The position numbers and the translations under genes are program-made. Below, in pieces: positions 1 through 64,000 of a DNA stretch of 64,000 nt (within the stretch, counting starts at the first letter, position 1; every line of letters begins with the position of its first letter). The notes below the pieces were generated by a model. That model ran no database searches and was not told the DNA's origin. It saw nothing but the letters and a program-made list of their open reading frames with translations. The stretch covers positions 2,795,001 through 2,859,000 of the forward strand of contig NZ_CP039903.1 of NCBI RefSeq assembly GCF_005221385.1. The letters run 5' to 3'. Source of the stretch: Agrobacterium tumefaciens. GTDB lineage: Bacteria > Pseudomonadota > Alphaproteobacteria > Rhizobiales > Rhizobiaceae.

Positions 1-1966
<1,966 letters not shown>

Positions 1967-2219
1967 CCCATTGTTCATGTTCATCAAACAAAGTTCGATG
2001 ACATCATTCTTCTGTCCTGACGCCCGAAGGGCTCCGGACGGGCCGCGCCAAAAGGCGCGACGGACTAGCGTCCTGTATGGCTGCCACGCTCGATCTCGAG
2101 CAAGGCAGGCAAACGGACCAGTCACGGAAAGACGTGTAATTAAGATAAAAAGTGGCAATGCCACCCAGCTTCTCGAAACAACACTCATGTGAAAACATGA
2201 TCAATGTTGCGTTTTGCCG

Positions 2220-2334
2220 ACCTGGTGGTTATCGCGGGGCGGCTGCACCCGTTCCCATTCCGAACACGGCCGTGAAACGCCCCAGCGCCAATGGTACTCC
2301 GTCTCAAGACGCGGGAGAGTAGGTCGCTGCCAGG
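2220..2334 (+). rRNA. rrf: 5S ribosomal RNA
   Basis: The sequence opens with cctggtgg and closes with the complementary ccagg. It contains the conserved core ttcccattccgaacacgg, giving a length of about 115 bases. It is flanked by a perfect 14-base inverted repeat (2204-2217 atgttgcgttttgc and 2338-2351 gcaaaacgcaacat). That repeat would close a long precursor stem around 5S, the usual substrate of RNase processing. A terminator follows at 2394. Confidence 0.96.
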
Positions 2335-2393
2335 TCTGCAAAACGCAACATCAAATCTTCTCAAATCAAACTTCGGCCCAGCCGATACAAGAG

Positions 2394-2414
2394 GGCCGCT
2401 AATAGCGGCCTTTT
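2394..2414 (+). terminator. Terminator after 5S rRNA
   Basis: The perfect stem ggccgct (2394-2400) and agcggcc (2404-2410) with a 3-base loop is followed by tttt. It lies 60 bases after 5S, so it probably ends most rrn transcripts before the tRNA. Confidence 0.75.
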
Positions 2415-2561
2415 GTCGTTCCGGGACTTAAAACATAAGGCAAACGCCTCGTGCGTCCCTTACAGGAAACAAATCGCCTTCGGCAATTTGCTCCGGCAGT
2501 AGGCATCACAGCTTCCCTGTGATGCAGTCGCGATAAATCCCATAGGGATTTACACTGGTAA

Positions 2562-2638
<77 letters not shown>

Positions 2639-2666
2639 AAATCTTCAAGACTTATCAAACGAATAA

Positions 2667-2689
2667 GCCCTCCTCATCGGAGGGCTTTT
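2667..2689 (+). terminator. Terminator after tRNA-fMet
   Basis: Stem gccctcc (2667-2673) and ggagggc (2679-2685) with a short loop, then tttt. It lies 29 bases after the tRNA end. Confidence 0.8.
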
Positions 2690-2830
2690 GCGTTCTAAGC
2701 CCTCAAATGCCTATGCATCATCTGAGTCGTAATCTGTCTCTCTTTCTGTGGCCGATTCAGCCTTTCGAGATTGCGATAAATCCGGATTTGGCCATGATGC
2801 GCAAATCATCCAACGAAGAAGAAAGCCGCC

Positions 2831-4639
2831 GTGACCGCCGACCCGTTGCAGATACTCAAGACCGTTTACGGCTATGACACGTTCCGCGGACGCCAGGGCG
2901 ATATCATCCAGCATGTCATGGCGGGAAACAATGCCTTCGTCCTCATGCCGACGGGCGGAGGAAAGTCGCTTTGTTACCAGATCCCGGCGCTTGCCCGTAG
3001 CGGCATGGGGCTGATCGTTTCACCGCTGATCGCATTGATGGTGGACCAGGTCGCGGCACTTCGTCAGGCGGGTGTGCGGGCCGAGGCCCTGAATTCCGAT
3101 CTTTCTCTGGAAGAGCGTCGAACGCTCTGGCGGGAGATGCGGGCCGGCAATGTCGACATTCTTTATGCCGCGCCGGAAACCCTTCTCAAGCCGGATGTGC
3201 TGGACGCGCTTCAATCCATTGACCTGTCACTGATCGCGGTTGATGAAGCTCATTGCCTGTCGCAATGGGGGCATGATTTCCGACCGCCTTACCGTCAGCT
3301 CGATATGCTGATCGAGCGTTTTCCCGATACTCCACGCATGGCGCTGACGGCGACCGCCGACGAGCCTACCCGTACCGAAATTCTCGGTCATCTCGCGATT
3401 GATGAGGATGACGCGTTCATTGCCGGATTCGACCGCCCCAACATCCGCTATGCGATCATGGAAAAGGACAATCCCCGCGCCCAGCTGAAACGCTTTCTCA
3501 AGGGCCGGGAGAATGAGAGCGGCATCGTTTATTGCCTGTCGAAACGCAAGGTCGATGAGACGGCGGCGTGGTTGCGGGAAGAGGGGCGAGACGCGCTGCC
3601 CTATCACGCGGGTATGGACAAGACCGCCCGCGAGGCAAACCAGACCCGTTTTCAGCACGGTGAGGCGGTGATTATCGTCGCCACCGTCGCTTTCGGCATG
3701 GGCATCGACAAGCCGGATGTGCGCTTCGTGGTTCATATCGATCTGCCGGGCAGCATCGAGGCCTATTATCAGGAGACCGGCCGTGCCGGTCGTGATGGTC
3801 TGCCGTCAGACGTGCTTATGCTTTACGGTTATGAAGACATCGCCTTGCGCAACCGCTTCATTGAAGAATCGGATGTCGCGGACCAGCGCAAATATATGGA
3901 GCGCCAGAAGCTTGATTCCCTGCTCGGTCTTGCGGAAACAGCGGGCTGCCGCCGTCAGGTCCTGCTCTCCTACTTCGGTGATCGATGCGAGCCGTGCGGT
4001 AACTGCGATACCTGTGCGGAGCCGCCGGACCTGTTTGACGGCGCGATAGCCGCGCAAAAGCTGCTCTCCTGCATTTACCGCACCGGGGAACGTTTCGGCC
4101 AGGCCTATGTCATTCGCGTTTTGCTCGGCGTCGAGGACGAGCGTATTTCCCGTTTCGGGCACGATCAGATCACCACTTACGGGATCGGCAAAGAGCATGA
4201 CAATCGCTCCTGGCGCGCCATTTTGCGGCAGCTGGTTGCACTGCGCCTGATCGAAGTGGATCTGTCCGGACATGGCGGATTGTCGATTTCCGAAGAAGGG
4301 AGGCGGTTCCTGCGCGAAAAGCCAGCCCTGATGCTGAGAATACCATCCGCGCCCCGTTCGGCCCGGCAGCAGACGCCGCGGAATGCCGCATCGACAGCTT
4401 TGCCGGAGGCAGATCGTAGTCTCTTCGAGGTGCTGCGTGCAAAGCGTATGGAAATTGCCCGTGCGCAGAACGTCCCGCCTTATGTGATTTTTCACGATAA
4501 GACCCTGATCGAACTGGCTGCTGCGAAACCGGCCTCGGCGAGGGAGATGGCGCAGATCCCCGGCGTCGGAGACACCAAGCTGGAGCGCTACGGCCCCGCC
4601 TTTCTTGAGGCGATCATGCAGCACGCAACTGGCGCGTGA
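2831..4639 (+). CDS. recQ: ATP-dependent DNA helicase RecQ
   Basis: A 602-residue superfamily 2 3'-5' DNA helicase for recombination and fork repair in the cytoplasm. Walker A TGGGKS is at residues 41-46 and the DEAH box at 138-141 runs into HCLSQWGHDFRP, the aromatic-rich loop specific to RecQ. The helicase C lobe has QETGRAGRDG near 315. The zinc site uses Cys 373 and the cluster CEPCGNCDTC (386-395). A winged helix follows, then an HRDC domain from about 520. The start is GTG at 2831. Length matches E. coli RecQ (about 610). It stands alone on the plus strand after the rrn operon. Confidence 0.96.
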   Translation: MTADPLQILKTVYGYDTFRGRQGDIIQHVMAGNNAFVLMPTGGGKSLCYQIPALARSGMGLIVSPLIALMVDQVAALRQAGVRAEALNSDLSLEERRTLWREMRAGNVDILYAAPETLLKPDVLDALQSIDLSLIAVDEAHCLSQWGHDFRPPYRQLDMLIERFPDTPRMALTATADEPTRTEILGHLAIDEDDAFIAGFDRPNIRYAIMEKDNPRAQLKRFLKGRENESGIVYCLSKRKVDETAAWLREEGRDALPYHAGMDKTAREANQTRFQHGEAVIIVATVAFGMGIDKPDVRFVVHIDLPGSIEAYYQETGRAGRDGLPSDVLMLYGYEDIALRNRFIEESDVADQRKYMERQKLDSLLGLAETAGCRRQVLLSYFGDRCEPCGNCDTCAEPPDLFDGAIAAQKLLSCIYRTGERFGQAYVIRVLLGVEDERISRFGHDQITTYGIGKEHDNRSWRAILRQLVALRLIEVDLSGHGGLSISEEGRRFLREKPALMLRIPSAPRSARQQTPRNAASTALPEADRSLFEVLRAKRMEIARAQNVPPYVIFHDKTLIELAAAKPASAREMAQIPGVGDTKLERYGPAFLEAIMQHATGA

Positions 4640-4696
4640 CTGACAGATAAATTCGGCGAAGAGCAGCTTGGGGATAGTAAGGTAAAGCGTAAAGGC

Positions 4697-5929
4697 TCAG
4701 CCTGTCGTATCCTTAAAGAGAACGTTCTGATCGATGAGATAGCGGGAAAACAAGGGCAGACTTGCCCCCCCGATCGCCCGGGCCTGGCTGCCGACCGCGC
4801 CTTCGATGATCTCCGGCAGTGTGACGCCCTGAAGATCATGATGCTTGAGGGCAAGCCGGGTGGCGGAGACTATTCTCGCCCTGACCCAGTCGGGAAAACC
4901 ACCATCGATGATGACGCTGGAAAAATCGATGATGGAGGCTGCCGCGATAACAGCTTGCGCGAGCGCCGCGGCAGTTTTATTGATCCAGCTTTCCAGCGGT
5001 TCGCCGAAATCGATCCATTCGTCGGGTGAGAACCACAGGGGACGCGGATCGATACCCTTTTCACGTAGCATGTTCTCGAGAACGAATATCGACGCGATTT
5101 TCAGAAGCTGAACCGTGTTGCCATCCTGCCCCTGCACCGGCAGGGGGCCGATCGCGCCGGCGGTACCTGTTTTTCCAGAGAACAGCGCCGAATTCAAAAC
5201 GACTCCGCCACCGATGAAGGAACCGATGAAGATATAGAGAAAATCGGGGTAGTTCTGGCCGGCGCCAAAAACCAGTTCTGCACCGCAGGCACTGGTCGCG
5301 TCATTCTGCAGAAAGACGGGGTAGCTGACGCTTTCGGCAATTTCGGAGCGGATATCAACATCCCGCCACCGTTCCATTTCGGCTTGCGGCGCGCCCACTT
5401 CCTGGGCCCAGTTCCACAGCTCGAATGGGGCGGCGATACCAACTCCGGTGATTTTTTGCCGTTCCGCCGGTGACAATTTCGATTCGATCTCCGTGATCCC
5501 TTCGATCACGAACGGCAATATCCACTCCGGCAGAGGGTAAGGGTAAGTTTTGCGGAGCTTGAGTTTTATCCGGCCGACAAAATCCATCAGCACGAGATCG
5601 ACGCTGCGCCGGCCGATCTTCACGCCAAAAGAAAAGACGGCGTCGGGATTGAGGCGCATCGGCGTCGATGGTTGCCCGACTTTTCCGCGCAACCTTTCGC
5701 CACGAATGAGAAGGCCGTCTTTCTCCAGCGAGCGCATGATGACCGAGACAGTTTGCGCCGAAAGGCCGCAAAGCCTGGATATTTCGGCTTTCGACAATCC
5801 GCCATGGCGGCGCACGAGCGACAGCACCAGCCGCTCATTATAAGCGCGCACCCCGATCTGGTTGGCGCCGCCGCTCATATCCATAATGGTGGGCGGCGCA
5901 GGCGGCGCCGTCTCGACAGATTGTCTCAT
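4697..5929 (-). CDS. frcR: ROK-family transcriptional repressor, probably FrcR
   Basis: A 410-residue repressor. The N-terminal winged helix-turn-helix (about residues 25-85, with SKAEISRLCGLSAQTVS) is followed by a ROK sugar-kinase-like domain with FGVKIGRRSVDL and later GVGIAAPFELW and FIGSFIGGGVV. The CxCGxxGCxE zinc motif of many ROK proteins is absent where GKTGTAGAIGPLPV stands. It is divergent from frcB across 265 bases, so it probably represses the sugar operon and is relieved by sugar or sugar phosphate. The naming rests on this arrangement. An internal start (Met 16 or Met 18) is possible. Confidence 0.8.
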   Translation of the reverse strand: MRQSVETAPPAPPTIMDMSGGANQIGVRAYNERLVLSLVRRHGGLSKAEISRLCGLSAQTVSVIMRSLEKDGLLIRGERLRGKVGQPSTPMRLNPDAVFSFGVKIGRRSVDLVLMDFVGRIKLKLRKTYPYPLPEWILPFVIEGITEIESKLSPAERQKITGVGIAAPFELWNWAQEVGAPQAEMERWRDVDIRSEIAESVSYPVFLQNDATSACGAELVFGAGQNYPDFLYIFIGSFIGGGVVLNSALFSGKTGTAGAIGPLPVQGQDGNTVQLLKIASIFVLENMLREKGIDPRPLWFSPDEWIDFGEPLESWINKTAAALAQAVIAAASIIDFSSVIIDGGFPDWVRARIVSATRLALKHHDLQGVTLPEIIEGAVGSQARAIGGASLPLFSRYLIDQNVLFKDTTG

Positions 5930-6054
5930 AATGTCATCCTCCCGCCCGCTATATCCGTCATGACCGATACCTGCAGGCTTTATGGCAATCTTGCTATCGC
6001 AACGTAAACAACGGCGGCGATATTCCTCCCTGCCGCATATTAGAATGCCATACG

Positions 6055-6088
6055 GAATTAATAATTCAATCGGATTTATTTATTGACA
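6055..6088 (+). promoter_or_regulatory. Putative frcB operator and promoter
   Basis: An AT-rich inverted repeat GAATT-AAT-AATTC (6055-6067) lies 15 bases upstream of a perfect -35 hexamer TTGACA (6083-6088). The corresponding -10 region near 6106 is weak. This AT-rich palindrome fits the operators used by NagC/Mlc-type ROK repressors, but assigning it to FrcR is inference. Confidence 0.4.
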
Positions 6089-6194
6089 GGCGTTTCCTTT
6101 GGTGGTTCCATCTGTGCCAACGGTCGCTGTTCTCGGAGGAGACGAGATCGTCGAGTAACCGTCACGGTGCTTAAATATCCATTGGGAGGATTAA

Positions 6195-7217
6195 ATGAAG
6201 ACCACTGTTTCCGCTCTTCTGGGCGCGCTTGCGCTTGGCGTTTCTTTCGCTTCCGTCGCGTCCGCGGCCGATACTTCGGTTTGCCTCATTACCAAAACCG
6301 ACACCAATCCCTTCTTCGTCAAGATGAAGGAAGGCGCGACCGCCAAGGCCAAAGAACTTGGCGTGACGCTGAAATCCTATGCCGGCAAGATCGACGGCGA
6401 TTCCGAAAGCCAGGTGGCAGCCATCGAGACCTGCATCGCCGATGGCGCCAAGGGTATCCTGATCACCGCATCTGACACCAAGGGCATCGTTCCGGCCGTG
6501 CAGAAGGCGCGTGACGCAGGCCTTCTGGTGATCGCTCTCGACACGCCTCTGGAGCCCGTCGATGCCGCCGATTCCACCTTTGCCACCGACAATCTTCTGG
6601 CTGGTGAGCTGATCGGCAAATGGGCCGCCGGCACCCTTGGTGATAAGGCCAAGGACGCAAAAATCGCCTTCCTCAACCTCACCCCCTCCCAGCCGACGGT
6701 GGATGTGCTGCGTAACCAGGGCTTCATGAAGGGCTTTGGCATCGACGTTAAGGACATCAACAAGATCGGTGATGAAAACGATCCGCGTATCGTTGGTCAC
6801 GATGTTACCAATGGTAACGAAGAAGGCGGCCGCTCGGCGATGGAAAATCTGCTGCAGAAGGACCCGACCATCAATGTCGTCCACACCATCAACGAACCTG
6901 CGGCAGCCGGTGCCTATGAGGCGCTGAAAGCGGTCGGCCGTGAAAAGGATGTACTGATCGTTTCCGTCGATGGCGGTTGCCCGGGCGTCAAGAACGTCGC
7001 GGAAGGCGTGATCGGTGCGACCTCGCAGCAATATCCGCTGCTGATGGCGGCGCTCGGCGTGGAAGCCGTCAAGAAGTTTGCCGACACCGGTGAAAAGCCG
7101 AAGCCGACCGAAGGCAAGAACTTCGTCGATACCGGCGTGACGCTGGTAACCGACAAGCCGGTCAAGGGTCTCGACTCGATCGATACGAAGGAAGGTCTCA
7201 ACAAGTGCTGGGGCTGA
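6195..7217 (+). CDS. frcB: Sugar ABC transporter, periplasmic binding protein FrcB
   Basis: A 340-residue type I periplasmic binding protein of the RbsB class. A signal peptide (about residues 1-24, ending ASVASA) precedes a mature start at [17 protein letters not shown]. The family pattern is clear: [23 protein letters not shown], and a third segment with [19 protein letters not shown] strong ribosome site (gggagga) lies just before the ATG. In Sinorhizobium meliloti the FrcBCA system imports fructose, ribose and mannose, and order and kinase partner agree here. The actual substrate is inferred from synteny. Confidence 0.85.
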
Positions 7218-7236
7218 TGCCTCGCCGTTGAAATCC

Positions 7237-7258
7237 GCGGGGGCATTCGTGCCCCCGC
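7237..7258 (+). other. Intercistronic hairpin after frcB
   Basis: A perfect 8-bp stem gcgggggc (7237-7244) and gcccccgc (7251-7258) with a 6-base loop and no T-run. Such hairpins often protect the upstream binding-protein mRNA and lower expression of the downstream permease. The frcB-frcC gap is 224 bases and holds no other gene. Confidence 0.5.
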
Positions 7259-7441
7259 CCTTGGACGAGAATGATTCAGGCACGATCCGGGGGATCGGAC
7301 AAAGGAACAAACGAGCGGGTCGCGCGTCCTGCGGGGATGGCATAGGCCGCTTCACAACACTTTGAAATCTACGCATCATTCTCTTTTGAGATAGACCCCG
7401 GTGTCAGGGCTGGTGCGATAGAGCGATCGGGAGGAAAATCC

Positions 7442-8524
7442 ATGAGCGATCAGCCGGTGCGGGCTCAGCCGCATAATGAATTTGAAAAAGTGCTTTCGGG
7501 AAGTTCGACGCAGGTCGCCGCTTTCGATACGCACGACAAGAGTGTTCTGGAAACACTACAGCACTTTCTCCACTCCAGCCCGGCGGCCGTTCCGCTTATC
7601 GTTCTGGTGCTGTCGCTGATTGTTTTCGGCCTGCTCCTCGGCGGCAAGTTTTTCTCGGCCTTCACGCTGACCCTTATTTTGCAGCAGGTCGCCATCGTCG
7701 GTATTGTCGGCGCGGCGCAGTCGCTGGTCATCCTGACGGCGGGGATCGATCTGTCGGTTGGCGCGATCATGGTTCTGTCCTCCGTCATCATGGGACAGTT
7801 CACCTTCCGTTACGGCTTGCCGGCGGAACTCTCCATTCTCTGTGGCCTTGCCGTCGGCGCATTTTGCGGCTTCATCAACGGTATACTGGTCTCGCGCATG
7901 CGCCTGCCGCCCTTCATCGTCACGCTCGGCATGTGGCAGATCGTACTGGCGACCAACTTCCTCTATTCCGCAAACGAGACGATCCGAGCCCAGGATATCG
8001 CCCAGCAGGCGCCGATCCTGCAATTCTTCGGCGCCAATATCCGTGTCGGCAGCGCGGTCTTCACCTATGGCGTCATCGCCATGGTTCTGCTTGTCGCCCT
8101 GCTCTGGTATGTGCTCAACCGCACCGCCTGGGGCCGCCATCTTTATGCTGTGGGTGACGATCCGGATGCTGCCGAACTTGCCGGCGTCAACGTCAAGCGT
8201 ATGTTGACCACCGTTTATACCCTGTCCGGCCTCATCTGCGCCTTCGCCGGCTGGGCCTTGATCGGCCGCATCGGCTCGGTTTCGCCGACCGCCGGTCAAT
8301 TCGCCAATATCGAATCCATTACCGCAGTGGTCATTGGCGGCCTGTCGCTGTTCGGCGGGCGCGGCTCCATCATGGGTATGATCTTCGGTGCCCTGATCGT
8401 CGGCGTCTTTTCGCTCGGCCTGAGGCTCATCGGGACAGACCCGCAATGGACCTATCTGTTGATCGGCGTTCTCATCATCATGGCTGTCGCAATCGACCAG
8501 TGGATCAGAAAGGTAGCAGGCTGA
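7442..8524 (+). CDS. frcC: Sugar ABC transporter permease FrcC
   Basis: A 360-residue inner-membrane permease of the RbsC family. A hydrophilic cytoplasmic N-terminus of about 50 residues is followed by roughly ten hydrophobic segments. Family signatures include LTAGIDLSVGAIM, PPFIVTLGMW, and GRHLYAVGDDPDAAELAGVNV, the cytoplasmic loop that contacts the ATPase. The ATG follows gggaggaaaatcc. The stop overlaps the frcA start (TGATG), pointing to translational coupling. Confidence 0.9.
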   Translation: MSDQPVRAQPHNEFEKVLSGSSTQVAAFDTHDKSVLETLQHFLHSSPAAVPLIVLVLSLIVFGLLLGGKFFSAFTLTLILQQVAIVGIVGAAQSLVILTAGIDLSVGAIMVLSSVIMGQFTFRYGLPAELSILCGLAVGAFCGFINGILVSRMRLPPFIVTLGMWQIVLATNFLYSANETIRAQDIAQQAPILQFFGANIRVGSAVFTYGVIAMVLLVALLWYVLNRTAWGRHLYAVGDDPDAAELAGVNVKRMLTTVYTLSGLICAFAGWALIGRIGSVSPTAGQFANIESITAVVIGGLSLFGGRGSIMGMIFGALIVGVFSLGLRLIGTDPQWTYLLIGVLIIMAVAIDQWIRKVAG

Positions 8525-9306
8525 TGGCAAAAGAACCCATTCTCACAGCACGCAATCTCGTCAAACGCTACGGCCGGGTAACCGCCCTCGACCATGCCGA
8601 TTTTGATCTCTATCCGGGCGAAATCCTCGCTGTCATCGGTGACAATGGCGCCGGCAAATCCTCTCTCATCAAGGCGATTTCCGGTGCGGTGACGCCCGAT
8701 GAGGGAGAGATCAGGCTGGAAGGCCAGCCCGTGCAGTTCCGCTCGCCCATCGAGGCGCGCAAGGCCGGCATCGAGACGGTCTATCAGAACCTCGCGCTCT
8801 CACCGGCACTTTCCATAGCTGACAATATGTTCCTCGGCCGGGAAATCCGCAAAGCCGGCATTCAGGGCAGTCTTTTCCGCGCGCTGGACCGCCCGGCCAT
8901 GGAAAAATTCGCCCGCGAGAAACTCTCGGAACTCGGCCTGATGACGATCCAGAACATCAATCAGGCGGTGGAAACCCTCTCCGGCGGCCAGCGGCAGGGT
9001 GTAGCGGTGGCGCGTGCGGCGGCCTTCGGCTCCAAGGTCGTCATACTCGACGAACCGACGGCGGCGCTTGGTGTCAAGGAAAGCCGGCGCGTTCTGGAGC
9101 TTATTCTGGACGTGCGCTCGCGCGGGTTGCCGATCGTTCTCATCTCGCACAACATGCCGCATGTTTTCGAGGTTGCGGATCGCATCCATATCCACCGGCT
9201 CGGCAAGCGCCTGTGCGTCATCAATCCGAAGGACTACTCCATGTCCGACGCCGTCGCCTTCATGACCGGCGCCAAGGAAGCGCCGAAGGAAACGCTTGCC
9301 GCATGA
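8524..9306 (+). CDS. frcA: Sugar ABC transporter ATP-binding protein FrcA
   Basis: A 260-residue ABC ATPase with Walker A GDNGAGKSS, signature LSGGQRQG, Walker B VVILDEPTAAL and the switch His in VLISHNM. It carries a single nucleotide-binding domain, unlike the double-length RbsA, so it should act as a homodimer. The start at 8524 overlaps the frcC stop. An upstream extension in the same frame overlaps frcC and was rejected. Its last bases overlap frcK (ATGA). Confidence 0.92.
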   Translation: MAKEPILTARNLVKRYGRVTALDHADFDLYPGEILAVIGDNGAGKSSLIKAISGAVTPDEGEIRLEGQPVQFRSPIEARKAGIETVYQNLALSPALSIADNMFLGREIRKAGIQGSLFRALDRPAMEKFAREKLSELGLMTIQNINQAVETLSGGQRQGVAVARAAAFGSKVVILDEPTAALGVKESRRVLELILDVRSRGLPIVLISHNMPHVFEVADRIHIHRLGKRLCVINPKDYSMSDAVAFMTGAKEAPKETLAA

Positions 9307-9932
9307 CGCTGAAGCTTGAAACGATCGCCGAGGATGTTCTTCGGCGGGCAGAGGGCAAATCCCGTTTTATCATCGCTATTGCCGGTCCCCCTGGGGCCGG
9401 CAAATCCACGCTGGCGGATGCCCTTTGTGACGCTTTGCTCGCACGGGGCGAAACGGCCGCCGTCCTGCCGATGGATGGCTTCCATATGGACAATGGCATA
9501 CTTGAAGAGCGAGGGCTGCTGTCGCGCAAGGGCGCGCCCGAAACCTTTGACGTGCGTGGTTTTCTCGATATCGTCTTTGCCGTTCGCAAGGGCGGGCAGG
9601 AGGTGCTTGTTCCGGTTTTCGACCGCTCCCGCGAAATCGCCATTGCTTCCGCCCGCGCCATCGCGCCTGAGACCCACTTCATCCTGGCTGAAGGCAATTA
9701 TCTGCTGCTCAACGAGGCGCCTTGGACAGCGCTTTCCGATAACTTCGACCTCACCATTTTCGTTGGACCGTCCGTCGCGGTGCTTGAAGAGAGGCTGCGC
9801 AACAGATGGCAGGGCTATGGTCTTGATGCAGCTGCGGTCCACGCCAAGCTGTTTGAAAACGATCTTCCCAACGGCAAAAGGGTGATCGAGAACACCCGCC
9901 CCGCCGATATTCACATCGATATCTGGGAATAG
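9303..9932 (+). CDS. frcK: P-loop kinase of the fructose operon, FrcK
   Basis: A 209-residue kinase of the uridine kinase/phosphoribulokinase/pantothenate kinase fold. Walker A GPPGAGKST is near residue 28, followed by LPMDGFHMDN, RKGAPETFDV, and AEGNYLLL, all typical of the FrcK/YggC group. It is coupled to frcA by ATGA overlap. Its exact substrate is unproven. By position it may phosphorylate the imported sugar or a derivative, though the fold is not that of a classical PfkB or ROK fructokinase. Confidence 0.8.
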   Translation: MTLKLETIAEDVLRRAEGKSRFIIAIAGPPGAGKSTLADALCDALLARGETAAVLPMDGFHMDNGILEERGLLSRKGAPETFDVRGFLDIVFAVRKGGQEVLVPVFDRSREIAIASARAIAPETHFILAEGNYLLLNEAPWTALSDNFDLTIFVGPSVAVLEERLRNRWQGYGLDAAAVHAKLFENDLPNGKRVIENTRPADIHIDIWE

Positions 9933-10042
9933 ATTAACGCTTTCCCGTCCTGTGGCGGCAAGGCGCACTTGTCGTTAAGCCTTTGTTGACCATGTGTTGA
10001 ATCTTTTTGATCCACAGGGTGGGGCTTTCCTGTGTCTATTCA

Positions 10043-10070
10043 TTGACGTGAAAATTTCCTCATATACTAT
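10043..10070 (+). promoter_or_regulatory. Putative nrdHIEF promoter, with possible NrdR-like site
   Basis: TTGACG (10043-10048), 16 bases, then TACTAT (10065-10070), placing transcription start just before the riboswitch. The AT-rich catatactatatgtg (10061-10075) over the -10 loosely resembles an NrdR box. No clear second box was found, so NrdR control is only suggested. Confidence 0.45.
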
Positions 10071-10079
10071 ATGTGGTGT

Positions 10080-10275
10080 TCGAGGTTCTTCCGATTCGCA
10101 AGGATTGGGAGCTAAGACGGGAATTCGGTGCGTAACGCCATTATGGCGAAGCAAGGCCGAAACTGCCCCCGCAACTGTAAGCGGCGAGCATCGTTCCGAT
10201 TTGGGTCACTGGGGTCAAAAGCCCCGGGAAGGCCGGAACAGATGTTGTGACCCGCAAGTCAGGAGACCTGCCTTG
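10080..10275 (+). promoter_or_regulatory. Cobalamin (B12) riboswitch ahead of nrdHIEF
   Basis: The conserved aptamer parts appear in order: gggaattcggtgcg (10119-10132), ctgcccccgcaactgtaag (10164-10182), gccccgggaaggccgg near 10221, and the 3' B12 box agtcaggagacctgcc (10257-10272). The aptamer ends about 315 bases before nrdH. Adenosylcobalamin binding normally lowers expression of the genes downstream. Here these encode the B12-independent class Ib ribonucleotide reductase. The expression platform (10276-10440) was not resolved. A weak atgc-cagt-gcat hairpin before a T-run at 10390-10396 is one terminator candidate. Confidence 0.93.
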
Positions 10276-10440
10276 AGCGCAAACGTCCACGGGCGGGGTG
10301 TCCGGAAGGAAGGTATGGCGCAAATGAATTGCGTTCGCCCTTTTCTGCCCCCTCCAGAACAAGCTTCGGGGTGAAGTCATGCCAGTGCATTTTTTTAAGT
10401 TCCTGCGCTCATCGGCGTAGAGAGTGATCTTACGCGGCCC

Positions 10441-10497
10441 GGAACATTTTCAGGGACACCGGTTTCCGTCCGGAAATGCGACAAACCCTCTAAGCCG
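10441..10497. repeat. Rhizobial intergenic palindrome, copy 1
   Basis: A degenerate copy of a short palindromic element seen five times here. Its common core is roughly GAGCATTTCC-GGAAAA, a variable loop, CGGTTTTCC, GTCCGGAAATGCG, then an A-rich end. This copy lies in the nrd leader between riboswitch and nrdH. It resembles the RIME-type elements of Rhizobiaceae. Confidence 0.55.
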
Positions 10498-10589
10498 TGC
10501 GCCTCACCTGAATGACAGATCCATCCACCCGATTGCGACCGCAATCGGCAATGTTGAGCCGTGTGTAATGCGGCTTCGAAAGGGAAATT

Positions 10590-10811
10590 ATGACCGTCAC
10601 CGTTTACAGCAAGCCCGCCTGCGTCCAATGCACCGCCACCTATCGCGCGCTGGACCGCATCGGTGTCCCCTATGAGATAGTCGATATTTCTGAAGATGCG
10701 GATGCGCTCGATCACGTTCGCGGCCTCGGTTACATGCAGGTTCCCGTGGTCGTCGCCGGCGAACGCCATTGGGCGGGTTTCCGGCCGGATATGATCGGCG
10801 CGATCAGCTGA
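10590..10811 (+). CDS. nrdH: Glutaredoxin-like NrdH
   Basis: A 73-residue thiol-disulfide carrier that reduces the class Ib ribonucleotide reductase. The redox motif is CVQC at residues 11-14, and the C-terminal WAGFRPD is the NrdH signature recognised by thioredoxin reductase. It is first gene of the operon, with nrdI 12 bases downstream. A ribosome site aaaggg precedes the ATG. A perfect hairpin (10530-10547, cgattgc/gcaatcg) sits in the leader 43 bases upstream. Confidence 0.95.
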   Translation: MTVTVYSKPACVQCTATYRALDRIGVPYEIVDISEDADALDHVRGLGYMQVPVVVAGERHWAGFRPDMIGAIS

Positions 10812-10823
10812 GGCGGCAGCGTG

Positions 10824-11209
10824 ATGGGGCTGATCGTTTATTATTCCAGCCGCTCTGAAAACACGCATCGTTTCCTTCTGAAGCTCGAGCGGCGCTTGTT
10901 TCGCCTGCCGCTCGGTGCTGAGGATGACGTGCCTCAGGTGTCGGAGCCCTATGTGCTCGTTACCCCCACCTATGGCGGCGGCGGTATGAAAGGGGCAGTG
11001 CCGAAGCCGGTCATCCGGTTTTTGAACGAGCCCTCCAACCGAAATCTCATTCGCGGTGTCATCGCGGCGGGCAACACGAATTTTGGCGCAGCTTTCGCAT
11101 CCGCCGGAGATATCGTCTCGCGCAAATGCGCAGTGCCGTTTCTCTATCGCTTCGAGCTTCTCGGCACGGAGGAAGATGTCGCCAACGTCAAACATGGATT
11201 GGAACGATT

Positions 11210-11222
<13 letters not shown>
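10824..11222 (+). CDS. nrdI: Flavodoxin-like NrdI
   Basis: A 132-residue FMN protein that supplies the oxidant for assembling the dimanganese-tyrosyl cofactor of NrdF. The FMN phosphate loop [12 protein letters not shown] starts at about residue 5, and TPTYGGGG and AGNTNFG follow as usual for NrdI. GTG at 10821 directly precedes the ATG and could also be used. The gagg at 10810-10813 is spaced slightly better for the GTG. The end overlaps the nrdE start by 13 bases. Confidence 0.94.
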
Positions 11223-14387
<3,165 letters not shown>

Positions 14388-14404
14388 AACCAGAGGCCGG
14401 GAAG

Positions 14405-14428
14405 AACCCGCAGAAACTACTGCGGGTT
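14405..14428. terminator. Shared hairpin between nrdF and the convergent hydrolase gene
   Basis: Stem aacccgcag (14405-14413) and ctgcgggtt (14420-14428). It overlaps the last codons of the convergent hydrolase gene and lies 17 bases after nrdF. No strong T-run exists on either side, so it is at best a weak bidirectional terminator. Confidence 0.45.
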
Positions 14429-15520
14429 CACCACCTGGCTCGCAAGGCGGAAGGGGCTGGATACGGTCGCGCCGATCGCATCGAAAACGAAGGCACCCGC
14501 ACTGTTGATGTCGCCGCCGCGTCTGCTTGATTCCAGCTGCGGCACCATCGAGGCCAGAGCGGCATAGCGGTCATGGTTGAGCGGATCGGAAGCCTCGAGT
14601 TTGGAAATGTCGATGAACTGCACGCCCTCCTTCAGGGCAGCTTCCTGTACCTGCGGGTCGGTCACGTCAAGTGCTCCGATACGAGTGACATCGGCGCCCA
14701 AAATGGAAGATGCTTTCAGGGCGCGGTCGTCCTTGGAAACGAGAACGGTGAGCGGCGGGTTGAGCCGGCCGACCACCTCTATCTGTTTGCGAAACACATC
14801 GGCATCGATATCAGGTGCTGCCAGCACCACCTGCAGCTTGGCGATCACGTCGTTCCTGCCCTGCAAGCGCAACTGCCGCAGCGCTTCCATGACCAGCCAG
14901 CCACCCATGCTGTGGCCAAACACGACAACGTTTTTTCGCGGTGTCTGTCGGGTAAGGTCGATCAGAACACCAGCCAGCGCATCGCGCGAAAAGGTCGCCG
15001 ATTCCTTGTCGGCCACATAACCGGTGACGTTGGCCTGCGACGGCCAGGAGAACACCAGCGGCACGCCATCCATCTTGGCATCGGCAGCCATCTGCGTCGC
15101 GCGGAACAGCGCTTCCTGATAGCTGTAATTGTAACCATGCACAAAAAGCGCGATCTGCTTGCCGGACCGGGCGACGTCGCCAAGATCGGCATTGAAGCGC
15201 GGCTTCGTCAGCATATCGGCCCGGGTGACGACAAAATCCTTGTTCGGATCCGGCTTGCCGTTGGCCCACTCGATTTTTCCGCTTTTATGAGTGGGAGGAA
15301 TGGAAATGTCGAAGCTTGCGTAATTCGGCTGCATCGCCCGCTCCGTGCCAAAACCCTTTTTCGCGTCGGTGTTTTTCTCCCGTGTGCTCACCACATAGGC
15401 CGTCACGATTTTCGTGCCATGGGCCTTGGTGTTTATGGCCTGCAGCACGTCCGCCCCCGGCCTGCCTGCACAGGATGAAAGAAGACCGAGAGTGAGAAAC
15501 AGCGAAAAGATCAGGCGCAT
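14417..15520 (-). CDS. Alpha/beta-hydrolase lipoprotein (DUF900 type)
   Basis: A 367-residue envelope protein. It starts with a lipoprotein signal (MRLIFSLFLTLGLLSSC, lipobox LSSC), so it is probably anchored to a membrane through Cys17. The hydrolase core has the oxyanion region ALFVHGYNYSYQEAL, the nucleophile elbow GHSMGG, and an acid segment near VVLAAPDIDADVF. DUF900 proteins of this layout are common in rhizobia and their substrates are unknown. It converges on nrdF and is divergent from recF. Confidence 0.8.
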   Translation of the reverse strand: MRLIFSLFLTLGLLSSCAGRPGADVLQAINTKAHGTKIVTAYVVSTREKNTDAKKGFGTERAMQPNYASFDISIPPTHKSGKIEWANGKPDPNKDFVVTRADMLTKPRFNADLGDVARSGKQIALFVHGYNYSYQEALFRATQMAADAKMDGVPLVFSWPSQANVTGYVADKESATFSRDALAGVLIDLTRQTPRKNVVVFGHSMGGWLVMEALRQLRLQGRNDVIAKLQVVLAAPDIDADVFRKQIEVVGRLNPPLTVLVSKDDRALKASSILGADVTRIGALDVTDPQVQEAALKEGVQFIDISKLEASDPLNHDRYAALASMVPQLESSRRGGDINSAGAFVFDAIGATVSSPFRLASQVVNPQ

Positions 15521-15672
15521 GAATGGGCTACCGATGATAAGGAATGGCTCATAAATAACCGGCCGTCCAAAAAGTTGCTACTGGAGAATGAATTGCCTTG
15601 CTGTGACGGTCTTTAATGCGGATGGGCATTCCCCTTCTTGCCATCCGGCCATGTTCGTTTTAGGCCGTACAG

Positions 15673-16800
15673 ATGACGAACAAGGTGTCGCTTTTACGGC
15701 TGAAACTCACGGACTTCCGCAACTATGCGGCGGCGGCGCTCACGCTTGATGATCGCCATGTTGTGCTGACAGGCGATAATGGCTCCGGTAAGACCAATCT
15801 GCTGGAGGCCGTCTCGTTTCTTTCACCCGGCAGGGGCCTTCGCCGGGCCACCCTGTCCGATGTTACCCGCGTCGGAGCGGAGGCCACCGGTTTCTCGATC
15901 TTTGCCGATGTCGAAGGCATGGATGGCGAAGTTGCCATCGGCACCGGGATTGAAGGTGATGGCGAAGTGGTGTCGCGTCGCCTGCGGCTGAACGGCACGT
16001 CGGTAAAATCCGTCGACGAACTGACCGATCATTTGCGCGTGTTGTGGCTGACGCCGGCCATGGACGGCCTCTTCACCGGCTCGTCATCGGATCGCCGGCG
16101 TTTTCTCGACCGGCTGGTGCTGTCGCTTGACCCCGCGCATGGCAGGCGGGCAAGCGATTTCGAAAAGGCCATGCGCGGCCGTAACCGGCTGCTTTCGGAA
16201 GGCCGTTTCGATCCTGTCTGGCTGGATGGTATCGAAAAGCAGATGGCGGAACTCGGCATTTCCATGGCGGTTGCCCGTTATGAAATGCTTGGCCTTTTGA
16301 AGACCCTGATCGAAGGGCGGGCCGGCAACGCTGCTTTCCCCTCGGCGGCGCTTTCGCTTTCCGGTTTCATGGATGACGGGCTTAATCGCCCGGCGGTCGA
16401 TCTGGAAGATGAATATAGGCTTATGTTGCGCGATGGCCGGTATCGGGACGCGGCTGCAGGCCGCACGCTGGATGGCCCGCACCGCGTTGATCTCTTCGTG
16501 CGCCACGCGGAAAAGAACATGGAAGCGGAACGCTGTTCAACCGGAGAGCAGAAGGCGTTGCTGGTCGGGCTGGTGCTTGCACATGCGCAGCTGACCGCCA
16601 ATATGACTGGCCATGCGCCCATTCTGCTCTTGGACGAAATCGCCGCTCATCTGGATGAGGGCAGACGGGCCGCTTTGTTCGATCTCATTCACGCACTCGG
16701 CGGTCAGAGTTTCATGACCGGAACGGATGCGGCCATGTTTTCCGCCCTTGGCGAGCGGGCGCAGTTCTTCAATGTTTCCCACGGGAGCGTCACGGGATGA
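15673..16800 (+). CDS. recF: DNA replication and repair protein RecF
   Basis: A 375-residue SMC-like ATPase that helps load RecA at gapped DNA. Walker A GDNGSGKT is at residues 34-41, the signature region is CSTGEQKALL, and Walker B is ILLLDEIAAHLD near the C-terminus. The N-terminal LRLKLTDFRNY is typical. Unlike the enterobacterial dnaA-dnaN-recF-gyrB order, it is followed here by moeB. Confidence 0.95.
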   Translation: MTNKVSLLRLKLTDFRNYAAAALTLDDRHVVLTGDNGSGKTNLLEAVSFLSPGRGLRRATLSDVTRVGAEATGFSIFADVEGMDGEVAIGTGIEGDGEVVSRRLRLNGTSVKSVDELTDHLRVLWLTPAMDGLFTGSSSDRRRFLDRLVLSLDPAHGRRASDFEKAMRGRNRLLSEGRFDPVWLDGIEKQMAELGISMAVARYEMLGLLKTLIEGRAGNAAFPSAALSLSGFMDDGLNRPAVDLEDEYRLMLRDGRYRDAAAGRTLDGPHRVDLFVRHAEKNMEAERCSTGEQKALLVGLVLAHAQLTANMTGHAPILLLDEIAAHLDEGRRAALFDLIHALGGQSFMTGTDAAMFSALGERAQFFNVSHGSVTG

Positions 16801-16822
16801 CGATAGAGAGATGGAGGGCGAG

Positions 16823-17590
16823 ATGGAACCGCTGAGCCCGGAAGAAATCGAACGCTACAAGCGCCACATCCTGCTGCCGGAAATCGGCGGTGCAGGCCAG
16901 CAGCGGTTGAAGGCGGCGCGCGTGCTGGTCATTGGCGCGGGCGGTCTCGGCGCGCCCGTCCTTCATTATCTTGCCGCCGCCGGTGTCGGCACGCTCGGTA
17001 TGATCGATGACGATGTGGTTTCCCTGTCCAACCTCCAGCGGCAGGTGATCCACGATAGCGGCACCATCGGTGAGCTGAAAACGCAAAGTGCCCGCAAGGC
17101 CATCGCCCGGCTCAATCCACATGTCCGCACGCTGGTTTATGAGGAGCGCTTTTCGCAGGTCTGGGCGCATGACCATCTGCCCTCCTTCGATCTGCTGATC
17201 GATGGTTCGGATAATTTCGATACGCGTTATGCCGCCGCCGATGCAGCGGAAGCGGCGAAGAGACCGTTGGTCACCGGCGCCGTCGGCCGTTTCGATGGCT
17301 CGGTTACCGTCTTGAAACCCTATGCGATCAACGCAGAAGGCACTCTGTTGCCGGGTTATCGTGATCTGTTTCCCGAGCCGCCGCCGCAGGGTCTCATTCC
17401 CAATTGTGCGGAAACCGGCATCGTCGGCGCGCTGACCGGGGTTATCGGCACCCTCATGGCCATGGAGGCGATCAAGGTGATCACCGGTGCCGGTGAGCCG
17501 CTGATCGGTCGCCTGCTGCTTTATGATGCGCTGTCGGCCCGTTTCGAAACCGTGCGTTACAAACGCCGGCCGGCCGGAAAGAAACCATGA
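16823..17590 (+). CDS. moeB: MoeB/ThiF-family adenylyltransferase
   Basis: A 255-residue E1-like enzyme that adenylates the C-terminal glycine of a ubiquitin-like sulfur carrier such as MoaD or ThiS. The nucleotide loop VIGAGGLGAPVL, the RYKRHILLPEIG start, NLQRQV, DGSDNFDTRY and PNCAETGIVG with the conserved Cys are all visible. The zinc-binding CxxC pairs of E. coli MoeB are missing: the first position reads GYRDLFPEPPP. The ATG at 16823 has ggagg 5 bases upstream. Met at 16811 is an alternative. It is coupled to the next gene by ATGA. Confidence 0.88.
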   Translation: MEPLSPEEIERYKRHILLPEIGGAGQQRLKAARVLVIGAGGLGAPVLHYLAAAGVGTLGMIDDDVVSLSNLQRQVIHDSGTIGELKTQSARKAIARLNPHVRTLVYEERFSQVWAHDHLPSFDLLIDGSDNFDTRYAAADAAEAAKRPLVTGAVGRFDGSVTVLKPYAINAEGTLLPGYRDLFPEPPPQGLIPNCAETGIVGALTGVIGTLMAMEAIKVITGAGEPLIGRLLLYDALSARFETVRYKRRPAGKKP

Positions 17591-18063
17591 TCCGGATCGC
17601 AAGGGTTGGGGAGGAATTCGATCGCTGGCAGGACTTGCTGGCGCTCATCATGGCGTCCTTCGCCTATATGGATGGTGTCATCGATCCGCCATCCTCGGCC
17701 CATCGCCTGACACTCGAAAATCTTGCCGAAAAGGCGAGGGCGGAGATTGCGTTCGTGGCGCTTGATGGTGATGAGCTGCTGGGCTGCCTGTTTTGCCGGC
17801 CGGAGCCGCCGGCCTGTCTTTATGTCGGCAAGCTGTGCGTTTCCCCGAAAGCGCAGGGAAAGGGCATCGGCAGGATGCTGCTTGAAAGAGCCGAAACAGT
17901 GGCCGGCGAATTGGCGCTGCCGGCACTACGCTTGGAAACACGCATCGAACTTGGCGCCAATCACGCCAAATTCGCCGCCTGGGGTTTCGTCAGGACCGCT
18001 GAAAATGCCCATGCCGGTTATGATCGCACGACCTCGATTGAAATGACGAAATTCCTCGGTTGA
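17587..18063 (+). CDS. GNAT-family N-acetyltransferase
   Basis: A 158-residue acetyl-CoA-dependent acyltransferase. The acetyl-CoA loop is VSPKAQGKGIGRMLLE (motif A), preceded by the strand YVGKLCV. The substrate cannot be told from sequence. It overlaps moeB by four bases and is probably translated with it. Confidence 0.85.
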   Translation: MIRIARVGEEFDRWQDLLALIMASFAYMDGVIDPPSSAHRLTLENLAEKARAEIAFVALDGDELLGCLFCRPEPPACLYVGKLCVSPKAQGKGIGRMLLERAETVAGELALPALRLETRIELGANHAKFAAWGFVRTAENAHAGYDRTTSIEMTKFLG

Positions 18064-18105
18064 GGCCGTCCAGCCTTTGCGGCAAAGCCGGCATTGCGAA
18101 CCGGC

Positions 18106-18795
18106 CTATCGCAGAAGGCCGGATTGCAGCATTTGCGAGATAAAGACCGCGGAAACGCGGTCGATGCCCGTCTCGGGCTGAACGTCGCCTGATCCGACCC
18201 GCCAGACGCGCTTGTCCGCTCCGCTGACGAGCTGGATTTCCGTCGTGATCTTATGCGTCACCGGTGCTGCCATCGCGGCTTCCGCCATCTGTTTCATAAG
18301 GTCCGCAGACGGCATGCGGCCACCGTCGCCGAGGTCATCCGGCTTTGCGCCAGCTTTCAGCTTTCTGAAGGCTGGCTCGGCATCTGCAACGACGCAGTTC
18401 ATCTTAATCCGCGCCAGGAACGCACGTGTGGGCAATTGCGCTCCGATGCGTGCTGGTTCAGCCAGGCAGCGCGCGCGCTTCGTGCTTGCCACCCACAGCT
18501 TTGCAAACTGGTTCTGCTGTTCGCTTGTGGTCCCCTTTGGCGCGTTGGAACCCTTGTATTTAAGCTGCCAGGCGACCGGATCTGTAACCAGTTCCATATC
18601 GACGTAACGCGGGCCGCTATCCGGAGAACCCCATTCTTTATCCAGTCGAACCATGCTGCCGCGATCAAAATTCAGCCAGGCACGATAATAGAGTTCCGCT
18701 GTCTCTTCGGGCGAGAGTGAAGCGGCCCGGACGGGGCTGCTGCCCAGAACAAGCAAGGTGGACATGAGCAGCAAAAACTTCACCGGAGTTCCCAT
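18106..18795 (-). CDS. Secreted protein of unknown function
   Basis: A 229-residue protein with a Sec signal peptide (about residues 1-24, ending PVRA). The mature part starts ASLSPEETAELYYRAWLNFD, like small proteins that carry an NTF2-like or helical periplasmic domain, but no family was recognised. It has two cysteines (in ARCLAEP and MNCVVAD) that could form a disulfide in the periplasm. It converges on the acetyltransferase gene and lies between it and the dehydrogenase gene. Confidence 0.7.
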   Translation of the reverse strand: MGTPVKFLLLMSTLLVLGSSPVRAASLSPEETAELYYRAWLNFDRGSMVRLDKEWGSPDSGPRYVDMELVTDPVAWQLKYKGSNAPKGTTSEQQNQFAKLWVASTKRARCLAEPARIGAQLPTRAFLARIKMNCVVADAEPAFRKLKAGAKPDDLGDGGRMPSADLMKQMAEAAMAAPVTHKITTEIQLVSGADKRVWRVGSGDVQPETGIDRVSAVFISQMLQSGLLR

Positions 18796-18841
18796 TGACC
18801 TTCCCCCACGCGATAATCAGACGATGACTTCTTTAGCTGAC

Positions 18842-19846
18842 TTAACTACGCCCCGGCAGCACCCGGTTCGGCGGACGGTGTCCATCGAACAGCGTGCGGA
18901 TGTTGATGATGACCTTGTCGCCCATTTCGATGCGGCCTTCGATCGTCGCAGATCCCATATGCGGAAGCAGAACGACCTTGCCTTCCTTGGCGAGCTTGAT
19001 GAGCTTGGGGTTCACCGCAGGCTCATTCTCATAGACATCGAGACCGGCGCCGGCGATTTTTCCTTCGCGCAGGCACTGGATCATCGCGGCCTCATCGATG
19101 ATATCGCCGCGCGCAGTATTGACGATGTAGCTGGTTGGCTGCATCAGCGCCAGCCGCCGCGCCGAGATCAGGTGGTAGGTCGCGGGCGTCGAGGGGCAAT
19201 TGACGGAGACAATATCCACCCGTGCCAGCATCTGGTCGAGGCTGTCCCAATAGGTTGCCTCAAGCTCCGCCTCCGTCGCGGGGTTGACGCGTTTGCGGTT
19301 GTGATAATGAATGGAAAGGCCGAACGCCTTGGCGCGCCGCGCAACCGCAGTTCCGATGCGGCCCATGCCGACAATACCGATGCGCTTGCCGGAAATGCGC
19401 CGCCCCAGCATCCAGGTCGGCGACCAGCCAAGCCACTCATCCGAGCCATTGGCAAGCACGCGCGTGCCTTCGATCATGCGGCGCGGCACGGCCAGCACCA
19501 GCGCCATGGTGATATCGGCGCTGTCTTCGGTCAGCACATTCGGTGTATTGGTAACGGTAATGCCCTTTCGGGCTGCGGCGTCCACATCCACATGGTCGAT
19601 GCCATTGGAGAAGCTGGCGATCAACTTCAGTTGCGGCCCCGCCTGTTCGATCATCGCGGCGGTGATGCGGTCGGTCACGGTCGGCACCAGCACGTCCACC
19701 CGCTGCATGGCGGCGACAAGCTCCGCCTCGCTGCGCGGCGTATCGTCGATATTCAGTTCGGCATCGAAGAGTTCGCGCATTCTGGTCTCGACGACGTCAG
19801 GCAATTTGCGGGTGATATAGACTGTCGGTCTCTTCTTGTGGGTCAT
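18842..19846 (-). CDS. D-2-hydroxyacid dehydrogenase (glyoxylate/hydroxypyruvate reductase group)
   Basis: A 334-residue NAD(P)-dependent oxidoreductase. The Rossmann motif GIVGMGRIG is near residue 155. Catalytic residues are Arg in NTARGDIID, Glu in DVYENEP, and His in LLPHMGSAT. LASFSNGIDHVDV is the substrate loop. The best fit is GyaR/GhrB-like glyoxylate reductase, but the family also includes phosphoglycerate and formate dehydrogenases, so no symbol is given. Confidence 0.87.
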   Translation of the reverse strand: MTHKKRPTVYITRKLPDVVETRMRELFDAELNIDDTPRSEAELVAAMQRVDVLVPTVTDRITAAMIEQAGPQLKLIASFSNGIDHVDVDAAARKGITVTNTPNVLTEDSADITMALVLAVPRRMIEGTRVLANGSDEWLGWSPTWMLGRRISGKRIGIVGMGRIGTAVARRAKAFGLSIHYHNRKRVNPATEAELEATYWDSLDQMLARVDIVSVNCPSTPATYHLISARRLALMQPTSYIVNTARGDIIDEAAMIQCLREGKIAGAGLDVYENEPAVNPKLIKLAKEGKVVLLPHMGSATIEGRIEMGDKVIINIRTLFDGHRPPNRVLPGRS

Positions 19847-20020
19847 CGTTTGCCGCTGCCTTGTTCAGAAGTCATTAACCAGAAAGAGCGATAATTTCTT
19901 TCAATCAGGGCGTTTCTACCAGACCCGCCGGCGAAGACAAACAAAACTCGCCGAGGCTCGAGGCATGTGGAAACGAGCCTCCTCGAATATCATCCGGTTT
20001 GCAGAAGGCGGGAAACGGAA

Positions 20021-20560
20021 ATGGGCATGCGCAGTGTGGTTTCTATCGTTTGCATTGCATTGTCTTTGGGCCTCTTCGGTGCGGCAACTGAAGCCATGGC
20101 GCAGGGTGCCGCAAAAGGCGCCAGCGGCCTGCCTCTGCCGCGTTTCGTCAGCCTGAAATCCAAGCGCGTTAATATGCGCATCGGCCCCAGCACGGATTAC
20201 GCCGTGTCATGGATGTATCTGAAATCGGGAATGCCTGTCGAAATCATCCAGGAATATGAAAACTGGCGGCGCATCCGTGATGCCGATGGCACGGAAGGCT
20301 GGGTCAACCAGGCGCTGCTGTCCGGCGAGCGCACCGCCGTCGCCGCGCCATGGATGCGCGGCAAGGGCAAGGAAGTTTACGTCAACATGCGCCGCGAAGC
20401 GCAGTCTGGTGCTTCGGTCATCGCCCGGCTGGAGCCGGGCGTCGTCTTCAGGATCGGTGAATGCAATGGCGACTGGTGCCGCGCCGAGGCCGGTCAGGCC
20501 TCGGGCTGGGTTTCGCAGGGCGAAATCTGGGGTGCCTACCCCGGTGAGGCCTTTAAATAA
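20021..20560 (+). CDS. Exported SH3-domain protein
   Basis: A 179-residue protein with a signal peptide (MGMRSVVSIVCIALS... cleaved near TEAMAQ). Two bacterial SH3 repeats follow: the first has VNMRIGPSTDYAVSW and DGTEGWVNQALLSG, and the second has VYVNMRREAQSGASVIARLEPG and ASGWVSQGEIWG. Such domains bind peptidoglycan or proteins in the periplasm. A longer GTG start at 19967 was rejected because the signal peptide begins at 20021, after aggcggg. It converges on the next gene and their stops overlap. Confidence 0.85.
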   Translation: MGMRSVVSIVCIALSLGLFGAATEAMAQGAAKGASGLPLPRFVSLKSKRVNMRIGPSTDYAVSWMYLKSGMPVEIIQEYENWRRIRDADGTEGWVNQALLSGERTAVAAPWMRGKGKEVYVNMRREAQSGASVIARLEPGVVFRIGECNGDWCRAEAGQASGWVSQGEIWGAYPGEAFK

Positions 20561-20564
20561 GGCC
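20548..20564. terminator. Hairpin spanning two overlapping stop codons
   Basis: The inverted repeat ggcctt-taaat-aaggcc contains both the TAA of the SH3 gene (20558-20560) and the TAA of the opposing kinase gene (20553-20555). The stem is only 6 bp without a clear T-run, so efficient termination is doubtful. Confidence 0.4.
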
Positions 20565-21545
20565 GTGCTTTGCGCCGAGCGCCTTGAGCGATGACATCGG
20601 GCGCGGCCCTACCTGCTGAATGACGGCCGCGGCCGCGAGGCAGCCGAGCTTGCCGCAATCTTCGAGCGACCGGTCCTGCGTATAACCGAACAGGAAACCG
20701 GCGGCGAAGAGATCGCCTGCGCCTGTCGTGTCGACCACGTCATGCACGGGATAGGCCTCTACCTTCACGCGTTCCGTACCGCGCAGGATAACGGCACCTT
20801 CTTCGCTCATTGTCACCGCCGCGATCTTGCAGTCGGCGGCAATTTTCGTCAGCGCCAGCTCGAAATCGTCGGTCTCGTAAAGCGAAAGCGCTTCCTGCTT
20901 GTTGGCGAAAACAATATCCACCGTGCCGGAGCGCATCAGGTCGAGAAATTCTTCGCGGTAACGGCCGACGCAGAAACTGTCGGACAGCGTCATGGAAACT
21001 TCGCGGCCGTTTTCATGCGCAATGCGGGCGCATTCGCGAATGGCGTCCTTGGCGCGCGGCGGATCCCACAGGTAACCTTCGAAATAGGTGACCTTGGTCT
21101 GCGCCACGACGTCGTCTTCGACGTCTTCAGGGCCGAGATCGACGCAGGCGCCGAGATAGGTGTTCATCGAACGCTCGCCATCTTCGGTCACGAAGATCAT
21201 CGAACGGGCGGTCGGCGGGAAGGTGCCTTCCGGTTTCGTTTCGAAATAGACGCCCTGCGCGCGGATATCGTGCTGGAAGATTTCTCCGAGCTGGTCTTCG
21301 GCGACCTTGCCGAAATAGGCAGCCTTGCCGCCGAAATTCGCCACGCCCGCCGCAGTGTTACCCGCGCTGCCGCCGGAGGCTTCGAGAGCCGGTCCCATCA
21401 GCGAATAAAGCAATTCGGCGCGTTCCGCATCGATGAGGTTCATCGCGCCTTTGGTAATGGCATTGTCGTTGAGGAAGCGGTCATCGCAGCGGGAGATGAT
21501 GTCGACGATGGCATTGCCGACAGTCAGTACGTCGAATTTCGTCAT
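20553..21545 (-). CDS. PfkB-family kinase, adenosine kinase-like
   Basis: A 330-residue ribokinase-fold sugar or nucleoside kinase. The N-terminal GNAIVDIISRCDD, the glycine motif SGGSAGNTAAGVANFGGKAAYFGKV, and the C-terminal signature DTTGAGDLFAAGFLFG (anion hole and catalytic Asp) are intact. Rhizobial members are usually called adenosine kinase, but the exact nucleoside or sugar is inferred. Its stop overlaps the end of the opposing SH3 gene by 8 bases. Confidence 0.85.
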   Translation of the reverse strand: MTKFDVLTVGNAIVDIISRCDDRFLNDNAITKGAMNLIDAERAELLYSLMGPALEASGGSAGNTAAGVANFGGKAAYFGKVAEDQLGEIFQHDIRAQGVYFETKPEGTFPPTARSMIFVTEDGERSMNTYLGACVDLGPEDVEDDVVAQTKVTYFEGYLWDPPRAKDAIRECARIAHENGREVSMTLSDSFCVGRYREEFLDLMRSGTVDIVFANKQEALSLYETDDFELALTKIAADCKIAAVTMSEEGAVILRGTERVKVEAYPVHDVVDTTGAGDLFAAGFLFGYTQDRSLEDCGKLGCLAAAAVIQQVGPRPMSSLKALGAKHGLI

Positions 21546-21735
21546 GGGGCCCTATCCAGTTCGCACGAGGCGTGTGCGTATTTTCAAACGGTCTTAAACA
21601 TTTCTGGCGGCAAGAAAAGCCCAAAGGGAAAATACGCGGTTCTCCGCAAAGAGGAGGAAACGCGTCATCTGCCTGTAATGTGGTTAAGCTATTGCTCCTT
21701 GCAGAGCAAAAGGTGTGTGAATGCATACCGGAATG

Positions 21736-21835
21736 GAAGACATGATGGTCTTCTGGCTCAACCGTTATCTCCGCCACGGATGTACTGGCGGCGTATAACG
21801 GACATAAAAGGCGGGGGAAACCCCGCTTTTTCTTT
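21736..21835 (+). ncRNA. Candidate sRNA A, three hairpins with CGGAUGUAC loop
   Basis: Three consecutive hairpins fill the 486-base gap between the kinase gene and the AEC carrier. The first is gaagac-atgatg-gtcttc (21736-21753). The second has outer stem ccgtta/taacgg (21762-21767, 21796-21801) and inner stem ccgcca/tggcgg (21771-21776, 21786-21791) around the loop cggatgtac. The third is a terminator, gcgggg/ccccgc (21811-21826), followed by tttttc. A homologous element lies at 50325. The transcript start is unknown, perhaps near 21700. The remaining parts of the gap show no gene. Confidence 0.65.
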
Positions 21836-22031
21836 GCGCTGACGCCGCGGAATGCGGGGTTATGGGCAGCGAAGACCATTCCCGGTGACGGCGCTTGACC
21901 GGTCTGGCTCCCGCGGCATGCGATCCGCAATCGGGCGAAAACAAAGACGCTCAACGTTTTCGCGATTCCATTCCGGCGGAAAACGCTCTAAAGCGGAGTA
22001 TCTCCCGCAAAGCCGCGAAAGCTTTCCCTTC

Positions 22032-22976
22032 ATGTCTGCCGTTGCCGCTAACGTCGCTCCGATTTTCATTCTCATCCTGATCGGCTGGCTTACAGTCAAG
22101 GCTGGTCTGTTCCGTGCCGATGCCGGCGAAATTCTCAGCGATTTCGTGTTCAAGATCGCCGTGCCGACACTGATCTTTCGCACGCTTGCGGAAGCGAATT
22201 TCCACGGTGCGTCGCCCTTCCGGCTCTGGATCACCTATTTCGCCGGCGTGGCCGTCACATGGACAATCGGACATATCGTCACCCGTTACGTCTTCAAGCA
22301 GGATGTGCGTATCGCCGTCATTGCCGGGATTTCCTCGGCCTTCGCCAACAATATCTTCATCGGCCTGCCACTCGTCGGCCGGTCCGTTGGCGATGAGGGA
22401 TTGGTGGCGCTTTCCATTCTGCTGGCCATCCACCTGCCTGTCATGATGATTGCCGGCACGATCCTCATGGAGAACGCCACGCACAAGGCGGTCGGGGGTG
22501 AAAAGCGAAGCATGGCTGCGGTCTTCAAGCAGGTCGGTCGTAACCTCGTTACCAATCCGCTGGTGATTGGCCTGGCGATTGGCCTTTCGACCAATGTTTC
22601 AGGTGTGACGCTGACGCCCATCCTCAAAACCGTGGTCGATCAGATTGCTTCGATGGCAGGGCCAGCGGCGCTCATCTCGCTCGGCATGGCGCTGACGAAA
22701 TACACCATTCGCGGCAATCTGGGGATCGCTGTTACCATGACAGTGTTCAAACTGCTGCTCTTGCCCGCCTGCGTGTGGGCCATGGGCCACGCTCTCGGCC
22801 TCAGCCGGGAATGGACGGCGGCCCTTGTGCTCACCTCGTCGGTGCCGACGGGGGTGAATGCATGGCTGATCGCCAATCGCTTCGGCATCGGCCATAGCGT
22901 CGCGGCCTCCACCATCAGCATTTCCACGGCGACCGGCGTTCTTTCCGTGTCGCTGTGGGCATGGCTGCTGAGCTGA
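22032..22976 (+). CDS. AEC-family transporter (auxin efflux carrier type)
   Basis: A 314-residue inner-membrane carrier with about ten transmembrane segments in two halves. It begins MSAVAANVAPIFILILIGWLTVKAG, as family members do, and contains FANNIFIGLPLVG and SVPTGVNAWLIANRF near the discontinuous helices of the fold. Bacterial relatives export or import small carboxylates such as malate or malonate. The frame is open 180 bases further upstream, but ATG at 22032 gives the normal length. Confidence 0.85.
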   Translation: MSAVAANVAPIFILILIGWLTVKAGLFRADAGEILSDFVFKIAVPTLIFRTLAEANFHGASPFRLWITYFAGVAVTWTIGHIVTRYVFKQDVRIAVIAGISSAFANNIFIGLPLVGRSVGDEGLVALSILLAIHLPVMMIAGTILMENATHKAVGGEKRSMAAVFKQVGRNLVTNPLVIGLAIGLSTNVSGVTLTPILKTVVDQIASMAGPAALISLGMALTKYTIRGNLGIAVTMTVFKLLLLPACVWAMGHALGLSREWTAALVLTSSVPTGVNAWLIANRFGIGHSVAASTISISTATGVLSVSLWAWLLS

Positions 22977-22993
22977 CCGCCCTGCTGAATTGA

Positions 22994-24010
22994 TTATTTC
23001 TGGGCGCTGAGGATCTTGAAGCGGGCGTTACGGCACACCTCTGCGCTGCTGCGGAATTCCGTCGCGAGCACCGGCTCATAGGGCATGCCGCGATTGGCAA
23101 CCATCAACAGCCTTCCGCCGCTGCGAAGCGCGCCGGCGGCAGCCTTGATGAACGCCTGGCCGAGAGCGGGCTCCGCCGCCTGTCCCGCCGCGTGGAAAGG
23201 CGGGTTCATGATGATGAGGTCGTATTTTTCCTTCGGCGGCTCGTTAGCCAGATCCTGCCAGAAGAAACGTGCCGTCAGCCGCGGATTGTTTTCAAGAAGA
23301 TTAGTCTTGGCAAATTCAAGCGCATTCCAGTCCGCTTCAAAAAGATCGATACGGGCGGTGCGCGGCGATTTTTCCGCCAGCATCACCGAAAGATAACCCC
23401 AGCCCGCGCCAAAATCGGCGGCGTTGCCGTCAAAATCGGTCGGCAGGCGCGATGCCAGAAGCTCCGAACCGTCATCGACGCGGTCGTGCGAGAACATGCC
23501 GGGCAGGGCGGTGAAGCGGCCTTCGACCGTCACGGGCTTTTGGGCAAGCTTCGAGAGAGCCGAGGAAACATCGTCCGGACGTTTAAACCAAAGCGCGACA
23601 CCATGGTATTTTGGCGTCGAGTCGGCCTCGATGCCAAGCTTTGCCAGCGTCTTGCGCAGCGTCACGATACCGTCTTCCTTCGATCCCGCCGCGACGATCA
23701 GGCCGCCGGCTTTCACGCGTGACAGTGCTTCCGCGACGCGGTTTTCGTTCTCGCCACGATGTTTGCCGCACAGCAAAAGCGCCGCATCGTAGTCCTCGCC
23801 CGAAACGTCCGGGGTGACCTGCGCGCCTTGCGCCTGCAGAGCCCGGTAAAGTGGCCGAAGGTGCTGAACGGCAATAATCTCCGCGTCAAAACCATCCAGC
23901 CTCGGGCCGGCCTCCGCTCCCAGAAACAGAATGCGTTCGCCCTCTTTCGGCATATCGAGCATTTCTGCGGCAAAGGGGTGGAAAAGGGTTTTAACAGCGT
24001 CGCGGCTCAT
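22994..24010 (-). CDS. RsmC-like class I methyltransferase
   Basis: A 338-residue two-domain methyltransferase. The N-terminal half is a degenerate methyltransferase fold. The C-terminal half has the SAM motif AADFGAGWGYLSVML and the base-methylating motif NPPFH. This layout and length fit 16S rRNA guanine-1207 N2-methyltransferase RsmC, but RlmG-like proteins look similar, so the substrate is inferred. It lies downstream of pnp behind a terminator. Confidence 0.82.
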   Translation of the reverse strand: MSRDAVKTLFHPFAAEMLDMPKEGERILFLGAEAGPRLDGFDAEIIAVQHLRPLYRALQAQGAQVTPDVSGEDYDAALLLCGKHRGENENRVAEALSRVKAGGLIVAAGSKEDGIVTLRKTLAKLGIEADSTPKYHGVALWFKRPDDVSSALSKLAQKPVTVEGRFTALPGMFSHDRVDDGSELLASRLPTDFDGNAADFGAGWGYLSVMLAEKSPRTARIDLFEADWNALEFAKTNLLENNPRLTARFFWQDLANEPPKEKYDLIIMNPPFHAAGQAAEPALGQAFIKAAAGALRSGGRLLMVANRGMPYEPVLATEFRSSAEVCRNARFKILSAQK

Positions 24011-24021
24011 GGGAGCGTCCT

Positions 24022-24098
24022 TAGAGCATTTCCAGGAAAAGCGGGACTGCTTTTACAATCTGGACAATGCGTTAAATCAAAGAGTTAGATCGATTTGG
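24022..24098. repeat. Rhizobial intergenic palindrome, copy 2
   Basis: Begins agagcatttccaggaaaag and ends ggacaatgcgttaaatcaaa with a tail gagttagatcg. It lies just upstream of the methyltransferase gene. The tail is the most complete of the five copies here. Confidence 0.65.
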
Positions 24099-24128
24099 CG
24101 GTGAGCCAAGGGGATCTAAGCGGGATAG

Positions 24129-24155
24129 AAAAAAGGCGCGGGAAAAACCCGCGCC
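24129..24155 (-). terminator. Terminator after pnp
   Basis: On the minus strand, stem ggcgcggg/cccgcgcc with a short T-rich loop is followed by a run of six T (24129-24134 in complement). It lies 25 bases after the pnp stop. Confidence 0.85.
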
Positions 24156-24179
24156 TCGATAGGGTCTGGCGGCGCGGCC

Positions 24180-26327
24180 TTATTCGGCAGCGGCTTCGCC
24201 GTCTTCCTTCTTCTTGTCGGCAGCGACTTCCTGGCCGGTTGCCTGGTCGACAACCTTCATGGAGAGGCGAACCTTGCCACGCTCATCGAAGCCCATCAGC
24301 TTGACCCAGACCTTGTCGCCTTCCTTGACGACGTCGGAGGTCTTGGCAACACGCTCGGAAGCGAGCTGCGAGATGTGGACGAGGCCGTCGCGGGCGCCGA
24401 AGAAGTTGACGAAAGCGCCGAAGTCAGCGGTCTTGACGACCGTACCTTCGTAGATGGCGCCGACTTCCGGTTCAGCAACGATCGAGTGGATCCACTTGCG
24501 GGCCGCTTCGATTTCCTTGCCGGAAGAAGAAGCGATCTTGACGGTGCCGTCGTCCTCGATGTTGATCTTGGCGCCGGTCTTTTCGACGATTTCGCGAATG
24601 ACCTTGCCGCCGGAGCCGATGACTTCACGAATCTTGTCGACCGGAATGTTCATGACTTCGATGCGCGGTGCGAATTCGCCGAGCTGGCTGCGGCTCTCGG
24701 TGATGGCATTGGCCATTTCGCCGAGAATGTGCTTGCGGCCACCCTGTGCCTGCTCGAGAGCGATCTTCATGATCTCTTCGGTGATACCGGCGATCTTGAT
24801 GTCCATCTGCAGCGAGGTGATGCCGTCGGCCGTACCCGCAACCTTGAAGTCCATGTCGCCGAGGTGGTCTTCGTCGCCGAGGATGTCGGAGAGAACAGCA
24901 AAGCGCTCGCCTTCGAGGATGAGGCCCATGGCGATGCCGGCAACCGGCTTTGCCAGCGGAACGCCGGCGTCCATCAGTGCGAGCGAGGTGCCGCAAACCG
25001 TTGCCATCGACGAAGAGCCGTTGGACTCGGTGATTTCGGAAACGACGCGCAGCGTGTAAGGGAACTGTTCCGCAGTCGGCAGCATCGGACGGATCGCGCG
25101 CCATGCGAGCTTGCCGTGACCGATTTCGCGACGGCCCGGGGAGCCCATGCGGCCTGTTTCACCAACCGAATAGGGCGGGAAGTTGTAATGCAGCAGGAAG
25201 CGTTCCTTGTACATGCCGGTCAGGCTGTCGACATACTGCTCGTCTTCGCCGGTGCCGAGCGTCGCAACAACGATCGCCTGGGTTTCACCGCGGGTGAACA
25301 GAGCCGAACCGTGCGTGCGCGGCAGCAGGCCGACTTCCGAAATGATCGGACGAACGGTCGACAGGTCGCGGCCGTCGATGCGGCTCTTGGTGTCGAGAAC
25401 GTTCCAGCGAACGATCTTCGCCTGCAGGTGCTTGAAGACCGCGCCGATTTCTTCCGGGCTGTACTTGGCTTCGCCTTCTTCCGGCAGGAAGTGCGCCTTG
25501 ACCTTCGCCTTCACGGCGTCGACGGCAGCGTAACGGGCAGCCTTTTCGGTGATCTTGTAGGCGGCACGCAGTTCGGTTTCAGCCAGGGCCAGCATTTCGT
25601 TTTCGAGCGCGGAGAAATCCTCCGGTTCGAATTCGCGGGGTTCCTTGGCGGCAACTTCGGCGAGCTTGATGATCGCGTCGATAACCGGCTGGAAGCCCTT
25701 GTGGCCGAACATGACGGCGCCGAGCATGACGTCTTCGTTGAGTTCCTTGGCTTCCGATTCCACCATCAGAACGGCGTCCTGCGTACCGGCAACAACCAGA
25801 TCCAGAACCGATTCATCCATCTCATCGAGATGCGGGTTCAGAACGTATTCGCCGTTGATGTAGCCAACGCGCGCGCCGCCGACCGGACCCATGAAAGGAA
25901 TGCCGGACAGTGTAAGCGCAGCAGATGCGGCAACCATCGACAGAACGTCCGGATCATTTTCCAGATCGTGCTGAATGACCGTGACGACAACCTGCGTGTC
26001 GTTCTTGTAACCTTCAGGGAAAAGCGGGCGGATCGGACGGTCGATCAGGCGGGAAACCAGAGTTTCCTTTTCTGAAGGACGACCTTCGCGCTTGAAATAG
26101 CCGCCGGGGATCTTGCCGGCAGCGTAGGTCTTTTCCTGGTAGTTGACGGTCAGCGGGAAGAAGTCCTGGCCGGGCTTCGGAGACTTTGCGGAAACCACGG
26201 TCGCGAGAACCATCGTCTCGCCGTAGGTTGCGATGACGGCGCCATCAGCCTGACGGGCAACCTTGCCGGTCTCAAGCTTCAGCGGGCGGCCTGCCCATTC
26301 GATTTCCACGGAGTGCTTATTGAACAT
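24180..26327 (-). CDS. pnp: Polynucleotide phosphorylase
   Basis: A 715-residue 3'-5' phosphorolytic exoribonuclease, a trimeric core of the RNA degradosome. Two RNase PH domains (about 10-230 and 310-545) surround an alpha-helical linker. KH (about 555-615, [12 protein letters not shown]) and S1 (about 620-690, [18 protein letters not shown]) domains follow. The start [11 protein letters not shown] is preceded by ggacaagat. A longer open frame upstream has no support. It is the last gene of the rimP-pnp cluster. The 268-base gap to rpsO holds its leader and the rpsO terminator. Confidence 0.97.
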
Positions 26328-26553
26328 ATCTTGTCCTTGTTTGTACTTGCCCGCCTTATGGGGGCAAAGAACGACGCAATCACGGGCAAGACAGCGGGAG
26401 GCTTTCGAGGCGCAAGCATCCGGCAATCCTGCCCCATGACAGGTCTGCGGTTGAAAAGGCGGCACCGGCCCATCCGGGGCTACCTTATCCGTCCGGGGAC
26501 CACATCTGCGGCAAACGCCCGGAAATTCATGCGGCCTTCAAAAGGCCCAATAT

Positions 26554-26587
26554 AAAAACCGGCGGGTGTCGTTGTGAAACCCGCCGG
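26554..26587 (-). terminator. Terminator after rpsO
   Basis: On the minus strand, ccggcgggt pairs with acccgccgg (26579-26587 and 26559-26567) and is followed by ttttta. It starts 9 bases after the rpsO stop, so pnp probably has its own promoter in the gap or depends on readthrough. Confidence 0.8.
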
Positions 26588-26595
26588 ATAAGGTT

Positions 26596-26865
26596 TTAGC
26601 GGCGAATGCCGAGAGCACCGATCAGCTTGGTGTAACGGGCTTCGTCCTTCTTCTTCAGATAGTCGAGAAGCGAACGACGGCTCGAAACCAGCGTCAGAAG
26701 GCCACGACGGGAGTGGTTGTCCTTCTTGTGGTCCTTGAAGTGACCGGTGAGGTTGTTGATCCGCTCGGTCAGGATTGCGACCTGAACTTCCGGAGAACCG
26801 GTGTCACCTGCCTTGGTGGCATATTCCGTGATGAGGGCGGCTTTGCGCTCTGCAGTAATCGACAT
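26596..26865 (-). CDS. rpsO: 30S ribosomal protein S15
   Basis: An 89-residue small-subunit protein that binds the central domain of 16S r[19 protein letters not shown] and [21 protein letters not shown] are typical, as is [19 protein letters not shown]. The start at 26865 gives exactly the normal size. A longer upstream reading was dropped. The gene order truB-rpsO-pnp is standard. Confidence 0.98.
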
Positions 26866-27022
26866 CGTACGATCCTTTCTTGTTTTTAAGGAAAAACGGG
26901 GACGCCTAGAGCCGGGATGTCGTCCAGCTCTGGCCATTCAGCAGCATAGGCAAAGCCCAAGCTGGCGCTGCCTATAAACTATTCCGGGTACAATTGAAAG
27001 AGGTGATTGACTGGGCCTCGCG

Positions 27023-27072
27023 GAGCATTTCCAGGAAAACCATGTGCGTTTTTCCGTCCAGAAACACATGAA
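27023..27072. repeat. Rhizobial intergenic palindrome, copy 3
   Basis: Starts gagcatttccaggaaaacc and ends ttttccgtccagaaacacatg. It lies in the 218-base gap between truB and rpsO, 12 bases after the truB stop, where it may act on mRNA ends. Confidence 0.6.
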
Positions 27073-27083
27073 GACAGCTTATT

Positions 27084-28031
27084 TCAGCCAAAAACCCGCT
27101 TCGGCCGAAACTCTCCCTCACCGATCTCGCCAATCGCGACCAGCTTGCCCTGCGCGGTGGCATAGGCTTCCGGATGATTGGCCGGCGCGTCACGCCCGCG
27201 CAGCAGGATGGGGTTGCCCATCTTCAGCCGGTGCGCCTGATCGTCGTTGATGATAAGATGCGGAAGCGAGGAAAGCGCCTGCGCCGTGTCGATCAGAAAG
27301 GCATCCAGCGCCTCGACCCGCTCGTCGCGGTCTTCTATGGCTTCCAGCGCCGTCAGTGTTTCAAGCGGCACCATCATGTCTTCGCCGAAGGGGGCGACCA
27401 TGGTACGGCGCAACTGCGAAATATGGCCGAAACAGCCGAGATCGCTTCCCATGTCGCGCGCAAGCGCTCGCACATAAGTGCCCTTGCCGCATTCCACTTC
27501 AAAATGCGCGGTATCGGCATCGGGGCAGGCGAGCAGCGTCAGGCGGTGAATTTCCACCTCGCGTGCCGGGATTTCCACCGTCTCGCCATCGCGCGCCAGA
27601 TCATAGGCGCGCTCGCCGGCAATCTTGATCGCGGAAAATTGCGGCGGTGTCTGCAGGATCACACCGGTATAATTGGGCAGAAGATCGCGGATCGCCTGTT
27701 CGTCCGGGCGCTGGTCGGAGGAATTGACGACCTCGCCTTCCAGATCGTCGGTTGCGCGCTGCTCACCCCAGGTGACGGTAAATTCGTAGATTTTACGGCC
27801 GTCCATGACGTAAGGCACAGTCTTGGTGGCGTCGCCGAGGGCGATCGGCAACATGCCGGAAGCCAGCGGATCGAGCGTTCCGGCATGGCCTGCCTTCTGG
27901 GCGTTGAACAGCCACTTGATCTTGGAAACGGCTTCGGTGGAACCGAAATCAAGTGGCTTGTCGAGGATGAGCCAGCCCGAGATCGGACGGCCCTTGGGTT
28001 TGCGGTGCTGCTGTTTACGTGGTTTGGACAT
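27084..28031 (-). CDS. truB: tRNA pseudouridine(55) synthase TruB
   Basis: A 315-residue enzyme that makes pseudouridine 55 in the T loop of tRNAs. The catalytic Asp lies in [12 protein letters not shown] near residue 53. [36 protein letters not shown] and [15 protein letters not shown] are family blocks. A C-terminal PUA-like part ends the protein. It sits 3 bases after rbfA on the same strand. Confidence 0.96.
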
Positions 28032-28034
28032 GCT

Positions 28035-28451
28035 TCAGTTCTGTTCGTCGTCTTTTTCGTTTGAAGGTCCAAGATCGCGCTGCACCTCCGGTGACCGCAG
28101 GAGTGCGTCGATCTTCTGGTAATTGTCGAAACTCGTATCGTCGCGAAAGCGCAGTTCCGGCATGTACTTCATTTGTCGCAGTTGCGGACCGAGACGGCCG
28201 CGCATGAATTTCGCATGACGGTTCAGCGCGCTGATGATGTCGGTGTGATCGGCAACGCCAAGCGGCGTCACGTAAGCTGTCGCGATCTTGAGATCGGGCG
28301 ACATGCGTACTTCCGAGATGGAAATGACGGTGCCTTCGATCAGATCGTCGCGGACTTCGCCGCGCTGAAGAATTTGGGTAAGGGCGGCGCGCACCTGTTC
28401 GCCAACACGCAGCATGCGTTGCGAAGGGGCCGATGATGTTGCTTTTGCCAT
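28035..28451 (-). CDS. rbfA: Ribosome-binding factor A
   Basis: A 138-residue KH-like factor needed for maturing 16S rRNA in the 30S subunit. [33 protein letters not shown] and [19 protein letters not shown] are diagnostic. It lies between infB and truB, the common order. Confidence 0.95.
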
Positions 28452-28526
28452 GGGTAATGCCTCAAACGGAGCGAGCGCCGGTAAGCCGGCGCCCGACAGA
28501 AAAATCCTGTTTTGCGGCGAGAACGC

Positions 28527-31286
28527 TTAGAGCGTTCTCGTGATGTGTTCGACGCGGAAGCACTCGATGGTGTCGCCGGCGCGGATGTCTTCGTAGTTTT
28601 CGAATGCCATACCGCACTCCTGACCAACCGGCACTTCGTTGACTTCGTCCTTGAAGCGCTTGAGGGTCTTGAGCTTGCCTTCGTGGATAACGACGTTGTC
28701 GCGCACCAGACGCACACCTGCACCACGTTCCACCTTGCCCTCGACGACGCGGCAACCCGCGACCTTGCCGACCTTGGTGATGTTGAACACCTCGAGAATT
28801 TCGGCATTGCCGAGGAAGGTCTCGCGACGTTCCGGCGAAAGCAGACCCGACATCGCCGCCTTAACGTCATCCACCAGATCGTAGATGATGTTGTAGTAGC
28901 GGATTTCGATACCGGCGCGTTCGGACGCCGTACGTGCCTGTGCGTTGGCGCGAACGTTGAAGCCGATGATCGCGGCGTTCGATGCCTCGGCAAGCGAGAT
29001 ATCCGATTCCGTGATGGCACCAGCACCAGAGTGAACGACACGAGCGCGGACTTCGTCTGTGCCGAGCTTGTCGAGCGAAGCGATAATGGCTTCGACCGAA
29101 CCCTGCACGTCCGCCTTGATGACCAGCGGGAATTCCTTCAATCCCGAAGTCTGAAGCTGGCTCATCATCTGTTCCAGCGAGCCGCGCTGACCGGTCTGGC
29201 GGGCGACAGCCTTGTCGCGTGCCAGACGCTGGCGGTATTCTGAAATCTCGCGGGCGCGGCTTTCGTTTTCGACAACCGCAAAACGGTCACCGGCCGACGG
29301 CGTGCCGGAAAGGCCGAGGATTTCGACCGGCATCGCCGGACCGGCTTCCTTGACGTGTTCGCCCTTGTCGTTGACGAGCGCGCGCACACGGCCCCACTGG
29401 TCACCGGCAACGATGATCTGGCCGGGCTTCAGCGTACCCTTCTGCACGAGAACAGTGGCGACGGCGCCGCGTCCACGGTCCAGCTCGGCTTCGATAACCG
29501 TGCCTTCTGCGGTGCGGCTTGGATCTGCCTTGAGATCGAGGATTTCCGCCTGAAGCAGGATCGCTTCGAGCAGCTTGTCCAGATTGAGCTTGTTCTTGGC
29601 CGACACTTCGACGTCAAGAACTTCACCACCCATCGATTCCACGAAAACTTCGTGCTGCAGCAGCTGCTGGCGAACCTTTTCAGGGTTTGCCTCGTGCTTG
29701 TCGATCTTGTTGATCGCAACGACGATCGGAACACCGGCAGCCTTGGCGTGATTGATGGATTCGATTGTCTGCGGCATCACGCTATCGTCTGCGGCAACAA
29801 CCAGCACGGCAATGTCGGTCGCCTGCGCACCACGGGCACGCATGGCCGTGAAGGCGGCGTGGCCGGGGGTGTCGATGAAGGTGATCTTCTGACCGTTCTT
29901 TTCGACCTGATAGGCGCCGATATGCTGGGTGATGCCACCGGCTTCACCAGCAACCACGTTTGCCTGACGAATGGCGTCGAGCAGCGAGGTTTTACCGTGG
30001 TCCACGTGACCCATGATGGTCACGACCGGCGGACGGGAAACCATTTCGCCTTCGTCGTCGGCCTGGTTGAAGATGCCTTCTTCCACGTCGGATTCAGAAA
30101 CGCGCTTGACGGTGTGGCCGAATTCGACGGCGATCAGTTCCGCCAGATCGGCGTCGATCACGTCGCCCGGCTTCATCATCTGGCCTTCCTTCATCAGGAA
30201 CTTGATGACATCGACGGCGCGTTCGGACATGCGCTGCGACAGTTCCTGAATGGTGATGGTTTCCGGCAGGATGACTTCGCGCATAACCTTTTCGCGGGTT
30301 TCCTGCATCTGGCTGCGGCGGAATTTCTCCTGACGGCGGCGCATGGATGCCATCGAGCGGCCACGCGGCGTGCCGTCTTCATCCAGATTGGACGAGGTGA
30401 CGGTGAGCTTGCCGCGACGGCGTTCTTCTTCCGTCTTCAGGCGGGCAGCGGGCTTGGCCGGAACCGGAGCCGTGACCTTGCCGCGGGCCGGAAGGCTGCT
30501 GCCACGACGTACGGCACCACGATCATCCTCCTCGTCGCCACCGGTACGACGTCCGCGCGGAGCGGCCGCATCGGGCGTTGCAGGAGCGGAACGGGGAGCA
30601 GCGGTGGCGGACTGAGGACGTGCGTCAGTGCGGGGGGCCGGTGTAAAGGCCGCAGCCGGCTTTTCGCTGGCCGGTTCGGATTTCACTTCAGCGGCAGGCT
30701 GGCTTGCCGCTGCCTTGGCAGCCGCGGCCTCTTCGGCAGCGCGGTTTGCGGCCTCAACCTTTTCGGCTGCGATGCGCTGTTCTTCCTCGACCTTGCGGCG
30801 TGCTTCGTCTTCGGCGCGCTGCTTGGCTTCCACCACGTCACGAGCCTGCGCTTCCATCAGCGCACGGCGACGGGCTTCCATCTCGCCAGCGGAAAGATCG
30901 TGCAGAACGTTGCCGCGCGGACGGTCAGGCTGGCGCTGCTGGGGTGCGGACGAGCCGGGACGCTGCTGCGACTGGGAAGAACCCGGACGCTGCTGCTGGC
31001 CGCCTGGCTGATGAATGCGCGGCTGGGGAGCCTGCGGACGCGCTGCCACGGGGGCAGGGGCCGGTGCTGCGGGCTTCGGCGCAGGTGCTGCTGCCGCGAT
31101 CGGCTGAACCGGCTTCTCGTCTTCGGGACGTAGGGGGCGGCGCTTGCGTGTTTCCACGACAACCGCATTTGTGCGACCTCGACCCATATCCTGCCGCACG
31201 GTGCCCTGATTCATCCCGCCCGGCTTGAGGGTGAGAGTCTTCTTGGCCGGCGCGTTAAGTGTCTTGTCGTCGTTGTTGTCGGTCAT
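28527..31286 (-). CDS. infB: Translation initiation factor IF-2
   Basis: A 919-residue GTPase that places fMet-tRNA on the 30S subunit and joins subunits. A long low-complexity N-terminus (about residues 40-340, rich in Pro, Ala, Gln and Arg/Glu) precedes the G domain. G1 is GHVDHGKTS at about 424, followed by DTPGHAAF and NKIDK. Domains II to IV follow, ending in the fMet-tRNA-binding C2 domain. The unusual length is caused by the disordered N-terminus, which is normal in rhizobia. A single start was used, with no sign of an internal isoform checked. Confidence 0.97.
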
Positions 31287-31387
31287 TCGTTCCCGTTCCT
31301 TCGGACGAGAACCGGATGACGTCCATCAGGTCTCGTCGTTCAATTGCTGCATCGGAACGCGGCGACCGTTCATGTCGGTTAACCGCG

Positions 31388-32089
31388 TCATTGTTCTGTC
31401 CGGGCAGCGTCGCGTTCCGCCTGAGATCGACCGCCAAGGCGGTATTGCTCAAGCATCGTTGCGCGCTTCACTACACCCTCACCCGCCTGCCCCGCAAGCG
31501 CGCAAGCATGGATAAAAGCATTCTGGCCCATCAACTCGTCCATTTCGGCGCTACTGAAGAGCCGGAAGGACGGAATTTCATTGTCGGCATCGCTGCCGAA
31601 CGCCCAGGCCCTGCGGGCCTGGTCCAGTTTTCTCACGCCGTCCGCCGCAGCATCGGTTGCGTGGAACACGGCAATCGCGTTCCCGGACCGGACGGCGGCA
31701 TCGACCTTCGTCGCGCCGCTGATGAACTGGCCCGCCTTGCGCGCCATGTTCATCATTCCCGCAAGCTGCTGCGCCATCAGCCGGTCGAGAAGAGCAAGAA
31801 GCTCCGGTCCGGCCTTGACGTCGCGTTTGAGTGCCCGTGCGAAGATCTTCTTCGCAATGGCTTTTTCGATCAGGGCGCGCTCGGGCGTTACCCAGCAGCC
31901 GCGCCCCGGCAATTGGCGTTTCAGATCCGGCACGACGCTGCCGTCCGGGCCTGCGACGAAGCGGATCAACTCATCGGGCGATCCGCTTTGCCGTGTCACA
32001 ATGCACATACGTCCATTGACGTTGCCTTCCAGCCGCCCGTCCTCATCGGTCTCGGGCAGCTCGTCCGGCTCATGCGCCTGCGATGTCAT
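31388..32089 (-). CDS. YlxR-type RNA-binding protein with L7Ae-like domain
   Basis: A 233-residue protein. The N-terminal YlxR domain (DUF448, about residues 20-100) has RMCIVTRQSGSPDELIRFV and LPGRGCWVTPERALIE. The second half (about 105-210) resembles the L7Ae/YlxQ fold, with LLDRLMAQQLAGMMNMARKAGQFISG. In Firmicutes these are two proteins (YlxR and YlxQ) in the nusA operon. The fused form is usual in alphaproteobacteria. It overlaps nusA by four bases. Confidence 0.85.
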   Translation of the reverse strand: MTSQAHEPDELPETDEDGRLEGNVNGRMCIVTRQSGSPDELIRFVAGPDGSVVPDLKRQLPGRGCWVTPERALIEKAIAKKIFARALKRDVKAGPELLALLDRLMAQQLAGMMNMARKAGQFISGATKVDAAVRSGNAIAVFHATDAAADGVRKLDQARRAWAFGSDADNEIPSFRLFSSAEMDELMGQNAFIHACALAGQAGEGVVKRATMLEQYRLGGRSQAERDAARTEQ

Positions 32090-33702
32090 TCCTGCTCGGC
32101 GGTATCCGCCTCCTCGGCAGCTTCCGCATTGGCTTCCTCTTCGGAAGCGAGATCTTCGGCCGTGATCCAGCCAGCCAGAAGACGGGCCTGCACCACCATG
32201 TTCTCGGCCTCGACGCGCGAGACGTCGAGCTTGGAGAAGATGCCTTCGAACTTCTTGGTCTCGCCGTCCTTGCGTTCGCTCCAGCCGACCAGATCGTCCG
32301 CGGCGCAGCCGGCAAAGTCTTCGATGGTCTTGATGCCGTCTTCACCCAGCGCGACCATCATCTGCGAGGTCAGGCCGTCGATCTGGCGCAGCTCGTCGGC
32401 AACGCCGAGTTCCTTGCGCTTGGCGTCCATTTCGGCTTCCAGGCGTTCCAGATATTCGCGGGCGCGGGTCTGGATTTCATCGGCGGTGTCTTCATCGAAA
32501 CCGTCGATCGAGGAAATTTCACCGAGATCGACATAAGCGAGTTCTTCGACCTGTGCGAAGCCTTCGGAAGCCAGAACCTGGCCGACCATCTCGTCAACGT
32601 CGAGGGCGTCCATGAACAGTGCCGTGCGCTCGTTGAATTCCTTCTGGCGGCGCTCGGATTCTTCCTGCTCGGTCATGATGTCGATATCCCAGCCGGTCAG
32701 CTGCGATGCCAGACGCACGTTCTGGCCGCGACGGCCGATGGCGAGCGACAGCTGCTCATCGGGAACAACCACTTCGATGCGCTCGGACTCTTCATCCAGA
32801 ACCACCTTGGCGACTTCCGCCGGCTGCAGGGCGTTGACGATGAAGGACGCCGGCTCCTGGCTCCACGGAATGATGTCGATCTTCTCGCCCTGCAATTCGC
32901 CGACAACGGCCTGAACGCGCGAGCCGCGCATACCGACGCAGGCGCCGACCGGATCGATCGAGCTATCGTTCGAGATGACGGCGATCTTTGCACGCGAACC
33001 GGGGTCGCGGGCGACCGACTTGATCTGGATGATGCCGTCGTAGATTTCCGGAACTTCCATGGTGAAGAGCTTCACCATGAACTGCGGATGGGTACGCGAC
33101 AGGAAAATCTGCGGGCCGCGCTGTTCGCGGCGAACGTCGTAAACGTAAGCGCGCACGCGGTCGCCATAACGCATGTTTTCACGCGGGATCATCTCGTCGC
33201 GACGGATGATGCCTTCGCCACGGCCGAGATCGACGATGACATTGCCATATTCGACGCGCTTGACGGTGCCGTTGACGATTTCGCCGATACGGTCCTTGAA
33301 CTCGTCATACTGGCGGTCACGCTCGGCTTCACGAACCTTCTGCACGATGACCTGCTTGGCGGACTGGGCGGCGATACGGCCGAAATCCATCGGCGGCAGC
33401 GGATCGGCGATGAAATCGCCGAGCTTGGCGTCCGGGTTGCGGTCACGGGCCAGCTCAAGCGGGATCTGGGTCGAATAGTCCTCGGCTGCCTCGACCACTT
33501 CCAGAAGACGCTGCAGGCGGATTTCGCCGGTCTTGGAGTTGATGTCAGCGCGAATGTTGGTTTCCGAACCATAGCGCGAGCGGGCGGCTTTCTGGATAGC
33601 GTCGGCCATTGCGGCAAGCACGATTTCGCGGTCGATGACCTTTTCGCGCGCCACAGCATCGGCGATCTGCAGAAGCTCAAGCCGGTTAGCACTCACTGCC
33701 AT
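32086..33702 (-). CDS. nusA: Transcription elongation/termination factor NusA
   Basis: A 538-residue RNA polymerase-binding factor. An N-terminal polymerase-binding domain (to about 130), S1 (about 135-200, [21 protein letters not shown]), two KH domains (about 230-345, with [11 protein letters not shown] and [18 protein letters not shown]) and C-terminal helix-hairpin-helix repeats (about 360-520) are visible, with an acidic tail. It lies between rimP and ylxR. Confidence 0.97.
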
Positions 33703-33764
33703 TTTTCTATCTCCGTAAGTCGCATAATTGCGGGGATCGCCCTTTTTCGGGCTTTACGTTGGAA

Positions 33765-34361
33765 TTAGTCTTCGTTTGTTTCGTTTTCGTCGTTCTGGTT
33801 TGCGGCGGCAGCCTTAGCCGCCTTGTCTGCCCGCAGCGCATCACGAATAAGGTCGTCCGTCAGAATGAGCTTCGCATCGGAAAGCGCGCTGAACGGAACG
33901 GTGACTGTTGGCTCCTCGCCATAGGCGATCTGGTCGCGTTCCAGCTTGAAGCCATCCGCATCGACCTCGACGATCTTGCCGCGAAACCGCTTGCGGTTTT
34001 CGACCAGAATGGAGGTTTCGACCTTAACCAGATGACCCTGCCAGCGGGTGAAATCCGATTTACGAACCATCGGCCGGTCGATGCCGGGCGAGGAAACTTC
34101 GAGATGATACGCTTTATCGACCGGATCTTCCACATCAAGAACCGGTGAAATGGCCATGGAGATCGCTTCGCAGTCCTCGACGGTCATGGTGCCGTCTTCG
34201 CGCTCGGCCATCACCTGCAGCGTCATGCCGTTCTGGTTGGAGAGCCGCACGCGCACCAGAAGATATCCCATACCGGCCAAAACAGGCTCGATGATCTCGG
34301 CAATGCGCTGGTCGATGCCCGTTTCAGTTATCAGTCGCGATTCTTGTGCGGTGTCTGCCAT
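33765..34361 (-). CDS. rimP: Ribosome maturation factor RimP
   Basis: A 198-residue factor for 30S assembly. [25 protein letters not shown] and [20 protein letters not shown] are the hallmark of the family, with a C-terminal SH3-like part and a charged tail. The open frame extends 123 bases further upstream, but ATG at 34361 with ggaagg just before it fits the family start ([11 protein letters not shown]). First gene of the cluster, with its promoter region facing an MFS gene. Confidence 0.95.
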
Positions 34362-34648
34362 CTGGCCTTCCGGTCTTTGATTTTCACCGGGCTCCTGGCC
34401 CGTGGTTTCCGGTTCGCCTAACGAAAAAGAGCGGAGCCTTGCGGCCCCACTCTTCATCAAGCGATCAAGAATTTCAGGGGTCATATAGACCCATCGGGGC
34501 GGGATTGCAAGGTTTTCGCGGGCGCTCCTGCTTCAATGGCGTCCGCAGCCACATTTTCACCGCTACCGTGTCGGAAAGGGTGGCATCATTCTGGGCACTG
34601 TCTATAGTTGCCGTTTAACAAATCGCAGTTGCATCAATTGGACAGAGC

Positions 34649-36277
34649 GTGCCTGACCGTAAATCGCCACTCGCGCCTTTAAGGCATTTGACTTACAGAC
34701 GAATCTGGATCGCCAGCCTTGCCTCGAATTTCGGCGGACTGATCCAGGCGGTGGGCGCCGCATGGATGATGACCTCGCTGTCGAGTTCCGAAAACATGAT
34801 CGCGCTGGTGCAGGCTTCCACCTCGCTGCCGATCATGATGTTTTCGCTGATTTCAGGCGCGCTGGCCGACAGTTTTGATCGCCGCCGCATTATGATCTCG
34901 GCGCAGTTCTTGATGCTGACTGCCTCTGTACTGCTCACGGTTTTTGCCTGGTCCGGCTGGCTCACACCCTGGCTGCTGCTTTTCTTCACCTTCATGATCG
35001 GCTGCGGCACGGCGCTCAACAATCCGTCCTGGCAGGCCTCCGTTGGCGAAATGGTGCCGCGCGAGGATCTGCCCGCCGCCGTGACGCTGAACAGTGTCGG
35101 TTTCAACATCACCCGCAGCGTCGGCCCCGCCATCGGCGGTATCATCGTCGCTGCTGCCGGTGCCGCTGCCGCGTTTTTCGTCAATGCGCTCAGCTACTTC
35201 ACCCTGCTTTATGCCCTGTTTCGCTGGCAGCCGCCCAAAAACGCCTCGACCTTGCCGCGCGAGCAGCTTCTCGCCGCCATATCGGCCGGAATGCGTTATG
35301 TGGCCATGTCGCCCAATATCGGCAAGGTGCTGGTGCGCGGCTTTCTCTTCGGCCTCTCCGCCAGTGCCATCCTGGCCTTGATGCCGATCGTTGCTCGCGA
35401 TCTGGTCGAGGGCGGCCCGTTGACCTACGGCGTCATGCTGGGCGCATTCGGCGTCGGTGCCATTGGTGGCGCGCTCATCAGTGCCCGGTTGCGGGAAGTC
35501 ATGTCCAGCGAATGGATCGTGCGTGTCGCCTTTTTAGGTTTCGCCTTCAGTTCCGGTATAACGGCAATCAGCACGAGTGCGATCATCACCTCACTGGTCC
35601 TGACCGTCGCCGGCGCCTGCTGGGTTCTGGCGCTTTCCCTGTTCAACACCATCGTCCAGCTTTCCACCCCGCGCTGGGTGGTGGGCCGGGCACTTTCGCT
35701 TTACCAGACGCTGACCTTCGGCGGCATCGCGGTCGGCAGCTGGCTGTGGGGTGAACTGGCGGAAGACTACGGCATTTCCTATTCGCTTCTCTGTTCCTGC
35801 GTGCTGATGCTGCTCGGCGTCGTCGTGGGCCTCAAGCTTGCCATGCCGGCCTTCGCCTCGCTCAATCTCGATCCGCTCAACCGTTTCGTGGAGCCGCCAC
35901 TGAGGCTTGATATCAAGCCGCGCAGTGGCCCGATCGCCATTCTCATCGATTATGAAATCCATGACGAGGATCTCGGCGAATTCCTGCCGCTGATGGCTGA
36001 GCGCCGCCGCATCCGCATCCGGGATGGCGCGCGTAACTGGAACCTGATGCGCGATCTCGAAAACCCTGACATCTGGACTGAAAGCTACCATGTGCCGACA
36101 TGGGTGGAATATGTCCGCCATAACCACCGCCGCACTCAGGCGGATGCGGAGGCTTGGGATCGGCTGCTCGAGCTTCATCGTGGCAAGACGCGGCCACGCG
36201 TACACCGGATGATCGAGCGGCAAACCATTCCGCCAACTGACGATATCTTCCATAAGCCGCATACCGACCAGCATTGA
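34649..36277 (+). CDS. MFS transporter with C-terminal soluble domain
   Basis: A 542-residue inner-membrane carrier of the MFS_3 type (related to enterobactin exporters). About 12 transmembrane helices cover residues 20-410, with DSFDRRRIMI as the loop 2-3 motif. The last 120 residues are hydrophilic and contain VHIDYEIHDED-like alternating segments (IAILIDYEIHDEDLGEFLPL, WTESYHVPTWVEYVRHNHR), like a dimeric alpha/beta-barrel domain. The start is GTG at 34649. The substrate is unknown. It is divergent from rimP. Confidence 0.82.
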   Translation: MPDRKSPLAPLRHLTYRRIWIASLASNFGGLIQAVGAAWMMTSLSSSENMIALVQASTSLPIMMFSLISGALADSFDRRRIMISAQFLMLTASVLLTVFAWSGWLTPWLLLFFTFMIGCGTALNNPSWQASVGEMVPREDLPAAVTLNSVGFNITRSVGPAIGGIIVAAAGAAAAFFVNALSYFTLLYALFRWQPPKNASTLPREQLLAAISAGMRYVAMSPNIGKVLVRGFLFGLSASAILALMPIVARDLVEGGPLTYGVMLGAFGVGAIGGALISARLREVMSSEWIVRVAFLGFAFSSGITAISTSAIITSLVLTVAGACWVLALSLFNTIVQLSTPRWVVGRALSLYQTLTFGGIAVGSWLWGELAEDYGISYSLLCSCVLMLLGVVVGLKLAMPAFASLNLDPLNRFVEPPLRLDIKPRSGPIAILIDYEIHDEDLGEFLPLMAERRRIRIRDGARNWNLMRDLENPDIWTESYHVPTWVEYVRHNHRRTQADAEAWDRLLELHRGKTRPRVHRMIERQTIPPTDDIFHKPHTDQH

Positions 36278-36322
36278 AAGACGATGTGCCGGGAGAGTGG
36301 CGACGGCCTTTATCCCCACGCG

Positions 36323-36411
36323 CCGTCATTCTCGGGCCTGTCCCGAGAATCCAATCCCCTATCGGCAGAATGATATGTTGCAGATGCTCGGGACAGGCCC
36401 GGGCATGACGG
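36323..36411. repeat. Long inverted repeat between MFS gene and lytic transglycosylase gene
   Basis: Two arms of about 24 bases, ccgtcattctcgggcctgtc... (36323-36346) and its near-complement ending ccgggcatgacgg (36387-36411), flank a 40-base loop. Its arms differ from the five smaller palindromes in this window. It may be a second class of rhizobial intergenic element or a terminator-like structure between the convergent genes. Confidence 0.6.
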
Positions 36412-36441
36412 AGGAGAGGTCTGTGTTTCGCCAGCAATCGG

Positions 36442-37764
36442 CTATTTCAGTTTAGCCTTCAGCGTCGCATCGGGAAAGCAGGTAGGCGCCAAGCCGTTTT
36501 TCGCCTGCCAGTCGCCGAGTGAACGGCGCGTCTTGAAGCCCGCCAGCCCGTCCGCCTTGCCGACATCGTAACCTTTGGCAACCAGCGCCTTCTGCATGGC
36601 CAGAACATCCGATCGCAGCATCGATCCGACATTGCCCCATTCCGCCTTGAATGGCCCCGCGCCATGGGCGATGCGGTCGGCGAGATTGCCGATGAACAGG
36701 GCGTAGAGATCAGAATTGTTATATTCCTTGATGACGTAGAAATTCGGCGTCACCACGAATTCCGGCCCATGCCGCCCGGCCGGCACCAGCATCATGCCAT
36801 CGGCGGTAAGGTCATTGGCCGGAAAGGCTTTTCCGGAAATGCGGGTGATGCCCATCTTCGTCCAGTCGGCCACCGGCCGTGCAAGGTCCGGGCCTTCCTG
36901 CGCGCACGAGACATTCGCCGGGATCGAGGCTTCGAAGCCCCAGTCGCGATTGCGCTGCCAGCCGCGCTGAGAAAGATAGTTCGCTATGGATGCCAGCGCG
37001 TCCGGTACGGAGTTCCAGATATCGCGCCGGCCGTCGCCATCGAAATCCACCGCATATTTGAGATAGCTTGACGGCATGAATTGCGGCTGGCCGAGTGCGC
37101 CGGCCCAGGAGCCCATCATGCGCGAGGCTGCGATATCGCCGCTCTCGACGATCTTCAGAGCATCGATCAGCTCGGTACGGAACATCTCTTTGCGGGTGGA
37201 CATATAGGCCTTCGTGGCCAGCACATCGACCACCGAATGGGGCAATTTCGCACGGCCGAAACCGGATTCACGGCCCCAGATCGCCACGATGATATCGCCG
37301 GGCACGCCATATTTCGCTTCGATGCGACGAAGGGTGGTGGCATGGGTTGCCGCAAGCGACCGACCGGTGCCGGCAAGCCCCTGCAGTCGCTTCTCGGAGA
37401 AATAGGCGCCCGGTGAGGAGAATTCGGCCTGGCTCTGGCTTTGTTCCTTTGGCGGTTTCTGGCCGGGGATGACGAGATCAGGCAGCTTCCAGTTGATGGA
37501 GAGACCGCTCAGCGCAGCATCGAGCGTCTTTTGCGAAATACCCGCCTTGCGTGCTTCCGGCCAGATTTCCTTTTTCAGCCACGTATTGAATTCGGCGTCG
37601 TATCGGGCAGCGGCTGCACCGGTTGGTACAGATTGCGCCATGGCCGCCGTCGCTGAAAAAACGGAAAGAATGGCGGCCAGTGCCTTGAAGCTTTTCCGGG
37701 AAAAGTGGAGCCCGGTTTTCCGTCCGGAAATGCGCCAGGACAAACAATCAAATCGGTTTCGCAT
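36442..37764 (-). CDS. Lytic murein transglycosylase, MltB-type
   Basis: A 440-residue peptidoglycan-cleaving enzyme of the SLT_2/MltB family with a C-terminal PG_binding_1 domain (about 370-440, VLAMQKALVAKGYDVGKADGLAG). The catalytic Glu lies in AIWGRESGFG; GALGQPQFMPSSYLKYAVDFDGDGRRDIW is family-specific. A signal peptide ends at ATAAMA. Residues 3-27 of its n-region are encoded by an intergenic palindrome that sits in frame (37687-37756). GGAG 6 bases before the ATG supports the start. Confidence 0.88.
   Translation of the reverse strand: MRNRFDCLSWRISGRKTGLHFSRKSFKALAAILSVFSATAAMAQSVPTGAAAARYDAEFNTWLKKEIWPEARKAGISQKTLDAALSGLSINWKLPDLVIPGQKPPKEQSQSQAEFSSPGAYFSEKRLQGLAGTGRSLAATHATTLRRIEAKYGVPGDIIVAIWGRESGFGRAKLPHSVVDVLATKAYMSTRKEMFRTELIDALKIVESGDIAASRMMGSWAGALGQPQFMPSSYLKYAVDFDGDGRRDIWNSVPDALASIANYLSQRGWQRNRDWGFEASIPANVSCAQEGPDLARPVADWTKMGITRISGKAFPANDLTADGMMLVPAGRHGPEFVVTPNFYVIKEYNNSDLYALFIGNLADRIAHGAGPFKAEWGNVGSMLRSDVLAMQKALVAKGYDVGKADGLAGFKTRRSLGDWQAKNGLAPTCFPDATLKAKLK
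37687..37756. repeat. Rhizobial intergenic palindrome, copy 4, inside a signal peptide
   Basis: The core gcttttccgggaaaagtggag, cggttttccgtccggaaatgcg and an A-rich end match the other copies. It lies wholly within the start of the lytic transglycosylase gene and is translated from the minus strand, adding an Arg/Lys-rich n-region. Confidence 0.75.
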
Positions 37765-37803
37765 TCGGTCTCCTCTTTGGGTCGTGGGGAGTGAAGGAAG
37801 GCG

Positions 37804-38409
37804 TCAGATCGTCGTGCGGGCCCGAAGCGCCGCCGTCAATGTGCCTTCGTCGAGATAGTCCAGCTCGCCGCCCACCGGCACCCCATGCGCAAGCCGGGTG
37901 ATCTTGATGCCGAGATCGGAGAGACGGTCGGTGATATAGTGGGCGGTTGCCTGCCCCTCAACTGTCGCATTGACGGCGATGATAAGCTCGCGAATGCCAC
38001 CGACGCTGACGCGGTCGATCAGCCCCTTGATGTTCAAATCTTCCGGCCCGACACCGTCGAGCGGCGATAGCGTGCCGCCCAGCACATGATAGGCGGTGTT
38101 CATGGCGCCCGCCCGTTCCAACGCCCATAGATCCGAGACGTCCTCGACAACGATGATGACTGACTGGTCGCGCCGGTCGTCGGCGCAGACGGTGCAGGGA
38201 TCGATGGTGTCGACATTGCCGCAGCAGGAGCAGATTTTCACCTTGTCATAGGCCTCGCTCATCGCGTGGCCCAGCGGCCCGAGAAGCTGCTCCTTCTTCT
38301 TGATGAGATGCAGCGCCGCCCGCCGCGCCGAGCGGGGGCCAAGTCCCGGCACTTTTGCCAGAAGCTGGATCAGTTTTTCGATTTCCGGACCGGTGACTCG
38401 TTTTGCCAT
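37804..38409 (-). CDS. recR: Recombination protein RecR
   Basis: A 201-residue recombination mediator. An N-terminal helix-hairpin-helix ([15 protein letters not shown]) is followed by a four-Cys zinc site ([16 protein letters not shown]), and a Toprim domain ([16 protein letters not shown]). It helps RecF load RecA onto gaps. It is divergent from the MOSC gene. Confidence 0.95.
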
Positions 38410-38467
38410 GAGCGCTTTCTACTGCATAAATCGGGAAACGGGAATCATGAAGCGCGAAGGGCAGTTC

Positions 38468-39082
38468 ATGAAAATACAGGCGGTGTGCCGGGGCGAGGCC
38501 AAAAAGCTGCCGGGAAAGACGACGAAGACGGGCATCTTCAAACATGCCGTGCAAGGCCCGGTCTTGGTGGATGCCGAAGGTATCGTCAGCGATGCCGTGT
38601 GCAATCGCAAACATCACGGCGGGCCGGATCAGGCGATTTACGTCATGGGGTCCGTCGATCTGCATTTCTGGTCCCGCTCCCTGGGCTTCGTAGTCGAACC
38701 GGGATTTTTTGGCGAAAACCTAGTTTTGGAAGCTGTCGACAGTGCAAAACTCCATGTCGGCGACAGGTTCTCGGCCCGCGAAGTCGTGCTGGAGGTAACC
38801 GCTGCCCGCATTCCCTGCGCTACACTTTCGGCCCGGATCGGCGATCCCGATTTCGCGCTGCGTTTCCGGCAGGCGGGCCAGCCGGGTTTTTATTGCCGCG
38901 TGCTGAAAGGCGGAATACTCGCTGCCGGCGAGGATATCGTCTTCGAACCCTATCAGGGAACGAAACTGCCGATACCGACTATTCTCCAGCGATTTCGTCC
39001 CATGCAGCTTAATGCAGCCGAGCGCATGGCCTATCTAGAAACGCCGCTTGCCAGCCGGTTTCGCGCGATGCTGGAGGCCTAA
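38468..39082 (+). CDS. MOSC-domain protein (YiiM-like)
   Basis: A 204-residue molybdenum-cofactor sulfurase C-terminal domain protein. VCNRKHHGGPDQAIYVMG, GFFGENLVLEAVD, RIPCATLSARIGD (with the conserved Cys) and RQAGQPGFYCRVLKGG match YiiM-type proteins, which reduce N-hydroxylated substrates using bound molybdenum cofactor. ATG at 38468 has gaaggg 7 bases upstream. ATG at 38447 adds seven residues. It is inserted, in opposite orientation, between recR and ybaB. Confidence 0.82.
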   Translation: MKIQAVCRGEAKKLPGKTTKTGIFKHAVQGPVLVDAEGIVSDAVCNRKHHGGPDQAIYVMGSVDLHFWSRSLGFVVEPGFFGENLVLEAVDSAKLHVGDRFSAREVVLEVTAARIPCATLSARIGDPDFALRFRQAGQPGFYCRVLKGGILAAGEDIVFEPYQGTKLPIPTILQRFRPMQLNAAERMAYLETPLASRFRAMLEA

Positions 39083-39150
39083 ACTCTGCCTTGAGACGAG
39101 GACGGCGAATGCTAAACAGCGTTTCGCCATCCTGTTCAGTCGATATGATA

Positions 39151-39474
39151 TCAGAACGGCAACTTCATGCCTGGCGGCAGCGGCAGACCGGCGGTCAGGC
39201 CCGCCATCTTTTCCTGCGCCTGTGCTTCGCCCTTTCCCTTGGCGTCCTTATGGGCCGCCACGATCAGGTCCTCGAGAATTTCCACCTCGTCTTCCTTCAA
39301 CAGCGAAGGATCGATTTTCAGGCCGCGCATTTCGCCCTTGCCGTTGAGAGTGACGGTTACCAGACCGCCGCCGGCCCTGCCTTCGACTTCAAGGGCGGCG
39401 ATTTCTTCCTGCACCTTTTCCATCTTGGACTGCATTTCCTTGACCTTGCCCATCATGCCCATGATGTCGCGCAT
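39151..39474 (-). CDS. YbaB/EbfC-family nucleoid-associated protein
   Basis: A 107-residue DNA-binding protein. [27 protein letters not shown] is the long helix of the dimer and [21 protein letters not shown] the beta part. It follows dnaX on the same strand after 27 bases, as in most bacteria, and is probably translated from the dnaX transcript. Confidence 0.92.
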
Positions 39475-39501
39475 GTGCCAAACTCCTGTTTTTGTTCTCG
39501 T

Positions 39502-41376
39502 TTAAAATTCGATGTCGTCGCCGGGAAGGATGTCGCCTTCGCTCGATTCGGCAACCGATGGCGGGGCGATTTCTTCCGCCTCGTCCTGTTCGACAGCTCT
39601 GATGCGCACGTCGGTGATTTTTGCGCCGGGGAATTGCTGGAGAATGGCCACGACGTCCGGATCCTGTCTCGCATCGACAAGGCGGGCGTCGCGGGCGTTG
39701 CCCTCGGCCTCCACCAGCGTCGGCTGGCCCTCTTCCTTGCTGAGGCTGACGATCCAGTGGATACCGGTCCACTCCTTTAGCCTCACGCCAAGCTCGCCGG
39801 GCAGCGAGCCGGGGGCGCCATCGCCAAGCCGCATATCGAGCCGGCCCGGTTCCAGTCGAACCAGCCGGACAAAGTTGCGGACCTTCGCCCGCATGACGGG
39901 ATCGCGATTTTTCTGGCAGAGATCGGCAATATCCTGCATCGAATTAACCGGAACTTTCGGCTCCGGCCGTTCTTCGGTCTTTGGTGCGGCGATCTGCATG
40001 TCCTGCGGCCGGCTGTCGGGAACGGCGCGCAAAATTGCAGACGTCTGCGGCGTTGCCGGGCGCTGGGCGGGAAGATCGACAGGTCTTGCCGCAGCCACGG
40101 TTTGCGCTGACGAATAGGCCCGCGCCCCGCCACCATTGCCGCCGCCCGCAGGCGCGCCGTTGGCATAGCCGCCATCACCGTTGGAAAGCTCAAGCAGCCG
40201 CCGTGCCGCATCTTCGGGTGCGGGCAGATTGGCGGCATGAGAAAGCCGGATCAGCACCATTTCGGCAGCACCCGCAGGCCGCGAGGCATTTTCCGTTTCC
40301 GGAATGCCCTTCAGCAGCATTTGCCAGATGCGAGACAACGCGGTTACCGCGATGGTTTCGGCAAATTCCGCACCACGCACGCGTTCGATTTCGGAAAGAG
40401 AAGGATCGTCTGCCGCGTCAGGCACATATTTCATGCGGGTGACGAGATGGGTGAAATCGGCGAGGTCGTTCAATACGACGACGGGGTTCGCACCCGCCTC
40501 ATACTGCCCGTTGAATTCCGAAAGGGCCGCCGCGACATCGCCTTTGACGACATGCTGGAAAAGATCGACGATGCGCGCCCGGTCGGCAAGGCCGAGCATG
40601 CCGCGCACCGCTTCGGCCTCCACACGGCCACCGCCATGGGCGATTGCCTGATCGAGCAGGGAAAGGCCGTCACGCGCGGAACCCTCGGCTGCACGGGCGA
40701 TCATCGACAGCGCCTGCGGCTCAGCCTCAAAACCTTCCTTGCCGGCAATGGCGGTGAACAGGCCGACGAGATCGGCAGCGCTGATGCGGCGCAGGTCGAA
40801 ACGCTGGCACCGCGACAGAACGGTGATCGGAACCTTGCGAATTTCGGTGGTCGCGAAGATGAATTTCACATGCTCCGGCGGCTCTTCCAAGGTCTTCAAA
40901 AGACCGTTGAAAGCCTGCGTCGACAGCATGTGCACTTCGTCGATGATGTAGACCTTGTAGCGCGCCGAGACCGGGCGATACCGCACCTGCTCGATGATCT
41001 CGCGAATATCATCGATACCCGTATGGGAGGCGGCGTCCATCTCGATCACGTCGACATGTCGGCCTTCCATGATCGCCTGGCAATGTTCACCGGGGATACG
41101 CAGGTCGATGGTCGGCTTGTCGATGGTGTCTGTCTTGTAATTCAGCGCGCGGGCGAGAATGCGCGCCGTGGTGGTCTTGCCCACGCCGCGGACGCCGGTC
41201 AGCATATAGGCCTGCGCGATGCGGCCGGTCTCGAACGCATTGGTCAGCGTGCGGACCATCGGCTCCTGGCCGACCATCAGATCGGAAAAATCCTTCGGGC
41301 GATATTTGCGCGCCAGTACCCGGTAGCCGGTCCCGACCTGGGATTCGCTTGGTGTGGTGGGTACGGTATCGCTCAT
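39502..41376 (-). CDS. dnaX: DNA polymerase III subunits gamma and tau
   Basis: A 624-residue clamp-loader ATPase. Walker A is GVRGVGKT (61-68), Walker B VYIIDEVHML, and sensor 1 TTEIRKVPITVLSRCQRF. Between residues 79 and 100 the zinc module is degenerate: only Cys99 of four cysteines is left (NYKTDTIDKPTIDLRIPGEHC). The C-terminal part beyond about 400 is the tau region that binds polymerase and helicase. A frameshift site to make gamma was not identified. ATG at 41376 gives the family N-terminus. The open frame goes upstream into the SRP RNA. Confidence 0.95.
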   Translation of the reverse strand: MSDTVPTTPSESQVGTGYRVLARKYRPKDFSDLMVGQEPMVRTLTNAFETGRIAQAYMLTGVRGVGKTTTARILARALNYKTDTIDKPTIDLRIPGEHCQAIMEGRHVDVIEMDAASHTGIDDIREIIEQVRYRPVSARYKVYIIDEVHMLSTQAFNGLLKTLEEPPEHVKFIFATTEIRKVPITVLSRCQRFDLRRISAADLVGLFTAIAGKEGFEAEPQALSMIARAAEGSARDGLSLLDQAIAHGGGRVEAEAVRGMLGLADRARIVDLFQHVVKGDVAAALSEFNGQYEAGANPVVVLNDLADFTHLVTRMKYVPDAADDPSLSEIERVRGAEFAETIAVTALSRIWQMLLKGIPETENASRPAGAAEMVLIRLSHAANLPAPEDAARRLLELSNGDGGYANGAPAGGGNGGGARAYSSAQTVAAARPVDLPAQRPATPQTSAILRAVPDSRPQDMQIAAPKTEERPEPKVPVNSMQDIADLCQKNRDPVMRAKVRNFVRLVRLEPGRLDMRLGDGAPGSLPGELGVRLKEWTGIHWIVSLSKEEGQPTLVEAEGNARDARLVDARQDPDVVAILQQFPGAKITDVRIRAVEQDEAEEIAPPSVAESSEGDILPGDDIEF

Positions 41377-41456
41377 TGCCTCGCCAGTTTGTTTTGCCAG
41401 TTTGTCTTGGGGCGCTGAACTGGCCCGGCGAAAGCTGAGCACGTCTTTTAAAAAAA

Positions 41457-41557
41457 GGTGGGAGGCTGGCACGGCGACCCGTGCCGGGCTCGTTAGGGCT
41501 GCTTCCTTCCGGACCTGACCCGGTTGGCGAGTGGCTCGTCCACCACCAACCTCCCGG
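41457..41557 (-). ncRNA. ffs: Signal recognition particle RNA, small bacterial type
   Basis: The minus strand carries the invariant domain IV core ggtcaggtccggaaggaagc (near 41515-41497). The ends pair as gggaggttgg (complement of 41546-41555) with ccagcctccc (41459-41468 in complement). A run of seven T follows. Length is about 100 bases, as for E. coli 4.5S. Ends are good to about 5 bases. The RNA guides Ffh to signal sequences. It lies upstream of dnaX with its own terminator. Confidence 0.95.
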
Positions 41558-41643
41558 GGCCACATATCGGCAATATCGACAGCAAATGCAAGCCAAGCCT
41601 TCAAAAAACTGCTATCACAATGAAAACAAACATGGAGGACACC

Positions 41644-42048
41644 TTGGAGACATTCCGGCTGGACGACAGGCTGGCACGCGATAGCGTGCTTGTGACGCGT
41701 TTGGGGCTATGCGAATTGCGTTTGCAGAATGACAGCCGCTGGCCCTGGCTTGTGCTGGTGCCCCAGCGAGACAGTGTCAGCGAATTGTTCGATCTTACCC
41801 CGCTCGATCAGGCCATGCTGACATTTGAGACCAATCTCGTCGCCGCTGCGCTGAAAGAAGTCACGGGGGCCATCAAGATCAATGTCGGTGCGCTTGGCAA
41901 TATCGTCCGGCAGCTTCATGTTCATATTATCGCCCGCAACGAAGGCGACACCTGCTGGCCTGGACCCATCTGGGGTCACGGAACGCCGGTGCCTTATGCG
42001 GCGGGTGAAAAGGAAACTTTCATGAAAAAAATCTCCGGCGCGCTCTGA
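41644..42048 (+). CDS. HIT-family nucleotide hydrolase/transferase
   Basis: A 134-residue histidine-triad protein. The triad motif is QLHVHIIARN with a trailing histidine pattern H-phi-H-phi-I. ATG codons at 41620 and 41632 lack ribosome sites, whereas TTG at 41644 follows a perfect ggagg by 5 bases and gives METFRLDDRL. The third catalytic His position (H-phi-H-phi-H) reads Ile-Ala-Arg, which in such proteins may reduce activity. It is coupled to nudC (TGATG). Confidence 0.8.
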   Translation: METFRLDDRLARDSVLVTRLGLCELRLQNDSRWPWLVLVPQRDSVSELFDLTPLDQAMLTFETNLVAAALKEVTGAIKINVGALGNIVRQLHVHIIARNEGDTCWPGPIWGHGTPVPYAAGEKETFMKKISGAL

Positions 42049-43010
42049 TGATGTCAATGACAATTTTCGAAACCAACGCTCCCCATCCCGAAGCAAGCCT
42101 GCTGACAGCTTTTTCTAAAAATGCCCTCGACCGTTTCGCCGAGAAGCGTACGGAAGAGTGCGTTGCCGATGCGCTGAAAATCGACGGCACCCATATTTTT
42201 GCCTTCTCCGGTAACCGGCTTGTCCTGAAGCACGATGATCAGGTCATCGATCCCCTGTTCTCCGCCTATGAGCTGGCCGAGTTGCAGCCGGATTTCGACA
42301 ATGCCGTGCTGCTGGGATACCGTGAAACCGGCGAGCCGAGAATCGCCGTGCCGGTTGCCGTCGCCGAAGACCATCTGGCGAGCCATTACAAGCTTGCCGA
42401 CGCCCGCACGCTTTACCGCGATCATCTGCTCGATGAGGAGTTGCTAAGCGAAGTTGCTCAGGCTGTCAGCCTCACGCACTGGAATGGTGACAATCGCTTT
42501 TGTGGGAAGTGCGGCGGGAGCATGGAGCTGCGGATCGGCGGTTACAAGCGGATCTGCGCTGCCTGCAACCACACTATTTTTCCGCGAACCGACCCTGTCG
42601 TCATCATGATGACGATCGATATCGAGCGCGATCTTTGCCTGCTTGGTCGTGGCGCCCATTTTGCGCCGGGCATGTATTCCTGCCTCGCCGGCTTCGTTGA
42701 ACCGGGTGAAACCATCGAGCAGGCCGTTCGCCGTGAAACGCATGAGGAATCCGGTGTCGACATCGGCCGCGTACGCTATCACGCCTCCCAGCCTTGGCCG
42801 ATGCCGCATACGCTGATGATCGGCTGTTATGCCGAAGCGCTCTCTTTCGATATCGCCCGTGACGAGATCGAACTGGAGGATTGCCGGTGGTTTACGCGCA
42901 CTGAGGTGGCCGCGATGCTGGAGACGGCGACGGGCGAAGGTTTTTCCGCCCCTCCGGGTGGCGCCATCGCGCACCGGCTGATGCGCGACTGGGTGGAATG
43001 GACGAAATGA
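42048..43010 (+). CDS. nudC: NADH pyrophosphatase NudC
   Basis: A 320-residue Nudix hydrolase that cleaves NADH and de-caps NAD-capped RNA. A zinc ribbon (CGKCGGS and CAAC, about residues 150-175) precedes the Nudix box GFVEPGETIEQAVRRETHEESGVDI (GX5EX7REUXEEXGU). SQPWPMPHTLMIG is the NADH-specific motif. It shares one base with the HIT gene stop and is probably translated with it. Confidence 0.94.
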   Translation: MMSMTIFETNAPHPEASLLTAFSKNALDRFAEKRTEECVADALKIDGTHIFAFSGNRLVLKHDDQVIDPLFSAYELAELQPDFDNAVLLGYRETGEPRIAVPVAVAEDHLASHYKLADARTLYRDHLLDEELLSEVAQAVSLTHWNGDNRFCGKCGGSMELRIGGYKRICAACNHTIFPRTDPVVIMMTIDIERDLCLLGRGAHFAPGMYSCLAGFVEPGETIEQAVRRETHEESGVDIGRVRYHASQPWPMPHTLMIGCYAEALSFDIARDEIELEDCRWFTRTEVAAMLETATGEGFSAPPGGAIAHRLMRDWVEWTK

Positions 43011-43027
43011 AGCGCGTTGCGGCAGGC

Positions 43028-43903
43028 TCAGTTCTGGTTGAGCTTGCCGCGCATAGCATGGCCCTTGTAGACGCCGAGAATGCGGACTTTTTCTGAGAAG
43101 AAGCGCAACTCGTCCAGCGCATGCCGTACCGGCTCGTCATCCGGATGACCTTCAATATCGGCATAAAACTGCGTTGCGACGAATTTTCCGCCGAGCTGAT
43201 AGCTCTCCAGCTTCGTCATGTTGATGCCGTTCGTCGCAAAGCCGCCCATGGCCTTGTAGAGTGCAGCCGGAATGTTGCGCACGTTGAAAACAAAGGTCGT
43301 GACAATGATTTCGTCGGTAGAATTGTCGCGAGACTGGCGCTTGGCCCAGTTTTCATCACGCGACAGCACGACGAAACGGGTGACGTTGTTTTCCGAATCC
43401 TCGACATTTTCCGCCAGAATATCGAGACCATAGAGATCGGCCGCAAGGCGTGGTGCCAAGGCCGCCATGCTGCGATCGCCCTTCTCGGAAACCTGCTTGG
43501 CCGCACCCGCGGTGTCGCCGGCGATAACCGGCTTCCAGCCATTGGAACGGATGATCTTGCGGCACTGGCCCAGCGCGTGGATATGGCTGTGGACGGTGCG
43601 AATCTCGTCTTTTTTTACACCCGGCATCACCATCAGCTGGAAGCGGATCGGCATGAAATATTCACCGATGATGTGCAGGCGCGATTCCGGCAGCAGATGG
43701 TGAATATCGGCGACGCGGCCGGCCAGCGTATTTTCGATCGGGATCATGCCGAGATCGGCTTCGCCGTTTTCAATGGCGTTGAAGGCATCCTCGAAAGTGG
43801 GGCATGGCAGAGGCTCCATATCCGGGAACATGTCGCGGCAGGCCATGTCGGAATTCGCGCCGAATTCGCCCTGAAAGGCAATGCGATTTGTGCTCAAGGT
43901 CAT
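43028..43903 (-). CDS. pheA: Prephenate dehydratase
   Basis: A 291-residue monofunctional enzyme that makes phenylpyruvate for phenylalanine. The prephenate domain has IAFQGEFGANSDMA, GMIPIENTLAGRVADIH and TRFVVLSR (catalytic TRF motif). A C-terminal ACT domain (NIPAALYKAMGGFATNGINMTKLESY...) gives phenylalanine feedback. No fused chorismate mutase is present. ATG at 43903 was chosen over an upstream TTG that overlaps the kdsB stop. It follows kdsB by 11 bases. Confidence 0.94.
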   Translation of the reverse strand: MTLSTNRIAFQGEFGANSDMACRDMFPDMEPLPCPTFEDAFNAIENGEADLGMIPIENTLAGRVADIHHLLPESRLHIIGEYFMPIRFQLMVMPGVKKDEIRTVHSHIHALGQCRKIIRSNGWKPVIAGDTAGAAKQVSEKGDRSMAALAPRLAADLYGLDILAENVEDSENNVTRFVVLSRDENWAKRQSRDNSTDEIIVTTFVFNVRNIPAALYKAMGGFATNGINMTKLESYQLGGKFVATQFYADIEGHPDDEPVRHALDELRFFSEKVRILGVYKGHAMRGKLNQN

Positions 43904-43914
43904 GAAATTTTCCG

Positions 43915-44670
43915 TCAAAGAGTTCTGCTTGCAAGAATGGTGCGGGCTTTTTCGAGGTCGTGCGGCGTGTCGACGCCGAGCGGCACGGAGCGGACGATTT
44001 CCGCATCGATGCGCATGCCCGCTTCCAGCGCCCGCAACTGTTCCAGCCGCTCGCGCTTTTCCAGAGGCGAGGGCGGAAGGCTCACGAATGTCTCAAGTGC
44101 TGCACGCCGGTAGCTGTAAAGTCCGATGTGATGGTAAAGCGGCCCGTCGCCATAGGGAGCGGTGGTTCGGGTGAAATAAAGCGCGCGCAATCGCGTCTCG
44201 GAAAGCGGGCTGCCAACCACTTTCACCACGTTAGGATTGGTTTTTTCATCCTCGTCGGTGATTTCCACCGTCAGCGTGGCGATGTCGACGGCGGGGTTCT
44301 CCAGCGGGCGCAGAGAGGCGCGGATCGTCTCCGCCTCGATGGTCGGAAGATCCCCCTGAACATTGATGACGTATTCGGCGTTGCCGTGAGGATCGGCCTT
44401 TTGCAGCGCTTCGAAGATGCGGTCCGAGCCGGACTGATGGTCGTCCCGCGTCATCATCACGTCGAAACCGGCATTTTGAACGGCCGAAAAAACCTGTTCG
44501 TCATCGACTGCAACGATGATTCGTTCCGCACCTGCTTCTCGCGCACGTAACGCCACCTGAACGATCATCGGCTTGCCGCCAATATCCGCAAGCGGCTTGC
44601 CCGGCAGGCGTGTGGATGCCATCCGCGCCGGTATGAGGACGACAGCTTTCTCGAAATCCCGATTCTTCAT
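43915..44670 (-). CDS. kdsB: 3-deoxy-manno-octulosonate cytidylyltransferase
   Basis: A 251-residue enzyme making CMP-Kdo for the inner core of lipopolysaccharide. The nucleotide-binding start [18 protein letters not shown], then [22 protein letters not shown] and [11 protein letters not shown] are characteristic. It precedes pheA on the same strand, a pairing seen in rhizobia. Confidence 0.95.
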
Positions 44671-44820
44671 CCGACACCCTTCAAATCCCGTCCGAAAAGT
44701 GTCAAAACGTCACGGAGTGGGGACCATTATTCAAGTTGCGCAGGCTGTGCAAAAGCCATAGCTTTCGAGTAATTTCAAGATGCCCGGTTATATGGAGCGG
44801 ATGCGAGGGAGCGCATATAG

Positions 44821-45396
44821 ATGAATTCTTATGTAAATATGGGCGTTGGGGCGTTGCTGGGTACGGTTTTTGTCCTGATGTCGGTGTCAATTGCTTCTGA
44901 GGGCATTTTCCATGCACCTACGCCCGAGAAGGAAGGTTACGCCATTGCTGCTGCAGAAAGCGGCGGTGAAGCAGCCGGCGGAGAAACGGCTGCCGCGGCG
45001 ACGCCAATCGCGCAATTGCTTGCGAGCGCCGACGCTGCCAAGGGCGAAACTGTCTTCAAGAAGTGTACGAGCTGTCATACCGGAGAGAGTGGTGGTGCAA
45101 ACAAGGTCGGCCCCAATCTCTTCGATATCGTCAACCGGCCGATCGCCAGCCACGAAGGTTTCAGCTATTCCGCGGGCATGAAGGATTTCTCCAAGGGCGG
45201 TTCCGTACATTGGGATTACGATCATCTCAGCTTCTTCCTCGAAGCTCCCAAGAAACACGTTCCCGGAACGGCCATGGGCTTTGCAGGTGTGAAGAAAGAA
45301 ACGGAAAGAGCTGATCTGATCGCTTATCTGCGCACGCTGTCGGCAAACCCGGCGCCGCTGCCGGATCCGGCAGCTGCTCCCGCGCCGACGAACTGA
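44821..45396 (+). CDS. Membrane-anchored cytochrome c, CycM-like
   Basis: A 191-residue class I cytochrome c. A single N-terminal transmembrane anchor (about 8-26) is followed by an Ala/Gly/Glu-rich linker (about 35-70), heme site CTSCH (82-86) and a methionine ligand in PGTAMGFAG. The rhizobial CycM-type cytochromes carry electrons from the bc1 complex to the aa3 oxidase. That role is inferred. Divergent from kdsB, with a terminator at 45413. Confidence 0.88.
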
Positions 45397-45412
45397 CGCA
45401 GATCTGCTTCAT

Positions 45413-45443
45413 AAAAAAGCCCGGCAGCGATGCCGGGCTTTTT
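45413..45443. terminator. Bidirectional terminator between cytochrome and sugar-transferase genes
   Basis: Stem gcccggca (45419-45426) and tgccgggc (45431-45438) with ttttt on the plus side and aaaaaa before it, so it can terminate both converging transcripts. Confidence 0.85.
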
Positions 45444-45473
45444 CATTCTATGGCATGTCTGCTCCTTAAAAGA

Positions 45474-46202
45474 TCAGAAGCCCTTGCCGCCACGCAATTC
45501 GGAAATCACGGTTCCGACCATGATCTTGATATCCAGCCAGACCGAAAAATTGTCGACGTAATAAAGATCGGAAACAATCCGCGCCCGCGCCTTGTCACTA
45601 CGATCCGTCGGGCCGCGCAGCCCCCGCATCTGTGCAAGGCCGGTAATACCTGGCCGCATCTGGTGCCGCATATGATAATGAGGAACCAGTTCCTCATAAG
45701 GCCGGCCGGCCGCCAGCATGCCGATGGCATGGCAGCGCGGGCCCACCAGCGACATGTCGCCTTTCAAGACATTGATAAGCTGCGGCAATTCGTCAATGTT
45801 CGTGCGGCGGAGAATGGCGCCGATACGGGTTATGCGCGGGTCGTTCTTCACCGTTTGCGCCACACCGGTGGCGTCGCCCAGTTCGGTCCGCATGGAGCGA
45901 AATTTATAGACGCGGATTTTTCGCCCGTTCATGCCCCAGCGGACCTGCGAGAACAGAACTGGCCCCCTGCTGTCTAACTTGACCAGCGCCGCAACCGTCA
46001 GCAATACGGGCGCCAGTGCGACAAGGGCGATGGACGCCCCTGCAATGTCGATTGTTCTTTTGAGCGCGAACTGGCCGCGCTGCAACGAAGATGGATTTTT
46101 ATCCGAATTGGAAGTCTGCATTTCCGCCGTTTCGAAACTGGCGGCCGCAGGATAGGGAGCGCCGTAAAAAACGGCATGCGATGAGCCTTTAGTACCCAGC
46201 AT
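45474..46202 (-). CDS. Bacterial sugar transferase (exopolysaccharide initiation)
   Basis: A 242-residue phosphoglycosyl transferase of the ExoY/WbaP type. The single membrane anchor lies at about 60-80 (IDIAGASIALVALAPVLLTVAALV), followed by KLDSRGPVLFSQVRWGMNGRKIRVYKFRSM (catalytic-site region) and RTNIDELPQLINVLKGDMSLVGPRC. It transfers a sugar phosphate to undecaprenyl phosphate to start polysaccharide assembly. ATG at 46202 was preferred to an upstream TTG. No other polysaccharide genes are adjacent. Confidence 0.88.
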   Translation of the reverse strand: MLGTKGSSHAVFYGAPYPAAASFETAEMQTSNSDKNPSSLQRGQFALKRTIDIAGASIALVALAPVLLTVAALVKLDSRGPVLFSQVRWGMNGRKIRVYKFRSMRTELGDATGVAQTVKNDPRITRIGAILRRTNIDELPQLINVLKGDMSLVGPRCHAIGMLAAGRPYEELVPHYHMRHQMRPGITGLAQMRGLRGPTDRSDKARARIVSDLYYVDNFSVWLDIKIMVGTVISELRGGKGF

Positions 46203-46489
46203 AATATGGAACCCTGAAAAGTTATTTTGAAACAAGAAAATTAATTTATATGAACAATTAATAATTCATTTACCGTAAAAAGTCACCCGAAATGTAGCCG
46301 CCTCTGCGCAAAAGGCAATCTAGGGTTAATGTCGGTGCACGCATATGTTGCGGCTTTGCGGCCTCTCCGCTCATGGCTGCGGGTGTGAAGGACCAAGCCT
46401 CTGGAAAACCGGGGACTTTGCGGAAAGTGAGCGTGTGGCTACGGGCTCAACTATCGGTCATGAAGTTGGCCGGCTATGCCTGATACGGG

Positions 46490-48793
46490 TCAATTTCCCA
46501 TCAGAATGTCGAGCAGGGTCGTCTGTTTCGGTCCTGGTGTTGCAGGTGATTGACCGCCTATATCCGCCGGCGGCACGGGTCCGTTGCCGGCCTGATAGCC
46601 GGGTTCGATATCGCGGGAAGGGATGTTCGCCGGCGGCATGGCCATATCAGGCTGATTCGGGTTAGGCGAAGCGGGTGCGTCGGGATAGGCGCGGGTGTCC
46701 GTCGTTCTGCCGCCCAGCGCATTGGAAATGATGTCGCCGATGGAGGAGGGCGCGTTCTCGGGTGCCGGTTGCTGCATTTCCCCAAGCGGCGGCACGGCAC
46801 CTGCGCCAAGGCCGAAGAGAGGCGAAGGCGAAAGCCCGGAATGGGCGGCGGTCATGAAATCTTTCCAGGCCCTTGCCGGAAGACCGCCACCGGTGACCTT
46901 TTTCATCGAGGTGCCGTCGTCATTGCCGAACCAGACGCCCGTGGTCAGATTGCTTGTGTAGCCGACAAAAAGTGCGTCGCGGAAGGATTGGGTGGTGCCG
47001 GATTTTCCCGCCGCCTGCCAGCCTTGCAGGCGCGCGGCCTTGCCCGTACCTTCGGTAATGACGCGCGACAGCATTCCGTTCATGGTCGCGGCGATTTCCT
47101 CACTCAGCACACGTGGCGGATTGTCGTATTTGTTTTCGTAAAGAACCTTGCCGTCGGCATCGGTGATACGCTTGACGATGTGCGGCGTCGCCTTGTAGCC
47201 GCCATTCATGAAAGGTGCGTAGGAGGCCGTCAGCTCCATCAACGACACTTCCGAGGTACCGAGTGCGATGGAGGCATTGTTCTGCAACTCCGATTCGATG
47301 CCCATGCGATGCGCTACCTGCGTCACCCGGTCAGGGCCAACTTCCATCACCAGCTGTGCGGCTATCGTGTTCAGCGAATTGGCGAGTGCTGTCGCGAGCG
47401 TCACTTCGCCACGGAATTTCTTCTCGTAATTTTCCGGGGTCCAGTTGCCGATGCGGACCGGCGCGTCGTTACGAATGGTGTAAGGGGTAAGCCCCGATTC
47501 GAGCGCGGCCACATAAACGAAGGGTTTGAAGGCCGAGCCGGGCTGGCGTTTCGCCTTGGCGGCACGGTTGAACTGGCTTTCGGCATAATCGGCCCCGCCG
47601 ACCACGGCCCGGATCGCGCCGGTGCCATCGATGGAAACCAGCGCCGCCTGCGAAGCGCCCTGTTTCTTGCCGTCGCCCTGCAATATATGTGTCAGCGCCT
47701 TTTCGGCGTCGCGCTCGAGATTGGGGTCGATGGTCGTATCGACGACGATGTCCTGCTTCACCTCCCCAACCAGGCTGCGGACTTCCTCCAGAACCATATC
47801 GGCGGCGTAATGTTCGGCACCGGACCAGAAACGTTTCGCCTTGGTCGGCGGCTGCGACATGGCGGTCTTGATTTCATCGTCGGTGATGAAGCCGACATCG
47901 CGCATGGACTGCAGCACGACCTGCGCCCGCTCTTCCGCCGCCTGCGGATCACGCGCCGGCGAAAGGCGCGAGGGCGCTTTAAGAAGTCCGGCAAGCATCG
48001 CCGCTTCGCCCAGATTGACGTCGCGCGCGGATTTGTTGAAGTAGCGCCGGGAAGCCGCCTCGACGCCATAGGCGTTGGACCCGAAATAGACGCGATTGAG
48101 ATACATCGCGAGAATCTGGTCCTTGGTGAATTCATGCTCCAGCCAGAAGGACAAAAGCACTTCCTGAACCTTGCGCTCCAGCGTCCGGTCGGGCGAGAGG
48201 AACAGGTTTTTCGCCAGCTGCTGCGTCAGCGTCGAGCCGCCCTGTACGGTTCGCCCCGTCAGCACATTCGTCACGATCGCACGGCCGAGACCCAGCGGAT
48301 CGATGCCGAAATGCGAATAAAACCTCCGGTCCTCGATCGCCATGACGGCCTGCGGAATATAGGGCGACATGTCTTCCAGCGCGAGGGCCTCGCCGCCTGT
48401 CGTGCCCCGATTGGCAAGCACGCTGCCATTGACAGAAACGATCTTTACATTCGGCGGGCGTTCGGGAATGGACCAGCTGCTGGCGCTTGGCATGCGTGCG
48501 CCGTAATAAAGCACAAGACCGGCAACGCCGATACCGCCCCAGATACCGAGCACGATGCACCAGTAAACCAACGAGCGGACAATGCCAGTCGCACCGCGAC
48601 CGGAGGAATTGCGAGTCCGCTTTTCTTTTTTCTGCGGCTTGGCGCGGCTGGAGGCCGGCTTGGTTTTTTTTGCTGGTTGTTTTGCGGTTCCGCTGATGCG
48701 CTCGCTGGCATCGAGGCGCAGGTCATCACCGGATTCGTGGAAATCCCCGAAGGAAGGTTCTACCCGATCGCGTGATTTGCCCTTGCCTGCCAT
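46490..48793 (-). CDS. Class A penicillin-binding protein (PBP1-type)
   Basis: A 767-residue bifunctional cell-wall synthase. A basic cytoplasmic tail (about 1-68) and one membrane helix (about 70-98) precede the glycosyltransferase domain (EDRRFYSHFGID, GGSTLTQQLAKNLFLS). The transpeptidase has SAFK (active Ser), NSLN and GKSGTTQ. The tail is rich in Pro, Gly and Asn. It has no OB-fold insert of typical PBP1a. It follows a 287-base gap that shows no gene. Confidence 0.93.
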   Translation of the reverse strand: MAGKGKSRDRVEPSFGDFHESGDDLRLDASERISGTAKQPAKKTKPASSRAKPQKKEKRTRNSSGRGATGIVRSLVYWCIVLGIWGGIGVAGLVLYYGARMPSASSWSIPERPPNVKIVSVNGSVLANRGTTGGEALALEDMSPYIPQAVMAIEDRRFYSHFGIDPLGLGRAIVTNVLTGRTVQGGSTLTQQLAKNLFLSPDRTLERKVQEVLLSFWLEHEFTKDQILAMYLNRVYFGSNAYGVEAASRRYFNKSARDVNLGEAAMLAGLLKAPSRLSPARDPQAAEERAQVVLQSMRDVGFITDDEIKTAMSQPPTKAKRFWSGAEHYAADMVLEEVRSLVGEVKQDIVVDTTIDPNLERDAEKALTHILQGDGKKQGASQAALVSIDGTGAIRAVVGGADYAESQFNRAAKAKRQPGSAFKPFVYVAALESGLTPYTIRNDAPVRIGNWTPENYEKKFRGEVTLATALANSLNTIAAQLVMEVGPDRVTQVAHRMGIESELQNNASIALGTSEVSLMELTASYAPFMNGGYKATPHIVKRITDADGKVLYENKYDNPPRVLSEEIAATMNGMLSRVITEGTGKAARLQGWQAAGKSGTTQSFRDALFVGYTSNLTTGVWFGNDDGTSMKKVTGGGLPARAWKDFMTAAHSGLSPSPLFGLGAGAVPPLGEMQQPAPENAPSSIGDIISNALGGRTTDTRAYPDAPASPNPNQPDMAMPPANIPSRDIEPGYQAGNGPVPPADIGGQSPATPGPKQTTLLDILMGN

Positions 48794-48941
48794 CCAGCCG
48801 AAATTGCTCCTTATTCACGAAACCGCACGCACCCATATGGGAGCTTCAGGCTTCTATGCCCGCGCGATGCTTAATCCAGGATGAAGAGTTTAAATGCGGC
48901 AATTTAAGGCGGGGTTAAGTCCAGGTCGGATCAAATCGCCG

Positions 48942-49400
48942 TCATTGGCAGACGTCGACCCATTCCGCTCCCGTCAATTCAGCCATGGCATCGGGTGAAA
49001 TCCGCACCGCCGCATTGGTGGCGCCGGCAGCCGGCACCACCTCATCATAGTTTCTCAGCGATATGTCGCAAAACACCGGTAGAGGTGAGGGCAGCCCGAA
49101 AGGGCACACGCCGCCGATGGGATGGCTGGTCACAGCAACCACGTCTTCCGGCCCCAGCATGCGCGGCTTTGCCCCGAAATGATCGCGGAATTTCCGGTTG
49201 TCGAGCCGCTTCGTGCCGGCGGCGACGACGAGAAGAACGATATCGCCCGCCTTCAGGCAGATTGTCTTGGCAATCTGGTCCGGCTCGACGCCATGCGCTT
49301 CGGCGGCCAGAGCGACGGTTGCCGAACTGGCTTCCGTTTCGATAACGGTCACTTCCGGCAATTTCTCGGTGAAGAAGGCTCTCACGGATTCAATAGTCAT
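48942..49400 (-). CDS. YbaK/EbsC-type aminoacyl-tRNA deacylase
   Basis: A 152-residue editing-domain protein, related to the ProRS editing domain. Family blocks are EAHGVEPDQIAKTICLK, LLVVAAGTKRLDNRKF, SHPIGGVCPFGLPSPLPVFCD and a C-terminal AAVRISPDAMAEL. Such proteins deacylate mischarged tRNA, for example Cys-tRNA(Pro). The exact target is unknown. The gene faces away from the sRNA at 49521. Confidence 0.88.
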   Translation of the reverse strand: MTIESVRAFFTEKLPEVTVIETEASSATVALAAEAHGVEPDQIAKTICLKAGDIVLLVVAAGTKRLDNRKFRDHFGAKPRMLGPEDVVAVTSHPIGGVCPFGLPSPLPVFCDISLRNYDEVVPAAGATNAAVRISPDAMAELTGAEWVDVCQ

Positions 49401-49520
49401 GCGTATTTATTAGGCGGTAAGCGGGCAAGCTTCAAGACGCCAGAAGATAGCTATGCGTTTTATGCAATGCTGCGCTGCGATGAAGTGTCTGTTTTTTGAG
49501 CTGATATCCTGTATGTTTAA

Positions 49521-49638
49521 ACCATCGAAGCGACGCACTCCTCCTCCCAGCGTCGCCCGATTGGACTGACAATACTCCTCCTCCCAATTGTCAGTCAGTT
49601 TCAAGAACCCGGCGCACCTCCTCCCGCGCCGGGTTTTT
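49521..49638 (+). ncRNA. Small RNA of the alpha-r14 type with three anti-Shine-Dalgarno loops
   Basis: Three hairpins with nearly identical loops ctcctccc: stem gcgacgc/gcgtcgc (49530-49536, 49550-49556), stem gactgacaat/attgtcagtc (49564-49573, 49587-49596) and stem cccggcgc/gcgccggg (49608-49615, 49626-49633), the last followed by ttttt. The CU-rich loops can pair with ribosome sites of many mRNAs, as described for alpha-r14 (Smr14C) RNAs of Rhizobiales. The 5' end is approximate. It lies in a 478-base gap before the cold-shock gene, whose leader fills the remainder. Confidence 0.85.
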
Positions 49639-49878
49639 GCTGTTTAAGGCCCTGTTTTCAGCGGCTTCGGTTTGGGCGCGCTTCACAAAGATCACACCGT
49701 TTTTCAAAGAAACTTGACTTTTGGCCCCTGCCAACCTAGGTGTTCGCCCATCGATATTTGTTTGACGACCAGAGCTTCGGCGCCTTTTCGGGTGCACACG
49801 ACGATCTTTCCTTCAAATTCGACCCAAGACCGCACTGCCTGCAGTGCAAATACAATTTGCCAACGGAAGGAAATCGTT

Positions 49879-50088
49879 ATGGCGACTGGTACAGTAAAGT
49901 GGTTCAACGCAACCAAGGGCTACGGCTTCATTCAGCCTGACGACGGTTCGCAGGACGTATTCGTGCACATCTCCGCTGTTGAGCGCGCTGGTCTGACCGC
50001 CCTCAACGACGGTCAGAAGCTCTCCTACGAGCTGATGCAGGATCGCCGCTCGGGCAAGATGTCCGCAGGCGAACTCGTCGTTTCCTGA
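49879..50088 (+). CDS. Cold-shock protein
   Basis: A 69-residue single-strand nucleic acid binding protein. RNP1 is KGYGFIQ (KGFGFI-like) and RNP2 VFVHI, with [15 protein letters not shown] at the start. The ribosome site ggaagg lies 8 bases before the ATG. A candidate promoter TTGACT (49714-49719) would give a leader of about 130 bases, as in cold-inducible csp genes. Terminator at 50131. Confidence 0.95.
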
Positions 50089-50130
50089 TAAGCGCACTGG
50101 CCCCAACGGGGTCATTGACATGAATGAAAA

Positions 50131-50154
50131 GGCCGGATTTTTTCCGGCCTTTTT
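50131..50154 (+). terminator. Terminator after cold-shock gene
   Basis: Stem ggccgga (50131-50137) and tccggcc (50143-50149) followed by ttttt. It lies 42 bases after the csp stop. Confidence 0.85.
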
Positions 50155-50324
50155 CTTTTGGAAGACGGTCCTGAACGGGCCGGTCTTGAAAAGAACGGAT
50201 CGCATACCAATATAGGGTTCAACGGTGTTTCGGATGAAACCTGTCAGGTGGGCATTTTGATAATGCCGCTGTGATCGCGTTAACCAAAGATTAACCAAAA
50301 CAGCTGATCCTGATCGTGAAAGCA

Positions 50325-50436
50325 GCGTCGACATGATCGACGCGCTCTGAAGCATCAGACCGTTGAACGCTTTGACCACGGATGTACTGGCATTGACGAA
50401 AAACGGATGGAAAGGTCGGGCTTGCCCGGCCTTTTT
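50325..50436 (+). ncRNA. Candidate sRNA B, homologue of the element at 21736
   Basis: Hairpin 1 is gcgtcga-catga-tcgacgc (50325-50343). Hairpin 2 has outer stem ccgtt/aacgg (50360-50364, 50402-50406) and inner cca/tgg around the identical loop cggatgtac (50379-50387). Hairpin 3 is a terminator, ggtcgggc/gcccggcc (50414-50431), with ttttt. The stem of hairpin 1 differs from copy A yet pairs perfectly, which favours a conserved RNA. It lies in the 427-base gap after the cold-shock gene and before the M20 dipeptidase gene. No coding frame is credible there. Confidence 0.65.
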
Positions 50437-50515
50437 GTTTTTGAGCGCCAAAACGTAAAATGGCAATAAGCAGAAAAAGGAGGAGTCGGGTAACCGACGC
50501 CTCCTCTTTTTTTGA

Positions 50516-51907
50516 CTACTTTGCCGCCAGCGCGTCGAGAATGCGGACCCAGGAGCGGATGCCCTTGTGGAAGGACTGCAGGTCGTATTTTTCATTGGGC
50601 GAATGAATGCGGTCGTCGGTAAGGCCGAAGCCGACTAGCAGCGAATCCATGCCCAGCATCTTCTGGAAATCACCGACGATCGGGATCGAGCCGCCCATGC
50701 CGATGACGACGGCGGGTTTCGGCCACTCGTCCGAAAGCGCGTTTTTAGCCTTGGTCAGCACCGGTGAATCATAAGAAAGCTGGATAGCCGGCGATGCGCC
50801 ATGCTCATGAAACTCCACCGAGCAATCCGCCGGGATTTTCGAGCGCACATAAGCCCGGAAGCTCTCGCGAATGGCCGCGGGGTTCTGTTCGCCAACGAGA
50901 CGGAAGGACACCTTGGCGGAGGCCTTCGCGGCGATTACGGTCTTGAAACCGTCACCGGTATAGCCGCCGATGATGCCGTTGACTTCCGCCGTCGGCCGCG
51001 CCCAGGTCTGCTCCAGCACGGTGCGGCCTTTTTCGCCCGAGGGAACCGAAAGGCCGACTTCACCGAGGAAGGCTTCCGCTGAGCGCCCCAGCGTTTCCCA
51101 GGAGGCCTTGATGTTGGCAGGGGTTTCCTCCACGCCGTCATAGAAGCCGGAAAGCGTCACCCGGCCGGTTTCGTCATGCAGGCCAGCCAAAATATCGGTC
51201 AGAATGTGGATCGGATTTGCGGCCGCACCGCCGAACAGGCCTGAATGCAGATCCCGGTCAGCAGCGGTGATGACGATCTCTTCCCCGACGAGGCCGCGAA
51301 GGGCGGCGGCAATGGCGGGCGTATCGCGGTCCCACATGCCGGTATCGCAGACCAGCGCATAATCGGCCTTCAGCTCATCCGCATTGGCTTCGAGGAACGG
51401 CTTCAGCGAGGGGGAGCCGGATTCTTCTTCGCCCTCAAAGAGAATGGTGACGCGCACCGGCAGGCCGCCATTGACGGCCTTGTAAGCCCGGCAGGCTTCC
51501 ACGAAAGTCATCAGCTGGCCTTTGTCGTCAGCCGTTCCGCGCCCGGTAATCACTTGACGGCCAGCGCCGATATCCTTGATGGCTGGTTCGAACGGGTCAT
51601 TTTCCCAGAGATTGAGCGGATCGACCGGCTGCACATCATAGTGCCCGTAAAAAAGCACATGTGGTGCGTCTTTGGTGGCTGCATCATGATGCGCCACCAC
51701 CATGGGATGACCGGCCGTATCGCGAACGGAAGCCTCAAAGCCCAGTGAGGAGAGCGTTCTGACCAGCCATTCCGCCGCCTTGCGGCATTCCGCCTTATAA
51801 GCGGGGTCCGTGGAAATCGACGGAATGCGCACCAGTTCGAACAGCCGCTCGAGGCTGGATGTAAGATTGTCGTCGGCGGTGGAAAGAATGGGGGAAACGT
51901 CTGTCAT
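50516..51907 (-). CDS. M20/M28-type dipeptidase
   Basis: A 463-residue metallopeptidase of the M20 carboxypeptidase/carnosinase-like group. Zinc ligands are visible in LFYGHYDVQPVD (His, Asp), RGTADDKGQL (bridging Asp), FEGEEESGSPSL (catalytic Glu pair) and a final His in DRIHSPNEKYDL. The insert GIIGGYTGDGFKTVIAAKASAKVSF is the dimerisation domain. ATG at 51907 with agga upstream was chosen over longer frames. Substrate specificity is unknown. It ends 80 bases after sRNA B. Confidence 0.9.
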   Translation of the reverse strand: MTDVSPILSTADDNLTSSLERLFELVRIPSISTDPAYKAECRKAAEWLVRTLSSLGFEASVRDTAGHPMVVAHHDAATKDAPHVLFYGHYDVQPVDPLNLWENDPFEPAIKDIGAGRQVITGRGTADDKGQLMTFVEACRAYKAVNGGLPVRVTILFEGEEESGSPSLKPFLEANADELKADYALVCDTGMWDRDTPAIAAALRGLVGEEIVITAADRDLHSGLFGGAAANPIHILTDILAGLHDETGRVTLSGFYDGVEETPANIKASWETLGRSAEAFLGEVGLSVPSGEKGRTVLEQTWARPTAEVNGIIGGYTGDGFKTVIAAKASAKVSFRLVGEQNPAAIRESFRAYVRSKIPADCSVEFHEHGASPAIQLSYDSPVLTKAKNALSDEWPKPAVVIGMGGSIPIVGDFQKMLGMDSLLVGFGLTDDRIHSPNEKYDLQSFHKGIRSWVRILDALAAK

Positions 51908-52029
51908 CGCTGATCCTGTCATGTCTGTCGTGACCCCGCGATGGACGAGGCATCCGGGCATCGCGCATCGCGTGGGAACAAGGGGCTGACGTGTCGTGAA
52001 TCGCCAAACGTGCAGCCGCCGGAACGATA

Positions 52030-52087
52030 GAGCAGTTCCGGAAAACTGCGAAGCGGTTTTCCATCCGAAATTGCGCATAAACAAAAC
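52030..52087. repeat. Rhizobial intergenic palindrome, copy 5
   Basis: Begins agagcagttccggaaaactg and ends ggttttccatccgaaattgc with an A-rich end. It lies between the dipeptidase and MarR genes. Confidence 0.6.
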
Positions 52088-52148
52088 CCGGAGCCTTCAG
52101 TAATGACAGGCCGCGGAGCAGATAAGCAGCGGTTTCAAGTTGCAGATG

Positions 52149-52583
52149 CTATTTCGCTTTTTTTGCGCTTTCGATCGCTCGGCGCATATATTCCAGCAGA
52201 AGCTGTCTTTCGAAACGGCGGAAATCCTTAAGCAGCGTCTCTTCGGTGGCCTCAGACGCTGCAATGGCATTCGCCTCCAGATCCCTGCCGCGCTGGGTCA
52301 GCTCGATGATCTGGGCCCGGCGGTCGCTGGGATGGGATTTGCGGATGATCAGCCCGTCGCGCTCCATACGTGAGAGCGTGTTGGCAAGCGTTGCCTGCTC
52401 GACGTCGATTCGATCGAGCAATTGCCGCTGCGTCAGGCCTTCCTCATGCCATAGCTCGATGAGGATGGGGAATTGCCCGGGGGAGAAACCCAGGGCAGCG
52501 GCTCTTTTTTGCAGCGCCATGGTGAATTCCCGCGCCATTTTCGTGGCGAGATAAATTGCCGATTCGTCCCGGGAAAATCCCAT
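52149..52583 (-). CDS. MarR-family transcriptional regulator
   Basis: A 144-residue winged-helix dimer. The recognition part is LTQRQLLDRIDVEQATLANTLSRMERDGLIIRKSHPSDRRAQIIELT, which includes the wing DRR. The start at 52583 follows ggacggaag. The upstream palindrome (52636) is a likely autoregulation site. Its neighbours suggest no ligand. Confidence 0.9.
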   Translation of the reverse strand: MGFSRDESAIYLATKMAREFTMALQKRAAALGFSPGQFPILIELWHEEGLTQRQLLDRIDVEQATLANTLSRMERDGLIIRKSHPSDRRAQIIELTQRGRDLEANAIAASEATEETLLKDFRRFERQLLLEYMRRAIESAKKAK

Positions 52584-52635
52584 TCTTCCGTCCGTAGAGC
52601 ATTTCTGCCGGCATATTCCGGCAATTTCGATAGCG

Positions 52636-52655
52636 CGATATATATCGTATGATAT
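52636..52655. promoter_or_regulatory. Candidate operator of the MarR gene
   Basis: Two overlapping inverted repeats: cgatatatatcg (52636-52647, perfect 12-base palindrome) and atatc-gtat-gatat (52642-52655). They lie about 53-72 bases upstream of the marR start codon, near where a promoter is expected. Assignment to this regulator is inference. Confidence 0.4.
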
Positions 52656-52680
52656 GTTTACGCCAGCCCGGAATCCGGAA

Positions 52681-52850
52681 CAAAATAAAACCGCCATGGC
52701 CGGGAGGGATCGGCCATGGCGGTCATATTGGAGGACAAAGGCCCGGAGAGGGGGAAAGGCCTTTGTCCGGTCTGACGCGGCGGGGGACGAGCCAGCTATC
52801 AGACTACGGCGTGATCAGGCGCCGTCCCTTATGAAATGTGTCTCCAAATA
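52681..52850 (-). ncRNA. Small RNA between polA and marR, alpha-r7-like
   Basis: Reading the minus strand, three hairpins follow: acggcg/cgccgt (52820-52825, 52806-52811), ggacaaaggcc/ggcctttgtcc (52758-52768, 52733-52743), and a 12-bp perfect stem, ccgccatggccg/cggccatggcgg (52711-52722, 52691-52702), followed by the U-rich end ttttattttg. Its loops are CU-rich (ccctctcc and atccctcc), so they could bind ribosome sites. In S. meliloti Smr7C (alpha-r7) lies between polA and a marR gene. Family name is inferred from recall of this context. The 5' end is a guess. Confidence 0.65.
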
Positions 52851-52998
52851 CGGCTTTTCAAGGGAGGAGCTGATTACAAATCGGTAACGTTCGGGTGAAT
52901 TCTCAGCGCTTTTTGGGCGGCCTCGTTTCCAGTGCTTTGCGGTGTGTTGTGCGAAGTTTCGGTGGACGCCAAAACGGCCCCGCGCTATCCATATCGCC

Positions 52999-55998
52999 AT
53001 GAAAAAAGGCGATCATCTCTTCCTCGTTGACGGTTCCGGTTTCATTTTCCGGGCCTTCCATGCCATTCCGCCGCTGAACCGCAAGTCGGACGGGCTGCCG
53101 GTCAACGCCGTCTCCGGCTTCTGCAACATGTTGTGGAAGCTCCTGAAGGATGCGCGCAATACCGATGTCGGCGTGACGCCCACACATTTTGCGGTGATTT
53201 TTGATTATTCGTCGAAAACATTCCGCAACGAGCTTTACGATCTCTACAAAGCCAATCGCACCGCGCCGCCGGAAGATCTGGTTCCGCAATTCGGACTGAT
53301 CCGCGAGGCGACGCGCGCCTTCAACCTTCCCTGCATCGAGACCGAAGGTTTCGAGGCGGATGACATCATCGCCACCTATGCCCGCCAGGCGGAGGCGATT
53401 GGCGCCGACGTCACGATCATCTCTTCCGACAAGGATCTGATGCAGCTCGTCACGGCCAATGTGCATATGTACGATGCCATGAAGGACAAGCAGATCGGCG
53501 TCCCTGACGTCATCGAAAAATGGGGCGTCGGTCCGGAAAAGATGATCGACCTGCAGGCGATGACCGGCGATTCCACCGACAATGTCCCGGGCATTCCCGG
53601 CATCGGGCCGAAGACGGCGGCGCAATTGCTGGAGGAATATGGTGATCTCGATACGCTGCTGGCGCGGGCGGGCGAAATCAAGCAGCAGAAGCGTCGGGAA
53701 AACATCATCGCCAATGCCGATCTTGCCCGTCTTTCCAGACAGCTCGTGGCGCTCAGAACCGATGTGCCGCTGGAGCAATCTCTTGAGGCGTTGGTGCTCG
53801 AACCGCAGAACGGCCCGAAGCTCATCGCTTTCCTGAAGGCGATGGAATTCACGACGCTGACCCGTCGCGTCGCCGAAGCGACCGACAGCGACGCCTCTGC
53901 TATCGACCCCGCCAATGTGCCGGTGCAGTGGGGGGCGGATGCCCATGGCCCCGATCTCGATGCGCCCGCTTCGGCAGTCGCCATTGGTGACGTGGCCGCC
54001 GGCGCAACTGCCGCCTCGGCTTCGCCCTCTGCTGCGGCGAGAAAGCTGACCGGGGAAGGCAGCGCACCTGCCGATCTCGCCGCCGCGCGCCAGGCGCTTT
54101 TTTCAGCCGCCAAGATCGATACGACCGCTTATACGACGATCAGAGACCTTGCAGAACTGGACCGCTGGATTGCTGCAGCCCGTGAGACCGGCGTCGTCGC
54201 CTTCGACACGGAAACGACTTCGCTTGATCCGATGCAGGCGGAACTTGTCGGTTTTTCGCTTGCCATTGCCGATAATGGCAAGGACGCCTCGGGCACCGAT
54301 ATCCGCGCTGCCTATGTTCCCTTGACGCACAAGACCGGCTCAGGCGGCGATCTTTTCAGCGATGGTATAAAGCTTGCCGAAGGGCAGGTACCGTTTGCCG
54401 AAGCGCTGGCGCGTTTGAAAAACCTCCTCGAGGACCCTGCGGTTCTGAAAGTCGCCCAGAACCTCAAATATGACTATCTGCTGATGAAACGCCACGGCGT
54501 CGTCATGCAGAGCTTCGACGATACCATGCTGATTTCTTATGTTCTGGAGGCTGGCAAGGCCACGCATGGCATGGATTCGCTGTCTGAACGCTGGCTGGGC
54601 CACACGCCGATCGCTTACAAGGACGTGGCGGGATCGGGCAAGTCGAGCGTCACCTTCGATTTCGTCGACATAGACAAGGCGACGGCTTACGCTGGGGAAG
54701 ACGCGGATGTCACCCTGCGCCTCTGGATGGCCCTGAAGCCCCGGCTGGCCGCCGAGCGGCTGACCAGCGTCTACGAGCGGTTGGAGCGCCCTCTGGTGCC
54801 GGTTCTGGCACACATGGAAGAACGCGGCATCACCGTTGACCGGCAGATCCTGTCACGTCTCTCCGGCGAACTGGCGCAAAAGGCGGCCGCCTTCGAAGAG
54901 GAAGTCTACCAGCTGGCGGGTGAGCGTTTCAACATCGGCTCGCCAAAGCAGCTTGGTGATATTCTGTTTGGCAGGATGGGCTTGCCCGGCGGCTCCAAAA
55001 CCAAGACCGGCCAATGGTCGACATCGGCGCAGGTTCTGGAAGATCTGGCGGCGGAAGGTGCCGAACTGCCACGCAAGATCGTTGACTGGCGGCAGCTGAC
55101 CAAGCTGAAATCGACCTATACGGATGCGCTGCCCGGCTATATCCACCCTGAAACGAAGCGGGTGCATACGTCATACGCGCTTGCCTCCACCACCACGGGC
55201 CGTCTGTCGTCTTCGGAACCGAACCTTCAGAACATTCCGGTGCGCACCGCCGAAGGCCGCAAGATCCGCACGGCCTTCATCTCCACGCCCGGTCACAAGC
55301 TACTGTCCGCCGACTACAGCCAGATCGAGCTGCGGGTGCTCGCTCACGTCGCCGATATTCCGCAACTGCGCAACGCCTTCGAAAACGGCATCGACATTCA
55401 CGCGATGACCGCATCGGAAATGTTCGGCGTGCCGGTGGAAGGCATGCCGTCGGAAGTGCGCCGCCGCGCCAAGGCCATCAATTTCGGCATCATCTACGGT
55501 ATTTCTGCTTTCGGTCTCGCCAACCAGCTGAGCATCGCCCGCTCGGAAGCCGGTGAATATATCAAGAAATATTTCGAGCGGTTTCCCGGCATTCGCGATT
55601 ACATGGAAGCGACCAAGGCTTTCGCCCGCGAGAATGGCTATGTCGAAACGATTTTCGGCCGCCGCGCTCATTATCCGGAAATCCGCTCTTCCAATCCTTC
55701 GGTGAAAGCCTTCAATGAGCGGGCGGCCATCAATGCTCCGATCCAGGGCTCCGCTGCCGATATCATCCGTCGTGCCATGGTCCGTATCGAGCCGGCGCTG
55801 GAAGCGGAGAAGCTCTCCGCCCGCATGCTTTTGCAAGTACATGACGAACTCATATTCGAGGTCGAAGAAGCGGAAATCGAAAAGACCCTGCCGGTCGTCG
55901 TCTCTGTCATGGAAAACGCGGCCATGCCGGCGATTTCCATGAAGGTGCCGTTGCAGGTGGATGCGCGTGCTGCGGAGAATTGGGACGAGGCGCATTGA
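52999..55998 (+). CDS. polA: DNA polymerase I
   Basis: A 999-residue repair and Okazaki-fragment polymerase. The 5'-3' exonuclease (about 1-300) has FLVDGSGFIFRAFHA and GDSTDNVPGIPGIGPKTA. The 3'-5' proofreading domain (about 380-560) retains FDTETTSLDP, NLKYDYLLM and YAGEDADVT with its acidic residues, so proofreading should be active. The polymerase part has SADYSQIELRVLAH and QVHDELIFEVEEAE. ATG at 52999 gives the family N-terminus. A longer frame upstream was rejected. Confidence 0.96.
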   Translation: MKKGDHLFLVDGSGFIFRAFHAIPPLNRKSDGLPVNAVSGFCNMLWKLLKDARNTDVGVTPTHFAVIFDYSSKTFRNELYDLYKANRTAPPEDLVPQFGLIREATRAFNLPCIETEGFEADDIIATYARQAEAIGADVTIISSDKDLMQLVTANVHMYDAMKDKQIGVPDVIEKWGVGPEKMIDLQAMTGDSTDNVPGIPGIGPKTAAQLLEEYGDLDTLLARAGEIKQQKRRENIIANADLARLSRQLVALRTDVPLEQSLEALVLEPQNGPKLIAFLKAMEFTTLTRRVAEATDSDASAIDPANVPVQWGADAHGPDLDAPASAVAIGDVAAGATAASASPSAAARKLTGEGSAPADLAAARQALFSAAKIDTTAYTTIRDLAELDRWIAAARETGVVAFDTETTSLDPMQAELVGFSLAIADNGKDASGTDIRAAYVPLTHKTGSGGDLFSDGIKLAEGQVPFAEALARLKNLLEDPAVLKVAQNLKYDYLLMKRHGVVMQSFDDTMLISYVLEAGKATHGMDSLSERWLGHTPIAYKDVAGSGKSSVTFDFVDIDKATAYAGEDADVTLRLWMALKPRLAAERLTSVYERLERPLVPVLAHMEERGITVDRQILSRLSGELAQKAAAFEEEVYQLAGERFNIGSPKQLGDILFGRMGLPGGSKTKTGQWSTSAQVLEDLAAEGAELPRKIVDWRQLTKLKSTYTDALPGYIHPETKRVHTSYALASTTTGRLSSSEPNLQNIPVRTAEGRKIRTAFISTPGHKLLSADYSQIELRVLAHVADIPQLRNAFENGIDIHAMTASEMFGVPVEGMPSEVRRRAKAINFGIIYGISAFGLANQLSIARSEAGEYIKKYFERFPGIRDYMEATKAFARENGYVETIFGRRAHYPEIRSSNPSVKAFNERAAINAPIQGSAADIIRRAMVRIEPALEAEKLSARMLLQVHDELIFEVEEAEIEKTLPVVVSVMENAAMPAISMKVPLQVDARAAENWDEAH

Positions 55999-56074
55999 CG
56001 GCTATCTGATAGGCCAATGTCATTGATTTGTTGCGTGCGCAGACTAGGGGGAACCTCTCACAAGGAGTTCCCCG

Positions 56075-56794
56075 ATGCACGCCCCGCTCGTCTCGAAAGA
56101 TCTGGAATATTTCTCCGCCAATAGCCACGATGAACCACCGCGCCATCTCGGTAGCCGTTACAATTTGGATGGCAAATTTCTGCCCGAGCCGGGCAATACG
56201 GTGGTTTGTCATCTCCTCGAGGGGTCGCAGAGCGAAAGCGCGATCATCAAGACGCGCCAGCGCTTCCTGGATATGCCCGAGGCATCGCAGCTTGCCTTCA
56301 CACCGGTTTCCAGCCTGCACATGACGGTATTTCAGGGCATAATAGAATTTCGGCGCGCTCTGCCCTATTGGCCGGAGAACATGCCGCTCGATACGCCGAT
56401 CGACACGATGACGGACTATTATCGCGATCGTCTTTCGGCTTTTCCCGCCCTTCCGGTTTTCAATATGCAGGTGACCGGCCTCATGCCCACAGGGCTGGTG
56501 ATGCAGGGCGTGACCTCGGAAGACGATCGGATCGTTGCGTTGTGGCGCGATGCGTTTGCCGAGGCCTTCGGCTACCGGCATCCCAACCATGAAAGTTATG
56601 AGTTCCATATTACGCTGTCTTACGTCACGCGCTGGTTCGATCCGGAATGCCTGCCGCGCTGGCAGGCGATGCTCGATGAGGAGCTGGAAGAACTGCGTGC
56701 GGCAGCGCCGGTCATCGAGATGCGGCCACCGGCTTTCTGTGAATTCAAGGATATGAACCACTTCAAGGAGCTTGTCGTTTTTGATAGGAGGTGA
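56075..56794 (+). CDS. DUF1868 / 2H phosphoesterase-like protein
   Basis: A 239-residue protein of the 2H phosphoesterase superfamily. Two H-x-T motifs, SLHMTVFQG and YEFHITLSY, form the predicted active site for cyclic phosphates or 2',5' bonds. The DUF1868 family has no established substrate. The start lies 76 bases after polA on the same strand with acaaggag before it. Confidence 0.8.
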   Translation: MHAPLVSKDLEYFSANSHDEPPRHLGSRYNLDGKFLPEPGNTVVCHLLEGSQSESAIIKTRQRFLDMPEASQLAFTPVSSLHMTVFQGIIEFRRALPYWPENMPLDTPIDTMTDYYRDRLSAFPALPVFNMQVTGLMPTGLVMQGVTSEDDRIVALWRDAFAEAFGYRHPNHESYEFHITLSYVTRWFDPECLPRWQAMLDEELEELRAAAPVIEMRPPAFCEFKDMNHFKELVVFDRR

Positions 56795-56986
56795 GGCATG
56801 ATTTGCCATGCCTGACGGCAGCCCGTTGCACCAATTCCGCTGAATCGGAAAAAATGCGCGTCAGGGCTGGTCAAAGCCCGTTTGGGCATGTATAAGCGCG
56901 CCAAATTTCCGATATCGAGACACCCGACATTCGGCCTTTGGTTCTGGCCGGTTCCGTTGTTTCGCCGCTAAAGTGGAGTAACAAAA

Positions 56987-57172
56987 ATGGCTGTACCAAA
57001 AAGAAAAACAAGCCCGTCCAAGCGCGGTATGCGCCGCTCGGCTGACGGTCTCAAGTCTGCAACCTACGTTGAAGACAAGAACTCCGGCGAACTGCGCCGC
57101 CCGCACCATATCGATCTGAAGACCGGTATGTATCGTGGCCGTCAGGTTCTGACGCCGAAGGAAAGCGCATAA
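56987..57172 (+). CDS. rpmF: 50S ribosomal protein L32
   Basis: A 61-residue ribosomal protein beginning [22 protein letters not shown] and ending [11 protein letters not shown]. No zinc CxxC motifs occur (alternative C-minus form). A weak ribosome site ggagtaac precedes the ATG. Terminator at 57199. Confidence 0.97.
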
Positions 57173-57198
57173 GCTTTTCTGAAGTCTTATTTGCAAAA

Positions 57199-57223
57199 AA
57201 CCGGCCCTCGTGGCCGGTTTTTT
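57199..57223 (+). terminator. Terminator after rpmF
   Basis: Stem aaccggcc (57199-57206) and ggccggtt (57212-57219), then ttttt, 27 bases after the rpmF stop. Confidence 0.85.
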
Positions 57224-57332
57224 GTTTTCTGAAGGGGGCGTCCGTCAAAGGCGGGTCACTTGGAAAATAAGATAACACCTCCTACACTCTCTGTGGGAGT
57301 TGGCGGGAGCCTGATGTGGGAGAGGAGCTTCG

Positions 57333-59159
57333 GTGAAATATCGCTGGATTTTGCTGATATTTCTCAGCCTCGGCCTCGGTTATGGCGCCGTGACAAGGGG
57401 CGGCGGCATCATCGCGGAAAGCTATTTCGGCGAAGTCTCCGATCAGGGGCGCACCACTCTGCGTTTGGCCGTCTCGGCCCTCGGCGGGCTTTTGAGCCGT
57501 TACGAGCCGCTGCCGGCCCTGATTGCCGACCACGACGACATTGAGGAACTGGTCGCGCATCCGAAGGACGAGGCCTTGCGCCAGCGTGCCAATGTCTATC
57601 TAAAATCCATCAACACCCTGCTGGAATCCTCCGATATCTACATCATCACGCTGGACGGCGAGACCGTCGCGGCCAGCAATTATGATGGACCGACCAGCTT
57701 CGTCGGCGAGAATTTCAGCTATCGTCCCTATTTTCAGGATGCGGCAAAAGGCTTGCAGTCGCGCTTCTTCGCGCTTGGCACCACCTCTCACAAGCGTGGC
57801 TATTATTTTTCCGCTCCCATTCTCTTTAATGAGGAGATCAAGGGCGTCATTGTCTTCAAGGTGGATATCGAAGGCATCGAGGCCTCCTTCGGTGATGGCG
57901 AGAACCGCATTCTGGTGTCGGATCCCGAAGGCATCATATTCATGACCGGAACGCCGCAGTGGCTCTATTCCGGCCTGATGCCGTTGACGCCCGAAAGGTT
58001 GGCGCGCACGGAGGCCTCCCGTCGTTATGCCAATGCCACGCTGAAGGAGCTGCCGGTAAAAAACGGCAATTTCGGCTCCCATCAACTGATGACGATCACC
58101 CAGAATGACGGCGAGAGGGAATATATGGTCCTGTCGCAGCCGATGCCGGATGCCGGCTGGACCGTCAGCGTGCTGATTGATACGGGTTCAGTCAGGACAC
58201 AGGTCAAGACGGCGATGATTGCGATCATCCTGTGTCTGTGTCTCGCTGGCGCCCTCATCGCCGCCATGCTGCAGCGGCGGCGGCGTCTGCGTGAGCGCCT
58301 GACCCATCAGGCCGAGGCTCAGGCTGAACTGGAGCGCCGGGTAGAGGAGCGCACCGCCGATCTCGCCCGGGTCAACCAGGAGATCAAGCACGAGATTGCC
58401 GAACGCCGCCAGACCGAGAAACAATTGCGCAGGATGCAGAATGATCTGGTGCAGGCGGGTAAGCTTGCCGCACTCGGTCAGATGTCGGCGGCTCTGTCAC
58501 ACGAATTCAACCAGCCGCTTGCCGCCGCCAAGAACTATGCGGAAAACGCCTCGCTTCTGGTGGAGCGCGGACGTCTGGACGACGTGACGGAAAATCTCAG
58601 ACGCATCTCGGGCCTCATCGATCGTATGGCGTCCATCAGCAAACACTTGAGGAATTTCGCCCGCAAGCCCAACGAAAAAATGGCGGCGGTCGGTCTGGAG
58701 GCTGTGCTTCGCGATACGCTGGAAATCGTCGGTGCGCGGCTGAAGGCCGCCAATGCGGTGCTGGATGTCGATCTCGGCCCGGTGCCGCTTGCGGTGAAGG
58801 CCGGCTCAGTGCGGCTGCAGCAGGTTCTCGTCAACGTCATCTCCAATGCTGCCGATGCCGTGGAAGGGCGCGAGGATCGCCGCATTGCCCTGCAGGCTAT
58901 ACAGCATGACCAGACGGTGTCGATCTTCATTCGCGACCGTGGCCCCGGCGTGTCGCCGGCGATTTCGGAACGCATCTTCGATCCCTTCTTCACCACCAAG
59001 GGTGTGGGGCGCGGTCTCGGCCTAGGCCTTTCCATCTCCTACAACATCATCAAGGATTTCGGCGGCCAGTTGCGTGTCCGAAACCATGAAGAGGGCGGGG
59101 CGGAATTCGAGATCGAATTGCCGGCAGCAGCCTGGCGTATGGAGGTGGCCGCCGAATGA
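57333..59159 (+). CDS. DctB-like sensor histidine kinase
   Basis: A 608-residue inner-membrane kinase. One helix near residues 5-22 and another near 288-310 flank a large periplasmic sensor of the double-PAS type (SDIYIITLDGETVAASNYDG and FSAPILFNEEIKGVIVFKVDIEG). The cytoplasmic part has a coiled coil, the H-box SAALSHEFNQPLAAAKNYAENA, then NVISNAADA, DRGPGV and GLGLGLSI for ATP. This H-box type belongs with DctB. The ligand is probably a carboxylate by context. The start is GTG at 57333. It is coupled to the regulator by ATGA. Confidence 0.86.
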   Translation: MKYRWILLIFLSLGLGYGAVTRGGGIIAESYFGEVSDQGRTTLRLAVSALGGLLSRYEPLPALIADHDDIEELVAHPKDEALRQRANVYLKSINTLLESSDIYIITLDGETVAASNYDGPTSFVGENFSYRPYFQDAAKGLQSRFFALGTTSHKRGYYFSAPILFNEEIKGVIVFKVDIEGIEASFGDGENRILVSDPEGIIFMTGTPQWLYSGLMPLTPERLARTEASRRYANATLKELPVKNGNFGSHQLMTITQNDGEREYMVLSQPMPDAGWTVSVLIDTGSVRTQVKTAMIAIILCLCLAGALIAAMLQRRRRLRERLTHQAEAQAELERRVEERTADLARVNQEIKHEIAERRQTEKQLRRMQNDLVQAGKLAALGQMSAALSHEFNQPLAAAKNYAENASLLVERGRLDDVTENLRRISGLIDRMASISKHLRNFARKPNEKMAAVGLEAVLRDTLEIVGARLKAANAVLDVDLGPVPLAVKAGSVRLQQVLVNVISNAADAVEGREDRRIALQAIQHDQTVSIFIRDRGPGVSPAISERIFDPFFTTKGVGRGLGLGLSISYNIIKDFGGQLRVRNHEEGGAEFEIELPAAAWRMEVAAE

Positions 59160-60502
59160 CCATGTCGCGGGTCCTGTTGATCGATGATGAGGAGGAGCTG
59201 CGTTTTTCCACCGCACAGGCGCTGGAGCTTTCCGGTTTCGCCGTCACCATGCTGGCGAGCGCCGAACATGCGCTCGAACTCATCGGTTACAGCTTCGACG
59301 GCGTCGTGGTCAGCGATATCCGCATGCCAGGCATGGATGGCATGACGCTGTTGCAGAAGGTGCGGGAGCTTGACCCGGAAATACCTGTCATCCTCATGAC
59401 CGGACACGGCGATGTGCAGCTGGCGGTCAATGCCATGCGCAATGGGGCCTATGACTTCATCGAAAAGCCGTTCACGCCGCAATATCTCGCCGGCATCATC
59501 AAGAGAGCCAATGACCGGCGGGCGCTGGTGCTGGAAAACCGCCGCCTGAAGGCGGTGGCGGGCAAACATGACGATCTCGAAACGCGTTTGCCCGGCCGAA
59601 CCCAAGTCATGGTCGATCTGCGGTATCGTATCCGCGCCATCGGTGCGACGGACGCCGATACGCTGATCGTCGGCGATACTGGTGCTGGCAAGGAGGTGGT
59701 GGCGCGGGCGCTGCATGATATCAGCGCCAGAGCCAACCGGCCTTTCGTTGCAATCAATTGCGCCGCCCTTCCGCAGACGCTGATCGAAAGTGAACTCTTC
59801 GGCCATGAGGCCGGTGCTTTTCCGGGTGCGCTGCGCCCGCGTTATGGCAAGTTCGAGCACGCTCGTGGCGGCACCATCCTGCTGGATGAAATCGGTTCCA
59901 TGCCGTTCGAATTGCAGGGCCGGTTCCTGCGTGTCTTGCAGGAGCGGGTTATTACCCGTCTTGGCTCCAATGAAACCGTCGAACTCGACGTCCGCTTCAT
60001 CGCCACCAGCAAGGTTGATCTGGAACAGGAAGTTGCCGCAGGCCGGTTCCGCGCCGATCTTCTTTATCGTCTGAATGTCGCGACAATCCTTGTGCCCTCC
60101 CTGTCGCAGCGCAGCGCCGATATACCGCTGCTGTTCCTGCATCTGGTACGGGAGGCTGCCGCCCGTTACGGGCGGGAGGACATGGACGTGCCGCAACAAC
60201 TGCTCTCCGTCGTTTCCCTTCGCGAGTGGCCCGGCAACGTGCGTGAATTGCGCAATGCGGCGGACCGCTTCGTCCTTGGCCTGGAAAGCGATGCTTCCGA
60301 AGCATCACCGTCGTTTCAGGATGATGGCAGGGAAGGGCTTGCCACAAGGGTCGCAGCCTATGAAAAAAGCCTGATTGCGCGCGCGATTGCCGTCCACGGC
60401 GGCAATCTGAAATCCGTCTATGAGAGCCTCGGCATTTCCCGCAAAACGCTTTACGAAAAAATGCAGAAATATGAACTGCACCGGCATATGACAGAGGTGT
60501 GA
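59156..60502 (+). CDS. DctD-like sigma-54-dependent response regulator
   Basis: A 448-residue enhancer-binding protein. The receiver domain has Asp54 as phosphate site (VVSDIRMPGMDG) and Lys104. The AAA+ domain has Walker A GDTGAGKE (173-180) and Walker B GGTILLDEIGS. The surface loop usually reading GAFTGA, which touches sigma-54, reads GAFPGA (220-225). A Fis-type helix-turn-helix ends the protein (NLKSVYESLGISRKTLYEKM). Two palindromes beginning at its stop codon precede tctC. Met3 is an alternative start. A paralog of DctD for tricarboxylates is the favoured view. Confidence 0.87.
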   Translation: MTMSRVLLIDDEEELRFSTAQALELSGFAVTMLASAEHALELIGYSFDGVVVSDIRMPGMDGMTLLQKVRELDPEIPVILMTGHGDVQLAVNAMRNGAYDFIEKPFTPQYLAGIIKRANDRRALVLENRRLKAVAGKHDDLETRLPGRTQVMVDLRYRIRAIGATDADTLIVGDTGAGKEVVARALHDISARANRPFVAINCAALPQTLIESELFGHEAGAFPGALRPRYGKFEHARGGTILLDEIGSMPFELQGRFLRVLQERVITRLGSNETVELDVRFIATSKVDLEQEVAAGRFRADLLYRLNVATILVPSLSQRSADIPLLFLHLVREAAARYGREDMDVPQQLLSVVSLREWPGNVRELRNAADRFVLGLESDASEASPSFQDDGREGLATRVAAYEKSLIARAIAVHGGNLKSVYESLGISRKTLYEKMQKYELHRHMTEV

Positions 60503-60552
60503 TGGGTGGATTTCCACCCACGGATGAACCTCTATGGGTAGAAATCCACCCA
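60503..60552 (+). promoter_or_regulatory. Tandem palindromes, candidate enhancer sites for tctCBA
   Basis: TGGGTGGA-TT-TCCACCCA (60503-60520, perfect) and TGGGTAGA-AA-TCCACCCA (60535-60552, 7 of 8 pairs). Their centres are 32 bases apart, about three helical turns, so two dimers would sit on the same face. They begin at the regulator's stop codon. A weak -24/-12 match, GG at 60619 and GC at 60631 with ten bases between, lies downstream. Binding by the adjacent regulator is inferred. Confidence 0.6.
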
Positions 60553-60699
60553 TTGCCCTTTGTGACGACGATAAAAGCGCATCTCTCGGCAAGACCGCCG
60601 TTGCTGAACGACAATCCCGGATCGCAAATAGCTCACCCCGGCCGCCATAGAGGAGTATGCGCGGCTGAAGTGGCGAACATTTTCATCCGGGAGGAATCG

Positions 60700-61683
60700 A
60701 TGAAAATACTGAAGACAGTCACCGGCCTTGCTGCCGCCGCTGCCGTTTCCCTTTTTGCGCTGTCCGCATCCGCTCAGAACTATCCCGAGCGTAACATCAC
60801 GATGGTCGTGCCCTTTTCTGCCGGTGGCCCGACGGATACGGTTGCGCGCCTTGTCGCCGAATCCATGTCGAAGGATCTTGGCCAGCAGATCATCGTCGAA
60901 AATGTCGGCGGCGCGGGTGGCACGCTCGGCGCTGGCCGCGTTGCGGCGGCGGACCCCGATGGTTACACCGTTCTCTTGCACCATATCGGCATGGCGACCA
61001 GTGCAACGCTCTATCGCAAGCTCGCCTATGACACGACAAACGCTTTCGAATATGTCGGTCTGGTCACCGAAGTGCCGATGACCATTCTGTCGCGCAAGAA
61101 CCTTGAGACCAAGGATTTGAAGGGGCTGATCGACTACGCCAAGGCGAACAAGGATAAAGTCACCGTCGCCAATGCCGGCATCGGCGCCGCCTCGCATCTG
61201 TGCGGCATGCTGTTCATGAGCGCCATCGAGACGCCGCTTGTCACAGTCCCTTACAAAGGCACGGGCCCGGCCATGACCGACCTGCTCGGCGGCCAGGTCG
61301 ATATCATGTGCGACCAGACCACCAACACCACCAAGCAGATCCAGGGTGGAACCGTGAAAGCCTATGCCGTGACTTCGGCCAAGCGGCTCGACGTGCTTCC
61401 GAACGTGCCGACGGTCGCCGAAGAAGGCCTGCCGAAACTCGAGGTTGGCATCTGGCACGGCATCTATACGCCGAAGGGCACACCTGCCGAAATAAACGAA
61501 AAGCTCTCCAAGTCGCTGCAGGTCGCGCTGAAGGACAAAAATGTCGCGGCCCGTTTTGCCGAACTCGGTACCACGCCTTCCCCTGAAAGCGATGCGACGC
61601 CCGCAGCACTCAAGGCCAAGCTTGAAAGCGAAATAGCTCGCTGGAAGCCGGTTATCGAGTCCGCCGGCCAATATGCCGACTGA
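60700..61683 (+). CDS. tctC: Tripartite tricarboxylate transporter, binding protein TctC
   Basis: A 327-residue periplasmic solute receptor of the Bug/TctC family. A signal peptide ends at SASAQ (about residue 23). The family blocks ITMVVPFSAGGPTDTVARL, VENVGGAGGTLGAG, PDGYTVLLHH, VPYKGTGPAMTDLLGGQVDIM and GIYTPKGTP are clear. An optimal ribosome site ggaggaa precedes the ATG. It brings citrate or another carboxylate to the TctAB membrane complex; the ligand is not predictable here. First gene of tctCBA. Confidence 0.9.
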   Translation: MKILKTVTGLAAAAAVSLFALSASAQNYPERNITMVVPFSAGGPTDTVARLVAESMSKDLGQQIIVENVGGAGGTLGAGRVAAADPDGYTVLLHHIGMATSATLYRKLAYDTTNAFEYVGLVTEVPMTILSRKNLETKDLKGLIDYAKANKDKVTVANAGIGAASHLCGMLFMSAIETPLVTVPYKGTGPAMTDLLGGQVDIMCDQTTNTTKQIQGGTVKAYAVTSAKRLDVLPNVPTVAEEGLPKLEVGIWHGIYTPKGTPAEINEKLSKSLQVALKDKNVAARFAELGTTPSPESDATPAALKAKLESEIARWKPVIESAGQYAD

Positions 61684-61783
61684 TGATCAGGAAGTGACCG
61701 GCGGCGTCTCGCCGCCGGTTTCCTGCCGTCATTTTTAACGCGCGGAACGGTATGTCGCCGGCCGCAGTGGAGGGGCATCTTTC

Positions 61784-62245
61784 ATGAAGTCGTTTTTCAT
61801 TGACCCTGCCGAAGCAGCCTGCGGGGCCATATTCATCGGTTTTGGCGCTTTTTTCGCCTTGCAATCCTTCGGGCTGGAGATCGGAACCGCCTTTCGCATG
61901 GGGCCGGGTTACTTCCCGCTTGTTCTGGCAATCGTGTTGATCCTGCTCGGCAGCGTCATATTCTTTCGCGCCACGCGCGTGCAGGGTGATGTCATCGGCG
62001 CCATCGCCTGGCGGGGGATTTTTTTCATCCTGCCCGCACCGATCTTTTTCGGCTTCACGGTCCGTGGATTGGGTTTCGTACCGGCACTGTTTTTCAGCGC
62101 ACTTATCGCAGCCTTCGCCTCGCACAAGATGAGCCCGCTGATGGCCGTCGTTATCTCCGCGGCCATCACGGTCTTCTCCGTTGCTGTGTTCAATTATGGT
62201 CTCGGCCTGCCATTCCAGCGCTTCGGCCCCTGGCTTAAATTTTGA
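61784..62245 (+). CDS. tctB: Tripartite tricarboxylate transporter, small membrane protein TctB
   Basis: A 153-residue protein with four predicted membrane helices (PAEAACGAIFIGFGAFFALQSFGLEIG, FPLVLAIVLILLGSVIFF, RGIFFILPAPIFFGF, LMAVVISAAITVFSVAVF). GTAFRMGPGYFPLVLA is the TctB signature. It is 10 bases before tctA. Confidence 0.9.
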   Translation: MKSFFIDPAEAACGAIFIGFGAFFALQSFGLEIGTAFRMGPGYFPLVLAIVLILLGSVIFFRATRVQGDVIGAIAWRGIFFILPAPIFFGFTVRGLGFVPALFFSALIAAFASHKMSPLMAVVISAAITVFSVAVFNYGLGLPFQRFGPWLKF

Positions 62246-62254
62246 GGCGCCCCG

Positions 62255-63760
62255 ATGGATTTGCTTGATAATCTCGCTCTTGGTTTCGTCACCGCTTCGT
62301 CGCTGGCAAACCTTTTTTTCTGCCTGATCGGCGTGTTGCTCGGCACCCTCATCGGCGTGTTGCCGGGCATCGGCGCAACGGCGACCATCGCCATGCTGCT
62401 GCCGATCACCTTTCAGCTTGAGCCCGTCTCGTCGCTGATCATGCTCGCCGGTATTTATTATGGCGCGCAATATGGCGGCTCCACCACGGCCATCCTCATC
62501 AATATGCCGGGGGAGTCCTCCTCCGCCGTGACTGCCATTGATGGTTACCAGATGGCGCGCAAGGGCAAAGCCGGCGCTGCACTTGCAATTGCCGCCATCG
62601 GCTCGTTTTTTGCGGGTACGGTTTCCACCTTCCTCGTGGCAATCTTCGCGCCGCCTCTGACGGCAATCGCGCTGGAATTCGGTGCCGCTGAATATTTCTC
62701 GCTGATGGTTGTCGGCCTTGTCTCGTCCATCGCGCTTGCCCATGGCTCCATCGTCAAGGCGCTGGCCATGGTCGTGCTCGGTCTGCTGCTCGGTCTGGTC
62801 GGTACGGATATCTACAGCGGCACGCCGCGCTTCACCCTCGGCATCCGCGAATATGCCGATGGTCTGAACTTCGTTGCGGTCGCCGTGGGCGTGTTCGGCA
62901 TTGCGGAAATCCTGCGCAATCTCGAGAATGAACGCACCCGGTCGGTGCTGATCGCCAAGGTCAGCAGCCTGATGCCGTCGAAGGAAGATTTCAAGCGTAT
63001 GATCGGCCCGGTGCTACGCGGCACGGTTATCGGCTCGGCTCTCGGCATCCTGCCGGGCGGTGGGGCAATTCTTGCGGCTTTTGCCTCCTACACGGTGGAA
63101 AAACGCGTCTCCAAGAACCCGGAAGAATTCGGGCATGGCGCGGTTGCCGGCGTTGCCGGTCCGGAATCGGCCAATAATGCCGGCGCGCAGACCTCCTTCA
63201 TCCCCCTGCTGACGCTTGGCATTCCTGCCAACCCGGTCATGGCGTTGATGATCGGTGCGATGATCATTCAGGGCATCGTGCCGGGTCCGAACGTTGCAAC
63301 CGAACAGCCGGCGCTGTTCTGGGGCATCATCGCCTCCATGTGGATCGGCAACCTGATGCTCGTCATCCTCAACCTGCCGCTGATCGGGCTGTGGGTGAAG
63401 CTCCTGACGGTGCCTTATTACGTGCTGTTCCCCATCATCATGGCCTTCTGCGCCATCGGGGTCTACAGCGTCAATTCCAACGTCTTTGATCTCTACGCCG
63501 TCGCCTTCTTCGGTTTCATCGGTTACGTGCTGGTAAAACTGCGCTGCGAGCCCGCTCCACTGCTTTTGGGCTTCGTTCTCGGGCCGCTGCTGGAGGAAAA
63601 CCTGCGTCGCGCCATGATTCTGTCGCGCGGCGATCCGACCACCTTCGTCACCCGGCCGATCAGCGCCACCCTGCTTTTCATCGCTCTGGCCGTGCTGATC
63701 GTCGTCTTCCTGCCAAGCGTGAAGAAGAAACGCGAAGAGGTTTTCGTGGAAGAAGACTGA
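62255..63760 (+). CDS. tctA: Tripartite tricarboxylate transporter, large membrane protein TctA
   Basis: A 501-residue transport subunit with about 12 helices. [24 protein letters not shown] and [20 protein letters not shown] mark the family, as does [21 protein letters not shown] and [32 protein letters not shown]. It uses the ion gradient to move the carboxylate. Terminator at 63781. Confidence 0.93.
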
Positions 63761-63780
63761 ACAATATCAAAATGTGAGAC

Positions 63781-63810
63781 GCCGGCGATGGAAACATCGC
63801 CGGCTTTTTT
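63781..63810 (+). terminator. Terminator after tctA
   Basis: Stem gccggcgatg (63781-63790) and catcgccggc (63795-63804), then tttttt. It ends the tct operon. Confidence 0.88.
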
Positions 63811-63908
63811 GTGTCTGGATCGGTTGCGACGAATTCGCTTCACGAAAGCGACATATGGTTGACTCACGCTCGTTTAAGCCCAAGGAAGGGCGGGAAAGAG
63901 AGGTCGAT

Positions 63909-64000
63909 ATGACGTCGGAAACCGAAAAACGGATCATTGCGCTCGAGGAGACGATCGCACATCAGGCAAAGACCATCGAGGAGCTGTCCGACCAGTTGAC
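63909..64000 (+). CDS. SlyX-like protein, 5' part only
   Basis: The first 30 residues of a small coiled-coil protein, MTSETEKRIIALEETIAHQ then AKTIEELSDQL, cut by the window end. SlyX proteins are about 70-75 residues and their role is unknown. The start codon follows gagaggtcgat. Confidence 0.75.
   Translation, partial: MTSETEKRIIALEETIAHQAKTIEELSDQL

Follow-up and report, generated by a model that had tools for sequence, protein, structure and literature searches.

A stretch of 64,000 nucleotides of the Agrobacterium tumefaciens genome (hereafter the window) contains a short intergenic element predicted to fold into three hairpins, raising the question of whether it belongs to a known family of regulatory RNAs and what such an RNA might do. 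The element, referred to as copy A, shares the 16-mer CCACGGATGTACTGGC with a second site, copy B (Table 1). A sequence-only reading had described the pair as a two-copy sRNA family, possibly of a known alpha-r type. The count of two holds within the 64-kb window but not genome-wide, where the 16-mer with at most one mismatch was found at exactly four places (5.5 Mb, four contigs), compared with none for the reversed pattern. Besides copies A and B, these comprise copy C (C2:1973410), located 20 nt after the stop codon of a cold-shock-domain (csp) gene and hence in its 3'UTR, and copy D (C2:109203), which is the top match of the genome to Rfam family RF02346 (ar35), with 142.6 bits.

Copy A lies between the divergent pfkB gene and a downstream gene encoding an AEC-type transporter. 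It had been placed after the PfkB kinase gene, a position that we correct here: since pfkB runs on the minus strand, copy A is situated upstream of it. The three-hairpin folds proposed for both copies were reproduced, each performing better than all 200 shuffles (z of -5.7 for copy A and -4.2 for copy B). Hairpin 2 taken alone gave a z of -3.1 in copy A and of -0.5 in copy B, where 47 of 200 shuffles folded equally well or better. The terminator of copy A was missed on the plus strand by a simple terminator scan, which listed the minus-strand reading of its stem instead.

Table 1. Features of copies A and B and their surroundings, in window positions
Feature	Position	Strand	Basis
Pho-box-like site of copy A, GCGTCAT-CTGC-CTGTAAT	21662..21679	+	consensus match
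-10-like GCTATT of copy A	21688..21693	+	read from locus comparison
Predicted copy A transcript, ~134 nt (both ends predicted)	21701..21834	+	Pho-box distance to start, terminator T-run
Copy A span (three-hairpin element)	21736-21835	+	fold
Copy A hairpin 1, gaagac/gtcttc, clade-specific	21736..21753	+	fold, orthologue comparison
Copy A hairpin 2, CCGTTAT...CCGCCA-CGGATGTAC-TGGCGG...ATAACGG	21762..21801	+	fold, orthologues
16-base motif, copy A	21774..21789	+	16-mer match
Copy A intrinsic terminator	21806..21831	+	fold
ar14, near cspA	49520-49641		Rfam
C1_109596F thermometer, near cspA	49656-49878		Rfam
cspA, cold-shock domain PF00313, upstream of copy B	49879..50088	+	Pfam
Sigma-70-like TTGAAA-17-AATATA upstream of copy B	50186..50214	+	alignment of 11 orthologues
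CtrA-type site TTAA-N7-TTAA of copy B	50280..50294	+	motif match across loci
Copy B sRNA ar35, counterpart of C1_110258F	50318..50438	+	ends transferred by alignment
Copy B hairpin 1, gcgtcga/tcgacgc	50325..50343	+	fold
Copy B hairpin 2	50360..50406	+	fold
16-base motif, copy B	50376..50391	+	16-mer match
Copy B intrinsic terminator	50407..50438	+	fold, terminator scan
ar7	52685-52816	-	Rfam

The covariance-model comparison with Rfam that the earlier reading had proposed separated the two copies. Copy B scored 48.4 bits against RF02346 (match 50321-50440), above the gathering cutoff of 45, whereas copies A and C, with 26.0 and 36.1 bits, stayed below it; because only copy B of the two window copies reaches 45 bits, it alone is filed in this family, which we take to have been built on smrB35. 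By itself, the RF02346 score was rejected as proof for copy A, given that it fails to set this copy apart from background: two places of the same genome without the 16-mer scored 27.8 and 26.0 bits. Judged from sequence, copy A is related to the ar35/SmelB053 group but has diverged from it, and it is conserved despite lying below the Rfam cutoff.

This conservation was assessed with a 161-base query, which recovered copy A from 32 of 39 genus genomes, each search contributing no more than 30 loci. All 30 loci retain, by motif match, the divergent pfkB gene and the transporter gene downstream, although the seven most distant ones matched over little beyond hairpin 2 and the terminator. The loop ACGGATGTACT is invariant in 30/30 loci, with broken loops in none, and since the loop was not a search criterion, this invariance is not a selection effect. 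The loop and the two adjoining pairs are fixed, and the remaining stem varies while staying paired: among 21 distinct rows, one pair of hairpin 2 appears as C-G in 14, U-G in 4 and U-A in 3, and another as G-C in 16 and A-U in 5. Compared with 500 shuffles, the stem cells were paired more often (88.6% vs 78.2%), were changed on both sides more often (23 vs 7.5) and covaried more strongly (score of 0.344 vs 0.190), each value being reached by 0/500 shuffles, although these three measures are inflated by kinship among the rows. A control with slid pairing gave at most 50.2% paired and 10 double-changed cells. There was no excess in the number of pairs with a double change (6 vs 5.0 in shuffles; 179/500) or in further pair types (13 vs 12.5; 264/500). 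The inner helix was paired in 97.6% of cells and the outer one in 81.0%. Copy A orthologues show compensatory changes, at a score under the cutoff. Hairpin 1 behaves differently: most of its changes are wobbles, L209, L211, L212, L214 and L215 have it in weak or refolded form, and seven loci (L220-L226) leave no space for it, the Pho box described below standing only 33 bases ahead of the loop there.

Copy B was matched in 39/39 genus genomes, in the distant ones mainly over the shared hairpin and terminator, and the 16-mer is present in all 30 copy B loci read. Its hairpin 1 refolds with altered stem bases in most of these loci (L247 folds otherwise) and with a different loop. The CATGAT loop said to be common to both hairpins 1 is thus a coincidence, given that most copy B orthologues keep the stem and not the loop. 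That the family might be a known one was confirmed for copy B on two counts, its RF02346 match and a measured A. tumefaciens transcript. Genome G588 has cspA exactly at the published A. tumefaciens coordinates and position 110258 aligns with window position 50318; the corresponding RNA, C1_110258F, was found by RNA-seq (PMC3738593, Table 4), with 123 nt by sequencing and ~180 nt on a Northern blot, and is marked as RACE-validated (PMC3738593). TEX lowered its reads 4- to 14-fold (RPKM 5420 to 559, 5444 to 381, 2955 to 220 and 3636 to 983; PMC3738593), which suggests that the 5' end near 50318 is a processed end. Further upstream stands a sigma-70-like TTGAAA-17-AATATA, not reported by a consensus promoter scan and largely kept in 11 aligned orthologues (L248 has TTGTAA and GATATA), from which a start would yield a copy B transcript of ~218 nt. 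With a processed 50318 end and this upstream promoter, the CtrA-type site of copy B may lie inside a longer transcript. Four regulatory RNAs are clustered around cspA (window 49520-52816).

Beyond the genus, the 16-mer with at most one mismatch was found in 157/199 family genomes, whereas the reversed pattern had one hit or more in 49/199. The exact 15-mer occurs in 13/385 class genomes, this one included (reversed pattern, 1/385), and 9 of the 12 other genomes have it behind a csp-type frame. Among the matches listed, one-mismatch variants recur at the first stem C, the first loop C and the U of GUAC, and variants with a single hit elsewhere in the 16-mer may be due to chance. Because the motif itself served to find these loci, they carry no information on loop strictness, for which only the copy A and copy B orthologue searches are informative. 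In Rhizobiales and relatives, a csp-type frame precedes 87 of 152 sites among the matches listed, at a distance of up to 45 nt in 72 cases; csp calls are motif matches that overlook csp-like tails (e.g., L071, L125), and some of the 65 'free-standing' sites are consequently 3'UTRs. The 152 sites are what remains of 158 after subtracting 3 near a contig end and 3 duplicates; the count leaves out seven loci of other groups (L055, L063, L070, L083, L087, L106 and L107) and still includes sites without the outer stem (L183 or L195, L186). From an earlier, smaller set, 12 loci had been omitted by judgement, two of them seemingly real (L033, L103).

Among the matches listed, 146 of 154 sites carry a bulged A under the loop stem; of the two pairs beyond it, the first is formed in 145 of these sites and the second in all 146. 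The pair next to the bulge is G-C in 141, C-G in 2, U-A in 1, G-U in 1 and unpaired in 1. A bulged A in this position is an architecture typical of protein-bound hairpins; copy A is devoid of it. A fixed loop with a bulged A on a variable but paired stem would thus have the look of a bound hairpin, and a strict loop on a compensated stem could serve as bait for a binding factor. Some csp 3'UTRs carry repeated units: two full hairpin copies stand in tandem after one csp gene in L086 (Martelella radicis) and in L192, and L097 (Rhizobium leguminosarum Norway) shows, at about locus base 6038, around five similar hairpin-like units in a row (gctgacc...ggcagc or close), one alone of which keeps the CGGATGTAC loop.

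Upstream of copy A lies a Pho-box-like site, comprising two 7-nt CTGTCAT-type repeats separated by 4 nt, which match the consensus at 5/7 and 7/7 positions (M and Y allowed), the first repeat being the weaker; its spacer is not A/T-rich, unlike that of the Pho consensus quoted in PMC3131613. The box agrees at 12/14 core positions here and in 28/30 loci (L203, 11; L223, 10), and places like it number 3 among 127,966 window positions on both strands. A consensus promoter scan reported no -10 element or promoter for copy A; a TAT follows the box by 10 bases in 30/30 loci. The box stands 91-96 nt before the loop, but 33 nt in L220-L226, where the -10-like element moves along with it. As Pho boxes lie 22-25 nt ahead of the start (PMC3616915), transcription of copy A would begin at about 21701. 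The pattern GTCATN4CTGTMAY occurs at seven genomic places, copy A being one of them, and its reversed control at none; the other six neighbour genes for an alkaline phosphatase, a phytase-like protein, an ABC substrate-binding protein, a NUDIX protein, an ABC transporter and an NAD synthase, only the first two being plain phosphate genes. Copy A thus has a conserved, putative Pho-box-like promoter, from which we infer that PhoB turns it on in phosphate shortage.

Copy B is preceded by a CtrA-type site agreeing at 8/8 positions in 29/30 loci (L247, 7/8), its spacer having diverged in L250, L254, L255 and L256. The site conforms to the consensus TAA-N7-TTAAC of PMC3616915, where CtrA sites were searched upstream of protein-coding genes. 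The extended pattern TTAACCN5TTAACC occurs at four genomic places (reversed control, 0): at copy B, before minC and twice on C3. The two C3 places (89139 and 144120) are identical stretches in opposite orientation, with no frame of at least 80 residues starting within 450 nt downstream; minC is a direct, repressed CtrA target in Sinorhizobium meliloti (PMC4433202). A second TTAA-N7-TTAA stands at 48904-48918, ahead of a gene that encodes a penicillin-binding protein (Transgly, Transpeptidase) on the minus strand, and the same 15 bases occur at 108857 in genome G588.

Both kinds of site recur in the family. Among the matches listed, TTAA-N7-TTAA was present at 12/65 csp-less sites, every other spacing from 0 to 14 giving 0 or 1, and at 1/87 csp-type sites; in the smaller earlier set, base shuffles averaged 0.10 CtrA sites and stretches 1 kb further upstream had 0/55. 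Pho repeats with a spacing of 4 and at least 12/14 positions were found, among the matches listed, at 6/65 csp-less sites (other spacings, 0-2) and 0/87 csp-type sites; at a threshold of at least 11/14 there were 13/65, yet another spacing reaches 9. By these motif counts, which are not independent because both sets contain orthologues, csp-less copies are enriched for CtrA sites and, more weakly, for Pho boxes. Two csp-less copies, L026 (Shinella sumterensis) and L045 (Rhizobium subbaraonis), combine a 13/14 Pho box with a full CtrA-type site. A literature search that covered few subscription papers returned nothing linking the ar35/SmelB053 group to CtrA or Pho boxes. The sRNA family is already known and copy A is a new relative of it; the promoter wiring is the new, testable part, in which each copy seems to answer to a signal of its own (phosphate shortage in the case of copy A, the cell-cycle regulator CtrA in that of copy B), providing inputs that can be manipulated.

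What the hairpin does admits several readings. In classical base pairing, the exposed CGGAUGUAC would pair with target mRNAs, the csp 3'UTR hairpins being seed sources or sponges, and alpha-r14 sRNAs indeed present conserved loop motifs on hypervariable stems (PMC7143759). We consider this possible but doubtful: the two stem pairs adjoining the loop also never vary among the copy A rows. Moreover, the full complement GTACATCCG occurs 18 times in the genome, as does its reversed form, and four of its 18 places are simply the opposite strands of the copies themselves. Complement words of at least 6 letters are absent from the cspA leader, cspA coding and 3' part, ar14, ar7, SRP and 5S in the window; there are four 6-mers in 1965 bases of 23S and one in the csp region that precedes copy C, with none of at least 7 letters. 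A full-loop antisense regulon was accordingly discarded, there being no complement excess and no word of at least 7 letters in the RNAs checked; shorter seeds would be possible. The CsrA/RsmA consensus ACANGGANGU resembles CCACGGAUGU, with 9/10 letters fitting within a hairpin, but a sponge for CsrA/RsmA has next to no chance of being the explanation: no CsrA was found in this genome, and the protein occurs in only 2/199 family genomes while the motif, as counted above, is held by 157 of the same genomes (reversed, 49), a co-occurrence pattern that rules the sponge out for nearly all carriers.

It is highly improbable that the element is a spreading 3' end, a terminator cassette lacking a function of its own and drifting in copy A. 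The variable hairpin 1, the neighbours that differ from copy to copy and the tandem units in some csp 3'UTRs (L086, L192) would fit such a cassette, but the loop is invariant, the stem is compensated across the genus and the promoter motifs are kept; drift predicts orthologues with broken loops, and these number 0/30. A peptide starting at the loop AUG can be practically dismissed. AUG-UAC-UGG is present in all four genomic copies, but the frames differ in length (4 residues in copy B, 6 in D, 20 in A and 35 in C) and have only MYW in common (MYWH in three), and the 20 bases ahead show no Shine-Dalgarno-like stretch in copies B, C and D; this candidate was rejected because the frames differ among copies. 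The Pho box might serve one of the flanking genes, divergent pfkB or the transporter gene downstream, instead of an sRNA, which we hold to be improbable, since box and -10 shift together toward the hairpin in L220-L226 and the terminator stands between box and transporter.

We give an even chance to the reading in which the free RNAs, each expressed in response to its own cue, act as decoys for a factor recognising the csp-mRNA hairpin, with copy A under PhoB and copy B linked to CtrA. That one hairpin occurs both in free RNAs and in csp 3'UTRs suggests that a shared factor is being titrated. When phosphate is short, PhoB would switch on copy A, whose RNA would display the hairpin found in csp mRNA 3'UTRs and compete there for the loop-recognising factor, for which a nuclease complex or a protein that binds RNA is the likeliest candidate; through this titration the fate of csp mRNAs would change. 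Copy B could act likewise under its CtrA-linked promoter, with either sign. Trans action of ar35-like RNAs is presumed throughout; an Hfq pull-down in S. meliloti did not recover SmrB35 (PMC2848018), so that an Hfq-dependent version is not favoured. Given that translation of ctrA is increased by CspA5 in S. meliloti (PMC5928217), a CtrA-linked decoy of csp mRNAs could, speculatively, feed back to CtrA. The wider version, in which the hairpin is an address label for a new RNA-binding factor on Rhizobiales cold-shock mRNAs, the decoys are wired to PhoB and CtrA, and phosphate and cell cycle set the csp supply with a possible loop to CtrA, is rather unlikely as a whole. If the decoy reading is true, cold-shock chaperone supply would be tied to nutrient state and cell cycle across a large bacterial group associated with plants and animals.

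CsrB/RsmY-type sponges titrate a binding factor through GGA hairpins. Copies A and B would act alike, but have one such hairpin per RNA and a host without CsrA. The GspR-cspA5-ctrA loop of S. meliloti likewise ties together an sRNA, a cold-shock protein and CtrA, although GspR is a different sRNA that base-pairs with the cspA5 5'UTR (PMC5928217). C1_110258F corresponds to copy B in its position behind cspA and in sequence, and is listed in PMC3738593 as an intergenic ncRNA, with neither a family name nor a CtrA site in that listing. SmrB35, in print since 2007, is the same RNA as SmelB053 (PMC7143759, PMC2873474); it is stimulated about fourfold by luteolin and undetectable in nodules (PMC2780559), has been seen under oxidative and salt stress (PMC2573895), and its function was called unclear in 2011 (PMC3927594). 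Its family model, RFMSmelB053, comprises three stem loops, of which the first is variable or absent, the second bears a conserved GGAUGUA loop and the third is a terminator, with 33 related 3'UTRs, 29 of them of cold-shock genes, and transcripts sequestering degradation complexes were proposed for it (PMC3927594, 2011). Copies A and B share with this group the GGAUGUA loop of hairpin 2, the terminator and the variable or missing hairpin 1, and this genome resembles it in holding several copies and a csp 3'UTR relative (copy C). Copy A differs in its 26.0 bits against a cutoff of 45, its stem without the bulged A and its Pho-box-like promoter.
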